From: Acidobacteriota bacterium
GTDB taxonomy: Bacteria > Acidobacteriota > Vicinamibacteria > Vicinamibacterales > UBA823
Direction: 5' to 3'
NCBI GenBank assembly: GCA_002730525.1
Contig: PCAK01000044.1
Location: 124,001 to 188,000 of the forward strand
DNA: 64,000 nucleotides
Below are positions 1 through 64,000 of the stretch, one piece after another (position 1 is the stretch's first letter; each line of letters opens with the position of its first letter). The notes beneath the pieces were generated by a model that saw only the letters and a list, made by a program, of their open reading frames with translations, was not told where the DNA came from and did no database searches. Position numbers and translations under genes: made by a program.

Positions 1-1
1 G

Positions 2-289
2 CTGCTCGATTGGCCGCCCGACAGTGTGCCAAAAACGCTGCTCGAGCGTCTAAGTGAAGGAGAGGCCTCGCTGGCGGCGGCGATCGCCGACGAGTCGACG
101 CCGCCGGCGGCGGCGGCCGAATGCGGTATCGCGCTGAAGCGACGTCGCTTCGAGCGGGAGCGGGCGGCTGTGCAGGAAGAAATTGACCGACTGCAACAGC
201 GCGGTGGCGAGGGCGACCTCGCGGAAATCGACACGCTGTGGCAGCGAAAGAAGGACCTCTTGCTACAGCTCGAGGCGTTGAATCAGTAA
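2..289 (+). CDS. dnaG: DNA primase, C-terminal end (partial)
   Basis: The frame is open from the window edge, so only the last 95 codons are present. The residues are charged and helical, with [20 protein letters not shown] followed by a [14 protein letters not shown] tail. This is typical of the C-terminal helicase-binding helical domain of bacterial primase, which recruits DnaB at the replication fork. The catalytic TOPRIM domain is outside the window. The gene stops with TAA at 287-289, and the A of that stop is the first base of the ATG at 289 that may start rpoD. The dnaG-rpoD pair is a conserved macromolecular-synthesis neighbourhood, and that context carries much of the call. Confidence 0.75.
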
Positions 290-2055
290 TGGCGAAAAGT
301 AGCCCGCGCGCGCTGGCATCCGGTGAGAGGGTAGAGACCTTAAGGAAGGAACCCCCGTTGTCCATCGAAGAAAAGTACGACGAAGTCCGGCAGCTCATCG
401 CGATCGGCAAGGAGAAGGGCTACCTGTCGTACGACGAGGTCAACGAGCTCCTGCCGGCGGACATCACGTCATCCGACGAACTCGACGATCTGTTCAGCAC
501 GTTCGGCAACGCGGGCATCGAGGTCGTCGAATCGGAGCAGAAGTACCGCGAAGAGAAGATGCGCGACCGGAGGTCCGAGGGCAGCGAGGAACCCGAGCTG
601 GACCTGACGCCGGGTGCCCTCGACAAGACGAACGATCCGGTTCGGATGTACCTGCGCGAAATGGGTACCGTGCCGCTGCTGACGCGAGAGGGCGAGGTCG
701 AGATCGCGAAGCGCATCGAGCGGGGCAAGCTCGCGGTCATCAAGTCCATCTCACGGACCCCGACCATCGCGAAGGGCATCATCTACATGGGCGAACAGCT
801 CAAGAACCGGGCGGTCACCGTCCGGGAGCTGGCCACGTTCCAGGACGAAGAGATCACCGACGAACGGATCGAGGCGCGCGCGCGCCAGGTGCTGAAGCAG
901 ATGGAGGCGGTCCGCAAGGCGCGCATCGACCTCCAGAAGCGCGAGGCCAGGCTCGCAGCCATCTCGAAGCGCGATCGGAAACGGTACCGTCGCTCCAAGT
1001 GGAAGATGATGCGCGCGCGGATCCTGCTGTCCGACCTCATTCGGCGCATCGATTTCACCGAAGCGGTCAAGCGCAGAATGATCGTTCAGATCAAGGAGTC
1101 GGTGGAGACCGTGCAGCGGATCCAACGCGAGCTGGACAGCGTCGGCCGGCAGATCATTCTGAAGAAGAAGCGTGGCCGCCTCAAGGAGGAGGACCGGAAG
1201 GCCTTGGCGCGCCGGCAGCGGGAGATTCGCGCCGCCCTCCGGGAGCTCACGAGGGAGCTCGAGAGCACGCCCGAGGAGCTTCACCGCACGTTGCACACGA
1301 TCGCCCGCGGCGAGATGCAGGCCGAGCAGGCAAAGAAGGAACTGGTGGAAGCCAACCTGCGACTGGTCGTGTCGATTGCGAAGAAGTACACCAACCGTGG
1401 CCTGCAGTTCCTCGACCTGATCCAGGAAGGTAACATCGGGTTGATGAAGGCGGTGGACAAGTTCGAGTATCGCCGCGGCTACAAGTTTTCCACCTACGCA
1501 ACCTGGTGGATCCGCCAGGCCATCACGCGCGCCATCGCCGATCAGGCGCGGACCATTCGCATCCCGGTCCACATGATCGAGACGATCAACAAGCTCATTC
1601 GCACCTCCCGCGCGCTCGTCCAGGAACTGGGCCGCGAGCCGACGTCGGAAGAGATCGCCAAGCGGATGGACATTCCGGTGTCCAAGGTGCGGAAGGTCCT
1701 GAAGATCGCCCAGGAACCGATCTCCCTCGAGACCCCGATCGGCGAGGAAGAAGATAGCCATCTGGGCGATTTCATCGAGGACCGACAGGTCGTCTCTCCC
1801 GCCGAGGCCGTGATCAACCTGAACCTCAAGGAGCAGACGGAGTCGGTCTTGCGTACGCTCACGCCGCGCGAGGAACGGGTCATCAAGATGCGCTTCGGCG
1901 TCGGCGACGGCAGCGAGCATACGCTGGAGGAAGTCGGCCAGAGCTTCGCCGTCACCCGCGAGCGAATCCGCCAGATCGAGGCCAAGGCGCTGAGAAAACT
2001 GCGGCATCCGTCGCGCAGTCGCAAGCTTCGAGCGTTCCTCGAAGGGCGCACGTGA
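289..2055 (+). CDS. rpoD: RNA polymerase housekeeping sigma factor RpoD (sigma-70)
   Basis: This is the primary sigma factor, directing RNA polymerase to -35/-10 promoters. From the ATG at 289 it has 588 residues. Region 1.1 begins with [14 protein letters not shown] near residue 25 and region 1.2 with [11 protein letters not shown] near residue 116. A non-conserved helical insert follows. Region 2 ([20 protein letters not shown] and [20 protein letters not shown]) and region 4 ([17 protein letters not shown], then the [17 protein letters not shown] helix-turn-helix) are complete. Region 1.1 marks it as a group 1 sigma. The start is uncertain: ATG 289 overlaps the dnaG stop, but the TTG at 358 has a much better ribosome binding site and begins exactly at region 1.1, giving 565 residues. 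Confidence 0.97.
342..350 (+). promoter_or_regulatory. Strong Shine-Dalgarno before an internal TTG of rpoD
   Basis: AAGGAAGGA lies 7 nt upstream of a TTG at 358-360, in frame with rpoD. It is the best ribosome binding site in this area and argues that translation may begin at TTG 358 instead of, or as well as, ATG 289. Confidence 0.5.
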
Positions 2056-2076
2056 CCCGGATGCCAGCTGATACGA

Positions 2077-2151
2077 GGGCCCATAGCTCAGCGGTAGAGC
2101 CGCCGGCTCATAACCGGTCCGTCCCAGGTTCGAATCCTGGTGGGCCCACCA
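2077..2151 (+). tRNA. tRNA with CAT anticodon (Met elongator or Ile2)
   Basis: A full cloverleaf of 75 nt can be drawn. The acceptor stem is GGGCCCA/TGGGCCC. The D arm is GCTC...GAGC and the anticodon stem GCCGG/CCGGT carries the loop CTCATAA. A five-base variable loop is followed by the T arm CCAGG-TTCGAAT-CCTGG and an encoded CCA end. A CAT anticodon can be elongator Met or the lysidine-modified Ile2; the first acceptor pair is G-C, not the mismatch of initiator tRNA. The sequence alone does not settle Met versus Ile2. It lies 21 nt after rpoD on the same strand. Confidence 0.95.
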
Positions 2152-2320
2152 TTGCCAAGAGGTTCAACGCGCGGTCGACTTCGACGTCGCGAACCTGACA
2201 CAATACGAGAGGCTGGCGCGCACCCGCCGGCCGACGCCAACCGACGCTTACGATGATGAGAGCCACGATCCACGGCACGCCCCGCACCCTGTCCGGGTGG
2301 AACCGTGCCGACGCCAACCG

Positions 2321-3055
2321 ATGCTGCCCGATCTCGAACGCTTGATCCGGCTGCAGAGTTTGCACACCACCGCCGACGACGCTCGGCGCCGCATCGCCAC
2401 GATCCCCGCGCAAATCGACGCGCTCGACGCCCGACTGGACGAACAGCGCTCAGCACTCGACACGGCCAAGCAGCAGCTCGAGACCAATCAGGGCAGCCGC
2501 CGCGAACTCGAGAAGGAAGTGGCCGCCGTACAGAGTCGCCTCAGCAAGTTCAAGGAACAGCTGATGAGCGTGAAGACCAACAAGGAATACCAGGCGATGC
2601 AGAAGGAGATCGCCACCGCGGAGCACGAGGTGCAGTCGTTCGAGGAGCGGATTCTCGAAGCGATGCTCGAGAGCGATACGCTGGCCGCCGCCGTGAAGGA
2701 CGCCGAGGCCTCCCTGGCGGCGGCCGAAGCCGACATCGAGGCCGAGCGGAAGACGATCGAACAGGAGCGCGGTACCTGCGAGGCCGCCGCCAAAAAGGCG
2801 CTCGACGCCCGGGAAGTCCTGGCGGGCGAGATTGCAGGGAAGATCCTTGGGCTGTTCGACCAGATCGTCGAGAAGCGGAACGGTGTCGCGGTCGTCGAGG
2901 CCAGGGATGGCCTCTGCAGCTCGTGCCACGTGCACCTCCGCCCGCAGGTACTCAACGACGTACGCCGCAACGATCGCCTGATTCAGTGCGAACACTGCGG
3001 CCGTATCCTCCACTTCGACGCCGCCGCTGGTGCCCAGCCGGCCGCGGACGCCTGA
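2321..3055 (+). CDS. Coiled-coil protein with C-terminal C4 zinc ribbon (COG1579 type)
   Basis: This 244-residue protein has a long N-terminal helical hairpin (about residues 5-190), rich in E, A, Q and R with heptad-like spacing. A zinc ribbon follows, with CSSCHVHL and, about 20 residues later, CEHCGRIL. It matches the widespread COG1579/CT398-like family, whose bacterial members are poorly characterised and are proposed nucleic-acid or secretion-linked adaptors. The ATG at 2321 was chosen because the family starts just before the first helix (LPDLERLIRLQSLHTTADD); the frame extends further upstream without obvious homology. It is followed 30 nt later by an RNase H gene, an arrangement common for this family. 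Confidence 0.8.
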   Translation: MLPDLERLIRLQSLHTTADDARRRIATIPAQIDALDARLDEQRSALDTAKQQLETNQGSRRELEKEVAAVQSRLSKFKEQLMSVKTNKEYQAMQKEIATAEHEVQSFEERILEAMLESDTLAAAVKDAEASLAAAEADIEAERKTIEQERGTCEAAAKKALDAREVLAGEIAGKILGLFDQIVEKRNGVAVVEARDGLCSSCHVHLRPQVLNDVRRNDRLIQCEHCGRILHFDAAAGAQPAADA

Positions 3056-3085
3056 TCGGCCGCCCACGCTCGCAGACCGTCACCC

Positions 3086-3493
3086 ATGCTCGTGGCCTAC
3101 ATCGACGGCGGGTCCCGGGGTAATCCCGGACCGGCCGGCTACGGTGTCAGAATCGAGGAGCCGGACGGCGCGGTTCACGCCGAGCTGAGGGGCGCGCTGG
3201 GCACCGCGACCAACAACGTCGCCGAGTACCGCGGCCTCATCGCCGCGCTCACCTTCCTCGTCGACACCGGGCAGCGACAGGTGCTTGTCAGGTCGGATTC
3301 CCAGCTGCTGGTCCGCCAGATGCAGGGCAAGTACCGCGTCCGGCACCCGGGGCTGCAGCCACTGCACCAGGAGGCCAGCGCGCTGGTGCAGCAGCTCGAA
3401 GGGACCCGCTTCGAGCACGTCCCGCGCGCCTCGAACACCGAGGCCGACCGGCTCGCCAACCTGGCCATGGATGAAGCCGAGGCCGAGGCCTGA
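3086..3493 (+). CDS. Ribonuclease H family protein (RNase HI-like)
   Basis: At 135 residues this is a single RNase H fold. It begins YIDGGSRGNPGPAGYG, and the four acidic catalytic residues can be placed at D7, E47 (NNVAEYRG), D71 (RSDSQLL) and D121 (NTEADRLAN). These bind two metal ions and cleave RNA in RNA-DNA hybrids. The sequence resembles the shorter RnhA-like proteins of Gram-positives and archaea (reverse-transcriptase-like domain) more than E. coli RNase HI, because the basic handle region is missing. It probably acts on R-loops or primer remnants. It follows the zinc-ribbon gene and precedes acpS by 5 nt, so the three are likely cotranscribed. Confidence 0.85.
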   Translation: MLVAYIDGGSRGNPGPAGYGVRIEEPDGAVHAELRGALGTATNNVAEYRGLIAALTFLVDTGQRQVLVRSDSQLLVRQMQGKYRVRHPGLQPLHQEASALVQQLEGTRFEHVPRASNTEADRLANLAMDEAEAEA

Positions 3494-3498
3494 CCCCA

Positions 3499-3879
3499 GT
3501 GACGATCATCGGGACCGGCCTCGACGCCACCGACATTCCCCGGATCGAGCGGGTCCTGGAGCGCTACGGTGAGAGGTTCTTGACGCGCATCTTCACGCCG
3601 GGTGAGATCGCCTACTGTCAGAAGCGACGGAACCCCGCGCCGCACCTCGCCGGGCGGTTCGCCGCGAAGGAGGCCGCCATGAAGGCGCTCGGCACCGGGC
3701 ACTCGAGGGGCGTGCTCTGGCGTGACATCGAGGTCGTGCGGCACGGTGGACCGCCGCAACTGAAGTTTCACGGCGGCGCGGCCAGGCGGTTCGGGGAACT
3801 CGGTGCCGCCTCGAGCGTGCTGACCATCACGCACGCGGATGCGCTGGCCCTCGCACACGTCCTGCTCCTGGGCGGCTAG
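3499..3879 (+). CDS. acpS: Holo-[acyl-carrier-protein] synthase
   Basis: This enzyme transfers 4'-phosphopantetheine from CoA to the serine of apo-ACP, activating fatty acid synthesis. The 126-residue length is standard. The metal-binding signature is present: D9 in GTGLDATDIPRIE and E58 in GRFAAKEAAMKALG. The start is a GTG at 3499, just after the RNase H gene. The stop codon overlaps the stop of the convergent radical SAM gene, the two sharing a CTAG. Confidence 0.93.
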   Translation: MTIIGTGLDATDIPRIERVLERYGERFLTRIFTPGEIAYCQKRRNPAPHLAGRFAAKEAAMKALGTGHSRGVLWRDIEVVRHGGPPQLKFHGGAARRFGELGAASSVLTITHADALALAHVLLLGG

Positions 3880-5609
3880 CCGCGGACCAGCGGCGGCGGC
3901 GTGCCGCCACGCGCGGGCGGCAGTGTCGGTTCGCCGCGCAAGCTCTTGTCGAATTCCGATCGGAAGAAGGCGTCCTTCGCGCCGCCGTCGATGATGTCCC
4001 ACGGCAGCGCCGGGTCGAGGCTGCGATCCCGGAACACCCAGAACTCGGGGTCGACATCGGCTGTCTCGGCGGCGCGCCGCCAGTCACCCCCGTTCAGGGA
4101 TGCCGCATCGATGACCGGGGCGACCCGTCGGTCACCCAGCGACAGCAGCGCCTGATAGAAGGCGTGGCGCTCCGACTTGATCGACGCGTGCACGTGGTCG
4201 AGTCCGGCCAGCAGTTCTCGCAGTCGCTTGGTCCGAGCCGCCACGATGGCCGGCGCCGTCATCGGCATCCATTGATAGCTCGTGCCGGGCTTCGGCACGA
4301 GCGGATTCACGCTGGCAATAATCCGGCCCGGGCGACCTCGGCGGCGGGCGTGGGTGAGCATCGCGTCTCGCAACCGGACCACCAGGTCTCGGATGGCCAC
4401 CAGATCCGCATCGGTCTCGGTCGGCAGGCCGACCATGAAGTAGAGCTTCAGGTTCTCGACACCGGTCGAGAAGATCAACTCGGCTTTCTCGAGAATCTGC
4501 TCGTTCGAGATAACCTTGTTCACCACCTGGCGCAGACGATCGGATCCGGCTTCCGGGGCAATCGTGACCGTCCGCTCGCCGCTCCGGTACAGCAACTCGA
4601 CGATCTGCGGCGTCAGGTCGTCGAGACGCAGTGACGCAAGACTGACCGTGTAGCCGAGCGCCAGCAGGCGCTCGAGAATCTCCTCGATGTCGGGATGGTC
4701 GCACGCCGCGATCGACACGAGCCCGGCTCGGCCCGCGTAGGGCTTGGCCTGCTCGGCCAGCGAGAGAATCCGCTCGGTGGCGAACGCGCGCACGGGCAGG
4801 TAGTTGTAGCCGGCCCAGCAGAACCGGCAGAGCTTCGCGCAGCCCCGCACGATCTCGACCAGGAACCGAGACCCGAACTCGGTGTGCGGTGTGAAGATCC
4901 GCGTGCAGGGTGGGTCGATCTCGTCGATCGTCTTGACCGCGGCCTTCGGGACGAACGGCTGCACGGCCGGCTCCAGCGCCTCGTGCGGTTCGGCCACGCC
5001 GTCGTCGCGATAGCGCACCCCATAGAGCGACGGCACGTAGAAACCAGGCTGGGTCGCCAGCTGCCGCAGCGCATCCCGACGGTCCATTGCCGCCACCGCC
5101 GAGACCAGGGGCGCGACCAGGGCTTCGCCCTCGCCCACCGACACGACGTCGACGAACGGCGCGAGCGGCTCGGGATTCAAGAACGTCACGGCGCCGCCCA
5201 AGACGACCAGCGGATGCCGATCGGTCCGCTCGCTCGCATAGATCGGCATGCCCGCGAGCCTCAGCATCGTCAGGATGTTCACGTAGTCCCATTCGAACGA
5301 CACCGTGAAGGCCACGACGTCGAAGTCGGAGACCGGCATCTGGGTGTCGAGCGACAGGAGCGGCGCACGCGACGTCTGCAGGGCACGCAATTCCTGCTTG
5401 GGGGGCAGGAACACCCGCTCGCAGGCGACACCCGGCTCGCAATTGAACAGGTGGTGCACCGTCTGTACGCCGAGATTGGACATCCCGACGTGATAGGTGT
5501 TGGGAAAGGCCAGGACGACCCGGAGCCGGTCGCCGACCGACGGTCGACCACCTCCTCGCTCGAGATCGAGCTGGCGCTGCGCAGCTTCGCGCTGCTGCCA
5601 GAAGGACAT
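3876..5609 (-). CDS. B12-binding radical SAM protein (TIGR03960-like)
   Basis: The protein has 577 residues. An N-terminal cobalamin-binding-like domain (LRVVLAFPNTYHVGMSNLG, then VVLGGAVTFLNPEPLAPFVD and SVGEGE) precedes a radical SAM core with the cluster motif CAKLCRFCWAG (CxxxCxxC), and a C-terminal region of unknown role. This is the architecture of the uncharacterised TIGR03960 family. In some bacteria that family is fused or adjacent to a DUF2344 (TIGR03936) protein, which is not present here. The substrate is unknown. It lies 32 nt downstream of ftsZ and is apparently the last gene of the dcw operon. Confidence 0.85.
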   Translation of the reverse strand: MSFWQQREAAQRQLDLERGGGRPSVGDRLRVVLAFPNTYHVGMSNLGVQTVHHLFNCEPGVACERVFLPPKQELRALQTSRAPLLSLDTQMPVSDFDVVAFTVSFEWDYVNILTMLRLAGMPIYASERTDRHPLVVLGGAVTFLNPEPLAPFVDVVSVGEGEALVAPLVSAVAAMDRRDALRQLATQPGFYVPSLYGVRYRDDGVAEPHEALEPAVQPFVPKAAVKTIDEIDPPCTRIFTPHTEFGSRFLVEIVRGCAKLCRFCWAGYNYLPVRAFATERILSLAEQAKPYAGRAGLVSIAACDHPDIEEILERLLALGYTVSLASLRLDDLTPQIVELLYRSGERTVTIAPEAGSDRLRQVVNKVISNEQILEKAELIFSTGVENLKLYFMVGLPTETDADLVAIRDLVVRLRDAMLTHARRRGRPGRIIASVNPLVPKPGTSYQWMPMTAPAIVAARTKRLRELLAGLDHVHASIKSERHAFYQALLSLGDRRVAPVIDAASLNGGDWRRAAETADVDPEFWVFRDRSLDPALPWDIIDGGAKDAFFRSEFDKSLRGEPTLPPARGGTPPPLVRG

Positions 5610-5641
5610 GTCGCTCGGTCGCCCGGCCCGGACGATGCGGC

Positions 5642-6907
5642 CTACGCCTCCGACTGGCGACGCAGGAACGCCGGCACGTCGACCGGTACGGTGTCGTCCA
5701 GATCTAGCTCGACGTCAGCGAGCGCGCTGTCCCCCGCAGCCGGAGCCGTGGCCAGCGGGAAGTCGACCGCGGGCTGGCGCGCCAGCGAGAGCCGCGGCGC
5801 CGCGGCGGAGGGCTCCGCGTTCTCCTGGGTCCACGTCGAGTAGTGCTGCAGGTCGACCGGGGTCGAGCTCTGCTCCGCCGGCGTGTGCGCCTGCCGGTCG
5901 AATCCGGTCGCGATGACCGTGATCTTGACCTGCCCCTGCATGGTCGGATCGACGACGGCGCCGAAGATGATGTTCGCCTCGTCGTGCGCCGCCTCGTGAA
6001 TGATCGACGAGGCTTCACTGACTTCGATCAGCGACAGATCGCCGCCGCCCGTGATGTTGATGATCACGCCGCGCGCGCCCTTGACCGACGCGTCCTCGAG
6101 CAACGGGCTCGAGATCGCCAGGTTCGCGGCGTCGCTGGCGCGCGACGCGCCTTCGCCGATACCGGTCCCCATGATGGCCATGCCCATGCCGGACATGATC
6201 GTCGTGACGTCGGCAAAGTCGAGATTGATCAAGCCGGGCACGAGGATCAGATCGGAGATGCCCTGGATGGCCTGGCGCAGCACGTCGTCGGCCGTCGCGA
6301 ACGCATCCACCAACGACGTCTGGCGCTCGATCGTCGACAGCAGCCGCTCGTTGGGTATGGTGATGACCGAATCGACACACTCGCGAAGCTCCTCGAGTCC
6401 CTGCTCCGCTCTCGTGGCGCGCTTCTTCCCTTCGAACGCGAACGGCTTCGTGACCACGGCGATGGTCAGCGCACCCAACTCGCTGGCCAGGCTGGCAATG
6501 ACCGGCGCCGCGCCGGTGCCCGTGCCGCCGCCCAACCCCGTCGTGACGAACACCATGTCGGCACCGTCGAGGGCCTGCAGCAACTTGTCCGTATCCTCCA
6601 ACGCCGACTGCCGGCCGAGGTTCGGGTCGGCGCCGGCGCCAAGCCCCTTGGTGATCCTGGCGCCCAGTTGAATCTTGCTGGGCGCGGCGTTCCCCTTCAG
6701 CGCCTGAATATCGGTGTTGGCGACGATGAAGTCGACGCCCTGCAGGCCTGACTGCACCATCCGGTTCACGGCATTGCCACCGCCGCCCCCGACCCCGACC
6801 ACGGAGATACGGGCACCAGCCCGGGCCGCTTCGTCGAGCGTGAGACGCAATGACGGGTCACCAGTAATCCGGTCAGTACCTGTCTGAGGAATGTTCACGT
6901 CGGTCAT
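5642..6907 (-). CDS. ftsZ: Cell division protein FtsZ
   Basis: FtsZ is the tubulin-like GTPase that forms the Z ring at midcell. It has 421 residues from the ATG at 6907, which has a GGAGG 7 nt upstream (6915-6919). Visible motifs are the glycine loop [13 protein letters not shown] (about 38-50), the tubulin signature GGGTGTG (126-132) and the T7 synergy loop NLDFADV (228-234) that completes the GTPase site of the next subunit. After a variable linker rich in A, P and S comes the conserved tail [10 protein letters not shown], which contacts FtsA and other partners. It is 54 nt downstream of ftsA. Confidence 0.98.
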
Positions 6908-6961
6908 CTTCAGGCCTCCACCTCGCGAAGGACGGACACGCCGCCACATGGACTCGAGAAT

Positions 6962-8197
6962 CTAGAAGAACTCCTTGAACAGGCCAAACAACCGGCCCGC
7001 GACGCGGCCGAGCGCACCGCTGCCCACCAGCCGTGTCGGTTCGCTCACATGGTTTCGATGGGCGTACATCACGAGCCCGACGGCGGTCGCGAACGCCGGG
7101 CTGTGGACGTGGTCGGCGAGTCCCCCGATCTCGCCAGGGCACCCCCGTCGGATCGGCAGGTCGAAGATCTGCTCCGCGATCTCAGCCGTGCCGTCAAGGG
7201 CCGCGCCACCGCCTGTCAGCACGATGCCAGAGTTCAGCGACTTCTCGTAGCCGGCGCGGCGGATTTCATCCCAGAGCAGGTGGAAGATCTCCTCGGCGCG
7301 TGGTTGGAGGATCTCGGACAGGATGCGGCGCGCCATGACCCGGGGCTGCCGTCCGCCGACGCTGACCACTTCCATCGTCTCGTCCTCGTCGACCATCGCC
7401 GACAAGGCGCAGCCACACCGACGCTTGATCTTTTCTGCGTCAGGAATCGGCGTGCGCAGGCCGACGGCGATGTCGTTCGTGAAGTGATCACCGCCGATCG
7501 CCACCACACCGGTGTGCCAGAGGCTGCCGCGCTCGAAAATGGCGAAGTCGGTCGTGCCCCCGCCGATGTCGACCAGGGCCACGCCCAGCTCCTTCTCGTC
7601 GTTCGTCAGGACCGATTCACTCGCCGCGAGTTGCTCGAGCACCGTGTCCAACACCGCCACGCCCGCGCGATTGACGCACGCCACGATGTTCTGCGTGGAC
7701 GACGCGCTACCGGTGATGATGTGAACGTTAACCTCGAGGCGGGCGCCCGTTATGCCGACGGGGGCGCCGATGCCGTCCTGCTCATCCACGACGAAGTCCT
7801 GTGGCAGGACGTGCAGAATCTCGCGCCCACTCGGCAGGGCCACCGCCTTGGCCGCGTCGATGGCGCGCTGTACGTCCTCCCGCGAGATTTCCCGATGCTT
7901 GCCAGCCACCGCGACGACGCCCCGGCTGTTGAAGCCCTTGACGTGCGCACCCGACAACCCCAGGTGCACCGAGTCGATCTCGACACCCGCCGTCAACTCG
8001 GTTTCCTCGATCGCTTTCTTCACCGATTCGACCGCGGCTTCCAGGTTCACGACTACCCCGCGCCGGATACCGTGGGCCTCGGCCACGCCGATCCCGATGA
8101 TGTCGAGGCTGCCGTCGTCCATCATCTCGCCGACGATGGCGGTGATCTTCGACGTGCCGACGTCAAGGCCGACGAGATATCGTTCTTTGCGTGCCAC
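6962..8197 (-). CDS. ftsA: Cell division protein FtsA
   Basis: FtsA is an actin-like ATPase that tethers FtsZ to the membrane and starts divisome maturation. It has 411 residues. The actin-fold phosphate loops LDVGTSKITAIVGE and LVDIGGGTTDFAIFERG are present, as is the adenosine motif IVLTGGGAALDG. The C-terminus GRVAGRLFGLFKEFF can form the amphipathic membrane-targeting helix. The start is a GTG at 8197 with a close GGAGG ribosome site. It follows ftsQ by 29 nt. Confidence 0.97.
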   Translation of the reverse strand: MARKERYLVGLDVGTSKITAIVGEMMDDGSLDIIGIGVAEAHGIRRGVVVNLEAAVESVKKAIEETELTAGVEIDSVHLGLSGAHVKGFNSRGVVAVAGKHREISREDVQRAIDAAKAVALPSGREILHVLPQDFVVDEQDGIGAPVGITGARLEVNVHIITGSASSTQNIVACVNRAGVAVLDTVLEQLAASESVLTNDEKELGVALVDIGGGTTDFAIFERGSLWHTGVVAIGGDHFTNDIAVGLRTPIPDAEKIKRRCGCALSAMVDEDETMEVVSVGGRQPRVMARRILSEILQPRAEEIFHLLWDEIRRAGYEKSLNSGIVLTGGGAALDGTAEIAEQIFDLPIRRGCPGEIGGLADHVHSPAFATAVGLVMYAHRNHVSEPTRLVGSGALGRVAGRLFGLFKEFF

Positions 8198-8226
8198 ACA
8201 TCCTCCGTACCGTGTGATCGAGGTCG

Positions 8227-9066
8227 TCAGGGCACGGCCGGAATCGGGTCATCCGATCCCACCGGCCGGACATACACTCGCTCTCCGAATCGCAAGTCGA
8301 CGTAGTCGATCTCGGGAACGCGCTCGCGCAGGGCCTCGGCCATCTCGAGATACGCGTGAATCCGATCGGAGAATCCAACATTACCCAGGCGTAGCAGCGC
8401 ACCGTCACCGTCGAGCAGCACAACGACGTCCGAGGCATCGGCCACATCGAACTGCGACACACGGCGCGCCAGGTCTGGCCTGGACTCGAGGTCCTCCATG
8501 AACCGGAGCGCCAGACGCGCCCGCACCGGATCGATGACGGACGGCCCGGTCTCGACGCGCTCGATCAAGCCATCGATGATCGGGAGATCGAAGTCGGCAT
8601 ACTGTGGTCCGTACTCGTCGATGACAGCGCCGCGCGCATCGACGAGATAGAGCTGCTCGTCGACTCGGCCGAACGCGATCGGCAGCCGCTCGGTCACCAC
8701 GATGTCGATCGTCGATGGCATCACCTTGCGGAGCGACGCGTTCTTCACCCAGGGTGAGGTGATCAACCGGTCGCGCCAGGTCTCGAGCCGCGCCGTCAGA
8801 ATGTTCTCGCCGCGTAGGTCGTCGACCAGCGCGAGCACTTCGCCGGTCGACAGCCGCGTGTGCCCGCGCACCTCGATCCGATCGATGGCCAGCGCCGACG
8901 CGTTCAGCACGAGGTCGGTCGCCCGGTAGAGCGCGTAGGCCACGAGCAGGAACACCACCACAGTGCGCCCGACGCGCAGGAGCCCGGCGCGCGTCGTCCG
9001 GCGTCGCTTCAACGGCTTGACGTGAGAGCGCCGGAAGCGCTTGTCCGCGGGTGCTCGAACGCCCAT
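8227..9066 (-). CDS. ftsQ: Cell division protein FtsQ/DivIB
   Basis: The protein has 279 residues: a basic cytoplasmic N-terminus (HVKPLKRRRTTRAG), one membrane helix (TVVVFLLVAYALYRATDLVL, about residues 35-54), a POTRA domain (IDRIEVRGHTRLSTGEVLAL) and the FtsQ domain that binds FtsB/FtsL. It regulates septal peptidoglycan synthesis from the periplasm. Its ATG overlaps the murC stop codon by one base, so translation is probably coupled. The family diverges quickly; the call rests on architecture plus its position between murC and ftsA. Confidence 0.92.
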   Translation of the reverse strand: MGVRAPADKRFRRSHVKPLKRRRTTRAGLLRVGRTVVVFLLVAYALYRATDLVLNASALAIDRIEVRGHTRLSTGEVLALVDDLRGENILTARLETWRDRLITSPWVKNASLRKVMPSTIDIVVTERLPIAFGRVDEQLYLVDARGAVIDEYGPQYADFDLPIIDGLIERVETGPSVIDPVRARLALRFMEDLESRPDLARRVSQFDVADASDVVVLLDGDGALLRLGNVGFSDRIHAYLEMAEALRERVPEIDYVDLRFGERVYVRPVGSDDPIPAVP

Positions 9067-10502
9067 TAGCCCCCTGCTCCACGCTGGACGTCGCCTTGCG
9101 TGGCACGCCGCGCTTCCAGCTGTCGCAGAATCCCTCCGGCGACGTCGCCGATGGAGCCCGCGCCGAGCGTCACCACGAGATCGCCCGGCCGCACGAGCCG
9201 GACCACGGCGCCGGCGACATCATCGAGCGACTCGACCAGGTGCACGGCGTCCTGGCCGGAGCGGCGCACGGCCTCGGCAATCGCTTCGGCGGTCGCCCCG
9301 GAGATCGGGGGCTCGCCCGCTCCGTAGACCTCCGTCAGGATGACCTCGTCGGCACCCGCGAGGGCCCGCCCGAACTCCTCGAGCAACTGGTGGGTGCGGG
9401 TGTATCGGTGCGGCTGGAAGACGATGACCACTCGCCGGTCGAGACCAGCCCGCGCGGCCGACAGGACCGCCCGGATCTCGGTCGGGTGATGGCCGTAGTC
9501 GTCGACGATCATGACGTCGTCGACCTCGCCCCTGAGTTGAAACCGGCGCTCCACGCCGCGGAAATCCGACAGCGCGTCGGCGATCCGGTCGAATCCGACC
9601 CCGGCCTCCAACCCGACCGCGACCGCCGCCAGGGCGTTGCGCAGGTTGTGGTGGCCGGGCACCTGCAAGTGCAGCGTTCCCAGGAGCGACGACCGCGGCC
9701 CCCCGGCAGCCGCGGCGTGGACCTCGCAGGAGGATCCGAAGGGCCGCAACTGCACGTCGCGGCCGGCCACGTCGACGGCCCGGCCGTCGTCAAGACCGTA
9801 CGCGAGCACACGCCGCGTCATCCGGGGGAGCAAGGTGCGCAGATGCTCGTCATCAGCGCACGCCACGATCGCACCGTAGAAGGGCACGGCATTGGCGAAG
9901 TCCACGAACGCCTCGCAGAGGCCATCGAAGGTGCCGTACTGCTCGAGATGCTCGTGGTCGACGTTCGTGATCACGGCGATCGAAGGCGACAGGCGGAGAA
10001 ACGACCGGTCGCTTTCGTCGGCTTCAGCCACCATGTAGTTCCCACGGCCCAGCCGGGCGTTGCTGCCGAACGCACTCAGCCGCCCACCGATCACGGCGGT
10101 CGGATCGAGGTCGCCGCGCTCGAGCACGAGCGCGATCATCGACGTCGTCGACGTCTTGCCATGCGAGCCAGCTACCGCGATGCCGTAGCGCAACCGCATC
10201 AGCTCGGCCAGCATCTCGGCGCGTGGAATGACCGAGATGTGACGGCGTCGTGCCTCTACGACCTCGGGGTTGGCTTCGGTGACCGCCGACGAGGCGACGA
10301 CCACGTCGGCATCGGCCACGAGCTGCGCGTCGTGGCCGACGTGCATCGCCACTCCGAGGGTGGTCAGTCGATCGGTGGCGGGCGAACGCTTCAGATCAGA
10401 CCCGCTGACGGCGTAGCCGAGATTCACCAGCAACTCCGCGATTCCGCACATGCCGGAACCGCCGATGCCCACGAAATGAATCCGCCTGGTTCGGCCCAAC
10501 AT
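9066..10502 (-). CDS. murC: UDP-N-acetylmuramate--L-alanine ligase
   Basis: MurC adds L-alanine to UDP-MurNAc, the first step of the stem peptide, in the cytoplasm. It has 478 residues. The N-terminal UDP-binding Rossmann motif is HFVGIGGSGMCGIAELL, the ATP-binding loop is GSHGKTSTTSMIA, and the central ligand motifs NVDHEHLEQYG and DDYGHHPTEI are present. murB, which often follows murC, is missing: ftsQ starts on the murC stop codon. Confidence 0.97.
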   Translation of the reverse strand: MLGRTRRIHFVGIGGSGMCGIAELLVNLGYAVSGSDLKRSPATDRLTTLGVAMHVGHDAQLVADADVVVASSAVTEANPEVVEARRRHISVIPRAEMLAELMRLRYGIAVAGSHGKTSTTSMIALVLERGDLDPTAVIGGRLSAFGSNARLGRGNYMVAEADESDRSFLRLSPSIAVITNVDHEHLEQYGTFDGLCEAFVDFANAVPFYGAIVACADDEHLRTLLPRMTRRVLAYGLDDGRAVDVAGRDVQLRPFGSSCEVHAAAAGGPRSSLLGTLHLQVPGHHNLRNALAAVAVGLEAGVGFDRIADALSDFRGVERRFQLRGEVDDVMIVDDYGHHPTEIRAVLSAARAGLDRRVVIVFQPHRYTRTHQLLEEFGRALAGADEVILTEVYGAGEPPISGATAEAIAEAVRRSGQDAVHLVESLDDVAGAVVRLVRPGDLVVTLGAGSIGDVAGGILRQLEARRATQGDVQRGAGG

Positions 10503-10549
10503 CGACTAGATCGCTCCGCTCAGATCGCCGCGCGTCGGTCCTCGATCAC

Positions 10550-11641
10550 TCACGCTCGCACCAGGCGAAGCGCACGGTCGACGATCGTGCGCGCCGCCTC
10601 GGGATGCGCAAACTGCTTGATCGCACCGGCCATCCGCGTTCGCCGCGCCGGATCGCGCGCGAGCGCTCCAAGCCGCTCGGCCACGTCGGCCTGAAGGTCG
10701 CGCTGCGCCAGCAACTCCGTCGCCTCCGCGCCCGCGATCAACTCCGCATTTCGGCGCTGGTGGTCGTCGGTGGAGGTCGCGAGTGGCACCAGCACGCTCG
10801 CTCGACCCACCGCGGCCAACTCGGCAATCGTCGTCGCCCCGGCACGACACAGCACGATCTGCGCGGCTCGCATCTCGGGCGCGACCGGGTCCAGGAAGGC
10901 CTCGACGCGTGCTTCGACACCAGCCGCCGCGTAGGCCTGCCGGACGGCGTCGGCATCGGCGGGTCCGGCCTGATGCGTGATGACCAGCCGCGGGCGGATC
11001 GCCGCCAGCATCGACGCGGCGCCTCGCATCGCGTCGTTGACCGAGCGCGCACCCTGCGAGCCGCCGAGCACGAGCAGACGGCAGATTTCCGGCGGAGTGT
11101 CCTCCACCGTCGCCGCCTCCAGAAACTCCGGGCGCACCGGGTTGCCAGCGACGAACCCCTTGCTCCCGAAGGATGCCAGCGCCGCATCGAACGACACGGC
11201 GGCCGCGCGCACGAACGGCGCGAGCAGGCGGTTCGTCAAGCCGGGGACCGCGTTCTGCTCCAGGACCATGGTGGGAATACGCCGCAGTGCGGCCAGCAGG
11301 ACGAGCGGACCCGAACTGTAGCCCCCGACGCCCACGACGAGATCCGGCCGTCGCCGCGAGATGACCCGCCACGCGTCCCAGGCGCTCAGCGGCAGCAGCG
11401 CCGCGGCCCGCACGGTCGCCGCCCAGGACCGCCCCTTAAGACCCGCACTGCGGATGAACTCGACTTCGAAGCCTGCGCGCGGCACCGCCTGCGCCTCCAA
11501 TCCCCTTGACGTTCCGACGAACACGATCGACACACCGGGGCACTGTCGCACCAACTCCCGGGCTACTGCGATGCCAGGGAACACGTGCCCGCCCGTGCCT
11601 CCGCCGCCGATCAACACGCTGAGGTCGCCCGTTGTGGACAT
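10550..11641 (-). CDS. murG: UDP-GlcNAc--undecaprenyl-PP-MurNAc-pentapeptide transferase MurG
   Basis: MurG is the GT28 glycosyltransferase that turns lipid I into lipid II at the inner face of the membrane. It has 363 residues. The N-terminal donor-fold loop GGGGTGGHVFPGIAVA and the second glycine loop VVGVGGYSSGPLVLLA mark the membrane-associated acceptor half. LVLGGSQGARSVND and the CRAGATTIAELAAVG motif belong to the UDP-GlcNAc site. It sits between ftsW and murC, the usual dcw position. Confidence 0.96.
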   Translation of the reverse strand: MSTTGDLSVLIGGGGTGGHVFPGIAVARELVRQCPGVSIVFVGTSRGLEAQAVPRAGFEVEFIRSAGLKGRSWAATVRAAALLPLSAWDAWRVISRRRPDLVVGVGGYSSGPLVLLAALRRIPTMVLEQNAVPGLTNRLLAPFVRAAAVSFDAALASFGSKGFVAGNPVRPEFLEAATVEDTPPEICRLLVLGGSQGARSVNDAMRGAASMLAAIRPRLVITHQAGPADADAVRQAYAAAGVEARVEAFLDPVAPEMRAAQIVLCRAGATTIAELAAVGRASVLVPLATSTDDHQRRNAELIAGAEATELLAQRDLQADVAERLGALARDPARRTRMAGAIKQFAHPEAARTIVDRALRLVRA

Positions 11642-11678
11642 CCCCTCGCCCGGCCGGTCGATCCGGCCTCCTCATGCC

Positions 11679-12779
11679 TCACGCCTCCGCCGACGCATGC
11701 TGCGACACGTTCAGCAAAATCCCCATCCCCACCAGGCTGCTCAAGAGCGACGAGCCTCCGGCACTCACGAACGGCAGCGGAATGCCCTTGGTCGGCAACA
11801 AGCCGAGCACGACGCTGATGTTGACGAAGGCCTGCAGCGTCAACATCGTGGTCAGACCCAAGGCCATGAAGGCGCCGAAGCGGTCCGGCGCGCGCAGCGA
11901 GACGCGCAGGCCGCGCCACGCGATCACGCAGAAGCACAGCAGCACGGCTGTTGCTCCGAGCAGTCCGGTTTCCTCCGCGATGACGGCATAGATGAAGTCG
12001 GTGTGGGGCTCCGGCAGGAAGAACAGCTTCTGCACGCCGCCCATGAGCCCGCGGCCGGTCACGCCGCCCGTACCGACGGCGATCAACGACTGGATCACTT
12101 GGAATCCGTCGCCCAGCGGATCCTCCCACGGGTTCATGAACGTGAGCAGACGGCGCCGACGGTAATCGGCACTGATCACGACCGTGTACAGCACCGGGAG
12201 CATGACGAGCGCCCCGCCGAGCAGGTAGCGATACGTGAGGCCAGCCGCGAAGACCATGACTCCGACGATGAGGCCCACAGCGAGCGCGGTGCCAAAGTCG
12301 GGCTCGAGCAGAATCAAGCCGCAGACAACGGTAACCACGATGGCGATGGGCGTGATCGCGTAGCCGATCTCGTTGATCCGGTCCATGCGCCGTTCCAGGA
12401 TCGCGGCGCAGAACAAGATCACGGCAAGTTTTGCCAGTTCGGAGGGCTGCACGCCGATGCCGCCAAGTGAGAACCATCGTCGCGTGCCATTGATGGGTGG
12501 GGAGAACAGCACCGCGATGAGGAGCACGACGGCGACGAGGATCGCGGTCCAGATCACGGTCGGCTGGCGGTAGATACGGTAGTCGAGCCGCATCATCACC
12601 GCGAGTCCGAACACCCCGGCGATCGCCCAGGTCACCTGCTTGAAGAGGAAGAAGTACGGCTGCTCGTAGCGCTCCATGGCGAGCACGGCCGAGGCACTGT
12701 AGACCATGACGACGCTGGCTCCCACGAGGAGCAGCGTGGCCAGGAAAAGAAGCTTGTCCGACTTCAGCTTTCGCGCCAT
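11679..12779 (-). CDS. ftsW: Peptidoglycan glycosyltransferase FtsW
   Basis: FtsW is the SEDS-family polymerase that works with the septal transpeptidase FtsI. It has 366 residues with about ten hydrophobic segments. Family motifs include PPINGTRRWFSLGGIGVQPSELAKLA, given here only as landmark residues P, R, W and the QPSE box, a large periplasmic loop and the late FVSAGGSSLLSS segment. The first helix starts near residue 10 (LLFLATLLLVGASVVMVYSA). Between murD and ftsW there are 191 nt, which hold a palindromic element. Confidence 0.95.
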   Translation of the reverse strand: MARKLKSDKLLFLATLLLVGASVVMVYSASAVLAMERYEQPYFFLFKQVTWAIAGVFGLAVMMRLDYRIYRQPTVIWTAILVAVVLLIAVLFSPPINGTRRWFSLGGIGVQPSELAKLAVILFCAAILERRMDRINEIGYAITPIAIVVTVVCGLILLEPDFGTALAVGLIVGVMVFAAGLTYRYLLGGALVMLPVLYTVVISADYRRRRLLTFMNPWEDPLGDGFQVIQSLIAVGTGGVTGRGLMGGVQKLFFLPEPHTDFIYAVIAEETGLLGATAVLLCFCVIAWRGLRVSLRAPDRFGAFMALGLTTMLTLQAFVNISVVLGLLPTKGIPLPFVSAGGSSLLSSLVGMGILLNVSQHASAEA

Positions 12780-12853
12780 ACTTCCGCTTCCCGCTCACCG
12801 GCCGAAGCCTAAAGCTTTGGTCGGTTCAGCCCGAAAAATGGGCTGCGACCGTT

Positions 12854-12982
12854 CGTGAGCAGTCAATAGTCATCAGTCAGACCGGGGGCAGAGACACCGA
12901 CTTCGCAGACCGGGGCAGCCTGCGTTCCCAGCAGCCAGCTCTCCACCGCCGCAGTCCGACTGATGACTACTCACTGCTCACG
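12854..12982 (-). repeat. 129-bp palindromic element at the murD 3' end
   Basis: The arms at 12854-12878 and 12958-12982 are 25 nt each and are reverse complements with two mismatches; the spacer is 79 nt. The arm next to murD supplies that gene's last codons (R, E, Q) and its TGA stop. Such a long perfect-ended palindrome between two genes of a tight operon looks like a REP/MITE-type non-autonomous element rather than a terminator; no T tract follows. Confidence 0.7.
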
Positions 12983-14374
12983 CACCTCCGTGACACTTCC
13001 CGCCAAGCGTTCGACTTCCTCCTTGAACCGCCGGCCCCGCTCCGCGTAGTCGTGGAACATGTCGAAGCTCGCGCAGGCCGGCGCCAGCAACACCGTGCCG
13101 TGCGGGGCCGCCAACGTGAACCCGATCCGCACGGCGGTGGCCATCGAGTCGGCCTCGTGTACCGGCACGGTACCGCCGAGCGCCTCGACGATCTGCGGTC
13201 GTGATTCGCCGATCGCGACCACCGCGTTGGCGCGACCGGCCAGCGCCGTCCGCAAGCTTCGCCAGTCCCCACCCTTGAATCGGCCGCCGACGATCGGCAC
13301 GACGCCAGCATCGAAACTTTCGATGGCGTAGCGGGCCGCGTCGAGATTGGTCGCCTTGGAGTCGTTGACGAACTGCACGCCGCCGACGCGACAGACCGGT
13401 TCGAGCACGTGCTCCAGCCCCTCGAACGTCGACACCGCGCGCGTCATCGAGTCGGGCATCACACCGGCGATCACGCCCACCGCGACCGCGGCCAGGACGT
13501 CCTGAAGCAGATGCCGGCCCGGCACCCGGACCGCGGACCGCGGCACGAGCGGCGCCGACGACGACGGCGTCCGGCGCGTGATGACGTCGTCGACGAGCGT
13601 GATGCCGTCGGAAATCGGCGCCTCGAGCGCGAACGACAGGCGGCGCGCCTGGCTCGCGCGCGCCATGGCCAGGACCTGCGGGTCGTCGGCATTGACGACG
13701 ACCCAATCAGTGGCCTCCTGGTTCGCCAGGATGCGCGCCTTGGCGGTGGCATATCGCTCGACCGTCTCGTGCCGGTCGAGGTGATCGGGTGAGAGGTTGA
13801 GGAGCACGGCAATCCACGGATGAAACCGCTCCGTCAACTCGAGTTGAAAACTGCTCGCCTCCACGACGTGGATCACCTCGGGTGTCGACGCATCGACCTG
13901 GGCACTCAACGCCGGACCGAGGTTGCCGCCGACAAGGGTCGAGAACCCCGACGCATCGAGGAGTCGGCCGACCAGAACACTCGTCGTCGACTTGCCTTTC
14001 GTGCCCGTCACGGCCACGACACGCCCACGCAGCCAGCGCGACGCTAGCTCCAACTCGCCGATCACCGGGACGCCCGCCTCACGGGCCGCCCGCACCGCCG
14101 ACTGCTCCGGGGAGACGCCGGGGCTGAGGACGATCAGGTCTGCGCTGACGAACGTCTCCGGTCGGTGCTCGCCGAACTCGTAGCTCACGCGAGAGGACGC
14201 CGGCGAGGGCATCGCGGTCGCGCGCACGTCTGTGACCACGACCTCCGCGCCGCGCCCCGCGAGCAGGTCGGCCGCCGCCAGTCCGCTGCGTCCTGCGCCG
14301 ACGACGACCACTCGCCGTCCGTCGACCGTGAACTCCGCGTTGGCGCCGGACGCCACCCTGTCTCCCATCTGCAT
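12971..14374 (-). CDS. murD: UDP-N-acetylmuramoylalanine--D-glutamate ligase
   Basis: MurD adds D-glutamate to UDP-MurNAc-L-Ala. From the ATG at 14374 it has 467 residues; a second ATG two codons on is equally possible. The UDP-binding motif is VVVVGAGRSGLAAADLLAG and the ATP loop is VTGTKGKSTTSVLVG. The ligase motifs NLSPDHLDRH and the VNDSKATN box are present. The open frame continues upstream through mraY in another reading, which is not translated sense. The C-terminus (VREQ) and stop are encoded by one arm of a palindromic repeat. Confidence 0.95.
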   Translation of the reverse strand: MQMGDRVASGANAEFTVDGRRVVVVGAGRSGLAAADLLAGRGAEVVVTDVRATAMPSPASSRVSYEFGEHRPETFVSADLIVLSPGVSPEQSAVRAAREAGVPVIGELELASRWLRGRVVAVTGTKGKSTTSVLVGRLLDASGFSTLVGGNLGPALSAQVDASTPEVIHVVEASSFQLELTERFHPWIAVLLNLSPDHLDRHETVERYATAKARILANQEATDWVVVNADDPQVLAMARASQARRLSFALEAPISDGITLVDDVITRRTPSSSAPLVPRSAVRVPGRHLLQDVLAAVAVGVIAGVMPDSMTRAVSTFEGLEHVLEPVCRVGGVQFVNDSKATNLDAARYAIESFDAGVVPIVGGRFKGGDWRSLRTALAGRANAVVAIGESRPQIVEALGGTVPVHEADSMATAVRIGFTLAAPHGTVLLAPACASFDMFHDYAERGRRFKEEVERLAGSVTEVREQ

Positions 14375-14379
14375 GCCGT

Positions 14380-15465
14380 CTATCGCAGTTTCAATGTCGC
14401 CAGACTGAAGAGCGCGAACACCACCGACACGATCAGGAAACGGCTGATGATCTTCGGCTCGCTCCACCCGCTGAGTTCGAAGTGGTGATGGAGCGGCGCC
14501 ATCTTGAAGACCCGCCGTCCGGTGAGGCGGAATGAGGCGACCTGAATGATCACGGAGAGCGCCTCGATGACGAACACACCGCCGACCAGCGGAAGGAGGA
14601 GTTCCTGCTTGATCAACACGGCGACGGTGCCCAGGGCACCGCCCAACCCGAGCGACCCAACGTCGCCCATGAAGATGTCGGCCGGATAGGAGTTGTACCA
14701 AAGGAACCCGAGGCTCGCGCCGACCAGCGATCCGCAGAAGATCGTCAGCTCGGCCGCCGGGGAGAACCTGACCAACAGCAGGTGCTCCGCGAGCACCCGG
14801 TGCCCGGTGACGTACGCCAGGCCGGTAAACGCCACGGCGGCCACGGTGAACGTTCCGATCGCCAGGCCGTCCAGGCCATCGGTCAGGTTGACGGCGTTCG
14901 ACGCGCCCACCAGGACCAGCACGGCGAACGGCACGTACAGCCAGCCGAGATCGGGGATCACGCCCTTGAAGAACGGAAAGATCAGGCGCGTGTTGTAGAG
15001 GTTCTGGTCGGCCAGCATCAGCAGCGTGACGCCGACTCCCACCGCCACACCGACCTGCGCGGCCAGCTTGTAGCGCGGCCGCAACCCATGGTGGGTCTTC
15101 CTCACCAGCTTCAGATAGTCGTCGACGAATCCGATCGAGCCGAACGCGACGGTCGACAGCACCGCGGTCCAGATATACGCGTTCGTGAGGTCCGCCCAAA
15201 GCAGCGTCGGGGCGAGGGCGGCGGTCAGGATCAGGAGCCCCCCCATCGTCGGCGTGCCCGCCTTGGGACGATGCGCCGCCGGCCCCTCGGCGCGGATGAT
15301 CTGACCGATCTGGGCTTCGCGCAGCTTCCGGATCATCCAAGGGCCGAGAATGAGGCTGATGGCCAGCGCGGTCAGGCTCGCCGCGGCCGTGCGGAATGTG
15401 ATGTATCGGGTCACGTTCAGCACCGAGAGCTGTGTATGGAACGGATACAGCACGTGATACAGCAT
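14380..15465 (-). CDS. mraY: Phospho-N-acetylmuramoyl-pentapeptide transferase MraY
   Basis: MraY is the integral membrane enzyme that attaches phospho-MurNAc-pentapeptide to undecaprenyl phosphate, making lipid I. It has 361 residues and about ten membrane helices. Catalytic landmarks are the early GTPTMGGLLIL, NAVNLTDGLDGLAIG with the aspartate pair, FMGDVGSLGLGGALG and the HHHFELSGWSEPKI loop. The ATG at 15465 shares its A with the murF TGA stop. Only 5 nt separate it from murD. Confidence 0.97.
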   Translation of the reverse strand: MLYHVLYPFHTQLSVLNVTRYITFRTAAASLTALAISLILGPWMIRKLREAQIGQIIRAEGPAAHRPKAGTPTMGGLLILTAALAPTLLWADLTNAYIWTAVLSTVAFGSIGFVDDYLKLVRKTHHGLRPRYKLAAQVGVAVGVGVTLLMLADQNLYNTRLIFPFFKGVIPDLGWLYVPFAVLVLVGASNAVNLTDGLDGLAIGTFTVAAVAFTGLAYVTGHRVLAEHLLLVRFSPAAELTIFCGSLVGASLGFLWYNSYPADIFMGDVGSLGLGGALGTVAVLIKQELLLPLVGGVFVIEALSVIIQVASFRLTGRRVFKMAPLHHHFELSGWSEPKIISRFLIVSVVFALFSLATLKLR

Positions 15466-16892
15466 CACGCCAGCTCCGATCTCAGGTGCTCGACGACCCG
15501 ATCGGTCTCGACACCCCGCGATCCCTTGACCAGCACGAGGTCGCCGCCTTCCAGGCGCGACGCCACGACGGGACCGGCCTCGGCGCTGGTCTCGACGTGC
15601 CACGCGGCGCCCGAGTCGAGCCCGGCCTCGACCGCGCCGTCGCACAGCCCCTGGGCGTTCTCGCCGCCGACCGAGATGAGGAGATCGACGCCGCAGCCAG
15701 CGGCCAGGCGCCCACACTCCCGATGCAGCGCGCGGCTGCGGGGGCCCAACTCGAGCATCTCGCCCAGGACCGCGACCCGTCGCCGGCAGTGGCGCTCGGT
15801 TCGAAGTAGTTCCAGCGCCGCGGCCAACGCCGACGGGCTCGAGTTGTACGAGTCGTCGACGACGACAATGTTGTCGCGCAGCCGGACCACCTCGCCACGG
15901 TGGGCGACCGGCACCAGGCTCGCGGCCAGAGCGCGCACGGTCTCCAGGGGAATCTGAAACTCGAGCGCCACCGCCACCGCGGCCAGCACATTGGCCAGCT
16001 GCGCCTGTCCGATCAGCGGCACCCGCAGTGCCGCCGGCCCGTGACTGGTGGACAGCGTGGCGGCGGTCCCGTCCAGGCCACGGTCACGCACCTCCGTGGC
16101 CCGAACGTCGGCGGGCTGGCGGATCCCGAACGTGACGATGCGCCCGGGGAACCGCCTGGCGCGCGCCATGACGCGGGCGTCGTCGGCATTTGCGATCAAC
16201 ACGCCGTCCGACGTGGCGCCGTGCATGATCTCGGCCTTGGCGTCGGCCACCTGATCGACCGTCCCGAAGAACCCGAGGTGCGCATCACCCACGTTGATCC
16301 ACATCCGGACATCGGGCTCGGCAACGCTGACGAGCCGCGCGATCTCACCCGCGTGGTTCATCCCGAGTTCCATGACCGCGACATCGGGGCGCTCCAGGAG
16401 CGCCATCAGCGAGAGCGGCAGCCCGATGTGGTTGTTCAGGTTGCCTCGGTTCCGGACCACGCGGAACTGCGCCGCCAACAGGGCCGCCACGATCTCCTTG
16501 GTCGACGTCTTGCCCGCGCTGCCGGTGATCGCCACGACCCGGGCGCCCGAGGCGCGGCGGACGTGCCGGGCCAGGGCCTGCAGGGCGTTCACGGTGTCGT
16601 GCACGACGAGGACGACCGTCCGGTCAGGGGTCACCGCCGGAATTCTCGCGCGGTCGCTCACCACGACCCCCCGAGCCCCGCGCTCGACCGCTCGGTCCAC
16701 AAAATCATGCCCATCGAAGCGCTCACCCCGAACCGCGAAGAACAGATCTCCTTCATCCAACGTCCGTGTATCGATCGACACCGGCCCCAGCGGCTCGGCT
16801 CCCTGCCCGGCAACCAGCGCCCCGTCGAGCGCGCCGGCTATTTCCTCGGCGGTCAACCGCCACTGCGGCTGGTTCGCCACGACTCCCTTCAC
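15465..16892 (-). CDS. murF: UDP-N-acetylmuramoyl-tripeptide--D-alanyl-D-alanine ligase
   Basis: MurF completes the pentapeptide by adding D-Ala-D-Ala. It has 475 residues. The N-terminal domain carries VSIDTRTLDEGDLFFAVRGE, the central ATP loop is AITGSAGKTSTKEIVAALL, and MELGMNHAGEIARL and DDSYNSSPSALAAALELL are ligase signatures. It starts with GTG at 16892, overlapping the murE stop by 4 nt (GTGA). The D-Ala-D-Ala ligase that would supply its substrate is not in this cluster. Confidence 0.97.
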   Translation of the reverse strand: MKGVVANQPQWRLTAEEIAGALDGALVAGQGAEPLGPVSIDTRTLDEGDLFFAVRGERFDGHDFVDRAVERGARGVVVSDRARIPAVTPDRTVVLVVHDTVNALQALARHVRRASGARVVAITGSAGKTSTKEIVAALLAAQFRVVRNRGNLNNHIGLPLSLMALLERPDVAVMELGMNHAGEIARLVSVAEPDVRMWINVGDAHLGFFGTVDQVADAKAEIMHGATSDGVLIANADDARVMARARRFPGRIVTFGIRQPADVRATEVRDRGLDGTAATLSTSHGPAALRVPLIGQAQLANVLAAVAVALEFQIPLETVRALAASLVPVAHRGEVVRLRDNIVVVDDSYNSSPSALAAALELLRTERHCRRRVAVLGEMLELGPRSRALHRECGRLAAGCGVDLLISVGGENAQGLCDGAVEAGLDSGAAWHVETSAEAGPVVASRLEGGDLVLVKGSRGVETDRVVEHLRSELA

Positions 16893-18439
16893 GACACCGG
16901 CGAACTGCTACGCCGCCGCGCCAACGCGGCCCGCGCCACCTCGGCGTCGTCGAACTCCACCGTTCCGTTCGCCATCACCTGAGATCGTTCGTGGCCCCTG
17001 CCCGCAACGATCACCACGTCGCCGCCCCGGGCCTCCCGCACCGCATGGTCGATCGCTTCACCACGGTCGACGAACGTCAGATACGGCGTCGGCTCACCGG
17101 TCGGGCGGACAGGCGCCAGCACTCCGCCGGACTCGTCGCGCCGGGGCTCGATCCCTCCGACGATCTCGTCGATGATGGCCTGCGGACCCTCCGAACGCGG
17201 GTTGTCGGAGGTCACGACGACGAGGTCGCTCAAACGCGCCGCCACGGCGCCCATGAGCGGCCGCTTGGAGCGGTCGCGGTCGCCCCCACATCCGAAAACG
17301 GTGATGAGCCGGCCAAGGGCCAGCGGCCGGGCCGCATCGAGCAGCATGCGCAGCGCGTCGTCCGTGTGCGCGAAATCGACGACGACCGTGACGTCGTCCG
17401 CCTCGCCCGACACCGTCTCGAAACGCCCGGGCACGGCCTCGACGGCGGCGACGCCGGCCTCGATGGCGCTGAAGGGCACATCGAGTGCGACGCCTGCGGC
17501 GACCGCCGCGAGAATATTGAAGGTGTTGCCTTCCCCGATCAGCTCCGACCGCACCTGCAACCCACCGCGCGGCGTGCGCACGTCGAATCGCTGACCGGTC
17601 AACGACGCCTCGATCTCGCCCGGGGTCACGTCGGCGTCGGCCCGGCAGGCGTAGGTGACTGGCCGCTCCACTGTCCGCGCCAGGGTCGCCCCGCGTGGGT
17701 CGTCGACGTTGACGATCGCCGGCCGGCCCTTGGGCAGCATCTCGAACAGCCGCTGCTTCGCCTCGAAGTAGCGGTTCATGTCGCCGTGAAAATCCAGGTG
17801 GTCGCGCGTCAGGTTCGTGAAGACCGCCGTCGCGAACCGCGTTTGGTCCACCCGGTGCAGCGCGAGCGCGTGTGAGGACGCCTCCATGACGCACGCGCCG
17901 GCACCTCCGTCGACCATCGCGCGAAGCATCGACTGGATGTCGCTCGCCTCGGGTGTGGTCAGCGACGCCGGCTGATGGCTCGACCCGATCTGGTGGCCGA
18001 TGGTGCCAATGCGTCCGCACCGTACGCCGGCGGACTCGAAGATGCTCTGAATCAGGTACGCCGTGGTCGTCTTGCCGTTCGTGCCGGTGACCGCGATCAC
18101 GGGCAGGTGGTGGCTCGGGTGCTCGAAGAATTCGACCGAGAGCGCCGCCAACGCGCGCCGCGCGTCGCGCACCTGCACCCAGGGCAGGCGGGTGCCCTGG
18201 TCGGTCGCAGACTCGGACACGATGCAGACCGCCCCCGCACGCTCGGCGTCGCCAGCGAACGTCGAGCCGTCGACCCGCTCGCCGCGAAGCCCGACGAAGA
18301 CGGCACCCGGTGCGGCCCGGGTCGAGTCGTACGCGATGGATGTCACGGGCGCCGCCAGGGCCGCGTCGTCGCCGCGGTCAGCGCTCAGGGCTTCGCCCAG
18401 CGATGCGTGCGTGCGCGCGAGCAGTTCGCTGAGCGTCAT
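16889..18439 (-). CDS. murE: UDP-MurNAc-L-Ala-D-Glu--meso-diaminopimelate ligase
   Basis: MurE adds the third residue of the stem peptide. It has 516 residues. The ATP loop is VTGTNGKTTTAYLIQ, and TSDNPRSEGP matches the DNPR motif that selects meso-diaminopimelate over lysine, so the peptidoglycan is predicted to be the mDAP type. Other ligase landmarks are NLTRDHLDFHGD and DFAHTDDALRMLL. The ATG overlaps the ftsI stop codon by 4 nt, and the stop overlaps the murF GTG. Confidence 0.97.
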   Translation of the reverse strand: MTLSELLARTHASLGEALSADRGDDAALAAPVTSIAYDSTRAAPGAVFVGLRGERVDGSTFAGDAERAGAVCIVSESATDQGTRLPWVQVRDARRALAALSVEFFEHPSHHLPVIAVTGTNGKTTTAYLIQSIFESAGVRCGRIGTIGHQIGSSHQPASLTTPEASDIQSMLRAMVDGGAGACVMEASSHALALHRVDQTRFATAVFTNLTRDHLDFHGDMNRYFEAKQRLFEMLPKGRPAIVNVDDPRGATLARTVERPVTYACRADADVTPGEIEASLTGQRFDVRTPRGGLQVRSELIGEGNTFNILAAVAAGVALDVPFSAIEAGVAAVEAVPGRFETVSGEADDVTVVVDFAHTDDALRMLLDAARPLALGRLITVFGCGGDRDRSKRPLMGAVAARLSDLVVVTSDNPRSEGPQAIIDEIVGGIEPRRDESGGVLAPVRPTGEPTPYLTFVDRGEAIDHAVREARGGDVVIVAGRGHERSQVMANGTVEFDDAEVARAALARRRSSSPVS

Positions 18440-20541
18440 GGATCGAGCTCGCCGTCCTTCGTCAGAGCCGGCCGCCGCGACAACTGCAGGACGCTCGTCA
18501 TCCCTGATTCGATGGCATCACCCGCTCCCGGCTGCTGCGCCACGACGACCCCGTTGCCGTGCAGCCTGGCGACCATGTTCAGGGGCGCCAGAGCACGCAA
18601 CGCCTGCCGGGCGCTGAGGCCGCTGAGGTCGGGCATCGTCGACGGCCCCTGGTCGACACTAGTAAGTGACGTGAGGATCGTCCTCGCGGCCGGCGCCACG
18701 ACGGACGGAAGCGGATCGCCTCGGCGGCGCACGAGAATCGGCGAAGTTGACCGAATCGACGGGGGCACGCCGCGATGCCGCAAGGCACTCTCGGCCACCC
18801 GCTTGAACACCGGCCCCGCGACCGCGCCGCCGGTGTACTCCTCGCCGTGCGGCGCGTTGATCACGACCAGCACGGTGAAGACCGGGGCGCGCGACGGCAC
18901 GAAGCCGACGAACGACGCGTTGTACTCGCTCTTCGAATACGCGCCATCGACCACCTTTCCCGATGTGCCGGTCTTGCCGGCGACGGAATAGCCAGGAATC
19001 GCAACGCGCCGCGCCGTCCCGCGCTTGACGACGTCTTCCATGAAGGTCGTGATGGTCGCCGCCGTCTCCGCCGTCACGGCTCGGCCGATCAAGCGCGGCG
19101 TCACGGCGATGCGCTGGCCGTCCTGACGCAGCGCCCGCACGATCCGCGGCTCGATCAACTCGCCGCCGTTGGCGATCACGCTGGCGGCGGCCACCATCTG
19201 GAGCGGCGTCACGGCGACCTGATAGCCCATTGCCACGGACGCCAGGGCGCTGTCGTTCAGGCTCGCTGGATCCCACACGATGCCGGCGCTCTCGCCGCGA
19301 AAGTCAGGCGACAGCGTCCTGCCGAACCCGAACCGCTCGACGTAATCGCCCATGAGCCCGGGGCCGACCTGCAGCGCCACCTTGATCGCGCCGACGTTGC
19401 TCGACTTGACGATCACGTCGGCAAACGACAGCGTGTCGTAGCGAACAAAGTCGTCGATTCGGCGTGACCCGAAGCGGATCATCCCGGCGCTTACGTCGAT
19501 CGGATCGTCAGGCTCGACGACACGCTCCTGCAGCGCCGCCGAGGCCGTCACGATCTTGAAGGTCGACCCCGGCTCGTAGACCTCCTGAATGGCACGATTC
19601 CGTCGGGTGTCCGCCGTCGAGGCCACGAAGTCGTTCGGATTGAACGTCGGCTCGTTGGCGAGCGCCAGCATCTCGCCGGTGAACGGGTCGAGAATGATGA
19701 TCGTGCCGCCGTCGGCGTCGTGCAGCTCCACCGCGGCGCGCAATTCGCGCTCGACGATGTGCTGGAGGTACCCGTCGATCGTCAGTTCGAGCGTGGCGCC
19801 GCGGGTGGGCGGGCGATCCAGCCGGCTGAACGCGCGCCGGCGCGCGTCAGTCTGAATCAGGATCTGGCCGGGCCGGCCTCGAATCTGCTCGTCGTAGGTC
19901 GATTCGATACCGTGCAGCCCCTGATTGTCGATGCCGACGTAGCCGAGCACGTGGGCGGCCAGTTCGCGGTTCGGGTAGAACCGACGATGCTCTTTCAGGA
20001 AGCCGACGCCATCGAGGCCGAGCTCGGCGACCCGCGCCGCCTCGCGAGGCGACACCTGGCGGCGCACGTAGGCGAAGGCCCGGTCGCCGCGCAGGCGCTC
20101 GATCAGCCGGTCACGAAACGCCTCGGAGCATTCCTCCAACGCCTCGCACAACAGGCGGCCGATCCGCTCTGGCTCGCTGATCTCCGCCGGCACGGCGTAG
20201 ATCGAATCGGCGTCGACACTGACGGCCAGGACGCTACCGTGGCGGTCAAGGACCTCTCCGCGCTTGGCTGGCGTCGCAATCGTGCGCAGTTGCTGCCGCT
20301 CCGCGCGCGCCACCATGTCGTCGTGCTGCCAGACCTGCAGGAAGAGCAGGCGGGTCTCGATGCCGGCGGTCCAGAGCGCCAGGCCCACCGCCACCACCAG
20401 GACGCGGCGCCGCATCGTCTGACGCCAGGCGAGGCCCGCCGCCACGCGCCGACCCTCGGCCGCGTCGAGGTGCGCGAACAGGCCGCCGGACGCACGCGCC
20501 GCCCGGCGCTTTCGGTTCTTGCGTGGTCCCCGTTCGGCCAA
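18436..20541 (-). CDS. ftsI: Septal penicillin-binding protein FtsI (PBP3-type) with PASTA domain
   Basis: FtsI is the class B transpeptidase that cross-links septal peptidoglycan. It has 701 residues: a basic N-terminal tail, one membrane helix (VLVVAVGLALWTAGIETRLL, about 48-67), a pedestal domain (RGEVLDRHGSVLAVS) and the transpeptidase domain with the serine motif STFKIV, the SSN motif (KSSNVGAIK) and the KTGT motif (GKTGTSGKV). The C-terminus holds a single PASTA domain (PDLSGLSARQALRALAPLN). The start is a TTG at 20541 preceded by GGGGAG. The gene sits between ftsL and murE. Confidence 0.95.
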   Translation of the reverse strand: MAERGPRKNRKRRAARASGGLFAHLDAAEGRRVAAGLAWRQTMRRRVLVVAVGLALWTAGIETRLLFLQVWQHDDMVARAERQQLRTIATPAKRGEVLDRHGSVLAVSVDADSIYAVPAEISEPERIGRLLCEALEECSEAFRDRLIERLRGDRAFAYVRRQVSPREAARVAELGLDGVGFLKEHRRFYPNRELAAHVLGYVGIDNQGLHGIESTYDEQIRGRPGQILIQTDARRRAFSRLDRPPTRGATLELTIDGYLQHIVERELRAAVELHDADGGTIIILDPFTGEMLALANEPTFNPNDFVASTADTRRNRAIQEVYEPGSTFKIVTASAALQERVVEPDDPIDVSAGMIRFGSRRIDDFVRYDTLSFADVIVKSSNVGAIKVALQVGPGLMGDYVERFGFGRTLSPDFRGESAGIVWDPASLNDSALASVAMGYQVAVTPLQMVAAASVIANGGELIEPRIVRALRQDGQRIAVTPRLIGRAVTAETAATITTFMEDVVKRGTARRVAIPGYSVAGKTGTSGKVVDGAYSKSEYNASFVGFVPSRAPVFTVLVVINAPHGEEYTGGAVAGPVFKRVAESALRHRGVPPSIRSTSPILVRRRGDPLPSVVAPAARTILTSLTSVDQGPSTMPDLSGLSARQALRALAPLNMVARLHGNGVVVAQQPGAGDAIESGMTSVLQLSRRPALTKDGELDP

Positions 20542-20553
20542 TAAGCTCCCCGG

Positions 20554-20946
20554 TTAACGCGCTGCCACGACCCCGCGCCCCGCCGGCGAAGCCGGCGTGA
20601 CGCGCTCGATGATCACTGCTTCCTCCTGGCTGGGAGCCACCAGGTTCAGCCTCTCCGTCGCGATCTGCTCGATCCGCTTGGGCGACCGCAGCGTTTCGAT
20701 CTCCAGCCGCAGATGCCGGTTGATCTCCTCCTCCTCGGCGCGCTCTTGCTGCATCTGCTCGACCCGGTAGCCGTGGCGGAGCAACTCGAAGTGCTGCCAC
20801 GCGGAGAACAGCAGAACCGCAACCAGCAGCCCACTCACGCCGAGCGACCGCCACAGTTCACGCTGCCGCGTCTCGTCGACCTCACGGACGATCGACCGAT
20901 TGCTCACACCCTTCTTGACCGCGTAGTCGGTTCGCCGAGGGCTCAT
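20554..20946 (-). CDS. ftsL: Cell division protein FtsL-like
   Basis: A 130-residue bitopic protein with a basic cytoplasmic tail, one membrane helix (SLGVSGLLVAVLLFSAWQHF, about 34-53) and a periplasmic leucine/glutamate-rich coiled coil (RVEQMQQERAEEEEINRHLR). This is the FtsL architecture; FtsL pairs with FtsB and FtsQ to regulate FtsW-FtsI. Sequence conservation in the family is low, so the call depends on topology and on its position between rsmH and ftsI. Confidence 0.85.
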   Translation of the reverse strand: MSPRRTDYAVKKGVSNRSIVREVDETRQRELWRSLGVSGLLVAVLLFSAWQHFELLRHGYRVEQMQQERAEEEEINRHLRLEIETLRSPKRIEQIATERLNLVAPSQEEAVIIERVTPASPAGRGVVAAR

Positions 20947-21836
20947 GCGATGCGCTCCGCCGCTCGAAGCTTGGCGCTCCGGGCTCTGGGATTCCGTTCG
21001 CGCTCGTCGTCACTCGCCACGAGCGGGCGCTTGGTCAGAATGCGGATGGTGGCCTCGTGGCCACCTCCGAGCGCGCGGAACGTCTGTTTGACGATCCGGT
21101 CCTCCAGTGAGTGGAACGACACCACGACCACGCGCGCATTGGCGGCCAAGCGCCGGCAGATCATCTCGAGGGCCGCCGCCAGGCCGTCCAGTTCCTGATT
21201 CACCCAGATGCGGATCGCCTGGAATGTGCGAGTCGCTGGATCGATCCGACGCCACCCGCGGTTGGGCATCGCGCGTCGGACGATGGCGGCCAGTTGGCCG
21301 GTCGTCTCAACGGGCGAATCGCGCCGGGTCGCAACGATCGCGCGGGCGATCCGGCGCGAGTGGCGCTCCTCGCCATAGCGGAAGATCGCGTCGGCGAGCT
21401 CGGTTTCCGATGTCTCGCGAATCAATTCCGCCGCCGTGGCACCCGCCGACTGGTCCATCCGCATGTCGAGCGGCTCGTCCCGCTTGAAGCTGAACCCCCG
21501 CCCGTCACCGCCCAATTGCATCGACGACACGCCGAGATCGGCGATGGCCCCGTCGATGCTCGCGATGCCTCGAGCATCGAGCACCGCGTCGAGCTGGTGG
21601 AAGTTGGCGTGAACGAGATCGACCCGGCCCCGCCACTCGGCCAACGACTCGGCCGCGCACGCCAGTGCGTGCCGGTCGCGGTCGAGCCCCACGAGACGCG
21701 TCGCGCCACCAGCCATGAGCGCTCGCGCATGCCCACCCGCACCAACCGTGCAGTCGACGAACAGACCTCCCCGCTCCGGCGCCATGTAGCTCATCGCCTC
21801 CGCGCTCAACACTGGAACGTGCGGCACCTCGGCCAT
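20943..21836 (-). CDS. rsmH: 16S rRNA (cytosine1402-N4)-methyltransferase RsmH (MraW)
   Basis: RsmH methylates C1402 in the ribosomal P site. It has 297 residues. The start MAEVPHVPVLSAEAMSYM is typical of the family, followed by the SAM-binding motif VDCTVGAGGHARALM and later IADLGVSSMQLGGDGRGFSF and VVSFHSLEDRIVK. The ATG at 21836 shares a base with the mraZ TGA, and the stop overlaps the ftsL start by 4 nt. Confidence 0.96.
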   Translation of the reverse strand: MAEVPHVPVLSAEAMSYMAPERGGLFVDCTVGAGGHARALMAGGATRLVGLDRDRHALACAAESLAEWRGRVDLVHANFHQLDAVLDARGIASIDGAIADLGVSSMQLGGDGRGFSFKRDEPLDMRMDQSAGATAAELIRETSETELADAIFRYGEERHSRRIARAIVATRRDSPVETTGQLAAIVRRAMPNRGWRRIDPATRTFQAIRIWVNQELDGLAAALEMICRRLAANARVVVVSFHSLEDRIVKQTFRALGGGHEATIRILTKRPLVASDDERERNPRARSAKLRAAERIA

Positions 21837-22276
21837 CAGATTCCGAACTCCGCAAGGGCGCGCGCATCGTCGTCGGAGAAGGGCTCGCGCTGCAGCTTCG
21901 CGACGAAGCGGTCGTGATTCCAGATCTCGAGGTAGTCGTACTGCCCGAAGACGTCGACCTCGCCGGTCATCGACGCGGAGTCGCGAAGCCGGGGATGGAT
22001 CGACACCCGTCCCTGCCGGTCGAACTCGGCGGGCTGTCCGAAGTAGTTGACGCGGTCGAAAAACCTGACCCGGGACGGATGGGTGGACGGCACCTGGGCC
22101 AGCTTGGCCTCGATCGCCTCCCACACCGGCAGCGGATAGATACGGACAGATTCGCCCGAGACGCTGGTCAGGAACAGATCGGCGCCGTGGCGCTTCTCCA
22201 TCCAGACCCGAAAGGCAGACGGGATCTTGAGTCTGCCTTTGTCATCTATCTTCGCCGAGAAATTTCCTCTAAGCAC
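21836..22276 (-). CDS. mraZ: Transcriptional regulator MraZ
   Basis: MraZ is an AbrB-fold DNA-binding protein that represses its own dcw operon. It has 146 residues with two tandem SpoVT/AbrB-like halves: GNFSAKIDDKGRLKIPSAFR and, about 80 residues later, EFDRQGRVSIHPRLRD. The GTG at 22276 was chosen because the family begins with this motif; longer upstream reading would cross the promoter and operator. It is the first gene of the dcw operon and its probable binding repeats lie in its own leader. Confidence 0.95.
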   Translation of the reverse strand: MLRGNFSAKIDDKGRLKIPSAFRVWMEKRHGADLFLTSVSGESVRIYPLPVWEAIEAKLAQVPSTHPSRVRFFDRVNYFGQPAEFDRQGRVSIHPRLRDSASMTGEVDVFGQYDYLEIWNHDRFVAKLQREPFSDDDARALAEFGI

Positions 22277-22309
22277 CCAGTAACTCCACAGAACTCCACA
22301 GAAATCCAC
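22275..22309 (-). promoter_or_regulatory. Probable MraZ operator: four repeats at 10-bp spacing
   Basis: Read on the minus strand, GTGGA occurs at 22305-22309, 22295-22299 and 22285-22289, followed by TGGGT at 22275-22279. The spacing is exactly 10 nt each time. Known MraZ sites are short GTGGG/TGGG-type direct repeats with 10-nt periodicity just upstream of mraZ, so this is a likely autoregulatory operator. It overlaps the predicted transcription start and the mraZ ribosome site. Confidence 0.75.
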
Positions 22310-22521
22310 CGCAATCGTAGGAAACGCGCCGGAAACTGTCAACACCTAAAATCTGATAGCTCAACGACTTACGATAAATATTCGCCTATGATGGCGCTCG
22401 AGGCGAAAATTCGGCCAATCCAGGGCGCCGTGTTACCATCGGCCACCTCGTCGGGCCTTATCCGACGCCAGGAATTGCGCCCGACATCGGCCCACGCGGG
22501 ACCTCCCGCCCCGACTCTCGA
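22277..22521. other. Divergent intergenic region mraZ / ychF
   Basis: This 245-nt region holds the mraZ promoter and operator on the minus strand. Its centre (about 22343-22395) is unusually AT-rich for this genome. A TATGAT at 22387-22392 on the plus strand could be a -10 box for ychF, but no good -35 sits at the right distance. Confidence 0.5.
22314..22342 (-). promoter_or_regulatory. Sigma-70 promoter of the dcw operon
   Basis: On the minus strand TTGACA (22337-22342) is separated by exactly 17 nt from TACGAT (22314-22319). Transcription would begin near 22307, within the GTGGA repeats. This is the only strong promoter seen upstream of mraZ. Confidence 0.8.
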
Positions 22522-23595
22522 ATGCTGCGCGCGGCCCTTATCGGCTTCCCCTCGGTCGGCAAGACGACGCTCTTCCAGTTGATGACGAGCTCGGCCGACG
22601 TGCGCGATGGGTCGTGGCGGACCGAAGCGCACGTGGGCGTCGCGCGGGTGCCCGAGCCCAGGCTCGACCGGCTCGTTGAACTCGTCCAGCCGAAGAAGCG
22701 GGTGCCGGCGACGGTGGAGTTGGCCGAGATGGCCGGCCACGGCGGAACCCGATCGCTCCTGGACATCGCCGCGTTCCGGGACGCCGACGCACTCCTCCAC
22801 GTAGTGCGGTGGTTCCGTGACGAACGGGTGCCGCACGCATCCGGCAATGTCGACTCGGAGCGCGACGCGCGCACGATGGAGGAGGAGCTGATCCTGGCCG
22901 ATCTCGGGGTGGCCGAACGCCGGCTCGAGCGACTCGACCAGGATCTGAAGAAACGACCCGACGACGGCCTCCGCGCCGAACAGGCCGTCCTCACGGAGTG
23001 CCAGGCAGCGCTCGAAGCCGGTACTCCCCTACGCCGGCTCAGCCTCGACGCCCCGGCGGCCAAGCGTCTCCTCGGCTTTCAGTTCCTCTCGGCGAAGCCC
23101 CTGCTCGTCGTGAACAATCTTGACGAAGACGACCTGCCCGACGGCCTCGCCGGTGCGGCATCCGCGCTCGAGACGGTCCTGGCGGACGCCGGGGCCCAGG
23201 CCGTGGGCGTCTGCGCGAAGATCGAACTGGAGATCGCGCAACTGGACGAAGAGGCGGCGTCGGCCTTTTCTGCCGACCTCGGCCTCGCCGAATCTGGCCT
23301 CGACCGCATCATCCGGGCCAGCTACGAACTGCTGGGCTACATCTCGTTCTTCACGGTCGGGGAACAGGAATGTCGCGCGTGGACCGTGCCACGCGGCACC
23401 GTGGCGCAGGACGCGGCCGGCGAGATCCACACCGACCTCTCCCGAGGCTTCATCCGCGCCGAGGTTGTGCCCTTCACCGACTTCATCGAACACGGCTCAC
23501 TGGCGGCGTGCCGAGAACACGGTCGCATGCGCCTCGAAGGCAAGGACTACGTCGTGCGCGACGGCGACATCATCACCTACCGCTTCGCGACGTGA
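22522..23595 (+). CDS. ychF: YchF-like GTP/ATP-binding protein (OBG family with TGS domain)
   Basis: A 357-residue P-loop protein close to the usual 363 for YchF. The Walker A is GFPSVGKTT and the switch II region is ELAEMAGHGG. The fourth nucleotide motif is NNLDE rather than NKxD; YchF proteins have a relaxed NxxE-type motif and prefer ATP. A coiled-coil insert (about 120-170) and the C-terminal TGS/DUF933 domain (ISFFTVGEQECRAWTVPRGT to the end) follow. YchF binds ribosomes and responds to oxidative stress in other bacteria. It is divergent from mraZ and just upstream of an epimerase gene. Confidence 0.85.
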   Translation: MLRAALIGFPSVGKTTLFQLMTSSADVRDGSWRTEAHVGVARVPEPRLDRLVELVQPKKRVPATVELAEMAGHGGTRSLLDIAAFRDADALLHVVRWFRDERVPHASGNVDSERDARTMEEELILADLGVAERRLERLDQDLKKRPDDGLRAEQAVLTECQAALEAGTPLRRLSLDAPAAKRLLGFQFLSAKPLLVVNNLDEDDLPDGLAGAASALETVLADAGAQAVGVCAKIELEIAQLDEEAASAFSADLGLAESGLDRIIRASYELLGYISFFTVGEQECRAWTVPRGTVAQDAAGEIHTDLSRGFIRAEVVPFTDFIEHGSLAACREHGRMRLEGKDYVVRDGDIITYRFAT

Positions 23596-23604
23596 TAGCA
23601 TCGC

Positions 23605-24570
23605 GTGGTGCGCGCGCTGATCACGGGCGGAGCGGGATTCATCGGATCGCACCTCGCGGAAGCGCTGCTCGACGCAGGCCATGGCGTCGAAGTCATCGAC
23701 AACCTCTCCACCGGATCGATCGACAACATCGAACACCTCAAAGGTCGAGACCAGTTTCAGTACACGATCGACTCGGTCACGAACGAGCCACTGCTCGCCG
23801 AACAGATCGACCGGTGTGACGTCGTCTTCCATCTGGCGGCCGCGGTCGGAGTCAAGCTGATCGTCGAAGCGCCGGTTCACACGATCGAAACCAACGTGCA
23901 TGGCACGGAAGTCGTGCTGACGCTGGCCAACAAGAAGAAGAAGCTCGTGGTCGTCGCCTCGACATCGGAGGTGTACGGCAAGTCGACCGAGATTCCCTTC
24001 AAGGAAGATGCCGACCTCAGGCTGGGAGCCACCTGGAAGCACCGCTGGGCCTACGCCTGCAGCAAGGCGATCGACGAGTTCCTCGCGTTGGCGTACTGGA
24101 AGGAGAAGAAACTTCCGGTCATCGTCGTCCGGCTGTTCAATACCGTCGGGCCGCGGCAGACCGGCCAGTACGGCATGGTGTTACCGACCTTCGTTCGGCA
24201 GGCCCTCGCCGGACAGCCGATCACGGTGTTCGGCGACGGGTCACAGTCCCGCAGCTTCACCTACGTTGGCGACGTCGTGGACGCGCTGATGCGGCTGACC
24301 GCAGAGCCGAAGGCGGTGGGCGAAGTGTTCAATATCGGCAACGGCGAGGAGATTTCCATTCTCGCGCTGGCCGAGCAGATCAAAGCGATGACACGGAGCC
24401 CGTCCAACATCGTGAAGATCCCGTACGACCAGGCGTACGAAGCCGGGTTCGAGGACATGCCGCGACGCGTGCCCGACATCACGAAGCTCCAGACGCTGAC
24501 GGGGTACGAGCCGAAGGTTCAGCTGCCCGAGATCCTCACTCGCGTGATCGATCACTTCCAGAAACAGTAG
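23605..24570 (+). CDS. NAD-dependent sugar-nucleotide epimerase/dehydratase
   Basis: A 321-residue extended short-chain dehydrogenase. The Rossmann motif is ALITGGAGFIGSHLAEALLD and acidic residues at the end of the second strand (VEVIDNLSTG) point to NAD. The catalytic residues are in ASTSEVYG (Ser/Thr) and WAYACSKAIDEF (YxxxK). It resembles UDP-glucose 4-epimerases and UDP-glucuronate decarboxylases; the exact sugar cannot be assigned. Start is the first of two adjacent GTG codons, 9 nt after ychF, and the pair is probably cotranscribed. A strong hairpin follows the stop. Confidence 0.85.
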   Translation: MVRALITGGAGFIGSHLAEALLDAGHGVEVIDNLSTGSIDNIEHLKGRDQFQYTIDSVTNEPLLAEQIDRCDVVFHLAAAVGVKLIVEAPVHTIETNVHGTEVVLTLANKKKKLVVVASTSEVYGKSTEIPFKEDADLRLGATWKHRWAYACSKAIDEFLALAYWKEKKLPVIVVRLFNTVGPRQTGQYGMVLPTFVRQALAGQPITVFGDGSQSRSFTYVGDVVDALMRLTAEPKAVGEVFNIGNGEEISILALAEQIKAMTRSPSNIVKIPYDQAYEAGFEDMPRRVPDITKLQTLTGYEPKVQLPEILTRVIDHFQKQ

Positions 24571-24591
24571 ACCTCTTCGCGCACAGCGGGG

Positions 24592-24612
24592 GTTCGGGGT
24601 GAAGCCCCGAAC
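24592..24612 (+). terminator. Hairpin after the epimerase gene
   Basis: GTTCGGGG pairs with CCCCGAAC around a five-base loop (TGAAG). It lies 22 nt after the epimerase stop. There is no T tract, so it may act as a processing or rho-assisted site instead of a classical intrinsic terminator. Confidence 0.45.
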
Positions 24613-24674
24613 TAGAAATGACGCGCGTTGCTGGCGGGATGAGGCCGTCGTATACTGCTGGCAAGACGATTCAG

Positions 24675-25211
24675 ATGCGGACCGTTCGTGCCCAGGCACC
24701 AGTGATTCTCACCCTGGCCCTCGCCGTCCTGCCGACGGTCAGCGCCGGCGCGCAGGAAATCGCGCTCAGCCTCGACGAGGGCCGAGTCTCGCTCGTCGCT
24801 CGCGACGCGTCGGTCGGAGAGGTGCTGGCGGAATGGGCCCGGCTGGGCGATACGCTCGTCCTCAACGCCGACAAGCTCGCGAACGAGCGGATCACCTTGA
24901 CCCTGGAGCAGGTCCCCGAGGCGCGAGCACTGGAAACGCTGCTGCGCGCCGCAACCGGCTATGTGGCCGCGCCGCGCCGCGCGGGTGCTGACGGCGCCTC
25001 ACGATTCGATCGGATCCTGATCTTCGTCTCGGAGCCCGCGCCTGCAGGAGCCAGCGCGCCACCGACGCCGAATCCATCGCCGATCACGCGGCAGGTGCCG
25101 TCGACCAGCGCGATCCGACCTCCAGGGGGCCAGCCCGCCGGGGGCCCGCCGGGGGTACAAATACCTCAACTCGTGCCGCCGCAGACGCCGCCACCCAATC
25201 GACCCGAGTAG
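24675..25211 (+). CDS. Secreted protein with an STN-like domain and proline-rich tail
   Basis: A 178-residue protein with a signal peptide (MRTVRAQAPVILTLALAVLP, cleavage probably after VSAGA). About residues 27-95 have the beta-alpha layout of secretin/TonB short N-terminal (STN) domains, with VSLVARDASVGEVLAEWARL followed by ITLTLEQVPEARALETLLRA. The last 60 residues are rich in proline, glycine and glutamine. Function is unknown; STN domains serve in secretins, FecA-type receptors and FecR-linked signalling, but no partner is adjacent. The ATG at 24675 starts exactly at the signal peptide. Confidence 0.6.
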   Translation: MRTVRAQAPVILTLALAVLPTVSAGAQEIALSLDEGRVSLVARDASVGEVLAEWARLGDTLVLNADKLANERITLTLEQVPEARALETLLRAATGYVAAPRRAGADGASRFDRILIFVSEPAPAGASAPPTPNPSPITRQVPSTSAIRPPGGQPAGGPPGVQIPQLVPPQTPPPNRPE

Positions 25212-25235
25212 GGCGGTTTCGGCTCCACCTCCGAC

Positions 25236-25685
25236 ATGGACCTCCTGGCACGCGTCAACGAAGCGATGACGAACGCGATGCGGCAGCGCGATCAGGCGAC
25301 GCTCGGCCCGTTGCGGATGCTGAAGACCGCCCTGGTCAACCGTCGCGTCGAGCTAGGCCGGGAGCCCTCCGAGGCTGAAGCCCAGAAGGTCGCCGCGACG
25401 CTGGCCAAGCAACGGCGGGACTCCATCGAACAGTTCGAGAAGGCCGGCCGAACCGAACTCGTCGCGCAGGAACAGGCCGAACTGGCGCTGCTGGAATCCT
25501 ACCTGCCTCCGCCTATGGACGAGGCCGAGGTGATGCGCGCGGTGGAGGCGGCGATCGCCGAAATCGGCGCGACGTCGCCCCGAGACATCGGGCGGGTCAT
25601 GAAACAGGTGATGGCACAGCTCGCCGGGCGGACCGTCGACGGCGCCGCCGTCAGCGTGCTCGTGAAGCAGAAGCTGACAAAGTAA
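25236..25685 (+). CDS. yqeY: GatB/YqeY domain protein
   Basis: A 149-residue all-helical protein. DLLARVNEAMTNAMRQRDQA at the start, LRMLKTALVNRRVELGREPS and the LALLESYLPPPMDEAEV box are typical of YqeY. This domain also forms the tRNA-binding tail of GatB, and free-standing YqeY is often encoded near primase and rpoD. A role in tRNA-dependent amidation has been proposed but not shown. It is 24 nt after the secreted protein gene. Confidence 0.9.
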   Translation: MDLLARVNEAMTNAMRQRDQATLGPLRMLKTALVNRRVELGREPSEAEAQKVAATLAKQRRDSIEQFEKAGRTELVAQEQAELALLESYLPPPMDEAEVMRAVEAAIAEIGATSPRDIGRVMKQVMAQLAGRTVDGAAVSVLVKQKLTK

Positions 25686-25706
25686 GAAGGCCGCGAACGT
25701 TCCGGT

Positions 25707-26474
25707 TCAACTCGCTCGGTAGCCCTCGAGATCGAGCAACGCCTGTTTTACCGCAGCTCCGCCCACATATCCGCCCAGCTGGCCGCCGGCGCGAACGACG
25801 CGATGGCAGGGGATGACGATCGGCACCGGATTCCTCCCCAGCGCGGTCCCCACAGCCCGCCCGGCACCCGGCCGACCGAGCCGTCGAGCCAGCGACCCGT
25901 AGCTGATCGCCAGGCCGAACGGAACCGCGTGGGCCAGCCGCAGCACCCGGCCGGTGAACGGTGTCAGACCTCTGAGGTCGGTCGGCACGGAGAACGTCCG
26001 GGTTCGACCGGCGAAGTAGGCCGTGAACTCGCTGCGGACCTCGTTCAACGCCGTGTCGTCACGCCAGACCTCCGGCGCGCGCTGGGCAAGACGCCGCCGG
26101 TAGTCGCTGTCCCGTCGGACACCGAACGCGACGTCACACAGACCCCGATCGGACATCCCGAAGAAGATCTGGCCTACGGGTGATCGCCACGAACTGAAGT
26201 GGACCGGCGGCTGACCGATCCGCTCGAACCCGATGCGCAGGCGCTGGCGGGCCGCGGCGAGGTCAGCCTGTGTGACCAGTGCTTCGGTCCGCGTGCCGAC
26301 CTCGTCGAGCGCCTCGACCGCCCGCTCCACCTCGGGCCAGACGCCGGCACAGCGTCCACAGCTGCGCGCATGGCGAGCCGCGAGACCTCGCGTCCGACGG
26401 TCGGCGTCGCCAACCAATGCCGCCTCGACGGCGGTCGCGAACGTTGCGCAGGCTGTGGTCAGCCTCGTGGTCAT
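25707..26474 (-). CDS. Zinc-finger (anti-sigma-like) / methylated-DNA cysteine methyltransferase fusion
   Basis: A 255-residue protein with two parts. Residues 1-60 contain H35-x3-C39-x2-C42 in a helical setting, the signature of zinc-binding anti-sigma (ZAS/zf-HC2) domains. Residues 95-255 are a complete Ogt/MGMT domain, with SPVGQIFFG, the helix-turn-helix ISYGSLARRLGRPGAGRAVG and the methyl acceptor C223 in VIPCHRVV. MGMT enzymes transfer O6-alkyl groups from guanine to their own cysteine irreversibly. The ATG at 26474 overlaps the stop of the upstream ECF sigma gene by 4 nt, so the two are translationally coupled. Inference: the product may be a sigma inhibitor whose state reports DNA alkylation. 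Alternatively the finger may only help DNA binding. Confidence 0.8.
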   Translation of the reverse strand: MTTRLTTACATFATAVEAALVGDADRRTRGLAARHARSCGRCAGVWPEVERAVEALDEVGTRTEALVTQADLAAARQRLRIGFERIGQPPVHFSSWRSPVGQIFFGMSDRGLCDVAFGVRRDSDYRRRLAQRAPEVWRDDTALNEVRSEFTAYFAGRTRTFSVPTDLRGLTPFTGRVLRLAHAVPFGLAISYGSLARRLGRPGAGRAVGTALGRNPVPIVIPCHRVVRAGGQLGGYVGGAAVKQALLDLEGYRAS

Positions 26475-26971
26475 GGTTGTTCTCCCCTCGGCGTCAGCGC
26501 GCGTCTGACGCGCTTGGCGGCCTGATAGACATGGGCTCTGGCTGCAGTGGCGGTGCACCCGAGTGACGCGCCGATGTCGGCGTACGACCGGCCCTGCAGA
26601 TTCCGTTGCAGAAACGCCGACCGCTGACGTCGCGACAGCGTCTGGACGACGCGCCGGAGCGCGAGCGTGGCCGCCGCGTCGGGCTGCGCGGTCGATCCGA
26701 ACCACGCTTCGAAATCCTGGCCGAGCGACGTCTCACGTCGGCAGTGCGCGGTGTGCCGATGATTCAGAAACGCATTGGTGGCAATCCGATACAGCCACGC
26801 GCGATGATTCGATCCCGCTCGCAGCCGGCGAAAGGCCTTGAACGCGCAGAGGAACGTCTCCTGGAACAGGTCGTCGGCGTCCGCCCGGTTGCCGGTCAGC
26901 CGTACGAGGTAACGCAACAACTCGGCCTGATGCGCGTCGATGAGATCGCCGAATGTCGTCGTGCCTCTCAC
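26471..26971 (-). CDS. ECF-family RNA polymerase sigma factor
   Basis: A 166-residue sigma factor with only regions 2 and 4. Region 2 is visible as DLIDAHQAELLRYLVRLTGN, ADDLFQETFLCAFKAFRRLR and NHRAWLYRIATNAFLNHRH; region 4 as ALRRVVQTLSRRQRSAFLQR and YADIGASLGCTATAARAHVY. The GTG at 26971 fits the family length; a TTG further upstream would add 29 residues with no homology. The downstream gene, overlapping by 4 nt, occupies the usual anti-sigma position but is fused to an Ogt domain. The divergent neighbour is murJ. Confidence 0.88.
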   Translation of the reverse strand: MRGTTTFGDLIDAHQAELLRYLVRLTGNRADADDLFQETFLCAFKAFRRLRAGSNHRAWLYRIATNAFLNHRHTAHCRRETSLGQDFEAWFGSTAQPDAAATLALRRVVQTLSRRQRSAFLQRNLQGRSYADIGASLGCTATAARAHVYQAAKRVRRALTPRGEQP

Positions 26972-27084
26972 TGCTGGATTACAACCCCAGATCAGGCTCG
27001 TTGTGTAAGACGGCGGAACCACGCTGTAGCGTCGAACCAGGCGGAGCCGACGTCCCAAAGCCCTATGTTAGGCTGGCACAGCCG

Positions 27085-28734
27085 ATGACCGCCGCACCGC
27101 CCGCCCCGTCTGTCCGCGGGTCGACGCCCGAACCCCCACCTTCACCCTCAGGTCAGCTCGTCCGATCGGCCAGCGTCGTCGGCGCCGCGACGATGACAAG
27201 CCGCCTCCTCGGCCTCGTCCGTGACCAGGTGCTGGCCTACCTGTTCGGCGCGGGCAACGCCATGGACGCCTTCTATATCGGATTCCGCATTCCGAATATG
27301 ATGCGCGACCTGTTCGCTGAGGGCGCGATGAGTGCGGCGTTCGTGCCGACCTTCACCCGGCGGCTGACCACACAGGGCCGCGCTCAGGCGTGGCATCTCG
27401 GCAACCAGTTGATCAACGCCCTGCTGCTAGCCACCGGGCTGATCGTTGTCGTTGGGATCGTCTTCGCGCGGCCACTCGTGACGCTGCTCGCTGGGGACTT
27501 CGGCGACGTCGAGGGCAAGCTGGAGCTCACGACGCAGCTCACGCGCATCATGCTGCCGTTTCTCAGCCTGGTGGCGATCGCCGCGGTGCTGATGGGCATG
27601 TTGAATTCGCTGCAGCAGTTCTTCACGCCCGCGCTCTCGCCAGCCATGTTCAACCTCGCCATGATCGCGAGCGGATTCGCGCTGGTTCCTGTCATGCCGA
27701 GCCTGGGACTGCCCCCAATCACGGGCATGGGCCTCGGCGCGCTGGTCGGCGGCGTCGGACAGGTGCTGCTCCAGTGGCCCGCCCTGCACCGCGCCGGCTT
27801 CCGCTATCGCCCGACGCTCGACCCGCGCGACCCGGGTCTGCGCGAGGTTCTCCGCCTGATGGGACCCGGCACGCTGGGCCTTGCAGCCGTGCAGATCAAC
27901 CTGCTGGTCAACACCGTGCTCGCCACCGGCGAGGGCACCGGCGCCGTATCGTGGCTCAGCTACGCGTTTCGGCTGATGTACCTGCCGATCGGCCTGTTCG
28001 GCGTCTCGATTGCGACCGCGGCGCTGCCGACCCTCGCGCGCCAGGCGGCCCGCCAGGCGCCGGACGAGATGCGGCGGACGGTCTCGAGCGGGTTGCGGCT
28101 GATGCTCATGCTGAACGTCCCGGCGACCGTCGGTCTCGTAGCGCTCGCCGCACCGATCGTTGCCCTCATCTTCGAGCGCGGCAACTTCACCGCGGCCGAT
28201 ACCGCAGCTACCGCCGCGGCCCTGACCTTCTACGCGCCGGGGCTGCTCGGCTATTCGGCGGTCAAGATCGCCGTGCCGACCTTCTACGCCCTCAAGGACA
28301 GCCGGACGCCCGCACTCGTCAGTATCGCGTCCGTCGGCCTGAACGTCGCACTGAACCTGGTGCTGGTTCGGTTCATGGGCTTCCGCGGCCTGGCTCTGGG
28401 CACTTCGATCGCCGCCCTGCTGAACGCGGGTGCCCTGCTCGTTCTGCTGCAGCGTCGGTTCGAAGGATTGGAGGCCCAGCGAATCACGGTCGCCTTCTTC
28501 AAGATCAGCGTCGCCGCGGCGGCGATGGGCTGGGCCGCACTGGCGACCGAGCGTTGGCTCGCCACGTTCTGGATCGATCCCAGCACATGGCAGCGGGCGA
28601 TCGGTGTCGGTTCGGCGATTGGCGTGGGCGTCGTCGTGCTCGCCGGCGCCGCGCGGGTGCTGCGGATCGAGGAGTTCGACGAAGCGGTCCGCCGGCTGAC
28701 GGCGCGGCTGTCGACACCACGCTCCGCCGTCTGA
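27085..28734 (+). CDS. murJ: Lipid II flippase MurJ
   Basis: MurJ flips lipid II across the cytoplasmic membrane for peptidoglycan assembly. It has 549 residues and about 14 hydrophobic helices. The N-terminus after a proline-rich tail reads SASVVGAATMTSRLLGLVRD, then AMDAFYIGFRIPNMMRDLFA and EGAMSAAFVPTFTRRL, all classic MurJ motifs; FTPALSPAMFNLAMI and AFRLMYLPIGLFGVSIATA are also typical. The ATG at 27085 was chosen over a longer frame that runs into the ECF sigma gene. It completes the envelope set with the dcw operon. Confidence 0.95.
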   Translation: MTAAPPAPSVRGSTPEPPPSPSGQLVRSASVVGAATMTSRLLGLVRDQVLAYLFGAGNAMDAFYIGFRIPNMMRDLFAEGAMSAAFVPTFTRRLTTQGRAQAWHLGNQLINALLLATGLIVVVGIVFARPLVTLLAGDFGDVEGKLELTTQLTRIMLPFLSLVAIAAVLMGMLNSLQQFFTPALSPAMFNLAMIASGFALVPVMPSLGLPPITGMGLGALVGGVGQVLLQWPALHRAGFRYRPTLDPRDPGLREVLRLMGPGTLGLAAVQINLLVNTVLATGEGTGAVSWLSYAFRLMYLPIGLFGVSIATAALPTLARQAARQAPDEMRRTVSSGLRLMLMLNVPATVGLVALAAPIVALIFERGNFTAADTAATAAALTFYAPGLLGYSAVKIAVPTFYALKDSRTPALVSIASVGLNVALNLVLVRFMGFRGLALGTSIAALLNAGALLVLLQRRFEGLEAQRITVAFFKISVAAAAMGWAALATERWLATFWIDPSTWQRAIGVGSAIGVGVVVLAGAARVLRIEEFDEAVRRLTARLSTPRSAV

Positions 28735-28829
28735 GTGTTGCCTGCGGCGAGGCGTTCACCGTAGGTGGCTATGGTACGATGGCTCGAGATCCGTGATCGA
28801 CCGGTCACGGCCAACTCGAACCGGACTCG

Positions 28830-29576
28830 ATGATGCGCCGCTACCGCTACGCCTCCAGCGTTCAATCGTTCGGCCCTGGTGGGATCTCTCCGGCCATCAA
28901 GATGATCATCTGGGCGAACGTCGGCGTGTTCGTCATGCAGCGGCTGGCGCCGGGGCTGGTCATCTTTTTCGGCCTGACACCCGCCGCCGTCTTCGAGCGC
29001 TTCTGGCTCTGGCAACCGGTGACCTACCTCTTTCTGCACGGAGGGTTTTCTCACATTCTCTTCAACATGCTCGCGCTCTGGATGTTCGGCGTGGAGCTCG
29101 AACGGCTCTGGGGCACCGAGGCATTTCTCAAGTACTACTTCGTGACCGGGCTGGGCGCCGCCGCGACCGTTCTGATCTGGGCGCTCCTGCCAATGTCCGG
29201 CGCCGATCAGATGTACGCCATCCCCACCATCGGCGCGTCCGGCGCCATCTACGGCGTCCTGCTGGCCTTTGCCTTGTACTATCCCGACCGACCGATCTAC
29301 ATGTATCTCCTCTTTCCGGTGCCGGCGAAGTACTTCGTCATGATCATCGGCGCCTTCGTCTTCATGTCATCGGTGAGCGGTGCGGGTGGCGGAGTCTCGC
29401 ACTCGGCGCACTTGGGCGGACTGGTCGCCGGCTACCTGTACCTCAAGGGAGGGACGGGCGGCCTGATCAGCGAACTCAAGTATCAGTACATCAAGTGGAA
29501 GATGAATCGGCTGCGGCGCAGGTTCGGCGTCCATCCCGGCGGGCGGCGCGACGACTGGAACGACCGGATCCACTAG
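28830..29576 (+). CDS. Rhomboid-family intramembrane serine protease
   Basis: A 248-residue membrane protein with six or seven helices. The catalytic serine is S137 in GASGAIYG and the histidine is H194 in SAHLGGLVAGY; LFLHGGFSHILFNMLALWMF is the family's L1-TM2 region. Rhomboids cleave single-pass membrane proteins within the lipid bilayer. The substrate is unknown. A basic cytoplasmic tail (KWKMNRLRRRFGVHPGGRR) follows the last helix. It is 95 nt after murJ on the same strand. Confidence 0.92.
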   Translation: MMRRYRYASSVQSFGPGGISPAIKMIIWANVGVFVMQRLAPGLVIFFGLTPAAVFERFWLWQPVTYLFLHGGFSHILFNMLALWMFGVELERLWGTEAFLKYYFVTGLGAAATVLIWALLPMSGADQMYAIPTIGASGAIYGVLLAFALYYPDRPIYMYLLFPVPAKYFVMIIGAFVFMSSVSGAGGGVSHSAHLGGLVAGYLYLKGGTGGLISELKYQYIKWKMNRLRRRFGVHPGGRRDDWNDRIH

Positions 29577-29610
29577 TCTCTGATCACCGCCGCGTGCCGG
29601 CCGAGGTCGA

Positions 29611-29961
29611 TCACCCCCCGTCCGGTCGATCGACCAACCAGTCTTTCCGCACCGGACTGAACACGTCGAGTTCGAGTGTGTCGGTCAACGCCTCGGCCTG
29701 GTGGGCGACTCCCGACGGGATCTGCACGACTTCGCCGGCCCGGACGATCGCTTCCTCGCCATCCACGACCAGCCGCAGACTGCCCTGAAGCACGTACGTC
29801 AACTGTTCGCTGTCGTGCGCATGCAGCGGCACGAGCGCACCCTGCTTGAGGTACACCTGGGCGATCAGCGCCCGCGATCCGGCGACGATCTTGCGAGACA
29901 TCATCTCCGTGACCTTCTCGGGAACGATGTCGTCCCAGCGGTGAACACGCCCGTTCGTCAC
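29611..29961 (-). CDS. Cupin-domain protein
   Basis: A 116-residue single-domain cupin. The metal-binding motif 1 is VPLHAHDSEQLTYVLQGSLR (two histidines and a glutamate) and motif 2 is EVVQIPSGVAHQAEA. It is similar in layout to small cupins that act as metal-dependent dioxygenases, isomerases or sugar-binding proteins; no function can be assigned. The GTG at 29961 starts just before the conserved GRVHRWDDI; a longer frame to 30072 has no matching sequence. It is convergent with the rhomboid gene and divergent from the E1 gene. Confidence 0.75.
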   Translation of the reverse strand: MTNGRVHRWDDIVPEKVTEMMSRKIVAGSRALIAQVYLKQGALVPLHAHDSEQLTYVLQGSLRLVVDGEEAIVRAGEVVQIPSGVAHQAEALTDTLELDVFSPVRKDWLVDRPDGG

Positions 29962-30033
29962 GGCGAGACCCTGCCCATGAACAGAACCATAACTGCTGTA
30001 GTTTAAGTGATTTACGTCTCTTAATCTCCTGAT

Positions 30034-30060
30034 TTGACGGCGGAAATCCGATGCTATAAT
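30034..30060 (+). promoter_or_regulatory. Promoter of the E1 dehydrogenase gene
   Basis: TTGACG (30034-30039) and a consensus TATAAT (30055-30060) are separated by 15 nt, two short of ideal. The surrounding 29990-30060 is AT-rich. The start site would be near 30067, leaving a leader of about 70 nt that carries an unused GAGGAGG at 30076-30082. Confidence 0.6.
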
Positions 30061-30136
30061 GGCGCGGTTCAACTCGAGGAGGGTCGACGTCGGCGGTCAG
30101 CAATTCCCCGCCGCGGCCTCAGCGAGTCACCAGTCG

Positions 30137-32287
30137 ATGAGCGTCAAAGAGTCAGCCACATCCCGCTCGACCGGCTCCACCACCACCTCAAGCCGCCGCC
30201 CGGTGACGGGGCTCTCTCGAACAGAGTTGCTGCGTGCGTACCGCACGATGCAGCTGTCGAGACGCCTCGACGACAAGGAAATCCAGCTCAAGAATCAGAG
30301 CGCCGCCTACTTCCAGATTAGCGGCGCCGGCCACGAAGCCATCCAGGTGGCCGCCGGCTTGTCGCTGCGGGCCGGGCACGACTGGGTGTTCCCCTACTAC
30401 CGCGACCGCGCGCTCTGCTTGACCGTAGGCGTCACGCCGGCGGAGATGCTGCTCGGCAGCGTCGGCTCGGCTGATGATCCGTCTTCGGGCGGCCGACAGA
30501 TGCCGTCGCACTGGAGCGACCGGCGGTTGCATATCGTGTCGCCGTCCAGCGCCACGGGCACGCAGTGCCTGCACGGTGTCGGGTGCGCCGAAGGTGGAGT
30601 CCTCGATCGAGCGATCGCCGCCAAGGGCGGGCGTGAGCCTTCGGCTCACGGCGACGAAGTCGTCCTGGTGTCGCTGGGCGACGGCGCGACGAGCGAAGGC
30701 GAGTTCTGGGAGTCGCTGAACAGCGCGTGCACGCGACGGCTCCCGGTCGTCTTTCTGATTCAGGACAACGGCTATGCCATCTCGGTGCCGGTCGATGCGC
30801 AAACGCCCGGCGGCGACATTTCGAAACTCGTCGAATCGTTCCCGGCGCTGCGACTCGCGCGCGCCGATGGAACCGACCTCTCGGACAGCTGGAGCGCGAT
30901 GCAGGATGCGGTGGGATACGTCCGCGCACGCCGCGGCCCGGCGCTGGTGCACGCGCGCACGGTACGGCTGTATTCGCACTCGCTATCGGACGACGACCGC
31001 GCCTATCGGCCACAGGCCGAGCGCGACGAGGACGCGCGCCGCGACCCGGTGGCGCGTCTGCGGTCGCAATACCTCGCGGAGGGCATCGCGACCGAGAGTG
31101 AACTGACCACCCTGGAAGCCGAGATCGACGCCGAGATCAACGAGGCCGTCGATCTCGCGCTCGCGGCGCCGCCGCCTCTCGCCGAGACGGTCGCCCGCTA
31201 CGTGTACTCGCCTGACGTCGATCCGACGTCGGAAGCGTTCGACGTCGCGCCGCAGCCCTCGGGCGCGCTCCAGACGATGGTCGCGTCCATCAATCGGACC
31301 CTCCGGAACGAGATGACGCGCAACTCTAGAATCGTCATCTTCGGCGAGGACGTGGCCGATGCCAGCCACGCCGCATCGCTCGCGGAGGTGGATGGCAAGG
31401 GCGGCGTCTTCAAGGTCACGCACGGACTGCAGCGGACGTTTGGCGTGGATCGCGTCTTCAACTCGCCGCTGGCCGAAGCCAACATCGTGGGACGGGCGCT
31501 CGGCATGGCCATCCGAGGCCTGAAGCCGGTGGTGGAGATCCAGTTCTTCGACTACATCTGGCCGGCGGTCATGCAGCTCCGGAGTGAGATTTCGATGCTG
31601 CGCTACCGCTCGAACAATACCTACTCCTGCCCAATGGTGGTCCGGGTCCCGATCGGCGGGTATCTGCGCGGTGGCGCCATCTATCACAGCCAATCGGGCG
31701 AGGGCATCTTCGCTCATTTTCCCGGCCTACGGATCGCCTATCCGTCCAACGCCGCGGATGCATCGGGCCTGCTGCGCACAGCGATCCGCTGCGACGATCC
31801 AGTGCTCTTTCTCGAGCACAAGCACCTCTACCGCCAGACGTACAACAAGGGCGCCTACCCCGGTACCGACCACATGGTCCCGTTCGGGCGCTCCTCGCTC
31901 CGTCGTCCTGGCGACGACGTCGTGATCATCACGTGGGGCGCGCTGGTGCAGCGGTCGCTAGTCGCGGCACAGCAGGCTGCGAAGGCCGGCATCGAGACCT
32001 CTATACTCGACCTCCGCACGATCGCGCCGTACGACTGGGAAGGTATCGTGGCCGCCGTGGCGCGGACCAACCGCGTGATCGTCGCGCACGAAGATCAGCT
32101 CACCTGCGGCTTCGGGGCGGAACTGGCGGCACGCATCGCCGACGAGTTGTTCGGTCAGCTCGATGCCCCGGTGAAGCGCGTAGGCGCGCTCGACTGCCCC
32201 GTCGGCTACCACCCGGTCCTCGAAGAAGCCACCCTGCCACAGACAGCCGACATCCTGCACGCCATCCAAGACGTCGCCCGCTACTGA
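30137..32287 (+). CDS. 2-oxo acid dehydrogenase E1, fused alpha and beta subunits (branched-chain type)
   Basis: A 716-residue thiamine-diphosphate enzyme that decarboxylates a 2-oxo acid and passes the acyl group to lipoyl-E2. Residues about 30-370 are the alpha subunit, with [20 protein letters not shown] and the TPP motif [15 protein letters not shown]...QDNGYAIS. Residues about 385-716 are the beta subunit, with [49 protein letters not shown] and a C-terminal transketolase-type domain. Alpha-beta fusions occur in several phyla. Branched-chain specificity is inferred from resemblance only; E2 and E3 are not in the window. ATG 30137 was chosen because the upstream ATG at 30059 overlaps the -10 box. 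Confidence 0.85.
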
Positions 32288-32328
32288 ACGCCGCGGGGAC
32301 CCCGAGAGCCCCACTCCGCACGCCGCGA

Positions 32329-32345
32329 GGCGCGCAGTGCGCGCC
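32329..32345 (+). terminator. GC hairpin after the E1 gene
   Basis: GGCGCGC and GCGCGCC form a seven-pair stem with an AGT loop, 41 nt after the E1 stop. No T tract follows, so termination is only a suggestion. Confidence 0.3.
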
Positions 32346-32361
32346 CTGTCCCACGCAGTAA

Positions 32362-32417
32362 GAATCCCGCCGGGGCCAGCCAGCGTCCAACCTCTTGAGA
32401 TCCCGCTGGCGGGATTC
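32362..32417 (+). repeat. 10-bp perfect inverted repeat before the crp-like gene
   Basis: GAATCCCGCC (32362-32371) and GGCGGGATTC (32408-32417) are perfect reverse complements 36 nt apart, ending 4 nt before the ATG of the Crp-family gene. It could be an operator for autoregulation or an mRNA hairpin masking the start; no Shine-Dalgarno is visible there. Confidence 0.5.
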
Positions 32418-32421
32418 GACC

Positions 32422-33107
32422 ATGGCCAACCATTTCAAGCTCTGGTATCTGCAGCGATTGCGGCTTCTGGACGTCCTCAACGGCGCCCAGAAGGCGACGC
32501 TCGAGCACGCGTCACAGATGTCGGAGATCAGGCGTCGGGAGCGCATCTACCTCCCCGGCGACCCCAGCGATCGGTTGTATCTGCTGAAAGCCGGTGCGTG
32601 AAGATCGCAGCGGTCGGCCCGGACGGGCGCGAGATTATTCTGGCTTTCCTCTATCCGGGTGACGTCTTCGGGGAGTTGGCCGTGGTCGACGACCACCCGC
32701 GTGATCATCTGGCGGAAGCGTACGAGGACGCGGTGGTCTGCGCTATCGATCGCGCGCTGTTCCTGCGCATAATGCGCGAGTGCCCGGAGCTGGGCTACCA
32801 GGTCACGAAGCTCATGGGATTTCGACTCCGCACCTTCCGCAACCGGGTCGAGGAACTGCTGTACAAGAGCGCCCACGCGCGGGTCGCCCATACGCTGCTC
32901 GACCTGGCCGAACAGCACAGCATCAGCGACGCACAGGGAGTGGTCATTCCACTTCGTCTCAGCCAGCGCGATATCGCAAATCTCGTCGGCCTGACGCGGG
33001 AAACGGTCAACTTCGTCCTGAAGGACTTCCGCCAGCAGCAGCTGATCGAGACGGACCGGCGCAGGATCCGGGTCAAGGATCGCGACGGCCTGAGCGGCAT
33101 CCGCTGA
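32422..33107 (+). pseudogene. Crp/Fnr-family regulator interrupted by a one-base frameshift
   Basis: The first 59 residues (ATG 32422: FKLWYLQRLRLLDVLNG ... LPGDPSDRLYLLKAG) are the start of a cyclic-nucleotide-binding-type domain and end at a TGA at 32599. The rest of the protein continues without a gap in the next frame from a GTG at 32598 (VKIAAVGPDGREIILAFLYP, PGDVFGELAVVDD, then the helix-turn-helix LSQRDIANLVGLTRETVNFV). Inserting one base near 32597 restores a full-length protein of about 228 residues. It is either a decayed gene, an assembly error, or a two-part gene using GTG 32598. The effector is unknown; no FNR-type N-terminal cysteines are seen. Confidence 0.8.
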
Positions 33108-33166
33108 ACCGCGGCGGCGGGAGTGAAGCAGATCACCGTTCGGCCGAATCGAACGCACCGCGGTTC
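33106..33166 (+). repeat. Inverted repeat spanning the crp-like stop codon
   Basis: GAACCGCGG (33106-33114) and CCGCGGTTC (33158-33166) are perfect reverse complements. The left arm includes the last two bases of the TGA stop. Between them lies a further 10-bp palindrome TTCGGCCGAA (33139-33148). It sits between two convergent genes and could end transcription from both sides. Confidence 0.45.
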
Positions 33167-33320
33167 GAAGAGCCGCGTCCTACGAACCAGCGTCATTCTG
33201 TTACTGTCTCAGCCCATCTGAGGTTGCAGGATGACCGGGAGGGCGGCGCCGACCGAGTTGGCGCCCGCCGGTGCCGTTCCTCCCAACTATTCGAGCCAGG
33301 CCGGCCTCTCCTGCTGGGTG

Positions 33321-35054
33321 CTACAGTTGATCGACCTTCGACTTCAGTCGCTCCAGCTCCAGGTGGAGCCGTTCGAAGTCTGTCTGCGACCCATCGAGCT
33401 TGGCGCGCTCAGCCCGCACGAATCGTCCGTAGGGGGCGATCCCCTCCCGAATCCGCGAGACACTGCGGGCCAACTCCGACTCGAACTGGCTCCTGAGCGC
33501 AGTCTCCAGTGAATCGCGCATCTCGACCACCTTCTCGGCCATTTCGCGCTTCGCTCGCCGGCGACGCGCCGGCACGATGAAGAGTCCCACCACGGCCAGC
33601 GCGCCGGCCACGGCGATGCCAGACAGATCGACCGCGAGCGACGTGGTCAGCAACGCCACGAGCGTGCCGAGGCCCAGCGCCCCGGCCTCCACGGCGGCCA
33701 CCGCCGCCACGGCACCACGTGCCCCGTTGGCGATCTGCTTCGCTTCCCGCGTGCGATCGTAGGTTTCCACGACCCGCTGGACATCTCGACCGACCGTTTC
33801 GACCAGTTGCTCTCGGTCGTAGCGGAAGCCACTCGTCTCGTCGTCGCCCACGATCCGATCGCGATACTCCTGCTGCCGATGTGACAGATGGCTTCGCACG
33901 GCCTGCCATTGGCGGAAATCGCTCTCCACCAGCCAGTCGATGAGCTGGCTGACCCGCCGCTCGATCTGCTGCGGCACGTCGGCCACGACGTGCCGTTCGA
34001 ACCCCCGTTGAATCAGTGACGTGTTCAGCAGCTCCACGACCCGCGACAGGCGCATCAGGTCGTCGAAGTAGTGATGCCCACGCCGCTCCATTTCCACCAG
34101 AATCTTTCCGAGGTCCGCCAGCCGCAGGCGGAACTCACGCTCCATGTCCTCCTCGTAGAGCGCGAGTTGGCGGTCGACGTCCTCCAACATGCCGAAGTCC
34201 TGTTTCAGGACGTCGATCTGGGTGCGCGTCTCGGCCAGGTACACGCCGCACAGATGCAGCCCGACGCCGAGTGGGTTGAGCAGCTTCAGCCGGACGCGGC
34301 CACCTTCGTCGAGCGTATCCTGCACGTACCGCTCGAGCGCCGCGAACCCACTCGCCTCCCAGAGCGAGCTGTCGCCTTGCTTGGCTTTCATGGCCAGCCG
34401 CGCGCTCACCGGGAAGATCTCCGGCGTCAGCCCGAGGAGTTGCTGCGCGCTCTTGGCGACGAACTCACGGACCTCTTCGACTTCCTGCCCGGCGTCGAGA
34501 ATGTCGACCTTGTTGAGCACGACGACGATCTTCTTGCCCCAATCGCGCGTGCGTTCCAGAAACGCTCGCTCGCTCTCGGTAAACGGACGGTCGACCGACG
34601 TGATAAACAACACCAGGTCCGACCGCGGCACGAAGTCGGCGGTAATCCGTTCGTGCTCGCGGTTGATGGCGTTGGTGCCCGGCGTGTCGACGATGTGAAT
34701 GTCGCGGAGCAGATCGATCGGCGCGGTCAGCACCTCCAGCTGCTCCTCCACGACCTCGCGCCCGGCGGCGTCCCCGTAACGCAGCACGTTGACCTGCGCC
34801 GTCGTCGGGGTCACTCCCTCACGCAGGATCGACTCGCCCAGCAGCGCATTGATGAAGGCGCTCTTGCCCGCGTTGAACTCGCCGATGACGACCAGCAAGA
34901 AGAACTCGTCGAGCTGCCGGATGGACCGGTCGAGCGTCGACTGGTGATCCGCCTTCGCGTCGAAGCGGGCGAGCGCGACGCGCAGATCACTCAGGCAGGC
35001 GCGCTGCTCCTTGAGGAGGGCCTCCTGTCGGTCGTCGAGTATCCGTTTCAACAT
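33321..35054 (-). CDS. Dynamin-like GTPase
   Basis: A 577-residue large GTPase. The P loop is GEFNAGKSAFINALLG (about 58-73), followed by the switch threonine in REGVTPTTAQV, DTPGTNAINREH and the NKVD motif. A long helical stalk follows, then a hydrophobic paddle near residues 460-515 (GALGLGTLVALLTTSLAVDL and IAVAGALAVVGLFIVP) and a terminal coiled coil. This is the layout of bacterial dynamin-like proteins, which act on membranes during stress or division. The ATG at 35054 starts at a sensible N-terminal helix. It is convergent with the crp-like gene and follows the EamA gene by 91 nt. Confidence 0.85.
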   Translation of the reverse strand: MLKRILDDRQEALLKEQRACLSDLRVALARFDAKADHQSTLDRSIRQLDEFFLLVVIGEFNAGKSAFINALLGESILREGVTPTTAQVNVLRYGDAAGREVVEEQLEVLTAPIDLLRDIHIVDTPGTNAINREHERITADFVPRSDLVLFITSVDRPFTESERAFLERTRDWGKKIVVVLNKVDILDAGQEVEEVREFVAKSAQQLLGLTPEIFPVSARLAMKAKQGDSSLWEASGFAALERYVQDTLDEGGRVRLKLLNPLGVGLHLCGVYLAETRTQIDVLKQDFGMLEDVDRQLALYEEDMEREFRLRLADLGKILVEMERRGHHYFDDLMRLSRVVELLNTSLIQRGFERHVVADVPQQIERRVSQLIDWLVESDFRQWQAVRSHLSHRQQEYRDRIVGDDETSGFRYDREQLVETVGRDVQRVVETYDRTREAKQIANGARGAVAAVAAVEAGALGLGTLVALLTTSLAVDLSGIAVAGALAVVGLFIVPARRRRAKREMAEKVVEMRDSLETALRSQFESELARSVSRIREGIAPYGRFVRAERAKLDGSQTDFERLHLELERLKSKVDQL

Positions 35055-35145
35055 GTCTACCGAGTGCGGGCGATGCGACCGCCCCCCGCCCACTCTACCT
35101 CAGCCGAGCCGTCACCCCGGGGCGCGACACCGGCCCGGGCAGGCC

Positions 35146-36051
35146 TCACGCGCCAGCGTTAATCTCCGGCTCGATACCGGACCGCTTCATCCGCGTGAGC
35201 GTCACGCCACCCAGAATGCTGACAGCGCCGGCGATCTGGGCTCCGCTAATCGGCTCGCCCAACCAGAGGAACGCCACAATCATGGCTGTCACAGGCACCA
35301 TATTCGAATAGACGGATGTGCGGGCACTTCCGATCCGTTGCACGGCGGTGTACCAGATGAGATAGGCGACGCACAGGGCGAAGATCGCCGAGTACACGAG
35401 CCCGACCCAGGCGCCGAGGCTGATGACTCGCCACTCGAGCGCCAGGAGGCCAGGAACACCGAACGGAATGAAGAGTGCGGTGCCCACCGCCATCGTCCAG
35501 GAGGTCACCGCAAGCGGCGAATGCCGTCGTAGCACCGACCGGGCCGCGACGGTATAGGCACCCCAGCAAGTCGCCGCGCCCATCATCAGGAGGTCGCCGG
35601 TCATCGACGCCGCGCCCACCCTGGCTCCACGGCCGACGACCAGGTAGACGCCGAACAGTGACAGGCCGATCCCCAGCCAATGCGCCAGCGACGGTGGCCG
35701 CCGATCGGCACCCCAGATCACCAGGGCCACCACGATGGGGGTCGCCCCAAGAATGATCGAACTGTTGGCGGCGCTCGTGCGGGACACGCCCTCCATGAAG
35801 CACACCTGGTAGAGGAAATGCCCGATGACGCCAAGCCCGGCGAGGGCCGGCCAATCGCGGCGAGGCGGGACCGACGCCGATGATGTTCCGAGGAGCGTCA
35901 GGAAAATCGCGCACGCCAGCGCGAGCCGAAGCGCGTTGAAAGGATAGGGCGGAAACTCGTCGAGCGCGGCCTTGATGACGCTGAAGTTACTGCCCCAGAG
36001 CAGGGCTACGAGCAGGAGCAGCCCTTCGATTGGAGCGATCTTCAGCGGCAT
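35146..36051 (-). CDS. EamA/DMT-family transporter
   Basis: A 301-residue membrane protein with ten hydrophobic helices in two EamA repeats: LLLLVALLWGSNFSVIKAAL opens the first and GDLLMMGAATCWGAYTVAAR the second. WGSNF and the late LGEPISGAQIAGAVSILGG are family signatures. Members export amino acids, metabolites or drugs by proton coupling; the substrate cannot be told. It is separated from atpE by a strong hairpin. Confidence 0.88.
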   Translation of the reverse strand: MPLKIAPIEGLLLLVALLWGSNFSVIKAALDEFPPYPFNALRLALACAIFLTLLGTSSASVPPRRDWPALAGLGVIGHFLYQVCFMEGVSRTSAANSSIILGATPIVVALVIWGADRRPPSLAHWLGIGLSLFGVYLVVGRGARVGAASMTGDLLMMGAATCWGAYTVAARSVLRRHSPLAVTSWTMAVGTALFIPFGVPGLLALEWRVISLGAWVGLVYSAIFALCVAYLIWYTAVQRIGSARTSVYSNMVPVTAMIVAFLWLGEPISGAQIAGAVSILGGVTLTRMKRSGIEPEINAGA

Positions 36052-36055
36052 TGGT

Positions 36056-36091
36056 GCGCCGGACAGGTTGGTCGCGCAACCTGCCCGGCGC
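36056..36091 (-). terminator. Strong hairpin between atpE and the EamA gene
   Basis: A 14-base arm at 36056-36069 pairs with 36078-36091 with a single mismatch, around an 8-base loop. It lies 8 nt after the atpE stop. It has no T tract, so it may stabilise or process the 3' end of the nuo-atp transcript as much as terminate it. Confidence 0.6.
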
Positions 36092-36099
36092 CTCGGAAG

Positions 36100-36438
36100 C
36101 TATGCGCCGAACGGCTGCACGAAGAACAGAATCAGCGCGATGAGCAGCACGTAAATGACCAGCGACTCGATCAACACGAGGCCCAAGATCAGCGAGAACC
36201 GGATATCGGCTGCCGCCGACGGGTTGCGCGCGATCCCGTTCGCCGCCGCGCTGAGGCCCATCCCCTGCGCGATCGCGCCGAACGCTGCCGCGAACGCCAG
36301 CGAGAAACCCGCGACGATAATGGACCACTTCACGAGCTGGCCGTCGGCCCCACCCGCCGCCTCCTGCGCGTACAACGGCGAAGCGAACCCGAGAACTACC
36401 ACCCCAATCATCACCATCCACACTGCACGTCTACTCAC
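36100..36438 (-). CDS. atpE: ATP synthase F0 subunit c
   Basis: The ring subunit of F0, with 112 residues. The first 24 (VWMVMIGVVVLGFASPLYA) look like a cleavable signal peptide, leaving a standard two-helix hairpin. The loop signature is GIARNPSAAADIR. The ion-binding carboxylate is E91 in helix 2, followed by S92 and Y96, with Q58 in helix 1. That Q/E-S/Y set matches the sodium-binding c subunit of Ilyobacter. The GTG at 36438 has a GGAGG 8 nt upstream (36447-36451). It is the last gene of the nuo-F0 block. Confidence 0.95.
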   Translation of the reverse strand: MSRRAVWMVMIGVVVLGFASPLYAQEAAGGADGQLVKWSIIVAGFSLAFAAAFGAIAQGMGLSAAANGIARNPSAAADIRFSLILGLVLIESLVIYVLLIALILFFVQPFGA

Positions 36439-36508
36439 GACCACTGCCTCCTGACATCGAAATAATGACATCGACCGTCGCTCAAACCTTGTCCGCTGGC
36501 CCGCGTGC

Positions 36509-37345
36509 TCACACTGCCACGGCTGCCGCCTGCCTATCGTGCCCCGCTTCATGATGCCCATAACCGTCGTCATGGTCATGAGCCTCGTCATGGTCATGGT
36601 CGACGGTCACGGCGCCCTGCAGGTAGATCATCGTCAGCATGACGAAGATGAACGCCTGCAGGCTTCCCGTGATGATGCCGAGCATCATCATGGGCAAGGG
36701 CACCAGGAACGGCACGATACTGAACAAGATCAGGATCACCAACTCTTCGCCGAACACGTTGCCGAACAGACGCACCGAGAGCGACAGCACCCGGGAAAAG
36801 TGGCTGATGATCTCGATTGGAAAATAGATGGGCGCAATCCAGATCGGCGCGCCGGGCGGCGCCGCGAAGTGCTTGATGTACGCCACGACGCCCTGCTCCT
36901 TGAAGCCTTGGAAGTGGTAGTACACCCAGACGGTGATCGCGCACCCGAGCGTCACGTTGATGTTGCTCGTCGGCGCCATGAGGCCGGGCACGAGCCCGGC
37001 CAGATTACACAGAAGAATGAAGACGCCGACCGAGCCAATCAGCGTCGCATACCGCCGCCCCTTGGGCCCGATCGTGTCTTCGAGCAGTCCGTACAGCCCG
37101 GTCAGGCCATCCTCGAGCACGAGCTGTACCGGTCCGGGGTCCTCGACGCTCAGCCGCGACCGCATGAGCGCGCAACCCACCGTCACGGCGAGCACGATCA
37201 GCGTCGCAATGACCAGATAGTTCGGAATGACGTGTTCGGCGTGACTGAGGTCGAAGCCCAGCAGGCCGAGCAGCCCGGCAACGGGCGGCCCAAACACCTC
37301 GTTGACGGTGTCGACGATCCACAGGGGATGTTCGAGTTGTTCCAT
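36509..37345 (-). CDS. atpB: ATP synthase F0 subunit a
   Basis: The stator channel subunit, with 278 residues and about six helices. The essential arginine is in SLSVRLFGNVFGEEL, and PLPMMMLGIITGSLQAFIFV is the last helix pair. The C-terminus has an odd histidine- and aspartate-rich tail (VDHDHDEAHDHDDGYGHHE), with about eight histidines, not usual for subunit a. No b, delta or F1 genes follow. It is 39 nt after the small membrane gene annotated as subunit I. Confidence 0.95.
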   Translation of the reverse strand: MEQLEHPLWIVDTVNEVFGPPVAGLLGLLGFDLSHAEHVIPNYLVIATLIVLAVTVGCALMRSRLSVEDPGPVQLVLEDGLTGLYGLLEDTIGPKGRRYATLIGSVGVFILLCNLAGLVPGLMAPTSNINVTLGCAITVWVYYHFQGFKEQGVVAYIKHFAAPPGAPIWIAPIYFPIEIISHFSRVLSLSVRLFGNVFGEELVILILFSIVPFLVPLPMMMLGIITGSLQAFIFVMLTMIYLQGAVTVDHDHDEAHDHDDGYGHHEAGHDRQAAAVAV

Positions 37346-37384
37346 TCGACGAACTTCAGGGGCCCGGAGTCTCGGTGAGAGCGG

Positions 37385-37777
37385 CTACGATCCGCCAGGG
37401 CGCTCGAACACCGCCCGCAGGCCCTCGGCGGCCACACCGACCACGACGGCCGACACCCCCGCCACTAGGCCCAGTGGGTGCAGGCGCAAACGAGCAATCA
37501 TAACGTACGCAATTCCGGCGAGTAAAGCGTACCGGACGACGATCTTGAGCACGCTCCAGGCCATGGGCGCACGCGGGGCCCCGGTCGGCGCAGCGAACCG
37601 GTCGGCCCCCGTCTTGATGACCCAGTAGCTCAGCGCGGCCAGACCACCTCCAGCCAACACGCCGACCGCAGGCGCCACCCGGCCTGACGCGCTCCACGCC
37701 ACGACGACGAGCACACAGCAGGCGATGGCGGAATTGCGCTCAATCCTTCGCAGCGCCGGATCGGATTCCCTGGTCAT
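37385..37777 (-). CDS. Putative ATP synthase subunit I
   Basis: A 130-residue membrane protein with four hydrophobic helices (for example GVLAGGGLAALSYWVIKTGA and IVVRYALLAGIAYVMIARLR). Size, topology and place between atpZ and atpB match the ATP synthase I chain (AtpI, PF03899), thought to help c-ring assembly or magnesium uptake. Sequence identity cannot be tested here, so position carries the call. Its ATG lies inside the end of atpZ (38-nt overlap). Confidence 0.65.
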   Translation of the reverse strand: MTRESDPALRRIERNSAIACCVLVVVAWSASGRVAPAVGVLAGGGLAALSYWVIKTGADRFAAPTGAPRAPMAWSVLKIVVRYALLAGIAYVMIARLRLHPLGLVAGVSAVVVGVAAEGLRAVFERPGGS

Positions 37778-38000
37778 CGCGCAGATACGCGGCAGAGGCC
37801 CTGACCACGTTGAGGATCCCGGCGGTCACGCCGATGAAGAAGAACAGGATGAAGGCCCAAGGGGATGACCCGAGCCAGCGGTCCAGCAGATAGCCGGCGC
37901 CGGCGCCCATGACCACCGCCAGGACAAACGCTATCCCCACGGCGCTCAACGCGCCGATCGTCCGGAACGTTCGCCCGCGGGATGCTCCGAGGCGCCACAT
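37740..38000 (-). CDS. atpZ: AtpZ/AtpI-family protein
   Basis: An 86-residue protein with two membrane helices: GALSAVGIAFVLAVVMGAGA and WAFILFFFIGVTAGILNVVR, joined by a LDRWLGSSP turn. This is the AtpZ pattern (GxxLDxxxGTxP), a small protein encoded upstream of F0 genes that can work with AtpI as a cation transporter or assembly factor. It starts 43 nt after nuoN, so the F0 genes follow complex I on one apparent transcript. Confidence 0.8.
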   Translation of the reverse strand: MWRLGASRGRTFRTIGALSAVGIAFVLAVVMGAGAGYLLDRWLGSSPWAFILFFFIGVTAGILNVVRASAAYLRDDQGIRSGAAKD

Positions 38001-38043
38001 GCACTGGAACCCGAGTAACGACGGTCGCGACCGCCAGGATCCG

Positions 38044-39522
38044 TCAGAAGGAGAGCGCGCTCACGGCGGCCGCGACGCCACCGATCGATTGCGCGGACTC
38101 TTGAGCCAACTCGAACAGCGGGCGCGGATACACGCCGAACACCACCGCACCAGCCAGCGCGACCGTCAGCGCCACGGCCATGGACGGGCTGGCGACGATC
38201 GGCGATCCCAGGGCCTCCTCCTTCATCCACATGAAGACGACGACGCGGATGTAGTAGTAGAGCGACACGGCGCTGTTGAGCACGCCGATCACGGCCAGCC
38301 AGATGAACCCGGACTCGATCGCCGCGCTGAACAGCCAGAACTTGCCCATGAAGCCGGCCGTCGGCGGGAGTCCGCCCAGCGACAGCATGAAGAACAGCAT
38401 CGCGACGGCAGCCGTCGGGTAGCGGAAGTACAGCCCGCTCAGGTCCTTCAGCTCGTCACCCGCGACGTCCTGGCGCCTGAGCATGACCACCACGGCGAAC
38501 GCACCGAGCTGCATGAACACGTACAACAGCAGGTAGATCATCATCGCCGTAACGCCCCGCGACGAATTGGCCACGACCCCGATGAGGAGGTAGCCAGCAT
38601 GGGCGATCGACGAGTACGCCAGCATCCGCTTGATGTTGCTCTGCGTCAGCGCGGCCAGGTTGCCGACCGTCATGCTCATGACGGCGAGCACCCAGAACAT
38701 CGGCTGCCACATGTCGGCGAGAAACGGCAGCCCTTCCATGAAGAGCCGCAGCAACATCGCGAACGATGCCGCCTTCGACCCGACCGAGAGGAACGCCGTG
38801 ACCGGAGTCGGCGCACCCTCGTAGACGTCCGGCGCCCACATGTGGAACGGCACTGCCGCGATCTTGAAGCCGATGCCGGCCACGACCATCACCAGCCCGA
38901 CGATGAGCAGGGCGTTGCGCTCCTGGCTCGCCAGCACGGTGGCCAGCTCCCGCACGTTCGTCGTGCCCGACAGACCGTACAGGATCGACATGCCGTACAG
39001 CAGGAGGCCCAGCGAGAACGCCCCCAGCAGGAAGTACTTGACGGCGGCTTCGTTGGACCGGCGATTCGGCTTGAGGAACCCGGCGAGGATGTAGAACGCG
39101 ACGGCCATCGTCTCGAGGCCGATGAAAATCGTGATGAGGTCGATGCCGCTCGCCATGAACATCATGCCGAGCGTCGCGCACAGAATCAGAAAGTAATACT
39201 CACCCGCTCGCAGCCCCTCGACTTCGATGTACGAGGACGACATCAGCACCGTGACCAGCGCCGTCAGAAGGAAGACGAGCTTGAAGAAGAACGCGAACCC
39301 GTCGATCGCCAGGAGTCCCCGCGACGCGACGGTGTTGACATCGCTGAACGGCAAGAGTGCCAGGAGCGTCGCCACGAGGACGCCCAGCGTCACCCAGGCC
39401 AGTAGCCCCCGCTGCTGTCGCGCCGTCAGGACGTCGACGATCAAGACGAGCAGCGCGCCGCCCGTCAGGACCAACTCGGGCAGGATGTTGTAGAAGTCCG
39501 CCGCCGAAAACCCAGCTGGCAT
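38044..39522 (-). CDS. nuoN: NADH-quinone oxidoreductase subunit N
   Basis: An antiporter-like membrane subunit of complex I, with 492 residues and about 14 helices. The proton-channel lysine and glutamate helices are represented by FLKPNRRSNEAAVKYFLLGA and by SNIKRMLAYSSIAHAGYLLI. It is the last of the nuo genes here and follows nuoM by 3 nt. Confidence 0.96.
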   Translation of the reverse strand: MPAGFSAADFYNILPELVLTGGALLVLIVDVLTARQQRGLLAWVTLGVLVATLLALLPFSDVNTVASRGLLAIDGFAFFFKLVFLLTALVTVLMSSSYIEVEGLRAGEYYFLILCATLGMMFMASGIDLITIFIGLETMAVAFYILAGFLKPNRRSNEAAVKYFLLGAFSLGLLLYGMSILYGLSGTTNVRELATVLASQERNALLIVGLVMVVAGIGFKIAAVPFHMWAPDVYEGAPTPVTAFLSVGSKAASFAMLLRLFMEGLPFLADMWQPMFWVLAVMSMTVGNLAALTQSNIKRMLAYSSIAHAGYLLIGVVANSSRGVTAMMIYLLLYVFMQLGAFAVVVMLRRQDVAGDELKDLSGLYFRYPTAAVAMLFFMLSLGGLPPTAGFMGKFWLFSAAIESGFIWLAVIGVLNSAVSLYYYIRVVVFMWMKEEALGSPIVASPSMAVALTVALAGAVVFGVYPRPLFELAQESAQSIGGVAAAVSALSF

Positions 39523-39525
39523 CGA

Positions 39526-41100
39526 CTACTGCCCTCCCGCGACGATCTCGTCCTCGTCGGCCGCTGCGCTGGCACCGGCGCCACCATCAGCATTCAGTGG
39601 CGCGTAGGCCGCGTTGACGCGCGAGACGACGTGCATGACCGATGAATCGAGCCGGCGCAGGACCGGCGACGGGTAGAGCCCGATCCAGACCGCGAGCACG
39701 ATCAGCGGCACGAAGGTCGCCAGTTCGCGCATGTTCAAGTCGGGCAATGACTCGTTCTTCGGATTGTCGACGTTGCCGAACATAGTGCGCTGGTACAGCC
39801 AGAGCATGTAGGCCGCACCCAGCACGATACCGCTAGCGGCCACGGCTGCCCACATCTTGTTCACGACGAACACGCCCTGCAGAATCAGAATCTCGCCGAT
39901 GAAGCCGTTCAACGTCGGCAGACCGATCGACGACATCATCATGATCAGGAAGACCACCGCGTACACCGGCATGATCTTCGACAGGCCGCCGTACTCGGAG
40001 ATCTCGCGGGTATGCCGCCGCTCGTAGACGATGCCGACAACCAAGAACAGCCCGCCCGTCGAGATCCCGTGGTTGATCTGCTGGACGATGCTACCCATGA
40101 TGCCGACCGGGTTGAGCGAGAACATCCCCAGCATCAACATCGCCATGTGGCTCACCGACGAGTAGGCGACCAGCCGCTTCCAGTCGCGCTGCGCCAGCGC
40201 CACCAGCGCGCCGTAGATGACGCCGATGATCGACAGCCAGATCATCATCGGGACGAATTCGATCGTCGCCTCGGGCAGAATCGGCAGGCTGAACCGGATG
40301 AAGCCGTAAGTGCCCATCTTCAAGAGCACGGCCGCCAGAATGACCGACCCGGCTGTGGGCGCGTCGGTGTGCGCATCGGGCAGCCAGGTGTGGAACGGGA
40401 ACATCGGCACCTTGATGGCGAAGCCCAGGAAGAAGGCGAGGAACACCCACCACTGGAGGCCGACCGGCAGGCTCAACTCGTGAAAACGCGTGACGTCGAA
40501 GCTGTAGATCCCCGTCATCGCGTGATGCTCGAAGTAGATCGCGAGAATCCCGAGCAGCATCACGACGCTGCCGACCAGGGTATACAGAAAGAACTTGATC
40601 GCGCTGTACAGCCGACGGTCGCTTCCCCAGATCCCGATGAGGAAGTACATCGGCACCAGCATGACCTCCCAGAAGAGGAAGAACAGCAGGAAGTCGAGCG
40701 CCACGAAGGCGCCGATCATGCCGGCCTGAAGCACCAGAAGGAAGATGTAGTACTCCTTCACGCGCTCCGTGATGGCCGTCCACGACGACAAGATCGCGAT
40801 CGACCCCATCATCGTCGTGAGCAGCACGAGCAGCGCGCTGAAGCCGTCCACACCGAGCGAATACTCCGCCCCGACCGACGGAATCCACTCGAGACGCTCC
40901 ACGAACTGCCACTGCGCACCCTGAGGCTCGAACCAGAACCAGAGCGGCAGCGAGACGAGGAAGCCGATGCCTGCCACGACATTCGCGATCCACCGGATGG
41001 CATCCTCGCTCCGGCGGTTCACGAAGAGCAGAAGGACGGCACCGGCCAGCGGCGTGAACAGAATCAGTGACAGCAGAGGAAAATCAGCAACGTTACTCAT
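39526..41100 (-). CDS. nuoM: NADH-quinone oxidoreductase subunit M
   Basis: An antiporter-like membrane subunit of complex I, with 524 residues. Conserved segments are FFLFWEVMLVPMYFLIGIWG, IKFFLYTLVGSVVMLLGILA, KVPMFPFHTWLPDAHTDAPT and RLVAYSSVSHMAMLMLGMFS. The C-terminal 25 residues are acidic and alanine-rich. It lies between nuoL (55 nt upstream) and nuoN (3 nt downstream). Confidence 0.96.
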   Translation of the reverse strand: MSNVADFPLLSLILFTPLAGAVLLLFVNRRSEDAIRWIANVVAGIGFLVSLPLWFWFEPQGAQWQFVERLEWIPSVGAEYSLGVDGFSALLVLLTTMMGSIAILSSWTAITERVKEYYIFLLVLQAGMIGAFVALDFLLFFLFWEVMLVPMYFLIGIWGSDRRLYSAIKFFLYTLVGSVVMLLGILAIYFEHHAMTGIYSFDVTRFHELSLPVGLQWWVFLAFFLGFAIKVPMFPFHTWLPDAHTDAPTAGSVILAAVLLKMGTYGFIRFSLPILPEATIEFVPMMIWLSIIGVIYGALVALAQRDWKRLVAYSSVSHMAMLMLGMFSLNPVGIMGSIVQQINHGISTGGLFLVVGIVYERRHTREISEYGGLSKIMPVYAVVFLIMMMSSIGLPTLNGFIGEILILQGVFVVNKMWAAVAASGIVLGAAYMLWLYQRTMFGNVDNPKNESLPDLNMRELATFVPLIVLAVWIGLYPSPVLRRLDSSVMHVVSRVNAAYAPLNADGGAGASAAADEDEIVAGGQ

Positions 41101-41155
41101 AAAGCGACCACGTGGAGGCGCCGGCTCGCGTCAAGCCAGCCAGCTCGCGCCCCTG

Positions 41156-43267
41156 TCATTGAACCAACAGATAGATACTCACGAACACGAACACACCGAG
41201 CAGCATGACGAGCGCGTAGTTCTGAATCAGCCCCGTCTGAATTCGCCGCAGGCTGAAGCTGGACTCCGACGCCGACCAGCCGATTAGATTCACCGCGCCA
41301 TCGACCGCATAGCGGTCGAACAACTGCGAGCACCAGGACGACACGATCGTCAGCCAGCCAGCGCCGTTCACCGCCCCATCCACGACCCGGCCATCGAAGC
41401 GCCAGAGCCCGCGGCCGCCCGACATCGTGCCCCGCACGACCGTGCTCTGGTACAACTCGTCCACGTAGTACTTGTTGAGCAGCACCCGGTGCACACCTGC
41501 CCACCGCGCGCGCCATGCTTCGGCCAACTCGGGGCGCGCAATGTAGAGCCGATACGCCAGCCCGATGCCGCCGAGCGCCACAAGAATCGACAACGCCATG
41601 AGACCCAGCTCCGCGGCATGCGAGATCTCGTGGACCTCCTCCGCGGCTTCGCCTGCGGCGACTTCCCCACCCTCGACGTGAGCTTCGGCCACGAAGCTCG
41701 GCTCGAGGAAATGCTCGATCGCGTTGCTCCCGCCGAGCGCGGCCGGGATGCCGACGAACCCCGCCACGATCGCGCCGACCGCCAGGGCCATCAGCGGGCC
41801 GGTCATCGGCGGCGGTGATTCATGCGGGCCGTGCCAGGCGCCATGCCCACCATTCTCGTCATGCCCGCCGTGGTCGTCGCCTTCCGCGTTCTCCCAGGCG
41901 GGGCCGCGATAGTCGCCGTAGAAGGTCATGGCCATCAGCCGGAACATGTAGAACGCGGTCATGCCGGCAGTCGCCACGGCCAGAATCCACAACGCCCGGT
42001 TGTGCAGGAAGGTCCGGAAGAGAATCTCGTCCTTGCTGAAGAAGCCCGCCAACGGCGGAATCCCGGCAATGGCGAGCGTGCCGACCAGCATGGTGACGAA
42101 CGTCACGGGCATGAAAGTCTTCAGACCGCCCATCCGTCGCATGTCCTGCTCTTCGTTCATGGCGTGAATGACCGAACCGCTCCCAAGGAACAGCAGCGCC
42201 TTGAAGAACGCATGGGTCATCAGGTGGAAGGCGCCCGCCCCGAACGCGCCGACGCCGGTGGCCAGGAACATGTAGCCGAGCTGCGAGACCGTCGAGTACG
42301 CGAGCACCCGCTTGATATCGGTCTGCGTCAGGCCGATCGAGGCCGCCATCAGCGCGGTCAGCCCCCCGATGACCGCCACGATGGTCATCACCATCGGGGC
42401 ATGCGTGAACAGGACGGCGTTGCGGCAGACCATGTAGACGCCAGCGGTCACCATCGTTGCCGCGTGGATGAGCGCCGACACCGGCGTCGGCCCTTCCATC
42501 GCATCGGGCAACCAGACATACAGTGGAATCTGCGCGCTCTTGCCGACCGCGCCCACGAACAGGAACAGGCAGATGAGCGAGATCACGCCGAACTCGGCGG
42601 CTTCGATCGGCATCGCCGCCGCGCCGGCCGCCACCTCCCGGAAATCGAGCGACCCGAAGGTGAAGAAGATCAGGAAGATGCCGAGCACGAAGCCCCAGTC
42701 GCCGATCCGGTTGACAAGGAAGGCCTTCTTGCCGGCATCGGACGCGCTCTGTTTCTCGTACCAGAACCCGATCAACAGATACGAGCAGAGACCGACGCCC
42801 TCCCATCCGACGAACATGACGAGCAGGTTCGCGCCCAGCACCAACGTCAGCATGAAGAAGCAGAACAGGTTGAGGTAGCAGAAGAACCGCGCATATCCCG
42901 CGTCAGACTCGCTGAGCATGTACGACGTCGAGTAGATGTGGATCAGCAGGCCGATGCCGCTCACGACGAGGATCATCATCCCCGACAGGGGATCCAGCCG
43001 GAACGCCCAGTCCGCGGCGAACGCACCGATCCCGTCGACCGTCTCCAGCGCGATCGGCGGAATCCACGTGGCCACCACGACGTCGTGCACGCGGCTCTCC
43101 GAACCGAGCAACTGCACGAACGCGTACACCGACAGCAGTGCGGCCAGCCCCATCGATCCGCACCCGACGACCGCGGTCTGGACCTTCGAGAAGAATCGGA
43201 TCCCGAGCAGGCCGTTCACCGCGGCACCGATGCCGGGCAGCAAGGGGATGAGCCAGATGACGTCCAT
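41156..43267 (-). CDS. nuoL: NADH-quinone oxidoreductase subunit L
   Basis: The distal antiporter-like subunit of complex I, with 703 residues. Landmarks are WEGVGLCSYLLIGFWYEKQS, KAFLVNRIGDWGFVLGIFLI, QIPLYVWLPDAMEGPTPVSA and DIKRVLAYSTVSQLGYMFLA. The C-terminal part should form the long lateral helix that braces the membrane arm. A histidine/glycine-rich loop (GDDHGGHDENGGHGAWHGPH) lies near residue 495. The ATG at 43267 starts at the first helix; the frame runs further upstream without homology. Confidence 0.96.
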   Translation of the reverse strand: MDVIWLIPLLPGIGAAVNGLLGIRFFSKVQTAVVGCGSMGLAALLSVYAFVQLLGSESRVHDVVVATWIPPIALETVDGIGAFAADWAFRLDPLSGMMILVVSGIGLLIHIYSTSYMLSESDAGYARFFCYLNLFCFFMLTLVLGANLLVMFVGWEGVGLCSYLLIGFWYEKQSASDAGKKAFLVNRIGDWGFVLGIFLIFFTFGSLDFREVAAGAAAMPIEAAEFGVISLICLFLFVGAVGKSAQIPLYVWLPDAMEGPTPVSALIHAATMVTAGVYMVCRNAVLFTHAPMVMTIVAVIGGLTALMAASIGLTQTDIKRVLAYSTVSQLGYMFLATGVGAFGAGAFHLMTHAFFKALLFLGSGSVIHAMNEEQDMRRMGGLKTFMPVTFVTMLVGTLAIAGIPPLAGFFSKDEILFRTFLHNRALWILAVATAGMTAFYMFRLMAMTFYGDYRGPAWENAEGDDHGGHDENGGHGAWHGPHESPPPMTGPLMALAVGAIVAGFVGIPAALGGSNAIEHFLEPSFVAEAHVEGGEVAAGEAAEEVHEISHAAELGLMALSILVALGGIGLAYRLYIARPELAEAWRARWAGVHRVLLNKYYVDELYQSTVVRGTMSGGRGLWRFDGRVVDGAVNGAGWLTIVSSWCSQLFDRYAVDGAVNLIGWSASESSFSLRRIQTGLIQNYALVMLLGVFVFVSIYLLVQ

Positions 43268-43296
43268 AGCAGTCGAATCGTCGGGGTGACGTGGCG

Positions 43297-43605
43297 CTAC
43301 CAGCGCATCACGTTCATCTCGTCGATGTTCACCGTCTCCTTGTTGCGATAGAAGGCCAGAATGATTCCCAGCCCGACCGCCGCCTCCGCAGCGGCCACGG
43401 CGATCACGAAGACGGCGAACACTTGCCCCGTCACGTGTTGCCACTGCTGCGAGAAAGCCGCCAGGTTCACGTTGACGGCGTTCAACATCAGCTCGATCGA
43501 CATGAAGATGATGATGATATTCCGACGCACCATCACGCCGATGACGCCGATCATGAACAGCCCCGCCGACAGGACCAGGTAGTGCGTGGGGGTGATCTCG
43601 AGCAC
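43297..43605 (-). CDS. nuoK: NADH-quinone oxidoreductase subunit K
   Basis: A 102-residue, three-helix membrane subunit of complex I. The buried glutamates are in IIIIFMSIELMLNAVNVNLA and VIAVAAAEAAVGLGIILAFY, both highly conserved. It lies between nuoJ and nuoL. Confidence 0.96.
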   Translation of the reverse strand: MLEITPTHYLVLSAGLFMIGVIGVMVRRNIIIIFMSIELMLNAVNVNLAAFSQQWQHVTGQVFAVFVIAVAAAEAAVGLGIILAFYRNKETVNIDEMNVMRW

Positions 43606-43619
43606 GGCGTCGTGTTCCT

Positions 43620-44144
43620 CTACAACTCCCGCTTCGCCAGCACGATGGCGCCGATCATCGCGACGAGTAGCAGCATCGACGCGACCTCGAACGGAATCAG
43701 ATAGTTGGTATAGAGCAGCATGCCGATCTGCTCGACGTTGCCTCCGGCTATGTCCGCCCCGGCGGCGGCCGCAGCCGTCGCGGCGGGCGCCGACTCACCC
43801 GTCGCGCTGTACACGATGATGGCCGCCAGTTCGGCGAGCAGGGCACTGGCGAGCGCCAGGCCCAATCGAGTCTGGCGGCGCGGATCCTGATGCGTCTCGG
43901 GTGGACGCTTGAGGTTCACGAGCATGACCACGAACAGATACAGGACGACGATGCCGCCGGCATAGACCAGGACCTGAATCGCCGCAAGAAACTCCGCGCC
44001 GAGCATCACGTACAGCATCGCCACCAGCAGGAAATTCACGACCAGGTACAGCGCGCTGTGCACGGTGTTGCGAGTGCTGATGACCAGCACCGCAAACCCG
44101 AGAATCAGCGCGGCCAGGCCGTAGAAGACGATTGCTTCAGCCAT
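43620..44144 (-). CDS. nuoJ: NADH-quinone oxidoreductase subunit J
   Basis: A 174-residue membrane subunit of complex I. Typical segments are ISTRNTVHSALYLVVNFLLV and FLAAIQVLVYAGGIVVLYLF, followed by VMLVNLKRPPE; the last helix ends VASMLLLVAMIGAIVLAKRE. The third helix is the flexible pi-bulge helix of NuoJ. It follows nuoH by 12 nt, leaving no room for nuoI, which usually sits here. Confidence 0.95.
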   Translation of the reverse strand: MAEAIVFYGLAALILGFAVLVISTRNTVHSALYLVVNFLLVAMLYVMLGAEFLAAIQVLVYAGGIVVLYLFVVMLVNLKRPPETHQDPRRQTRLGLALASALLAELAAIIVYSATGESAPAATAAAAAGADIAGGNVEQIGMLLYTNYLIPFEVASMLLLVAMIGAIVLAKREL

Positions 44145-44156
44145 ATCGTCGCCCGC

Positions 44157-45176
44157 CTAGAGCAGCACCTTCGCCACGCCGGTCACGACCACGTTGCCGA
44201 TCGCGATCGGGATCAACACCTTCCAGCCCAACCGCATCAGCTGGTCGTAGCGGTAGCGCGGGAGCGTCGCCCGGATCCAGAGGAAGACGTAGAGAAAGAC
44301 GAACGTCTTGAGGACGAACCAGCTCCAGGCCGGAATAAGGTCAAGGAATGCTAGCCCTTCGACTCCTGGAAACGGTCGGAGGTAGCCGCCGAGAAACAAC
44401 GTCGTCGCCACCGACGAGATGACGATCATGTTGGCGTACTCGGCCAGGAAGAACAGCGCGAATCGCATGCCGCTGTACTCCGTGTGGAAGCCGCCGGTCA
44501 GCTCCTGCTCGGCCTCCGGCATGTCGAACGGCGCGCGATTCGTTTCGGCAAGCCCGCCGATGAAGAAGATGGCGAAGGCGACCGGCTGGGCGAAGATGAA
44601 CCAGAGGCTGGCATCGCGCTGCGATTCGACGATCCCGACCATGCTCAGCGTGCCGGCCATCAGAATCATGCTGACCAGCGTCATCGTCACGGCGACTTCG
44701 TAGCTGATGAGCTGAGCGGACGCGCGCAGGCTGGACAGCAGCGGATACTTAGAATTCGAAGCCCACCCGCCCAGGATGATGCCGTACACGCCGAGCGAGG
44801 CGACCGACACGATGTAGAGCAGCCCGATGTTGATGTCGGTGATGTAGAGGGGCACCGAGCGGCCGAACAGCTCGACCTCGGGGCCGAACGGAATGACCGC
44901 GAACACGATCAACGCGGGCACCATCACCATGATCGGCGCCGCCGTGAAGACCCAACGATCGGCGCGCGCGGGCGTGATGTCCTCTTTGGTCATCAGCTTC
45001 ACGGCGTCGGCGATCGGCTGCAAGATGCCGTGCGGACCGACTCGCATCGGGCCCAGGCGCGACTGGACGAACGCGATCACCTTGCGCTCGAGCAGCACCA
45101 GGTAGCTGACGGCCACCAGTACCGCGTTCAGCAGGATGACAATCTTGAGCAGCGGAATGACGATCGCGTCGACCAT
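44157..45176 (-). CDS. nuoH: NADH-quinone oxidoreductase subunit H
   Basis: The membrane subunit that forms part of the quinone chamber, with 339 residues. The conserved charged loops are visible: VQSRLGPMRVGPHGILQPIA, AETNRAPFDMPEAEQELTGG and FHTEYSGMRFALFFLAEYAN. It follows nuoD by 3 nt. Confidence 0.96.
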   Translation of the reverse strand: MVDAIVIPLLKIVILLNAVLVAVSYLVLLERKVIAFVQSRLGPMRVGPHGILQPIADAVKLMTKEDITPARADRWVFTAAPIMVMVPALIVFAVIPFGPEVELFGRSVPLYITDINIGLLYIVSVASLGVYGIILGGWASNSKYPLLSSLRASAQLISYEVAVTMTLVSMILMAGTLSMVGIVESQRDASLWFIFAQPVAFAIFFIGGLAETNRAPFDMPEAEQELTGGFHTEYSGMRFALFFLAEYANMIVISSVATTLFLGGYLRPFPGVEGLAFLDLIPAWSWFVLKTFVFLYVFLWIRATLPRYRYDQLMRLGWKVLIPIAIGNVVVTGVAKVLL

Positions 45177-45179
45177 GGG

Positions 45180-46331
45180 CTAGCGGTCCACCTCTCCCAG
45201 GACGATGTCGATCGACCCGATCAAGGCCACGACGTCAGCGACCATGTGGCCGCGGACGAGGCGCGGCAGCCCTTGGAGATTGCAAAACGACGGCGGCCGA
45301 ACCCGGAATCGATAGGGATTCGTCGACCGGCCGTCGCTGGCGATGAAGAACCCGATCTCGCCTTTGGGCGACTCGACCGCGTGATAGGTCTCCCCTGCCG
45401 GCGGCTTGATCAGCCGTGGCACCTTGCCGACGATCGGCCCCTCGGGGATGCCGTCCACGGCCTGACGGATGATCCGCAGCGACTGCCGGAACTCCTCGAT
45501 GCGCACGAGGTAGCGATCGTAGGTGTCGCCGCGAGTTCCGATCGGCACATCGAAGTCGAACTCGTCATATGCGGCGTAGGGCTCGTCCTTGCGAACGTCC
45601 CTGGCGACCCCAGAGCCGCGCAGCGTCGGGCCGCACAGGCCGAGGGCGATCGCCTCCGGTCCATCGATGACGCCGATATCCTTCGTGCGCTCAAGCCAGA
45701 TCCGGTTGTGCGTCAGCAGGGTCTCGTACTCGGTGAGCTTCGAGTCCATGATGTCGCAGAACTCATTGACCTTCTTGTCCCACCCGGGCGGGATGTCGAG
45801 CGGAAGTCCACCGACCCTCATCGAGTTGTAGGTCAGCCGCGCGCCACAGTACTCCTCGAACAGGTCGAGAATCAGCTCGCGCTCGCGGAAGGCGTACAGG
45901 AAAACCGTCATGGCCCCGATGTCCATGGCGTGCGTGCCCAGCCAGAGGCAGTGGCTGCCAATCCGCTGTAGCTCGTTCAGGATCGTCCTGATGTAGCGGG
46001 CACGCCGCGGCACCTCGACCGACATCAACTTCTCGACGGTTTCGCAGTAGCCGAGATTCGTCGAGGCCGCGGCCACGTAGTCCATCCGATCGGTCAGTAG
46101 GATGATCTGCGTCCAGTCCCGATTCTCGGAGAGCTTCTCGATCCCTCGGTGCAGGTAGCCGACGACGACGTCGGCATCGAGCACCCGCTCGCCATCGAGC
46201 TTGAGCACGATCCGGAGCACGCCGTGCGTGCTGGGATGCTGCGGCCCCATGTTCAACACCATTTCGGTCGTGTCGAACATCGGACTCGGCGTCTCGACCT
46301 TCATCGTGGTGGTCTCGTTGCCAGACATCAT
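45180..46331 (-). CDS. nuoD: NADH-quinone oxidoreductase subunit D
   Basis: The 49-kDa quinone-site subunit of complex I, related to the large subunit of NiFe hydrogenases, with 383 residues. [20 protein letters not shown] holds the quinone-binding histidine, followed by [13 protein letters not shown], and it ends with [11 protein letters not shown], typical of NuoD. Hydrogenase cysteines are absent as expected. It is separate from nuoC, 8 nt downstream of it. Confidence 0.96.
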
Positions 46332-46339
46332 CCGCCGCT

Positions 46340-47122
46340 CTATTCGATCTCCGCCTCATCGCGGAGGTTCCGCAAGCGCAGCCACTCCTCCGGGTTCTCC
46401 ATCAGGAGTTCCCCGGGGCCCTCGAGCGGATAGTCCTTCCGCTGGGGATAGCCCTGCCATTCGTCCGGCATCAACAGGCGGCGGCGATCCGGATGGCCGA
46501 CGATGTTCACGCCGAACATGTCGTACACCTCGCGCTCCAGCCAGTTCGCCGCTGGCCATAGGCCGGTCACCGACGGCACTGCCTCGGTCGAGTCAGCCTG
46601 CACCTTGACCCTGATCCGATGCCGCAGCCGGGTGGAATAGAGACAGTAGATAACGTCGAAGCGCTTTGCCCGCGGCGGCCAGTCGGTGGCCGTGACATCG
46701 GAGCAGTAGTCGAACGCCGCGTCGGGCGCGTCGCGCAGCGTTCGGGCGACATCCAGCAGCGCCGAGGCCTCGATGATGACGGTCCAGTCACCCACCCAGT
46801 AGCTCACCTGACGGATGGCGTCACCGTGCGCCGCCCGGAGACTCGCCAGGAACGCGGGCTCGGCAACGTCGTCTGGTGGCGATGGATCGCTGGGCCCCTT
46901 CGGGGCTTCCGGAGGCGCCTTGGGCGCTGGCTTCGGCTTTGCCGGAGCCGCAGCAGCGGCCGGGGGCGCGGGCGCCGGAGCTGGAGGCGCGGGCGTGTCT
47001 GGCTGGGCCGGAGCGACTTCGGCGGGCTTCGCCGCGGCCTCGTTGGGCTCCGCTGCGGGGGCCGCCTCCTCAGGCTTCGAGGGTGGCTGGTCCGGCGCGC
47101 CGGGCTTCGGGTCGTCGGTCAT
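46340..47122 (-). CDS. nuoC: NADH-quinone oxidoreductase subunit C with a long proline/alanine-rich N-terminus
   Basis: The 30-kDa hydrophilic subunit of complex I. The family domain is residues about 95-260, with [40 protein letters not shown] and [20 protein letters not shown]. Residues 1-80 are an extension of low-complexity P, A, E and K. The start is ATG 47122, 22 nt after nuoA; an upstream in-frame start at 47179 would overlap nuoA. nuoB, which normally lies between nuoA and nuoC, is absent. Confidence 0.93.
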
Positions 47123-47144
47123 GGCGCGTCTGTCATCCCGGCCA

Positions 47145-47501
47145 CTACGCCCACTCGAGCGCGCCCTTGCGCCAGGCATAGACGTAGCCGACGACCAGGA
47201 TGAAGAGGAACACGATCATCTCGATCAGCCCGAACAGAGCCAACTCATCCATGATCACGGCCCACGGGAACATGAAGACCGTCTCCACGTCGAAAATCAC
47301 GAACAGCATCGCCACCAGGTAGTAGCGGATGCTGTAGCGATCGCGCGCATCGGTCTCCGGCTCGATGCCGCACTCGTAGGGCTCGAGCTTGACCTTGTTG
47401 TACCGCTCGGGGTGCAACAGGCCGGACATGATGAGCGTGAAGATCGCGAACCCGGTCGCGACGAACACGAAGATGAGAATTGGGACGTAGGCTTCGAGCA
47501 T
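47145..47501 (-). CDS. nuoA: NADH-quinone oxidoreductase subunit A
   Basis: A 118-residue three-helix membrane subunit of complex I. Family motifs are LEPYECGIEPETDARDRYSI (with the loop cysteine), YYLVAMLFVIFDVETVFMFP and a final LVVGYVYAWRKGALEW. It is the first gene of the operon; a promoter lies about 190 nt upstream. Confidence 0.96.
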   Translation of the reverse strand: MLEAYVPILIFVFVATGFAIFTLIMSGLLHPERYNKVKLEPYECGIEPETDARDRYSIRYYLVAMLFVIFDVETVFMFPWAVIMDELALFGLIEMIVFLFILVVGYVYAWRKGALEWA

Positions 47502-47698
47502 GCTGCCCTGAACAGTGCCGATGACGATGCCGACACCGACGTCTGACCGCGACGCCTCTCAGTCGACCCCAGTCGACCGAGCGTCAACCATCGTATGAAC
47601 TATGGAGTTCCACGCGACCCGCTGGCACACTGGGAACTCGAACGCGGTTTAGGTTGGCCTGACTAGAACGCGAATGCCACGCCGAGCAAAACCCGCTT

Positions 47699-47727
47699 TT
47701 TATAGCATGCACCCCAGGGGGTGTCAA
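47699..47727 (-). promoter_or_regulatory. Sigma-70 promoter of the nuo-F0 operon
   Basis: On the minus strand TTGACA (47722-47727) is followed after exactly 17 nt by TATAAA (47699-47704). It is an almost perfect consensus, with a start expected near 47692. Confidence 0.8.
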
Positions 47728-47806
47728 GAAACGGCCGGAGGCCAGACGCGCCCGAGCGATCGCGACAACTTCTTCATTTCCAATGAGTTTCGCGCGTTCC
47801 TCGACC

Positions 47807-47836
47807 TTGACCTGCCGAAACCTCGGGGCCTATACT
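47807..47836 (+). promoter_or_regulatory. Promoter of the first VWFA gene
   Basis: TTGACC (47807-47812) and TATACT (47831-47836) are 18 nt apart on the plus strand. The start would be near 47843, giving a 45-nt leader to the ATG at 47888. Confidence 0.65.
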
Positions 47837-47887
47837 GCCTGGATAGCCCCAAGTGGATCGCGCTGTCGAAGTGACTCGAGACCGCTC

Positions 47888-48796
47888 ATGAGAAGCCTCA
47901 TCACCTGCCGTTTCGCCGACGCCTACCGGCTCGTCGCGCTCAGCTTATTCGTGATGTTCGGCATCGTTGGCGCTGCGCCCACCGTCGCGGCGCAGGCGCA
48001 AGAACTGCAGATGTACGTCAGTGTGCTCGACGACGATGACCGCCCGGTGACCGGTCTCACAGTCGATGACTTCGTCCTGCGAGAGGACGGCGTGCTGCGC
48101 GAGGTGCTGCGCGTGCAGCCGGCGACCGAACCGATGCACGTGGCCCTGCTCGTCGACAACAGTGCTGCGTCCGCGCAGTATCTGCGCGACATGCGCGACG
48201 GCCTGGGCGAGTTTACCCAACGGATCGGAGGCGACCACGAGGTTGCGGTCATCACGTTCGGGGACCGGCCGACGATCGTCGAAGACTACACGCGGAGCGT
48301 CATCGAACTGCAGCAGGCGATCGGCAAGGTCTTCCCACGCCCGGGCAGCGGTGCCCTCCTGTTGGATGCGATCTACAACGCCGGCGAAGGGCTGCAGCGG
48401 CGCGAGGTGGCGCGGCCGGTCATGGTGGCGGTGACGACGATGGGCGTCGAGTACAGCAACCGGGCCTACCAGCCGGTACTGCGGATCATCCAGGAGGTCG
48501 GCGCGACGTTCCACGCGGTCGCAATGACCTCGAGCAGCCCCTCGATGGGTACGGAGTCGCGATACCGCGACATCGTGCTCGACCGCGGCACCAGCGAAAC
48601 CGGCGGGCGCCGCATCGATCTGCTGCGCGGCCAGATGTTCCGAGAAGCGATGGAGCGGCTCGCGGACGAACTGCTCTCGCAGTACCTGCTGGTGTACGCG
48701 CGCCCGGAAATGCTCGTGCCTCCTGACGAGATCGTCGTGTCGACGACGCGCCCTGACTGGACGGCGCGAGGCCGATCCGCGGGGGTCGCGCCGTGA
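47888..48796 (+). CDS. Secreted VWFA-domain protein with degenerate MIDAS (acidobacterial type)
   Basis: A 302-residue protein with a signal peptide (LVALSLFVMFGIVGAAPTVA, about 16-35). A short beta domain follows (LQMYVSVLDDDDRPVTGLTV, then DFVLREDGV), then a von Willebrand A fold. The metal-ion site is altered: DNSAAS instead of the DxSxS pattern, so metal binding is doubtful. The layout is that of the VWFA-related family expanded in Acidobacteria. Function is unknown; such domains usually bind proteins at the cell surface. The stop overlaps the GTG of the next VWFA gene. Confidence 0.8.
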   Translation: MRSLITCRFADAYRLVALSLFVMFGIVGAAPTVAAQAQELQMYVSVLDDDDRPVTGLTVDDFVLREDGVLREVLRVQPATEPMHVALLVDNSAASAQYLRDMRDGLGEFTQRIGGDHEVAVITFGDRPTIVEDYTRSVIELQQAIGKVFPRPGSGALLLDAIYNAGEGLQRREVARPVMVAVTTMGVEYSNRAYQPVLRIIQEVGATFHAVAMTSSSPSMGTESRYRDIVLDRGTSETGGRRIDLLRGQMFREAMERLADELLSQYLLVYARPEMLVPPDEIVVSTTRPDWTARGRSAGVAP

Positions 48797-49776
48797 TACC
48801 GGCGACCTCGCCGCGTCGAACCGGTTCGGGCGCGGCGACGCGCGCCTGCCTCATCTTCCTCATTGCCGCTGGTGTCGTGGTCGGGCTCGTCCCCACCGGG
48901 GCCCAGACCCAGGCGCCGCAGCGCCAGGTCCCGTCGTTCAGATCCGGCGTGGACGTCGTGTCGGTGAACGTCACGGTCACCGACCCGACCGGTCGTTACA
49001 TCACCGATCTCGACCTGGACGAGTTCGCCGTCTTCGAGGACGGGGTTCAGCAAGAACCCAGCTTCTTTACGCGCTCCCAGCTCCCCATCGCGCTCGCGCT
49101 CCTCATCGACACGAGCGCCAGCATGGAGCGTCGGATGCAGACAGCCCAGGAAGCCGCGATCGGGTTCGCCCACAGGCTCCGGCCCCAAGATCTCGCGTCG
49201 GTCATCGACTTCGATAGCCGCGTCAACATCCTCGAGGGCTTCACCAACGAGGGCGACCGGCTCGAGCGAGCAATCCGTCGGACCGCGGCCGGCGGTTCGA
49301 CGTCGCTGCACAACGCCATCTACATCTCGCTCAAGGAGCTGAGCAAGATCCGCGCGAGGACACCCGACGAGATTCGGAGACAGTCGATCGTCGTGCTCTC
49401 CGACGGCGAGGATACCTCCAGCTTGGTGGGATTCAACGAGGTCCTCGAACTGGCCAAGCGGTCCGAGACGGCGATCTATGCGATCGGACTGCGCACGGGG
49501 GAACACCGCGGCAGTCGAGGGTTTCAGAAGGCGGAGTTCGTGCTCCGACAACTGTCCCGGAAAACGGGCGGGCGGGCATTCTTTCCCGACTCGATCGACG
49601 AACTCACCGGCATCTACGGCCAGATCGCCGACGAGCTCTCGAGTCAGTACACGATCGGCTACACCTCGAAGAACCCACTGCACGACGGCCAGTGGCGCCG
49701 TGTGATCGTGCAGACGGCCAGAGACAATCTGACCGCCCGAACGAAGCAAGGCTACTACGCGCCCGCGTCGCAGTAG
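48793..49776 (+). CDS. Secreted VWFA-domain protein with intact MIDAS (acidobacterial type)
   Basis: A 327-residue paralogue of the preceding gene, beginning at a GTG that overlaps its stop by 4 nt. The signal-peptide helix is CLIFLIAAGVVVGLVPTGAQ. The beta domain (VDVVSVNVTVTDPTGRYITD, DLDEFAVFEDG) leads into a VWA fold with an intact MIDAS: IDTSASM, a later threonine region (AAGGSTSLHNAI) and LSDGEDTSS. The C-terminal QYTIGYTSKNPLHDGQWRRV is typical of the acidobacterial VWFA-related family. The pair may form a heteromer in which only one partner binds metal (inference). Confidence 0.85.
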   Translation: MIPATSPRRTGSGAATRACLIFLIAAGVVVGLVPTGAQTQAPQRQVPSFRSGVDVVSVNVTVTDPTGRYITDLDLDEFAVFEDGVQQEPSFFTRSQLPIALALLIDTSASMERRMQTAQEAAIGFAHRLRPQDLASVIDFDSRVNILEGFTNEGDRLERAIRRTAAGGSTSLHNAIYISLKELSKIRARTPDEIRRQSIVVLSDGEDTSSLVGFNEVLELAKRSETAIYAIGLRTGEHRGSRGFQKAEFVLRQLSRKTGGRAFFPDSIDELTGIYGQIADELSSQYTIGYTSKNPLHDGQWRRVIVQTARDNLTARTKQGYYAPASQ

Positions 49777-49842
49777 GCCGGCCGCGCCCTGGCGGCTCGA
49801 ACACCCCACGGCCATCTGAAGAGTGGGAAGTGGAGTGATTTC

Positions 49843-50285
49843 GTGAACATCGCACCCCTGCTGCTCTACGCCGCCGCAGCCGTCGGCTACGCCTGGCATT
49901 TTGGGAGACGCAGCATCCGGGCCGGACGCGCGGCGACGACGATGCTCGCCGCGGCCGCGTTGGTGCACACGTTCATCATCGGCATGCAGACGACCGAGGT
50001 CGGGCACCTCCCCGTCGTCGGCACGACGGGTGCCCTGTCGATCTTCGTCTGGCTGTCGTCGATTGCCTATCTCTACACCGAAACCACGAGCAACGAGCGC
50101 TCGATGGGCGTCTTCATCTGCCGATCGGGGCTTTCGCCGTCGTGGCAGGCGATGAGCTGCGGATGGACGCGGTCGTGAGCACGCTGGATGGCGGCCGCGC
50201 CCCGCGGTTCCAGGCCCTCGGGGGTCGCGACGCACCCGAAGCGTTGGGTCAGGCCCTGGCGGCAAGGACACTCGCGACCCGGTGA
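49843..50285 (+). pseudogene. Broken cytochrome c assembly (CcsA/HemX-like) gene
   Basis: Residues 1-92 (GTG 49843) have the start of a CcsA/YpjD-type membrane protein: LLLYAAAAVGYAWHFGRRSI, MLAAAALVHTFIIGMQTTEV, TGALSIFVWLSSIAYLYTET. After GVFI the frame fails; reading from 50118 in the adjacent frame restores LPIGAFAVVAGDEL and runs to a TGA at 50283. One missing base near 50118 explains this. Even when repaired the product is about 147 residues, roughly half a normal CcsA, and it lacks the WxWDxxE-type haem region. It looks like a remnant cut off before ispG. The homology call is by eye and moderate. Confidence 0.6.
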
Positions 50286-50298
50286 TATCATCGATTTC

Positions 50299-51555
50299 GT
50301 GCCACGCGGTGACGCAAAGCTCCACCGTACCGTCGGCGTCCGGGTCGGTGACGTGCAGATCGGCGGCGGCGCACCGGTCGTCGTGCAGTCGATGACGATG
50401 ACCGACACGGCCGACGCGGCGGCGACGGCGGCGCAGTGCGCGGAGCTTGCGCGCGCGGGATCGGAGTTGGTGCGCATCACGGTGAATGTGCCCGAGGCCG
50501 CCGCCGCGGTCCCGGAGATCCGCCTGCGTCTCGACGACGAGGGCTGCGACGTGCCGCTCGTCGGTGACTTTCACTACAACGGACATCAGTTGCTGGCGCG
50601 GTATCCGGGCTGCGCGCGGACACTCGCCAAGTTTCGGATCAACCCCGGCAACGTCGGCACCGGCAATCGTCGGGACGAACAGTTCACGACGATCTGCCAG
50701 ATCGCCCGCGACCACGGAACGCCGATCCGAATCGGCGTGAACGGCGGCTCGCTCGACCAGGACCTGGTCCTGGTGAAAATGCGAGAGAACACCGACCAGG
50801 ACCGCGGGCGCACGTCAGAAGAGATCATCAACGACTGCATCGTCCTCTCGGCGCTGCAGTCGATCGAGCTCGCCCTCGCGGCAGGGCTCGAGCAGGATCA
50901 GATCGTCATTTCGTGCAAGGTGTCGCAGCCCCGCGACTTGATCGCCATCTATACGGAGTTGGCCCGGCAGACCGAGCAGCCGCTCCATCTCGGCCTCACC
51001 GAGGCTGGGATGGGGATCAAGGGGATGGTGTGGTCGTCGACGGCCATGGGGATCCTGCTTCATCAGGGAATCGGCGACACGATTCGCGTATCGCTGACGC
51101 CCCGTCCCGGCGGCGACCGGACCGACGAGGTCGTCGCGGCGTGCGAGTTGCTGCAGGCGCTGGGACTCCGCTCGTTCGCACCGAGCGTCACAGCGTGCCC
51201 CGGGTGCGGGCGGACCACGAGCTCGACGTTTCAGGAGTTGGCCGAGCGGATCCAGGCCTACGTCCGAGAGATGATGCCCGAGTGGAGAAAGGAGTACGAC
51301 GGCGTCGAGGCGATGCGCCTGGCAGTCATGGGCTGCGTGGTCAACGGCCCCGGCGAATCGAAGGCTGCCAACATCGGCATCAGCCTGCCCGGAACCGGCG
51401 AGGCGCCGCACTGTCCGGTGTACATCGATGGCCGGCACACGACGACGCTCAAGGGCAGCTACACCGAGCTGGCCGAGGCGTTCCGCTCGTTGGTGGACGA
51501 CTACGTCGTCGAACACTATCCGCGCAAGACCGCTACGGAAGCTGAGCCGGTCTGA
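50299..51555 (+). CDS. ispG: 4-hydroxy-3-methylbut-2-enyl-diphosphate synthase (flavodoxin)
   Basis: IspG reduces MEcPP to HMBPP in the MEP isoprenoid pathway using a [4Fe-4S] cluster. It has 418 residues. An N-terminal TIM barrel ([39 protein letters not shown]) precedes the cluster domain with CPGCGR and GCVVNGPGE giving three cysteines. The start is GTG 50299 at the first conserved residues ([12 protein letters not shown] is a few codons later). The pathway partner dxr is 8 kb away in this window. Confidence 0.96.
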
Positions 51556-51595
51556 CTGCCTTCGGCCACCTTGCTCGCCCGAGCACCGATTCTCG

Positions 51596-52459
51596 ATGCC
51601 CGTCACGCTGATCGCCGTCGACCTCGACGGGACGCTCCTGGACAGCGATGGAACGTTGTCCGACCCCAACCGAGACGCACTCGAGAAGGCAGCCGCCCGC
51701 GGGCTCCAGATCGCCGTGGCCACCGGCCGGAGCTTCCATCACACGAAGGATCTGGCCGCGCGGATGCCGGACGGGACGGTGCTGATCCTCAACAACGGCG
51801 CATTGGTCAAGAACCGGACGGGAACCACCTTGGCCCACCACGGGCTGCCGGCCGACACCGCGCGCTATCTCGTGGAGACCACGCGCGAGGTCCGCGAGGG
51901 TGCCGCGGCAATCTTCGACCGCAGCGACGCACACCAGTTCGTCTGCGAACGGGTCGACTGGACCCACCCGCATCGGCAGCGCTACTACCTGCTTCACCGG
52001 GAATCGATCACCGAGACGGGTTCGCTCGGCGACGCGATCGCCGAGCTCGGACTGGACCCGCTGCAGATCGGGTTCACCGGCGGGGTCCGCGCCATGCGAG
52101 AGCTGGCCGCGTCGCTGGACTCGCTGCCGAGGGCCGGCGAATTTTCACACACATTGACCGAGTATCCGGAACGAGACTTCTCACTGCTCGACGTGCTTGG
52201 GCCCGGGCGGTCGAAGGGTCGAACGCTCGCCGAGCTTGCGGCCAGCCGTGGGATCGAAGCCGACGACGTGATGGCAGTCGGTGACAACCTGAACGACCGG
52301 ACGATGCTGGAGTTCGCCGGCGTCGCGGTCGTCATGGGGAACGCGTCGCCTGAATTGAAGGCGCTGGGATGGCCGGAGACCGCCACAAACGACGCGGGAG
52401 GCATCGCCCAGGCGATTGAAAGGTTCGTGTTGGGCGAGGCCGGTCGACCTGCGCCCTGA
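51596..52459 (+). CDS. Cof-type HAD-family phosphatase
   Basis: A 287-residue HAD hydrolase of the IIB (Cof) type. Motif I is VDLDGTLLDSDG, motif II is VATGRSF, a conserved lysine lies in GPGRSKGRTLAELA and motif IV is AVGDNLNDRTMLEFAG. The large C2 cap sits in the middle (about 85-200). Members dephosphorylate sugar phosphates, FMN or pyridoxal phosphate; the substrate is unknown. It lies 40 nt after ispG. Confidence 0.9.
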   Translation: MPVTLIAVDLDGTLLDSDGTLSDPNRDALEKAAARGLQIAVATGRSFHHTKDLAARMPDGTVLILNNGALVKNRTGTTLAHHGLPADTARYLVETTREVREGAAAIFDRSDAHQFVCERVDWTHPHRQRYYLLHRESITETGSLGDAIAELGLDPLQIGFTGGVRAMRELAASLDSLPRAGEFSHTLTEYPERDFSLLDVLGPGRSKGRTLAELAASRGIEADDVMAVGDNLNDRTMLEFAGVAVVMGNASPELKALGWPETATNDAGGIAQAIERFVLGEAGRPAP

Positions 52460-52468
52460 CGGCAGGGC
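52453..52468. terminator. Hairpin across the end of the HAD gene
   Basis: GCCCTG and CAGGGC pair around a four-base loop (ACGG). The left arm includes part of the TGA stop. It lies between convergent genes and may terminate the HAD transcript; no T tract. Confidence 0.35.
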
Positions 52469-52514
52469 AGGCGACCCTCGGGCCCTACCCAACACCCAAG
52501 AGCGATCGATCGGA

Positions 52515-53870
52515 TCACGCCAGATCGGCACGGAGGCGTGCAACCCGCTTCCGCCAAACGGTGAGCAGGACGAGCGACACGACGATGAGACCGGCCGACA
52601 GACCGATCCACAACCCGACCACGCCCCTCGCCCAGACGAAGCAGATCGTGTAGCCGAGCGGCAGACCGAACGCCCAATGGCCGACCAGGTTCCAGAGCAT
52701 CGGGGTGCGCGTGTCGCCCAAACCGCGGAGTGCGCCGGTCAGCACGCCCTGCAAGCCGTCGAACAGCTGAAACGCCGCCGCCACCGCCAACAGCGTGACG
52801 CCGGTGGCAATGACGGTGGGGTCCGTCGTGAAGAGCCCCATCAGGATCCGTGGGAGCAGCAGGAACGCCGTGGCCGAGACGGCCATGAAGAGCACGCCGA
52901 GGACGACGGCAGTCCACCCGGCCCGGCCGGCATCGTCCGCATCGCGACGCCCGACGGCGTGGCCGACGCGGACTGCCGCGGCTGAGGCCATGCCAAGCGG
53001 CACCATGAAGGTGAAGCTGGCCATGTTCAGCGTGATCTGGTGGGCCGCGAGGGCCACCGGCGCGAGGCGGGCGGCGAGCGCGGTGGCGGCCGAGAACACA
53101 CCGACTTCGAGCGTCACCTGACAGGCTGCCGGCAGGCCGAGCCAGAACAACCGGGCCAGCCGTGCGCGCTCGATCGCCCACGAGGCCCGGCGGGGGCCGT
53201 GTCCGGTCCGAGCGTCGTGACGTGCCACGGCGCCCAGCAGCAGCATCGCCATGTAGATGCGTGAGATGCACGTCGCCCAGCCGGCGCCGTTCACGCCGAG
53301 CGCCGGCGCGCCAAGGTTGCCGTGGATCAGGACCCAGTTCGCCGCGATGTTGATCAGGTTCGCGGTCAGCAGCGTCACCATGATCGGCGTCACGACACCC
53401 ATCGCCTGCAGGTAGCGCCGGAGAGCGACATAGAGCAGCAGCGGCCAGGCGCTCCAGGTGATCAACCGCAAGTAGGGCGCGGTCAGCCTGAGGACGGTGG
53501 GATCGAACCCCCACAGGTCGAGATTCGAGATGCCGATGAGCGCGACACCGGTCAAAGGCACTGCGAGCATCAGGCTCATCACGACGCCGTGGACCAGCCA
53601 GCGATGGCACTCGTCGAGCTGGTCCGCGCCGAACGCTTGGGCGATGAACGTGTCGAGCGCCAGTAGGACTCCTACGCCGAACACCGCGAGCGCGATGAAC
53701 AGCATCGAGCCGACACCCACCGCGCCGATCGCCTCGGGGCCGAGTGAGCCGACCATCAGGATGTCGACAGTGCCCATGGCGACCCAGCCCATCTCGGCCA
53801 CCACGACCGGGACCGCCAGCGCGAGCATCGGCCGCACCTCTCGCCGCAGGCCGGACAAACGCTGTATCAT
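52515..53870 (-). CDS. MATE-family efflux transporter
   Basis: A 451-residue membrane protein with 12 hydrophobic helices in two homologous halves. LALAVPVVVAEMGWVAMGTV and VDILMVGSLGPEAIGAVGVG are family openings, and the second half repeats the fold (LGLPAACQVTLEVGVFSAAT). MATE proteins export cationic drugs or metabolites using sodium or proton gradients. It is convergent with the HAD gene and divergent from the TPR gene, 48 nt away. Confidence 0.92.
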   Translation of the reverse strand: MIQRLSGLRREVRPMLALAVPVVVAEMGWVAMGTVDILMVGSLGPEAIGAVGVGSMLFIALAVFGVGVLLALDTFIAQAFGADQLDECHRWLVHGVVMSLMLAVPLTGVALIGISNLDLWGFDPTVLRLTAPYLRLITWSAWPLLLYVALRRYLQAMGVVTPIMVTLLTANLINIAANWVLIHGNLGAPALGVNGAGWATCISRIYMAMLLLGAVARHDARTGHGPRRASWAIERARLARLFWLGLPAACQVTLEVGVFSAATALAARLAPVALAAHQITLNMASFTFMVPLGMASAAAVRVGHAVGRRDADDAGRAGWTAVVLGVLFMAVSATAFLLLPRILMGLFTTDPTVIATGVTLLAVAAAFQLFDGLQGVLTGALRGLGDTRTPMLWNLVGHWAFGLPLGYTICFVWARGVVGLWIGLSAGLIVVSLVLLTVWRKRVARLRADLA

Positions 53871-53918
53871 CGCAGCCCCGACTCTCGGGCGGACATACCG
53901 AATGAAGGACGGTCACTC

Positions 53919-54875
53919 ATGCGAATCACACTCGTCGCGCTCTGCCTTGCCGGCGGCACAGCCAGCGTCATACTCGGCGCAGCGCCCCCTGACACCGTGG
54001 CGCAACAGCTGCCGCCCGGCGCCGAAGCCTTCTCGCTCGACGGCGAGCCGTTGTACCCGGGGCCGATGACGGCCGACGTGCAGGCCCGACTCGAAGCCAA
54101 CCTCGCCGAGGCGCGCGCCGGGGTCGAGCGCGCGCCGAACGATCCCGACGCAGCGATCTGGGTCGGCCGCCGCCTCGGCTACCTCGGCCGCTATCAGGAG
54201 GCCATCGAGTTCTTCAGCGACGCGATCGCCGAGCACCCCGACTACGCCAAGCTCTACCGGCACCGCGGCCACCGCTACATCTCGACGCGGCAATTCGATC
54301 TGGCGATCGCCGACCTGGCGCGTGCGGCCGAGCTGATCGAGGACGTACCCGACGAAGTCGAACCCGACGGTGCCCCGAACGAACGCGGCATTCCGACGAG
54401 CACATCACACACGAACATCTGGTACCACCTCGGGCTCGCCTACTATCTCACCGGCGACCTCGAGCCGGCGCTCGACGCCTACCGGCAGTGCCTGGCGTTC
54501 TCGAAGAACCCCGACATGCTCGTGGCGACGAGCCACTGGCTCTACATGACGCTGCGGCGGCTGGGTCAGGACGACGCGGCGGCGGACGTGCTGGAACCGA
54601 TCGTGGACGGGATGGACATCATCGAGAACGGCGCCTACTACCGACTGCTGCTGATGTACAAGGGCCTCATCCCGCCCGAACTGATCCTTGAGCGCGCGGC
54701 GGCCGACGGCGGAGTCCAGTTTCCGACGTCAGCCTACGGCGTGGCGAACTGGCACCTGTACAACGGCCGGCCGGAGGTCGGGATGACGCTGCTCCACCAG
54801 GTCGCGACGGACACCCAGTGGGCCGCGTTCGGCACCGTCGCCGCGGAGGCCGACGTCAGCCGGATCGGCAGCTAG
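53919..54875 (+). CDS. Secreted TPR-repeat protein
   Basis: A 318-residue protein with a signal peptide (ITLVALCLAGGTASVILGAA). At least two clear TPR motifs are present near residues 68-130 (AAIWVGRRLGYLGRYQEAIE, YRHRGHRYISTRQFDLAIAD) and one near 165-200 (WYHLGLAYYLTGDLEPALDA). Such proteins scaffold periplasmic interactions. The role is unknown; it is convergent with the M28 peptidase gene 15 nt away. Confidence 0.8.
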   Translation: MRITLVALCLAGGTASVILGAAPPDTVAQQLPPGAEAFSLDGEPLYPGPMTADVQARLEANLAEARAGVERAPNDPDAAIWVGRRLGYLGRYQEAIEFFSDAIAEHPDYAKLYRHRGHRYISTRQFDLAIADLARAAELIEDVPDEVEPDGAPNERGIPTSTSHTNIWYHLGLAYYLTGDLEPALDAYRQCLAFSKNPDMLVATSHWLYMTLRRLGQDDAAADVLEPIVDGMDIIENGAYYRLLLMYKGLIPPELILERAAADGGVQFPTSAYGVANWHLYNGRPEVGMTLLHQVATDTQWAAFGTVAAEADVSRIGS

Positions 54876-54890
54876 GCCACCGACACTCCA

Positions 54891-56486
54891 CTACGGCGAG
54901 CCAGGCAGCGACGGCATCTCTTCGTCTAGCCTCGACAGCAACTCGTCGCGCATCGCCAGGTGGTAGACCGCCGCGGCGATGGTGATGGCCGACTTGATCG
55001 CATCACCCTCGATGACCCGCTCGTAGGTGTCGAGGTTGGTGTGCCAGGTGTAGGTCCCGTACTGGATCGGATCCTGCCGCATGCCGATGCCCGGCAAGCC
55101 CGCCTCGTTGAAGGACGTGTGGTCCGACCCGCCACGCCGACGGCTCATCGTCGCACCGGCGCCAAGGACGCCGATATCCTCGAACGGCGCGAGCGCCGAC
55201 CGGAGCACGTCGGCAGCCTCTCGCGGGCCGAACACGCTCGCGCTGCGCGCCTGTCCGGTGCCCCCATCGATGTTGAAGTAGCCGCCGAACTTCGAGTACT
55301 CCGGCAGCTGGTCCTCGAACGAGCCGAAGTGCTGAGCGACGTAGGCCTGCGAACCCAGCAGTCCTTGCTCCTCGCCGCTCCAAAGCGCCACGCGGATCGT
55401 CCGCCGGGGCTCTACGCCGATCGCCGCCAGGATCCGCGCGGCCTCCATCATCACGGTCACGCCGATCCCGTTGTCGGTGGCGCCGGTCGCGGCGTGCCAC
55501 GAGTCGAGGTGACCGCCGAGCATGATCACCTCGTCGGCCTTGTCGGTCCCGCGAATCTCGGCGGTTGCGTTGTAGCTCGTGGCGCCGTCGGGATAGCTCT
55601 GGTTGACGACCTCGACTTCGAGCTCCACCGGGCCGTGCGGCAGGAGCCGCGCGATCCGCCCGAAGTCCTCGTTCCGCATGACGAGCGTCGGTGCCGCCTG
55701 TTCGAGGTCGTATGTCCGGTTGCTGAACGCGCGAATCTGGCCGTGGTCCCGGCCGCCGTCGTTCACCTGGACGGCAGCCCCACTGTCCGCGAGGAAGGCC
55801 GCGATGCGCCCGGCCACCTCACGGCCCGACAGCGGCCGGTCGGGATCGTCGCCACCACCCTGCCGCGGCCCGCCTCCGCCGCGTGCGGGCGGCGCCGGCG
55901 GGAGGTTCGGGTCGAGCTGAGCGCGCAGCTCGGCTTCGCTACGCCGGCGGACCGGCCCATCGATCGTCACCGGCACGAAGCGCGGCTCGCCGACCAAGAC
56001 GACCTTGCCCGCCACGTCGGCGGCGATGCTGTCGAGATACCCCGTCAGCTCGGCCTCGGTCGGGCGCTCCGGCGGAACCAGCTGGTAGACCTCGGCGGTC
56101 ACCACACCGTCGGTGCTCGGCGTCCACGCCAGCACCTCGGCCACCAGCGGATCCTTCACCGGGGAGACGAGGTGCGCGGTCATCCGCTCGTTCGCCCACC
56201 CGGGATGCCCGAAGTCCCACGGTTCGAGCTGGCCGTTGGCCATCCCCCACGATTCCATCCTGTCGATGGCCCACTGAGCGGCAGCCTCGAGGTTGGGCGA
56301 ACCGGTCAGCCGCGGCCCGTAAACGTCGGTCAGGTAGTGCAGCGTGTCGAGAATCTGGGAATTCGTCGTGGCCTCCTGCCGAATCCGCCAGTTCACCGCG
56401 TCGTCGACCGGCTCCTGAGCCATCAGGCCGGCGGACAGGACGACCATCAGCAGGACCGCGCTCAGAGCACTCTTGAATTTGGACAT
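54891..56486 (-). CDS. Secreted M28-family zinc peptidase with PA domain
   Basis: A 531-residue secreted hydrolase. The signal peptide is FKSALSAVLLMVVLSAGLMA. A PA-like insert lies around residues 180-300. The di-zinc catalytic core shows VIMLGGHLDSWHAATGATDN (His, Asp), LWSGEEQGLLGSQAYV (the base Glu) and the late TWHTNLDTYERV (His ligand). Family members are aminopeptidases or carboxypeptidases that use extracellular protein. ATG 56486 has GAGGGGA just upstream. It begins 8 nt after rseP, so it shares the rseP transcript. Confidence 0.9.
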   Translation of the reverse strand: MSKFKSALSAVLLMVVLSAGLMAQEPVDDAVNWRIRQEATTNSQILDTLHYLTDVYGPRLTGSPNLEAAAQWAIDRMESWGMANGQLEPWDFGHPGWANERMTAHLVSPVKDPLVAEVLAWTPSTDGVVTAEVYQLVPPERPTEAELTGYLDSIAADVAGKVVLVGEPRFVPVTIDGPVRRRSEAELRAQLDPNLPPAPPARGGGGPRQGGGDDPDRPLSGREVAGRIAAFLADSGAAVQVNDGGRDHGQIRAFSNRTYDLEQAAPTLVMRNEDFGRIARLLPHGPVELEVEVVNQSYPDGATSYNATAEIRGTDKADEVIMLGGHLDSWHAATGATDNGIGVTVMMEAARILAAIGVEPRRTIRVALWSGEEQGLLGSQAYVAQHFGSFEDQLPEYSKFGGYFNIDGGTGQARSASVFGPREAADVLRSALAPFEDIGVLGAGATMSRRRGGSDHTSFNEAGLPGIGMRQDPIQYGTYTWHTNLDTYERVIEGDAIKSAITIAAAVYHLAMRDELLSRLDEEMPSLPGSP

Positions 56487-56494
56487 CTTCCCCC

Positions 56495-57814
56495 TCATCT
56501 CCACGGCATCAGCGCTTCGATCCACGCGACGCGCGTCAGATCGTTGTAGATCACGGTGACCATCAACATCATCAAGACCACGAACCCGGTCAGCAGCATC
56601 TTCTCCTTCACGCGCACGCTGAAGTCGCGGCGCGCGGCGCCCTCGAGCGCCATGATGAAGATGTGGCCGCCGTCGAGCACCGGGATCGGCAGCAGGTTCA
56701 GGATTCCGAGATTCAAGCTGATCATCGCCATCAGGGTGAACAGCGCGACGAACCCGACCTCGGCGGCGCCGCCCGACAGCTGCGCGATGCCGACCGGCCC
56801 CATGAGCTGGCGCGGCGACGTCTCGCGGGTCAGCAGGCCCCAGAGCGTCCGGAAGATGAGCCCCGACCATTCGTAGTTCCGTTCGAAACTCATCTGCACG
56901 GCCTGCAGCGGGCCGGGCTCGATCGTGCGCAGCTCGTAGGGGCTCAGGCTGACCCCGATCAGCCCGACGTCACCGCTCAGCGCCGGCGTGACGTCGAGGT
57001 CACGCTCCGCGCCGTCGCGTCGAATGGTCAACGTCAACTCCTGGTCTGGGCTGGCGTTGATCCGTTCGATCAGGCTGTCACGGCCGACCGGGTCGCCGTC
57101 GATCGCCAGAATGACGTCGCCCGACAGGATGCCCGCCCGGTTGGCTGGCTCACCGGCGGAGACCTCACGAATCTGCGGATGCATCTGGGGCAACACCCCG
57201 AGATCGCCCATCTCGAACTGCGTCTGCGCGGCCGGCGTCACCGGCAGCGTCATCGACCTCCCGTCGCGGCTGACGACGACGTCGACCTCGCGCTCCGCAC
57301 GGGGCATGACGGCGATGAACAGCGCCTGCCACGTTGGCACCGGATCGCCAGCGACCGACACGATCAGATCGCCGGGCTGGATGCCCGCGCCTGCAGCCGG
57401 CGAATCCTCGACGACGGAGCCAATGACGGGTGGCTGCTCCTCGTAGGCGGGCACTTCGGCGCCCTGATAGAGAACGAACGCCATGACGACGACGGCGAGG
57501 ACGATGTTCATGGTCGGTCCCATGACCAGCACCTGGAACCGCTGCCACTTCGATTTCGAGAGGAACTCGTCGTCGCGTCCCGAGCGCGATTCCTCGGGAT
57601 TCTCGCCGGCCATCTTCACGTAGCCACCGAGTGGAATCACGCTGACGCAGTATTCGGTGTCGCCGCGCTTGAAGCTCAGCAACTTCGCGCCGAAGCCGAG
57701 CGAGAACGTCAGGACGCGCACGCCGATGCGCCGCGCCATCAAGAAATGCCCCAGCTCGTGCACGAACACCAGCACGCCGAGCACGAATACGAACGCCGCC
57801 AAGCTCGTCAGCAC
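56495..57814 (-). CDS. rseP: Site-2 zinc protease RseP
   Basis: An intramembrane metalloprotease of 439 residues. The zinc motif is FVHELGHFLM in the first helix (about 19-28), two PDZ domains fill the periplasmic part (PVIGSVVEDSPAAGAGIQPG and IREVSAGEPANRAGILSGDV), and the second zinc site is in LLPIPVLDGGHIF. In other bacteria it cleaves anti-sigma factors such as RseA after a first cut by DegS. The GTG at 57814 has an AAGAGGG ribosome site 5 nt upstream. It lies after dxr, separated by a palindromic element. Confidence 0.93.
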   Translation of the reverse strand: MLTSLAAFVFVLGVLVFVHELGHFLMARRIGVRVLTFSLGFGAKLLSFKRGDTEYCVSVIPLGGYVKMAGENPEESRSGRDDEFLSKSKWQRFQVLVMGPTMNIVLAVVVMAFVLYQGAEVPAYEEQPPVIGSVVEDSPAAGAGIQPGDLIVSVAGDPVPTWQALFIAVMPRAEREVDVVVSRDGRSMTLPVTPAAQTQFEMGDLGVLPQMHPQIREVSAGEPANRAGILSGDVILAIDGDPVGRDSLIERINASPDQELTLTIRRDGAERDLDVTPALSGDVGLIGVSLSPYELRTIEPGPLQAVQMSFERNYEWSGLIFRTLWGLLTRETSPRQLMGPVGIAQLSGGAAEVGFVALFTLMAMISLNLGILNLLPIPVLDGGHIFIMALEGAARRDFSVRVKEKMLLTGFVVLMMLMVTVIYNDLTRVAWIEALMPWR

Positions 57815-57879
57815 GCCTACCCTCTTCTTCTCACTATGCCGCCTCCGCGGAGCCGGTTCACTCGCCAGCAGCGCATCTG

Positions 57880-58039
57880 GCAGTCCGTGGTGAAAGTACC
57901 GAGTAGCACCGAGACCGCCGAGGCGTCCGCCCTGCAAGGCGCGAGGCGGGAGCATGCCGGGTGCATTCGACCACTGAGCAACGCAGCAGGGCGGGATGCA
58001 TCGGCGGTCGAATGCAGCGGCACTTTCACCACGGACTGC
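57880..58039. repeat. 160-bp palindromic element, copy 1
   Basis: The ends are the perfect inverted repeats GCAGTCCGTGGTGAAAGT (57880-57897) and its complement (58022-58039). A second inner pair, GCATTCGACC near 57963 and GGTCGAATGC near 58006, can form an inner hairpin. A clearly homologous copy is at 60953-61110. On the minus strand the element begins with TAG, and that TAG is the stop codon of dxr (58039-58041). No coding function is evident. Confidence 0.85.
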
Positions 58040-59220
58040 TAGACCGATTGTATCTCCGGAAGCAGATCCCGTGAAAACTCACGCGACCAGCGGTCCACGG
58101 CACGGACGCCGTCAAGGGTCTCGACCGGACCGTCGTGCATGGCATCCCGGGCATCCATCGCGCGCTCGATGACCGACGGAATACCGAGAAACGGCAGAGT
58201 GCCGGCCAGAAACGCGGCGACCGCCACTTCGTTGGCCGCGTTCAAGACAACGGGCGAGACTCCCCCTGCTCGCAGCGCGCGGTAGGCCAGGGCCAGGCAT
58301 GGGAATCGGGCCACGTCGGGTCGGTGGAACTCCAACGCCGCGGACGCCGCCAGATCGAGAACCGGGAGCGGCGCGCTCCATCGATCGGGATAGGACAACG
58401 CGTACTGAATCGGCAGTTGCATGTCGGTGACGCCCAGCTGGGCGATCACCGACCCATCCGTCAACTCGACCATCGAATGCACGATCGACTGCGGGTGCAC
58501 GAGCACATCGACCTCGTCAGCGGCAACGCCGAACAGCCAGCGCGCTTCGATCACCTCGAGTCCCTTGTTCATCAAGGTCGCCGAGTCAATCGTGATCTTG
58601 TCGCCCATGTTCCAGGTCGGATGCCGGAGGGCGTCGTCGGGCCGGACCCCCTGCAGCCGCTCGACCGGCCAGTCGCGAAACGGCCCGCCTGACGCGGTCA
58701 GGATCAGCCGGCGGACGTCGTCAGACGAGCGACCGTGCAGGCACTGATGGATGGCGCTGTGCTCGCTGTCGACCGGCAGCACGGCGACGTCGTAGCGATC
58801 GGCAGCCGCCATGACGAGACCACCGGCCATCACGAGCACTTCCTTGTTCGCCAAGGCGATCGTCTTGCCGGCCTCGATCGCCGCCAGCACGGCCTCAAGC
58901 GCGGCCGTGCCCGCCGAGGCGCACACGACGATGTCGACTTCGGGATGCGTCGCGACAGCGGCGAGGCCGTCCGGGCCGGTGACGCTGGACAGGCTCGAAG
59001 CGAGGTCGGCGCCCAGCGCCTGGCGAACACCGTCCATCGCCTCGGGCGTGGCCATCGCGATGACGGCCGGCGTGAACTGCGCCACCTGTTCCGCCAGGCG
59101 CGCCGAGTTCTCGCCGGCGGCCAGGCCGACGACGCGCAGTTCGTCGGGATGGGCGGCCACGACGGCGAGTGCGCTGGTCCCGATGGAACCAGTCGACCCG
59201 AGTATCGCAATGCGTTTCAC
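58039..59220 (-). CDS. dxr: 1-deoxy-D-xylulose-5-phosphate reductoisomerase
   Basis: DXR makes 2-C-methyl-D-erythritol 4-phosphate in the MEP pathway. It has 393 residues. The NADPH motif is ILGSTGSIGTSALAVVA; metal and substrate residues lie in PVDSEHSAIHQCL and the flexible-loop region (LTASGGPFRDWP), with HPTWNMGDKITIDSATLMNK in the catalytic domain. The stop TAG is supplied by the edge of a palindromic element. cdsA overlaps its start by 4 nt. Confidence 0.97.
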   Translation of the reverse strand: MKRIAILGSTGSIGTSALAVVAAHPDELRVVGLAAGENSARLAEQVAQFTPAVIAMATPEAMDGVRQALGADLASSLSSVTGPDGLAAVATHPEVDIVVCASAGTAALEAVLAAIEAGKTIALANKEVLVMAGGLVMAAADRYDVAVLPVDSEHSAIHQCLHGRSSDDVRRLILTASGGPFRDWPVERLQGVRPDDALRHPTWNMGDKITIDSATLMNKGLEVIEARWLFGVAADEVDVLVHPQSIVHSMVELTDGSVIAQLGVTDMQLPIQYALSYPDRWSAPLPVLDLAASAALEFHRPDVARFPCLALAYRALRAGGVSPVVLNAANEVAVAAFLAGTLPFLGIPSVIERAMDARDAMHDGPVETLDGVRAVDRWSREFSRDLLPEIQSV

Positions 59221-60002
59221 GCGGACAGCCCTCGGAGCACCGCATCGAACAATGGAATCGCAAAGAGCCAGCTATCGAGACGATCCAGGACGCCACCATG
59301 ACCCGGAATCAATCCGGAGACGTCCTTCACGCCGGCCCCGCGTTTCAGCTTCGACTCGAAGAGGTCACCGACGATGCCGATGCCCGCCAGCGCCGCGCCG
59401 AACGCCGCGCCGAACGCGGGATGAATGGCCACACCGCCCCAGCCGCCGGCGATCGCCATGACGGCGGCGCCCGCGAGGACTCCGCTGAACGCGCCTTCGA
59501 TCGTCTTCTTCGGGCTCGTCGCCGGCGCCAACGGCCGGCGGCCGAGTGCGCGGCCGCCGTAGAACTGCGCGGCGTCACTCGCCACGATCACCGCCAACAG
59601 CAACAGCACCACCTCGCTGCCCCGCGCCGCGTGGAGCGCGACAAGCGTGCCAAGCGGCAGGCCGACATAGAGCGGACCGAACACCCCGGCGACGTACGTC
59701 CAGCCGCCGGACGCCCGGCCCCGTGTCTTCCCGACTGCTGCGGCGCCGATCGCAACCGTTGCGGCCATCAAGACCGGCACGACAGCCGCATCGCGCGCCA
59801 CGGCCGCACAGATCGCCAGGCCGGCGACGACGACGAGACCCTTGGGCGCCGGCGCACCGGCACGCTCGGCCAAGTCGGCGTACTCGACGAGCGCCAGCAG
59901 CACGACGAGCTCGGCCAATCCGAGGGTGGCCCAGGCGGGCAACCACCAGAGCGTTCCGACGACGATCGCCAGCATGGCGACGGCGCTGAGGACTCGCGTC
60001 AT
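59217..60002 (-). CDS. cdsA: Phosphatidate cytidylyltransferase
   Basis: CdsA makes CDP-diacylglycerol, the precursor of bacterial phospholipids, in the membrane. It has 261 residues and about eight helices. The C-terminal signature SKLKRGAGVKDVSGLIPGHG, then GVLDRLDS, contains the metal-binding aspartates. The uppS-cdsA-dxr-rseP order is a conserved envelope cluster in many bacteria. Confidence 0.95.
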   Translation of the reverse strand: MTRVLSAVAMLAIVVGTLWWLPAWATLGLAELVVLLALVEYADLAERAGAPAPKGLVVVAGLAICAAVARDAAVVPVLMAATVAIGAAAVGKTRGRASGGWTYVAGVFGPLYVGLPLGTLVALHAARGSEVVLLLLAVIVASDAAQFYGGRALGRRPLAPATSPKKTIEGAFSGVLAGAAVMAIAGGWGGVAIHPAFGAAFGAALAGIGIVGDLFESKLKRGAGVKDVSGLIPGHGGVLDRLDSWLFAIPLFDAVLRGLSA

Positions 60003-60054
60003 CCGTGTTCAGGAACCTCGTGGGGACCGGGCCACCCGGGCGGGCACCCGCGTC

Positions 60055-60837
60055 TCACCCGGCGACGACCGGGCGAGCGATGCCGCCGTACCGACGCTCG
60101 CGTTTCTGGTACGCGAGCACCGCGTCGAACAGGTGCTGGCGCCGAAAATCTGGCCAGAGGGTCTCGGTCACCCAGATCTCCGCGTAGGCAATCTGCCAGA
60201 GGAGGAAGTTGCTGACGCGCATCTCGCCACTCGTCCGGATGAGCAGATCCGGATCGGGCTGACCCGCGGTGTACAGAAAACCGGCGAACCGCTCCTCGTC
60301 CAGTTCGTCCCCGTGCACTCCGGCCTCGATGGCATGTCGCGCGGCGTCGACGATCTCCGCCCGCCCCCCGTAGTTCAAGGCGATGTTGAACTGCATGCCG
60401 GTGTTCACTTCGGTTTTCCGCGCGGCGAACGTCAGTTCGTCCCGGATGTCTGGCGCCAACTCATGCTCTCGACCGACGACCTTGAACCGAATGTTGTTGT
60501 CCAGCAGCATCCGTAGCTCCGAGCGCAGGTACCGCTTGAGCAGCGCCATGAGCGTGGCAACCTCGGTCGGCGGACGCTTCCAGTTCTCGACCGAGAACGC
60601 GTAGAGCGTCAGCACCTGCACGCCGAGCCGAGCCGACGCCTCGACCACGTCACGGACCGAGTCGATGCCGGCGCGATGCCCCTGCACGCGCGGCAGGCCG
60701 CGCTGAGCGGCCCATCGACCGTTTCCGTCCATGATGATGGCGACGTGTGCAGGCAGGCGATCGAAGTCGATCTGGCGAGCCAACTCGGCTTCGGCCGACC
60801 CTCGTTCGACCCAGGTCAGGACGTCTTCCAGGCTCAT
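60055..60837 (-). CDS. uppS: Isoprenyl transferase (undecaprenyl diphosphate synthase)
   Basis: UppS extends farnesyl diphosphate to the C55 carrier used for lipid II and glycans. It has 260 residues. The cis-prenyltransferase motif IIMDGNGRWAAQRGLPRVQG has the catalytic D37, followed by FSVENWKRPPTEV and the C-terminal RTSGEMRVSNFLLWQIAYAE. An N-terminal helix of about 25 residues precedes the domain. It supplies MraY and MurG encoded upstream in the window. Confidence 0.96.
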   Translation of the reverse strand: MSLEDVLTWVERGSAEAELARQIDFDRLPAHVAIIMDGNGRWAAQRGLPRVQGHRAGIDSVRDVVEASARLGVQVLTLYAFSVENWKRPPTEVATLMALLKRYLRSELRMLLDNNIRFKVVGREHELAPDIRDELTFAARKTEVNTGMQFNIALNYGGRAEIVDAARHAIEAGVHGDELDEERFAGFLYTAGQPDPDLLIRTSGEMRVSNFLLWQIAYAEIWVTETLWPDFRRQHLFDAVLAYQKRERRYGGIARPVVAG

Positions 60838-60952
60838 GCGTTCGCCAGGCAGCCGGCGCGTTCGAGCGCGGAGCCGCCCGAAACTCCTGTGAATTGATGA
60901 TGATACAGGCTGGCCCTGTGGGGTTCAAGGACCGCACGCCGTTCGCCGGCTA

Positions 60953-61110
60953 GCAGTCCGTGGTGAAAGTGCCGCGTGCACGGAGAGTGCCGAGGCGCCC
61001 GCCCGCAAGGCGCGAAGAGCGAGAATACCGAGAGTATTCGACCGATGAGCAACGCTGCGGGGCGGGATGCATCGGCAGTCGAATGCAGCGGCACTTTCAC
61101 CACGGGCTGC
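60953..61110. repeat. 158-bp palindromic element, copy 2
   Basis: The ends are GCAGTCCGTGGTGAAAGT (60953-60970) and ACTTTCACCACGGGCTGC (61093-61110), inverted repeats with one mismatch. The 3' half (about 61038-61110) is nearly identical to copy 1, the middle is more diverged. Its minus-strand edge supplies the TAG stop of truA (61110-61112). The left edge is preceded by CTAG as well. Confidence 0.85.
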
Positions 61111-61871
61111 TAGTAGTCGACCCGAACCAGGAACAGGCCCTCGGCCGGCGCGGTCGGTCCGGCCTCGCCACGGTCCCGCGACGCCAGGACTCGCGCGACG
61201 TCGGCCGGGGCTCGCCGCGCCGCGCCCACCTCCACCAGCGTACCGACGATGTTTCGCACCATGTGGCGGAGGAAGCCGCTTCCGCCGACCTCGATCGTGA
61301 GCCGCTGGCCTCCCCGGTCTGCAGGCTCACGGCGTGTCTCGTCGATCTGCAATCGATCGATCTGCCGAACCGAGGTCTTGACGTCGCTGCCGGCCGCTCG
61401 GAACGCGGTGAAGTCGTGCTCGCCGATCAACACTTCCGCGCCGGCGCACATCGCGGCTCCGTCGAGCGGGCACGGCAGATGCCAGACGTAGCGCCGGTCG
61501 AACGGGCTGACGATCGGACCGGTGAGAATCTGGTAGCGGTAGAGCTTTCCAATCGCGCTGCCGCGCGCATCGAATCGGTCTGGCATCTCGACGGCCGCCA
61601 GCACGCGGATGTCCACCGGCAGCGTGGCGTTGAGCGCACGTGTCAGATCACCGACATCGATGGGATGCTCGAGCCGCACGCTGGCGACCTGCCCGAGCGC
61701 GTGGACGCCCGCGTCGGTCCGTCCGGCACCGACAACCGCGACGGCCGAACCCTCGATCCGGCTCAGCGCCGCTTCCAGTGCGGCCTGGATCGATACGCCG
61801 TTCGGCTGGCGTTGCCAGCCGCAGTAGTCGGCACCCTCATAGGCGACGGTGAGCTTGATGATCCTGGGCAC
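61110..61871 (-). CDS. truA: tRNA pseudouridine(38-40) synthase TruA
   Basis: TruA makes pseudouridine in the anticodon arm of many tRNAs. It has 253 residues from the GTG at 61871, which begins RIIKLTVAYEGADYCGWQRQ as expected; a longer frame overlaps pyrE without homology. The catalytic aspartate is in VGAGRTDAGVHALGQVASV, and RYQILTGPIVSPFDRRYVWH and FLRHMVRNIVGTLVEVG are conserved. The stop codon lies in the edge of a palindromic element. Confidence 0.94.
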   Translation of the reverse strand: MPRIIKLTVAYEGADYCGWQRQPNGVSIQAALEAALSRIEGSAVAVVGAGRTDAGVHALGQVASVRLEHPIDVGDLTRALNATLPVDIRVLAAVEMPDRFDARGSAIGKLYRYQILTGPIVSPFDRRYVWHLPCPLDGAAMCAGAEVLIGEHDFTAFRAAGSDVKTSVRQIDRLQIDETRREPADRGGQRLTIEVGGSGFLRHMVRNIVGTLVEVGAARRAPADVARVLASRDRGEAGPTAPAEGLFLVRVDY

Positions 61872-61906
61872 CGCGGGTCGCGCCGCGCTCGGAGATGGGG
61901 GGGACA

Positions 61907-62488
61907 CTATCGCGGCGACAGACCGGGTCGGGAGCCGGGCTTGACGATCGGCGTCCCCGACGCACACAGCGGGCACTCAGCCGGCTCGTAGGTCGGCAGC
62001 ACCACGCCGGCCAGGGCGAAGAACGGCACACCCAGGTCGGCGCCGGCGCTGCGGTCGATCACCGACGCGGCCCCAACGACCTCTGCGCCAGCCGCCCGCG
62101 CCACGTCGATCGTCTCGCGCGTCGACTTGCCCGTCGTGACGACGTCCTCGACGATAACGACACGTTCGCCCGCATCGACGGTGAAGCCGCGGCGCAGGGT
62201 CAATTCGCCGGCCGCACGCTCGGCAAAGATGCCACGCGTCTCAAGCCCGCGCGCGACCTCATGGCCAATGACGACGCCGCCGAGGGCGGGAGACAGGACC
62301 GTGGCCGGGCGCCACTCGCGCGCTCTGACCGCGATCGCCTCGCCGAGCGCCTGCGCGTGCCGCGGATGCTGCAGCACGCGGGCGCACTGGAGATACCCCG
62401 GGCTGTGCAATCCGGACGAGAGGCTAAAATGGCCTTCCAGGAGAGCGCCGGCCTCCCGGAACAACGTGAGCACCTGATCTGAGGTCAT
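61907..62488 (-). CDS. pyrE: Orotate phosphoribosyltransferase
   Basis: PyrE joins orotate to PRPP in pyrimidine synthesis. It has 193 residues. The PRPP-binding motif is VVIVEDVVTTGKSTRETI, and SLSSGLHSPGYLQCARVLQH and LSPALGGVVIGHEVARGLET are conserved. A C-terminal CPLC pair with no known role is present. It is the first gene of the truA-side block. Confidence 0.93.
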   Translation of the reverse strand: MTSDQVLTLFREAGALLEGHFSLSSGLHSPGYLQCARVLQHPRHAQALGEAIAVRAREWRPATVLSPALGGVVIGHEVARGLETRGIFAERAAGELTLRRGFTVDAGERVVIVEDVVTTGKSTRETIDVARAAGAEVVGAASVIDRSAGADLGVPFFALAGVVLPTYEPAECPLCASGTPIVKPGSRPGLSPR

Positions 62489-62732
62489 CTGCGACTTCTA
62501 GAGGACATCGCGGGCCCAACGCCAGGGCACGCCAACCCAAGTGACTCCTAGCGTTAGTATAATTGAGTGAAACTTGCGGTCGGTCTGGTTCGTCTACTTA
62601 AGGCAGGGGCAACGCACTCTTCCGGTGCGTTTTAAACGCATTCGGCGCGTTTCTTGCCCTCTCCAGCACTCAGTTTCGATGAACGCCAGAACACCGTCGC
62701 AAAGGGCCAGGTCGCAGCAGAAAGAGGTTGTT
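62489..62732. other. Divergent region pyrE / TolC gene with a structured leader
   Basis: A consensus TATAAT at 62558-62563 (plus strand) could drive the TolC gene, though no good -35 lies 16-18 nt before it. Downstream, GGGCAA (62607-62612) can pair with TTGCCC (62654-62659). Inside are two hairpins: CGCAC/GTGCG (62613-62617 with 62625-62629) and AAACGC/GCGTTT (62634-62639 with 62647-62652). The first hairpin is followed by TTTT. No minus-strand promoter for pyrE stands out. Confidence 0.5.
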
Positions 62733-64000
62733 ATGATTGGGAAAACAATTCGAGGGTGCCGCGTGTTCGCCGTCATCGCGGCGTCTTGTGTCTGGGTCGT
62801 GCCCGCCTCCGGCCAGGCGCTGTCCGATTCCGGACGACCGTCGATCTTGGCCAGGGCTGCCGCAACCGAAGGCCTGCGTCTGCCGGTGGGCCTCCAGACG
62901 GCAGCCGGCAGCCGCCCGGCGCGCAGGCTGACGATGGACGAAGCCGTCGAACTGGCACTCGAGCAGAACCTGAACATTCGGGTGGAGCGCCTCAACCCGC
63001 AGATTCAGGACCTGGCGATCGCGGACGTGCGGTCCGCCTGGACGCCGAGTCTGGACACCTCGGTTCAGAACAACACACAGGACTCGCCGGCGACCAACCA
63101 GTTGGCAGGCGGCCTGGACAAGATCACGACCGAGACGTTCTCGAACAACGTCGGGATCAGCCAGTTACTGCCCTGGGGTGCCTCGTACCAAACGAGCTGG
63201 AACAGTTCGCGCCAGACCACGACCAACTTCTTCTCGAGCTTCGATCCGGCGCTGCGTTCGAACTTCCAGGCCGTCTACGTGCAGCCGCTCCTGCGGAACT
63301 TCCGGATCGACAACACGCGGCAACGCCTGCGGGTCTCGCGAACCAACCGGGACATCTCGGACATTCAACTCCGCGACACGATCGTCTCGACGGTGCGCAA
63401 CGTCAAGAACGCCTATTGGGAACTGTCGTATGCGATCTCGGCGCTGGCCGTCCAGCAGCAGTCCCTCGAACTGGCGGAGGAATCGCTCAGGAATAACCGG
63501 ACGCGCGTCGAGGTCGGCACGATGGCGCCGATCGACATCGTCGAAGCCGAGGCCGAGGTCGCCCGGAACGAGGAAACGGTCATTGTGGCGGAAGCCGCCA
63601 TTGACGAGGCTGAGGACGCGCTGCGCGCGCTGATCATGGACCCGGCCACGCCGAACTTCTGGGCGCTGCGCCTGGAACCGACCGATACGCCGCTGCTGCA
63701 GACGCAAGAGATCGACATCGATGCGGCCGTCGGCAACGCCCTGGGAGGCCGAACGGATCTGGCCCAGATCCGACGCAGCCTGGACAACACCGACACGAAC
63801 ATCGAGTTCTACTCCAATCAGCGACTGCCCGACGTCAACCTCCAGGTCAACTACCTGGCGACGGGCGCGGGCGGAAGCCGGTTGATCCGAAATCAAGCAT
63901 TTGGCGGTGACGTGATCGACACGGTCGACGTCGGCTTCGGCTCGGTACTCAGCGACGTGTTCGGCAGCGACTTCCCCACCTGGACGGTGAGCCTCAACAT
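62733..64000 (+). CDS. TolC-family outer membrane efflux protein (partial)
   Basis: The open frame runs off the window after 422 codons. The ATG at 62733 is preceded by AAAGAGG. A signal peptide (VFAVIAASCVWVVPASGQA) is followed by a spacer and then the outer-membrane-efflux helices: MDEAVELALEQNLNIRVERL, IVSTVRNVKNAYWELSYAIS, SLELAEESLRNNRTRVEVGT and IDIVEAEAEVARNEETVIVA. These are TolC/OEP helices that build the periplasmic tunnel. A tripartite pump partner may lie beyond the window. The second OEP repeat begins near residue 330. Confidence 0.88.
   Translation, partial: MIGKTIRGCRVFAVIAASCVWVVPASGQALSDSGRPSILARAAATEGLRLPVGLQTAAGSRPARRLTMDEAVELALEQNLNIRVERLNPQIQDLAIADVRSAWTPSLDTSVQNNTQDSPATNQLAGGLDKITTETFSNNVGISQLLPWGASYQTSWNSSRQTTTNFFSSFDPALRSNFQAVYVQPLLRNFRIDNTRQRLRVSRTNRDISDIQLRDTIVSTVRNVKNAYWELSYAISALAVQQQSLELAEESLRNNRTRVEVGTMAPIDIVEAEAEVARNEETVIVAEAAIDEAEDALRALIMDPATPNFWALRLEPTDTPLLQTQEIDIDAAVGNALGGRTDLAQIRRSLDNTDTNIEFYSNQRLPDVNLQVNYLATGAGGSRLIRNQAFGGDVIDTVDVGFGSVLSDVFGSDFPTWTVSLN

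Follow-up and report, generated by a model that had tools for sequence, protein, structure and literature searches.

An ECF sigma factor encoded next to a zinc finger-MGMT fusion: a candidate sigma/anti-sigma pair with a single-use alkyl-acceptor domain

Gene organization of the locus

The window, a stretch of 64,000 nucleotides from an Acidobacteriota genome, carries an ECF sigma factor gene directly followed by a gene whose product joins a finger-bearing N-terminal domain to an MGMT (Ogt) domain. The features of this locus are the following:

26471..26971, minus strand: ECF sigma factor gene, GTG start, 166 aa, with Sigma70_r2 and Sigma70_r4_2 (alignment A3, 21 orthologues)
26471-26473, minus strand: sigma stop codon TGA, from the sequence
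26471..26474, minus strand: ATGA overlap of 4 nt between sigma stop and fusion start, from the sequence, recurring at many homologous loci
25707..26474, minus strand: gene of the predicted anti-sigma-MGMT fusion, 255 aa, ATG at 26474
26349..26450, minus strand: zinc signature C9-x25-H35-x3-C39-x2-C42, invariant in 37 sequences and backed by PDB profile matches
26217..26270, minus strand: predicted helix 4, residues 69-86 (AlphaFold2 secondary structure and conservation)
25710..26213, minus strand: MGMT/Ogt domain, residues 88-255 (Pfam; Foldseek and VIA-align to 1SFE and M. tuberculosis OGT)
25806..25808, minus strand: codon of the acceptor C223 in the PCHR motif, invariant in alignments A1 and A5
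26980..27008, minus strand: promoter-like element TTACACA-N13-GGGGTTGTA, 8 nt before the sigma GTG and shared across phyla

The 4-nt overlap between the sigma stop and the start of the 255-residue protein had been described in a first-pass annotation of this DNA and is found as the ATGA above; it is a predicted translational coupling of sigma and fusion. In the ORF list, the sigma frame begins further out, at TTG 27058, and the promoter-like element falls within that extension. The GTG at 26971, already chosen as the start in the annotation, is therefore favored. A murJ-like gene (window 26953-28734) lies divergent from the sigma gene, and the same neighbor is found in genomes of family f9 (L120, L272).

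The sigma factor and its association with Ogt

The product of the sigma gene matches the Pfam profiles Sigma70_r2 (3.3e-16) and Sigma70_r4_2 (8.8e-11). It has the composition of an ECF sigma factor, namely regions 2 and 4, no region 3 and a small size (166 aa). A scan of species genomes for relatives yielded 80 loci, and the Ogt genes of the window's order were surveyed as well. An ECF sigma gene is located directly 5' of Ogt at many loci of Acidobacteriota, Rokubacteria, Myxococcota, Chloroflexi and Actinomycetota. A search for the fusion beside ECF genes elsewhere, proposed together with the annotation, showed the same ECF sigma adjoining it in other phyla.

Searches with the sigma profile were positive in 4 of 297 Acidobacteriota, 7 of 251 Chloroflexi-group and 49 of 95 Rokubacteria-group genomes. 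Ogt directly follows the sigma gene on its 3' side in 37 of the 41 loci examined; at three others the contig stops within 400 nt, and at the last one (G016) the sigma and Ogt frames are joined by an apparent deletion. In the phylum sample, the family sigma was encountered at Ogt loci only, and every Rokubacteria-group locus with a readable Ogt possesses the full zinc signature. The G016 locus (L008:343-2817) carries sigma and finger in one open frame as a result of the apparent deletion, and its MGMT frame is shifted too.

The N-terminal zinc domain

The first 87 residues of the fusion contain C9, H35, C39 and C42. The annotation had placed the finger residues H35, C39 and C42 exactly and had overlooked C9, the fourth ligand. 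All four are shared without exception by the 37 sequences aligned, which come from Acidobacteriota and Rokubacteria/Methylomirabilota, and the Cys-His spacing is exactly 25 in 37 of 37 distinct ORFs, in a search allowing 23-28. Because the ligands are invariant and this spacing is fixed, the zinc signature exceeds what chance would produce. The arrangement C-x25-H-x3-C-x2-C also occurs in RsrA, a zinc anti-sigma factor with the ligands C11/H37/C41/C44.

Pfam zf-HC2 gave no match on the window fusion alone, and profiles of homologues were therefore used. This family matches 26 of 35 full-length homologues at E values up to 0.1 (best 7.6e-07), so that the anticipated combination of zf-HC2 and MGMT exists among the relatives but was not detected in the window protein itself. 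When the profile of the domain was compared with PDB sequences, the top four matches were RsiW (1.1e-5), DdvA (0.0035), RsrA (0.012) and RslA (0.054); ChrR was found at an E value of 0.39.

AlphaFold2 predicts N-terminal helices at residues 7-20, 26-38, 40-62 and 69-85 (pLDDT 81). Helix 4 links the zinc bundle to MGMT, and its residues R76 and L79 are nearly invariant. According to coevolution work, helix 1 of such factors contacts sigma4 and helix 4 contacts sigma2 (PMC7406223); the segment that joins MGMT in the window fusion is helix 4. A structure search with the N-terminal domain placed RsiW on top in Foldseek with a weak match (E 4-6) and a VIA-align Z of 3.9; this fold comparison was set aside as evidence, the unrelated helical proteins Sbi and PTS IIA exceeding RsiW by Z.

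Judged by its sequence, the finger is an anti-sigma domain. An anti-sigma function of the fusion is well supported by these comparisons, and we consider it highly probable that the protein binds and inhibits its sigma factor.

The MGMT domain and Ada-type acceptors

The remainder of the fusion matches Pfam DNA_binding_1 (PF01035, 1.3e-28) and Methyltransf_1N (PF02870, 1.3e-06) and carries C223 within PCHR, which upholds the initial reading of a full MGMT domain with this acceptor. Residues 88-255 superpose on the C-terminal domain of E. coli Ada (1SFE) and on M. tuberculosis OGT (4WX9) with Z about 21; in the structure search with the full-length model, the match list was filled by MGMT. C223 and the neighboring active-site residues are invariant in the alignments, and the alkyl-transfer site is predicted to be intact.

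Of 35 homologues, 25 carry a C-terminal Ada_Zn_binding domain (PF02805), including most of those from Rokubacteria, and the same Ada zinc domain also occurs in the Actinomycetota pairs L100/L108. In the window fusion, Pfam detected neither this N-Ada zinc methyl-acceptor domain nor an AraC-type DNA-binding domain. The window's genome encodes a separate, ordinary Ogt as well.

Joint loss or gain of sigma and finger

Within two families of Acidobacteriota, f1 and f9, the sigma gene co-occurs with the C-x25-H-x3-C-x2-C signature; the Ogt genes of G002, G004-G006, G008, G037, G138, G140 and G148 have neither. The sigma-profile search in the finger-less f1/f9 genomes did not find the family sigma and returned generic ECF sigmas only; the two groups are separated by a gap in score, intact family members reaching 1e-53 or better and the others 1e-38 or weaker. 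On the MGMT-domain tree, f1 and f9 provide four independent contrasts, in each of which the finger goes with the sigma, although the sign test (p 0.125) is not significant because four independent pairs are too few. G148 has lost sigma and finger, both of which are retained in its sister genomes G147 and G149, and its Ogt opens with the linker helix and is preceded by a perfect copy of the promoter element.

Homologues keeping Ogt without the finger residues had been named in the annotation as an argument against its interpretation. Those of f1 and f9 are without the sigma as well, in agreement with the anti-sigma reading; in G151, by exception, the fused Ogt is intact and the sigma frame is broken, possibly through an assembly error. 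The zinc site is also missing, with MGMT kept, from the sigma-Ogt pairs of Chloroflexi, Myxococcota and gp18, and these pairs retain sigma, Ogt and promoter element.

Promoter-like element and predicted targets

The pattern TTWCACR-N13-GGKGTYDYA has a single match in the window (26980-27008), where 0.03 are expected, and a sigma transcript starting from it would apparently be leaderless. Among 53 distinct sigma genes, 35 have the element on their 5' side, and it was found in none of the shuffles. Its spacing is identical in Acidobacteriota, Rokubacteria, Myxococcota and Chloroflexi, and 27 Rokubacteria genomes contain about 70 exact matches versus 0 for the reversed pattern. Since an element 8 nt before the sigma start recurs across phyla, the operon probably drives itself, and use of this element by the sigma is highly probable.

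Sites away from the sigma gene usually precede predicted target genes by 5-40 nt, the regulon being predicted from motif matches. These genes encode DUF1706 (ClbS/DfsB family) proteins, DinB_2 and other DinB-superfamily proteins, DUF2652 proteins, universal stress proteins, an AraC regulator and, behind Ogt, small membrane proteins. ClbS, a member of DUF1706, detoxifies colibactin, a genotoxin, and some members of the DinB superfamily are thiol S-transferases (PMC10693628). The window's genome has a single other strong site, 7 nt before a PLP decarboxylase gene.

Several details concern individual sites. The decarboxylase element, found in the window's genome and in the sister species (L141:1501-1529 and L175:1501-1529), has both boxes conserved and the spacer altered. 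In Rokubacteria, the most frequent predicted targets are DUF2652 'LVLADISGFTAF' proteins (L236, L240, L242, L246, L247, L249, L251, L254-L257, L259 and L262), and a second copy of the element occurs just behind the Ogt gene, mostly 5' of a small membrane protein (L068:4055, L073:3938, L082:4397, L264, L266-L269). A one-mismatch site before an Ada-AlkA-like gene of G165 (L168) was discounted: its distance from the start is at least 130 nt, and in the controls one-mismatch matches arise by chance about once per genome.

Proposed mechanism and alternative explanations

The locus likely encodes a sigma/anti-sigma pair that drives transcription from its own promoter, and on balance we favor an anti-sigma factor that doubles as a single-use DNA alkyl-acceptor enzyme. 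Most likely, the sigma and the anti-sigma-MGMT protein together constitute an Ada-like alkylation response. The N-terminal zinc helical domain, comprising helices 1-3 and the linker helix 4, would keep the ECF sigma inactive. Upon transfer of an alkyl group from damaged DNA to C223, the MGMT domain would be altered in shape or destabilized, and this change would be transmitted to helix 4, directly joined to the MGMT beta-sheet, so that the sigma is freed. The freed sigma would transcribe from TTWCACR-N13-GGKGTYDYA, its own operon first, and the fresh anti-sigma-MGMT protein would repair further damage before switching the sigma off again.

To alkylation as the release signal we assign a probability of one half or marginally above. 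The support is circumstantial: the active site is intact in every member, and promoter-like sites precede genes of the ClbS/DinB families. Against an alkylation regulon, the other strong target in the window's genome is the PLP decarboxylase gene and not an alkylation-repair gene. The MGMT domain is favored as the signal-receiving part because it is kept wherever the sigma is, because several lineages lack the zinc site and because Rokubacteria add the zinc methyl-acceptor domain of Ada.

The zinc site itself could be the sensor, through redox chemistry or through the metal loss also raised in the annotation, since redox stress is the signal for RsrA and other zinc anti-sigma factors of its kind. 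The Cys3-His site would then be oxidized or alkylated directly by an oxidant or electrophile, as in RsrA, and would release the sigma, with MGMT as output only. The invariance of all four ligands agrees with this explanation, as does the frequency of redox sensing among soluble zinc anti-sigma factors (PMC7406223), and targets resembling DinB/mycothiol transferases and a universal stress protein would also be expected in a thiol-stress regulon. On the other hand, the Chloroflexi, Myxococcota and gp18 pairs keep the whole arrangement of sigma, Ogt and promoter element without the zinc site, fusion to the inhibitor is not required of an output enzyme, Rokubacteria add the Ada methyl-acceptor domain, and the zinc site of RsiW is structural (PMC7406223). 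We regard direct sensing by the zinc site as possible, with roughly one chance in four.

A sigma/anti-sigma pair responding to some other signal, for instance proteolysis or binding of MGMT to DNA without methyl transfer, appears improbable. The pairing and the identity of the domains leave the signal unnamed, and MGMT, which binds DNA, could signal by this contact; yet DNA binding alone would not require the invariance of the catalytic residues, C223 included. Very improbable is the absence of any inhibition, Ogt being a target gene in the sigma operon and the zinc domain aiding repair through stability or DNA contact: stand-alone Ogt enzymes are common and sigma operons often hold target genes, but the finger comes and goes with the sigma and not with Ogt, and its profile matches anti-sigma factors first.

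Relation to known systems

With the ZAS (class I) factors RsrA, ChrR, RsiW and RslA, the fusion shares the Hx3Cx2C motif and an upstream Cys, a predicted helical bundle and the position of its gene directly behind that of the sigma. We know of no MGMT domain in any of the four, and the second domain of ChrR is a cupin. M. tuberculosis Ogt (4WX9) and the Ada C-terminal domain (1SFE) have the same fold and active site as residues 88-255 and differ by having no anti-sigma domain. E. coli Ada likewise ties a single-use alkyl-acceptor domain to a transcription regulator in an apparently self-driven operon, and the Rokubacteria members have both of its acceptor domains. In contrast to Ada, the window system is devoid of an AraC DNA-binding domain and would work through a sigma factor, and the window protein is without the N-Ada zinc domain.

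The section on ECF122 in a 2022 review, following the classification of Casas-Pastor et al. 2021, places this group near 6-O-methylguanine DNA methyltransferases, with an example from Cellulomonas, no cognate anti-sigma factor and a mechanism described as unknown (PMC8999054). The likeness to the window system resides in the MGMT gene as conserved neighbor of an ECF sigma. The difference is that ECF122 is listed in that section without an anti-sigma factor and with no mention of a finger fusion, whereas the window sigma is followed by a finger-MGMT fusion. Within the texts retrieved by our literature search, no paper joining MGMT with an anti-sigma domain was found beyond this review. The annotation had named no described case; our search likewise returned none for the combination of MGMT and anti-sigma domain, whereas an ECF122-MGMT neighborhood is on record in the review section. 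The parts are known, and their combination and logic were not found described.

There is an even chance, in our estimation, that these proteins form a class of one-protein DNA-damage sensors, in which a suicidal repair enzyme is the anti-sigma factor and, once spent, induces its own replacement. With odds no better than balanced, such a class would span Acidobacteriota, Rokubacteria/Methylomirabilota, Chloroflexi, Myxococcota and Actinomycetota, the Rokubacteria version being Ada with its AraC part replaced by a sigma/anti-sigma module. The comparison suggests that a spent repair enzyme acts as an alkylation-response switch in many soil and marine bacteria. A testable mechanism is thereby offered for ECF sigmas beside MGMT genes. 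If true, it would link a suicidal repair enzyme to sigma control and mean that the Ada-type adaptive response exists in a second design, among lineages of which few members are in culture. From the promoter element, targets can be predicted directly in many genomes.

Two further gene arrangements were encountered. L100, L108 and L109 are sigma-Ogt pairs of the Actinomycetota type whose sigmas are distant, and they are possible members of ECF122. In the window's genome (L271:365-1694), a second, short Ogt-like PCHR protein is encoded immediately 5' of another ECF sigma gene.
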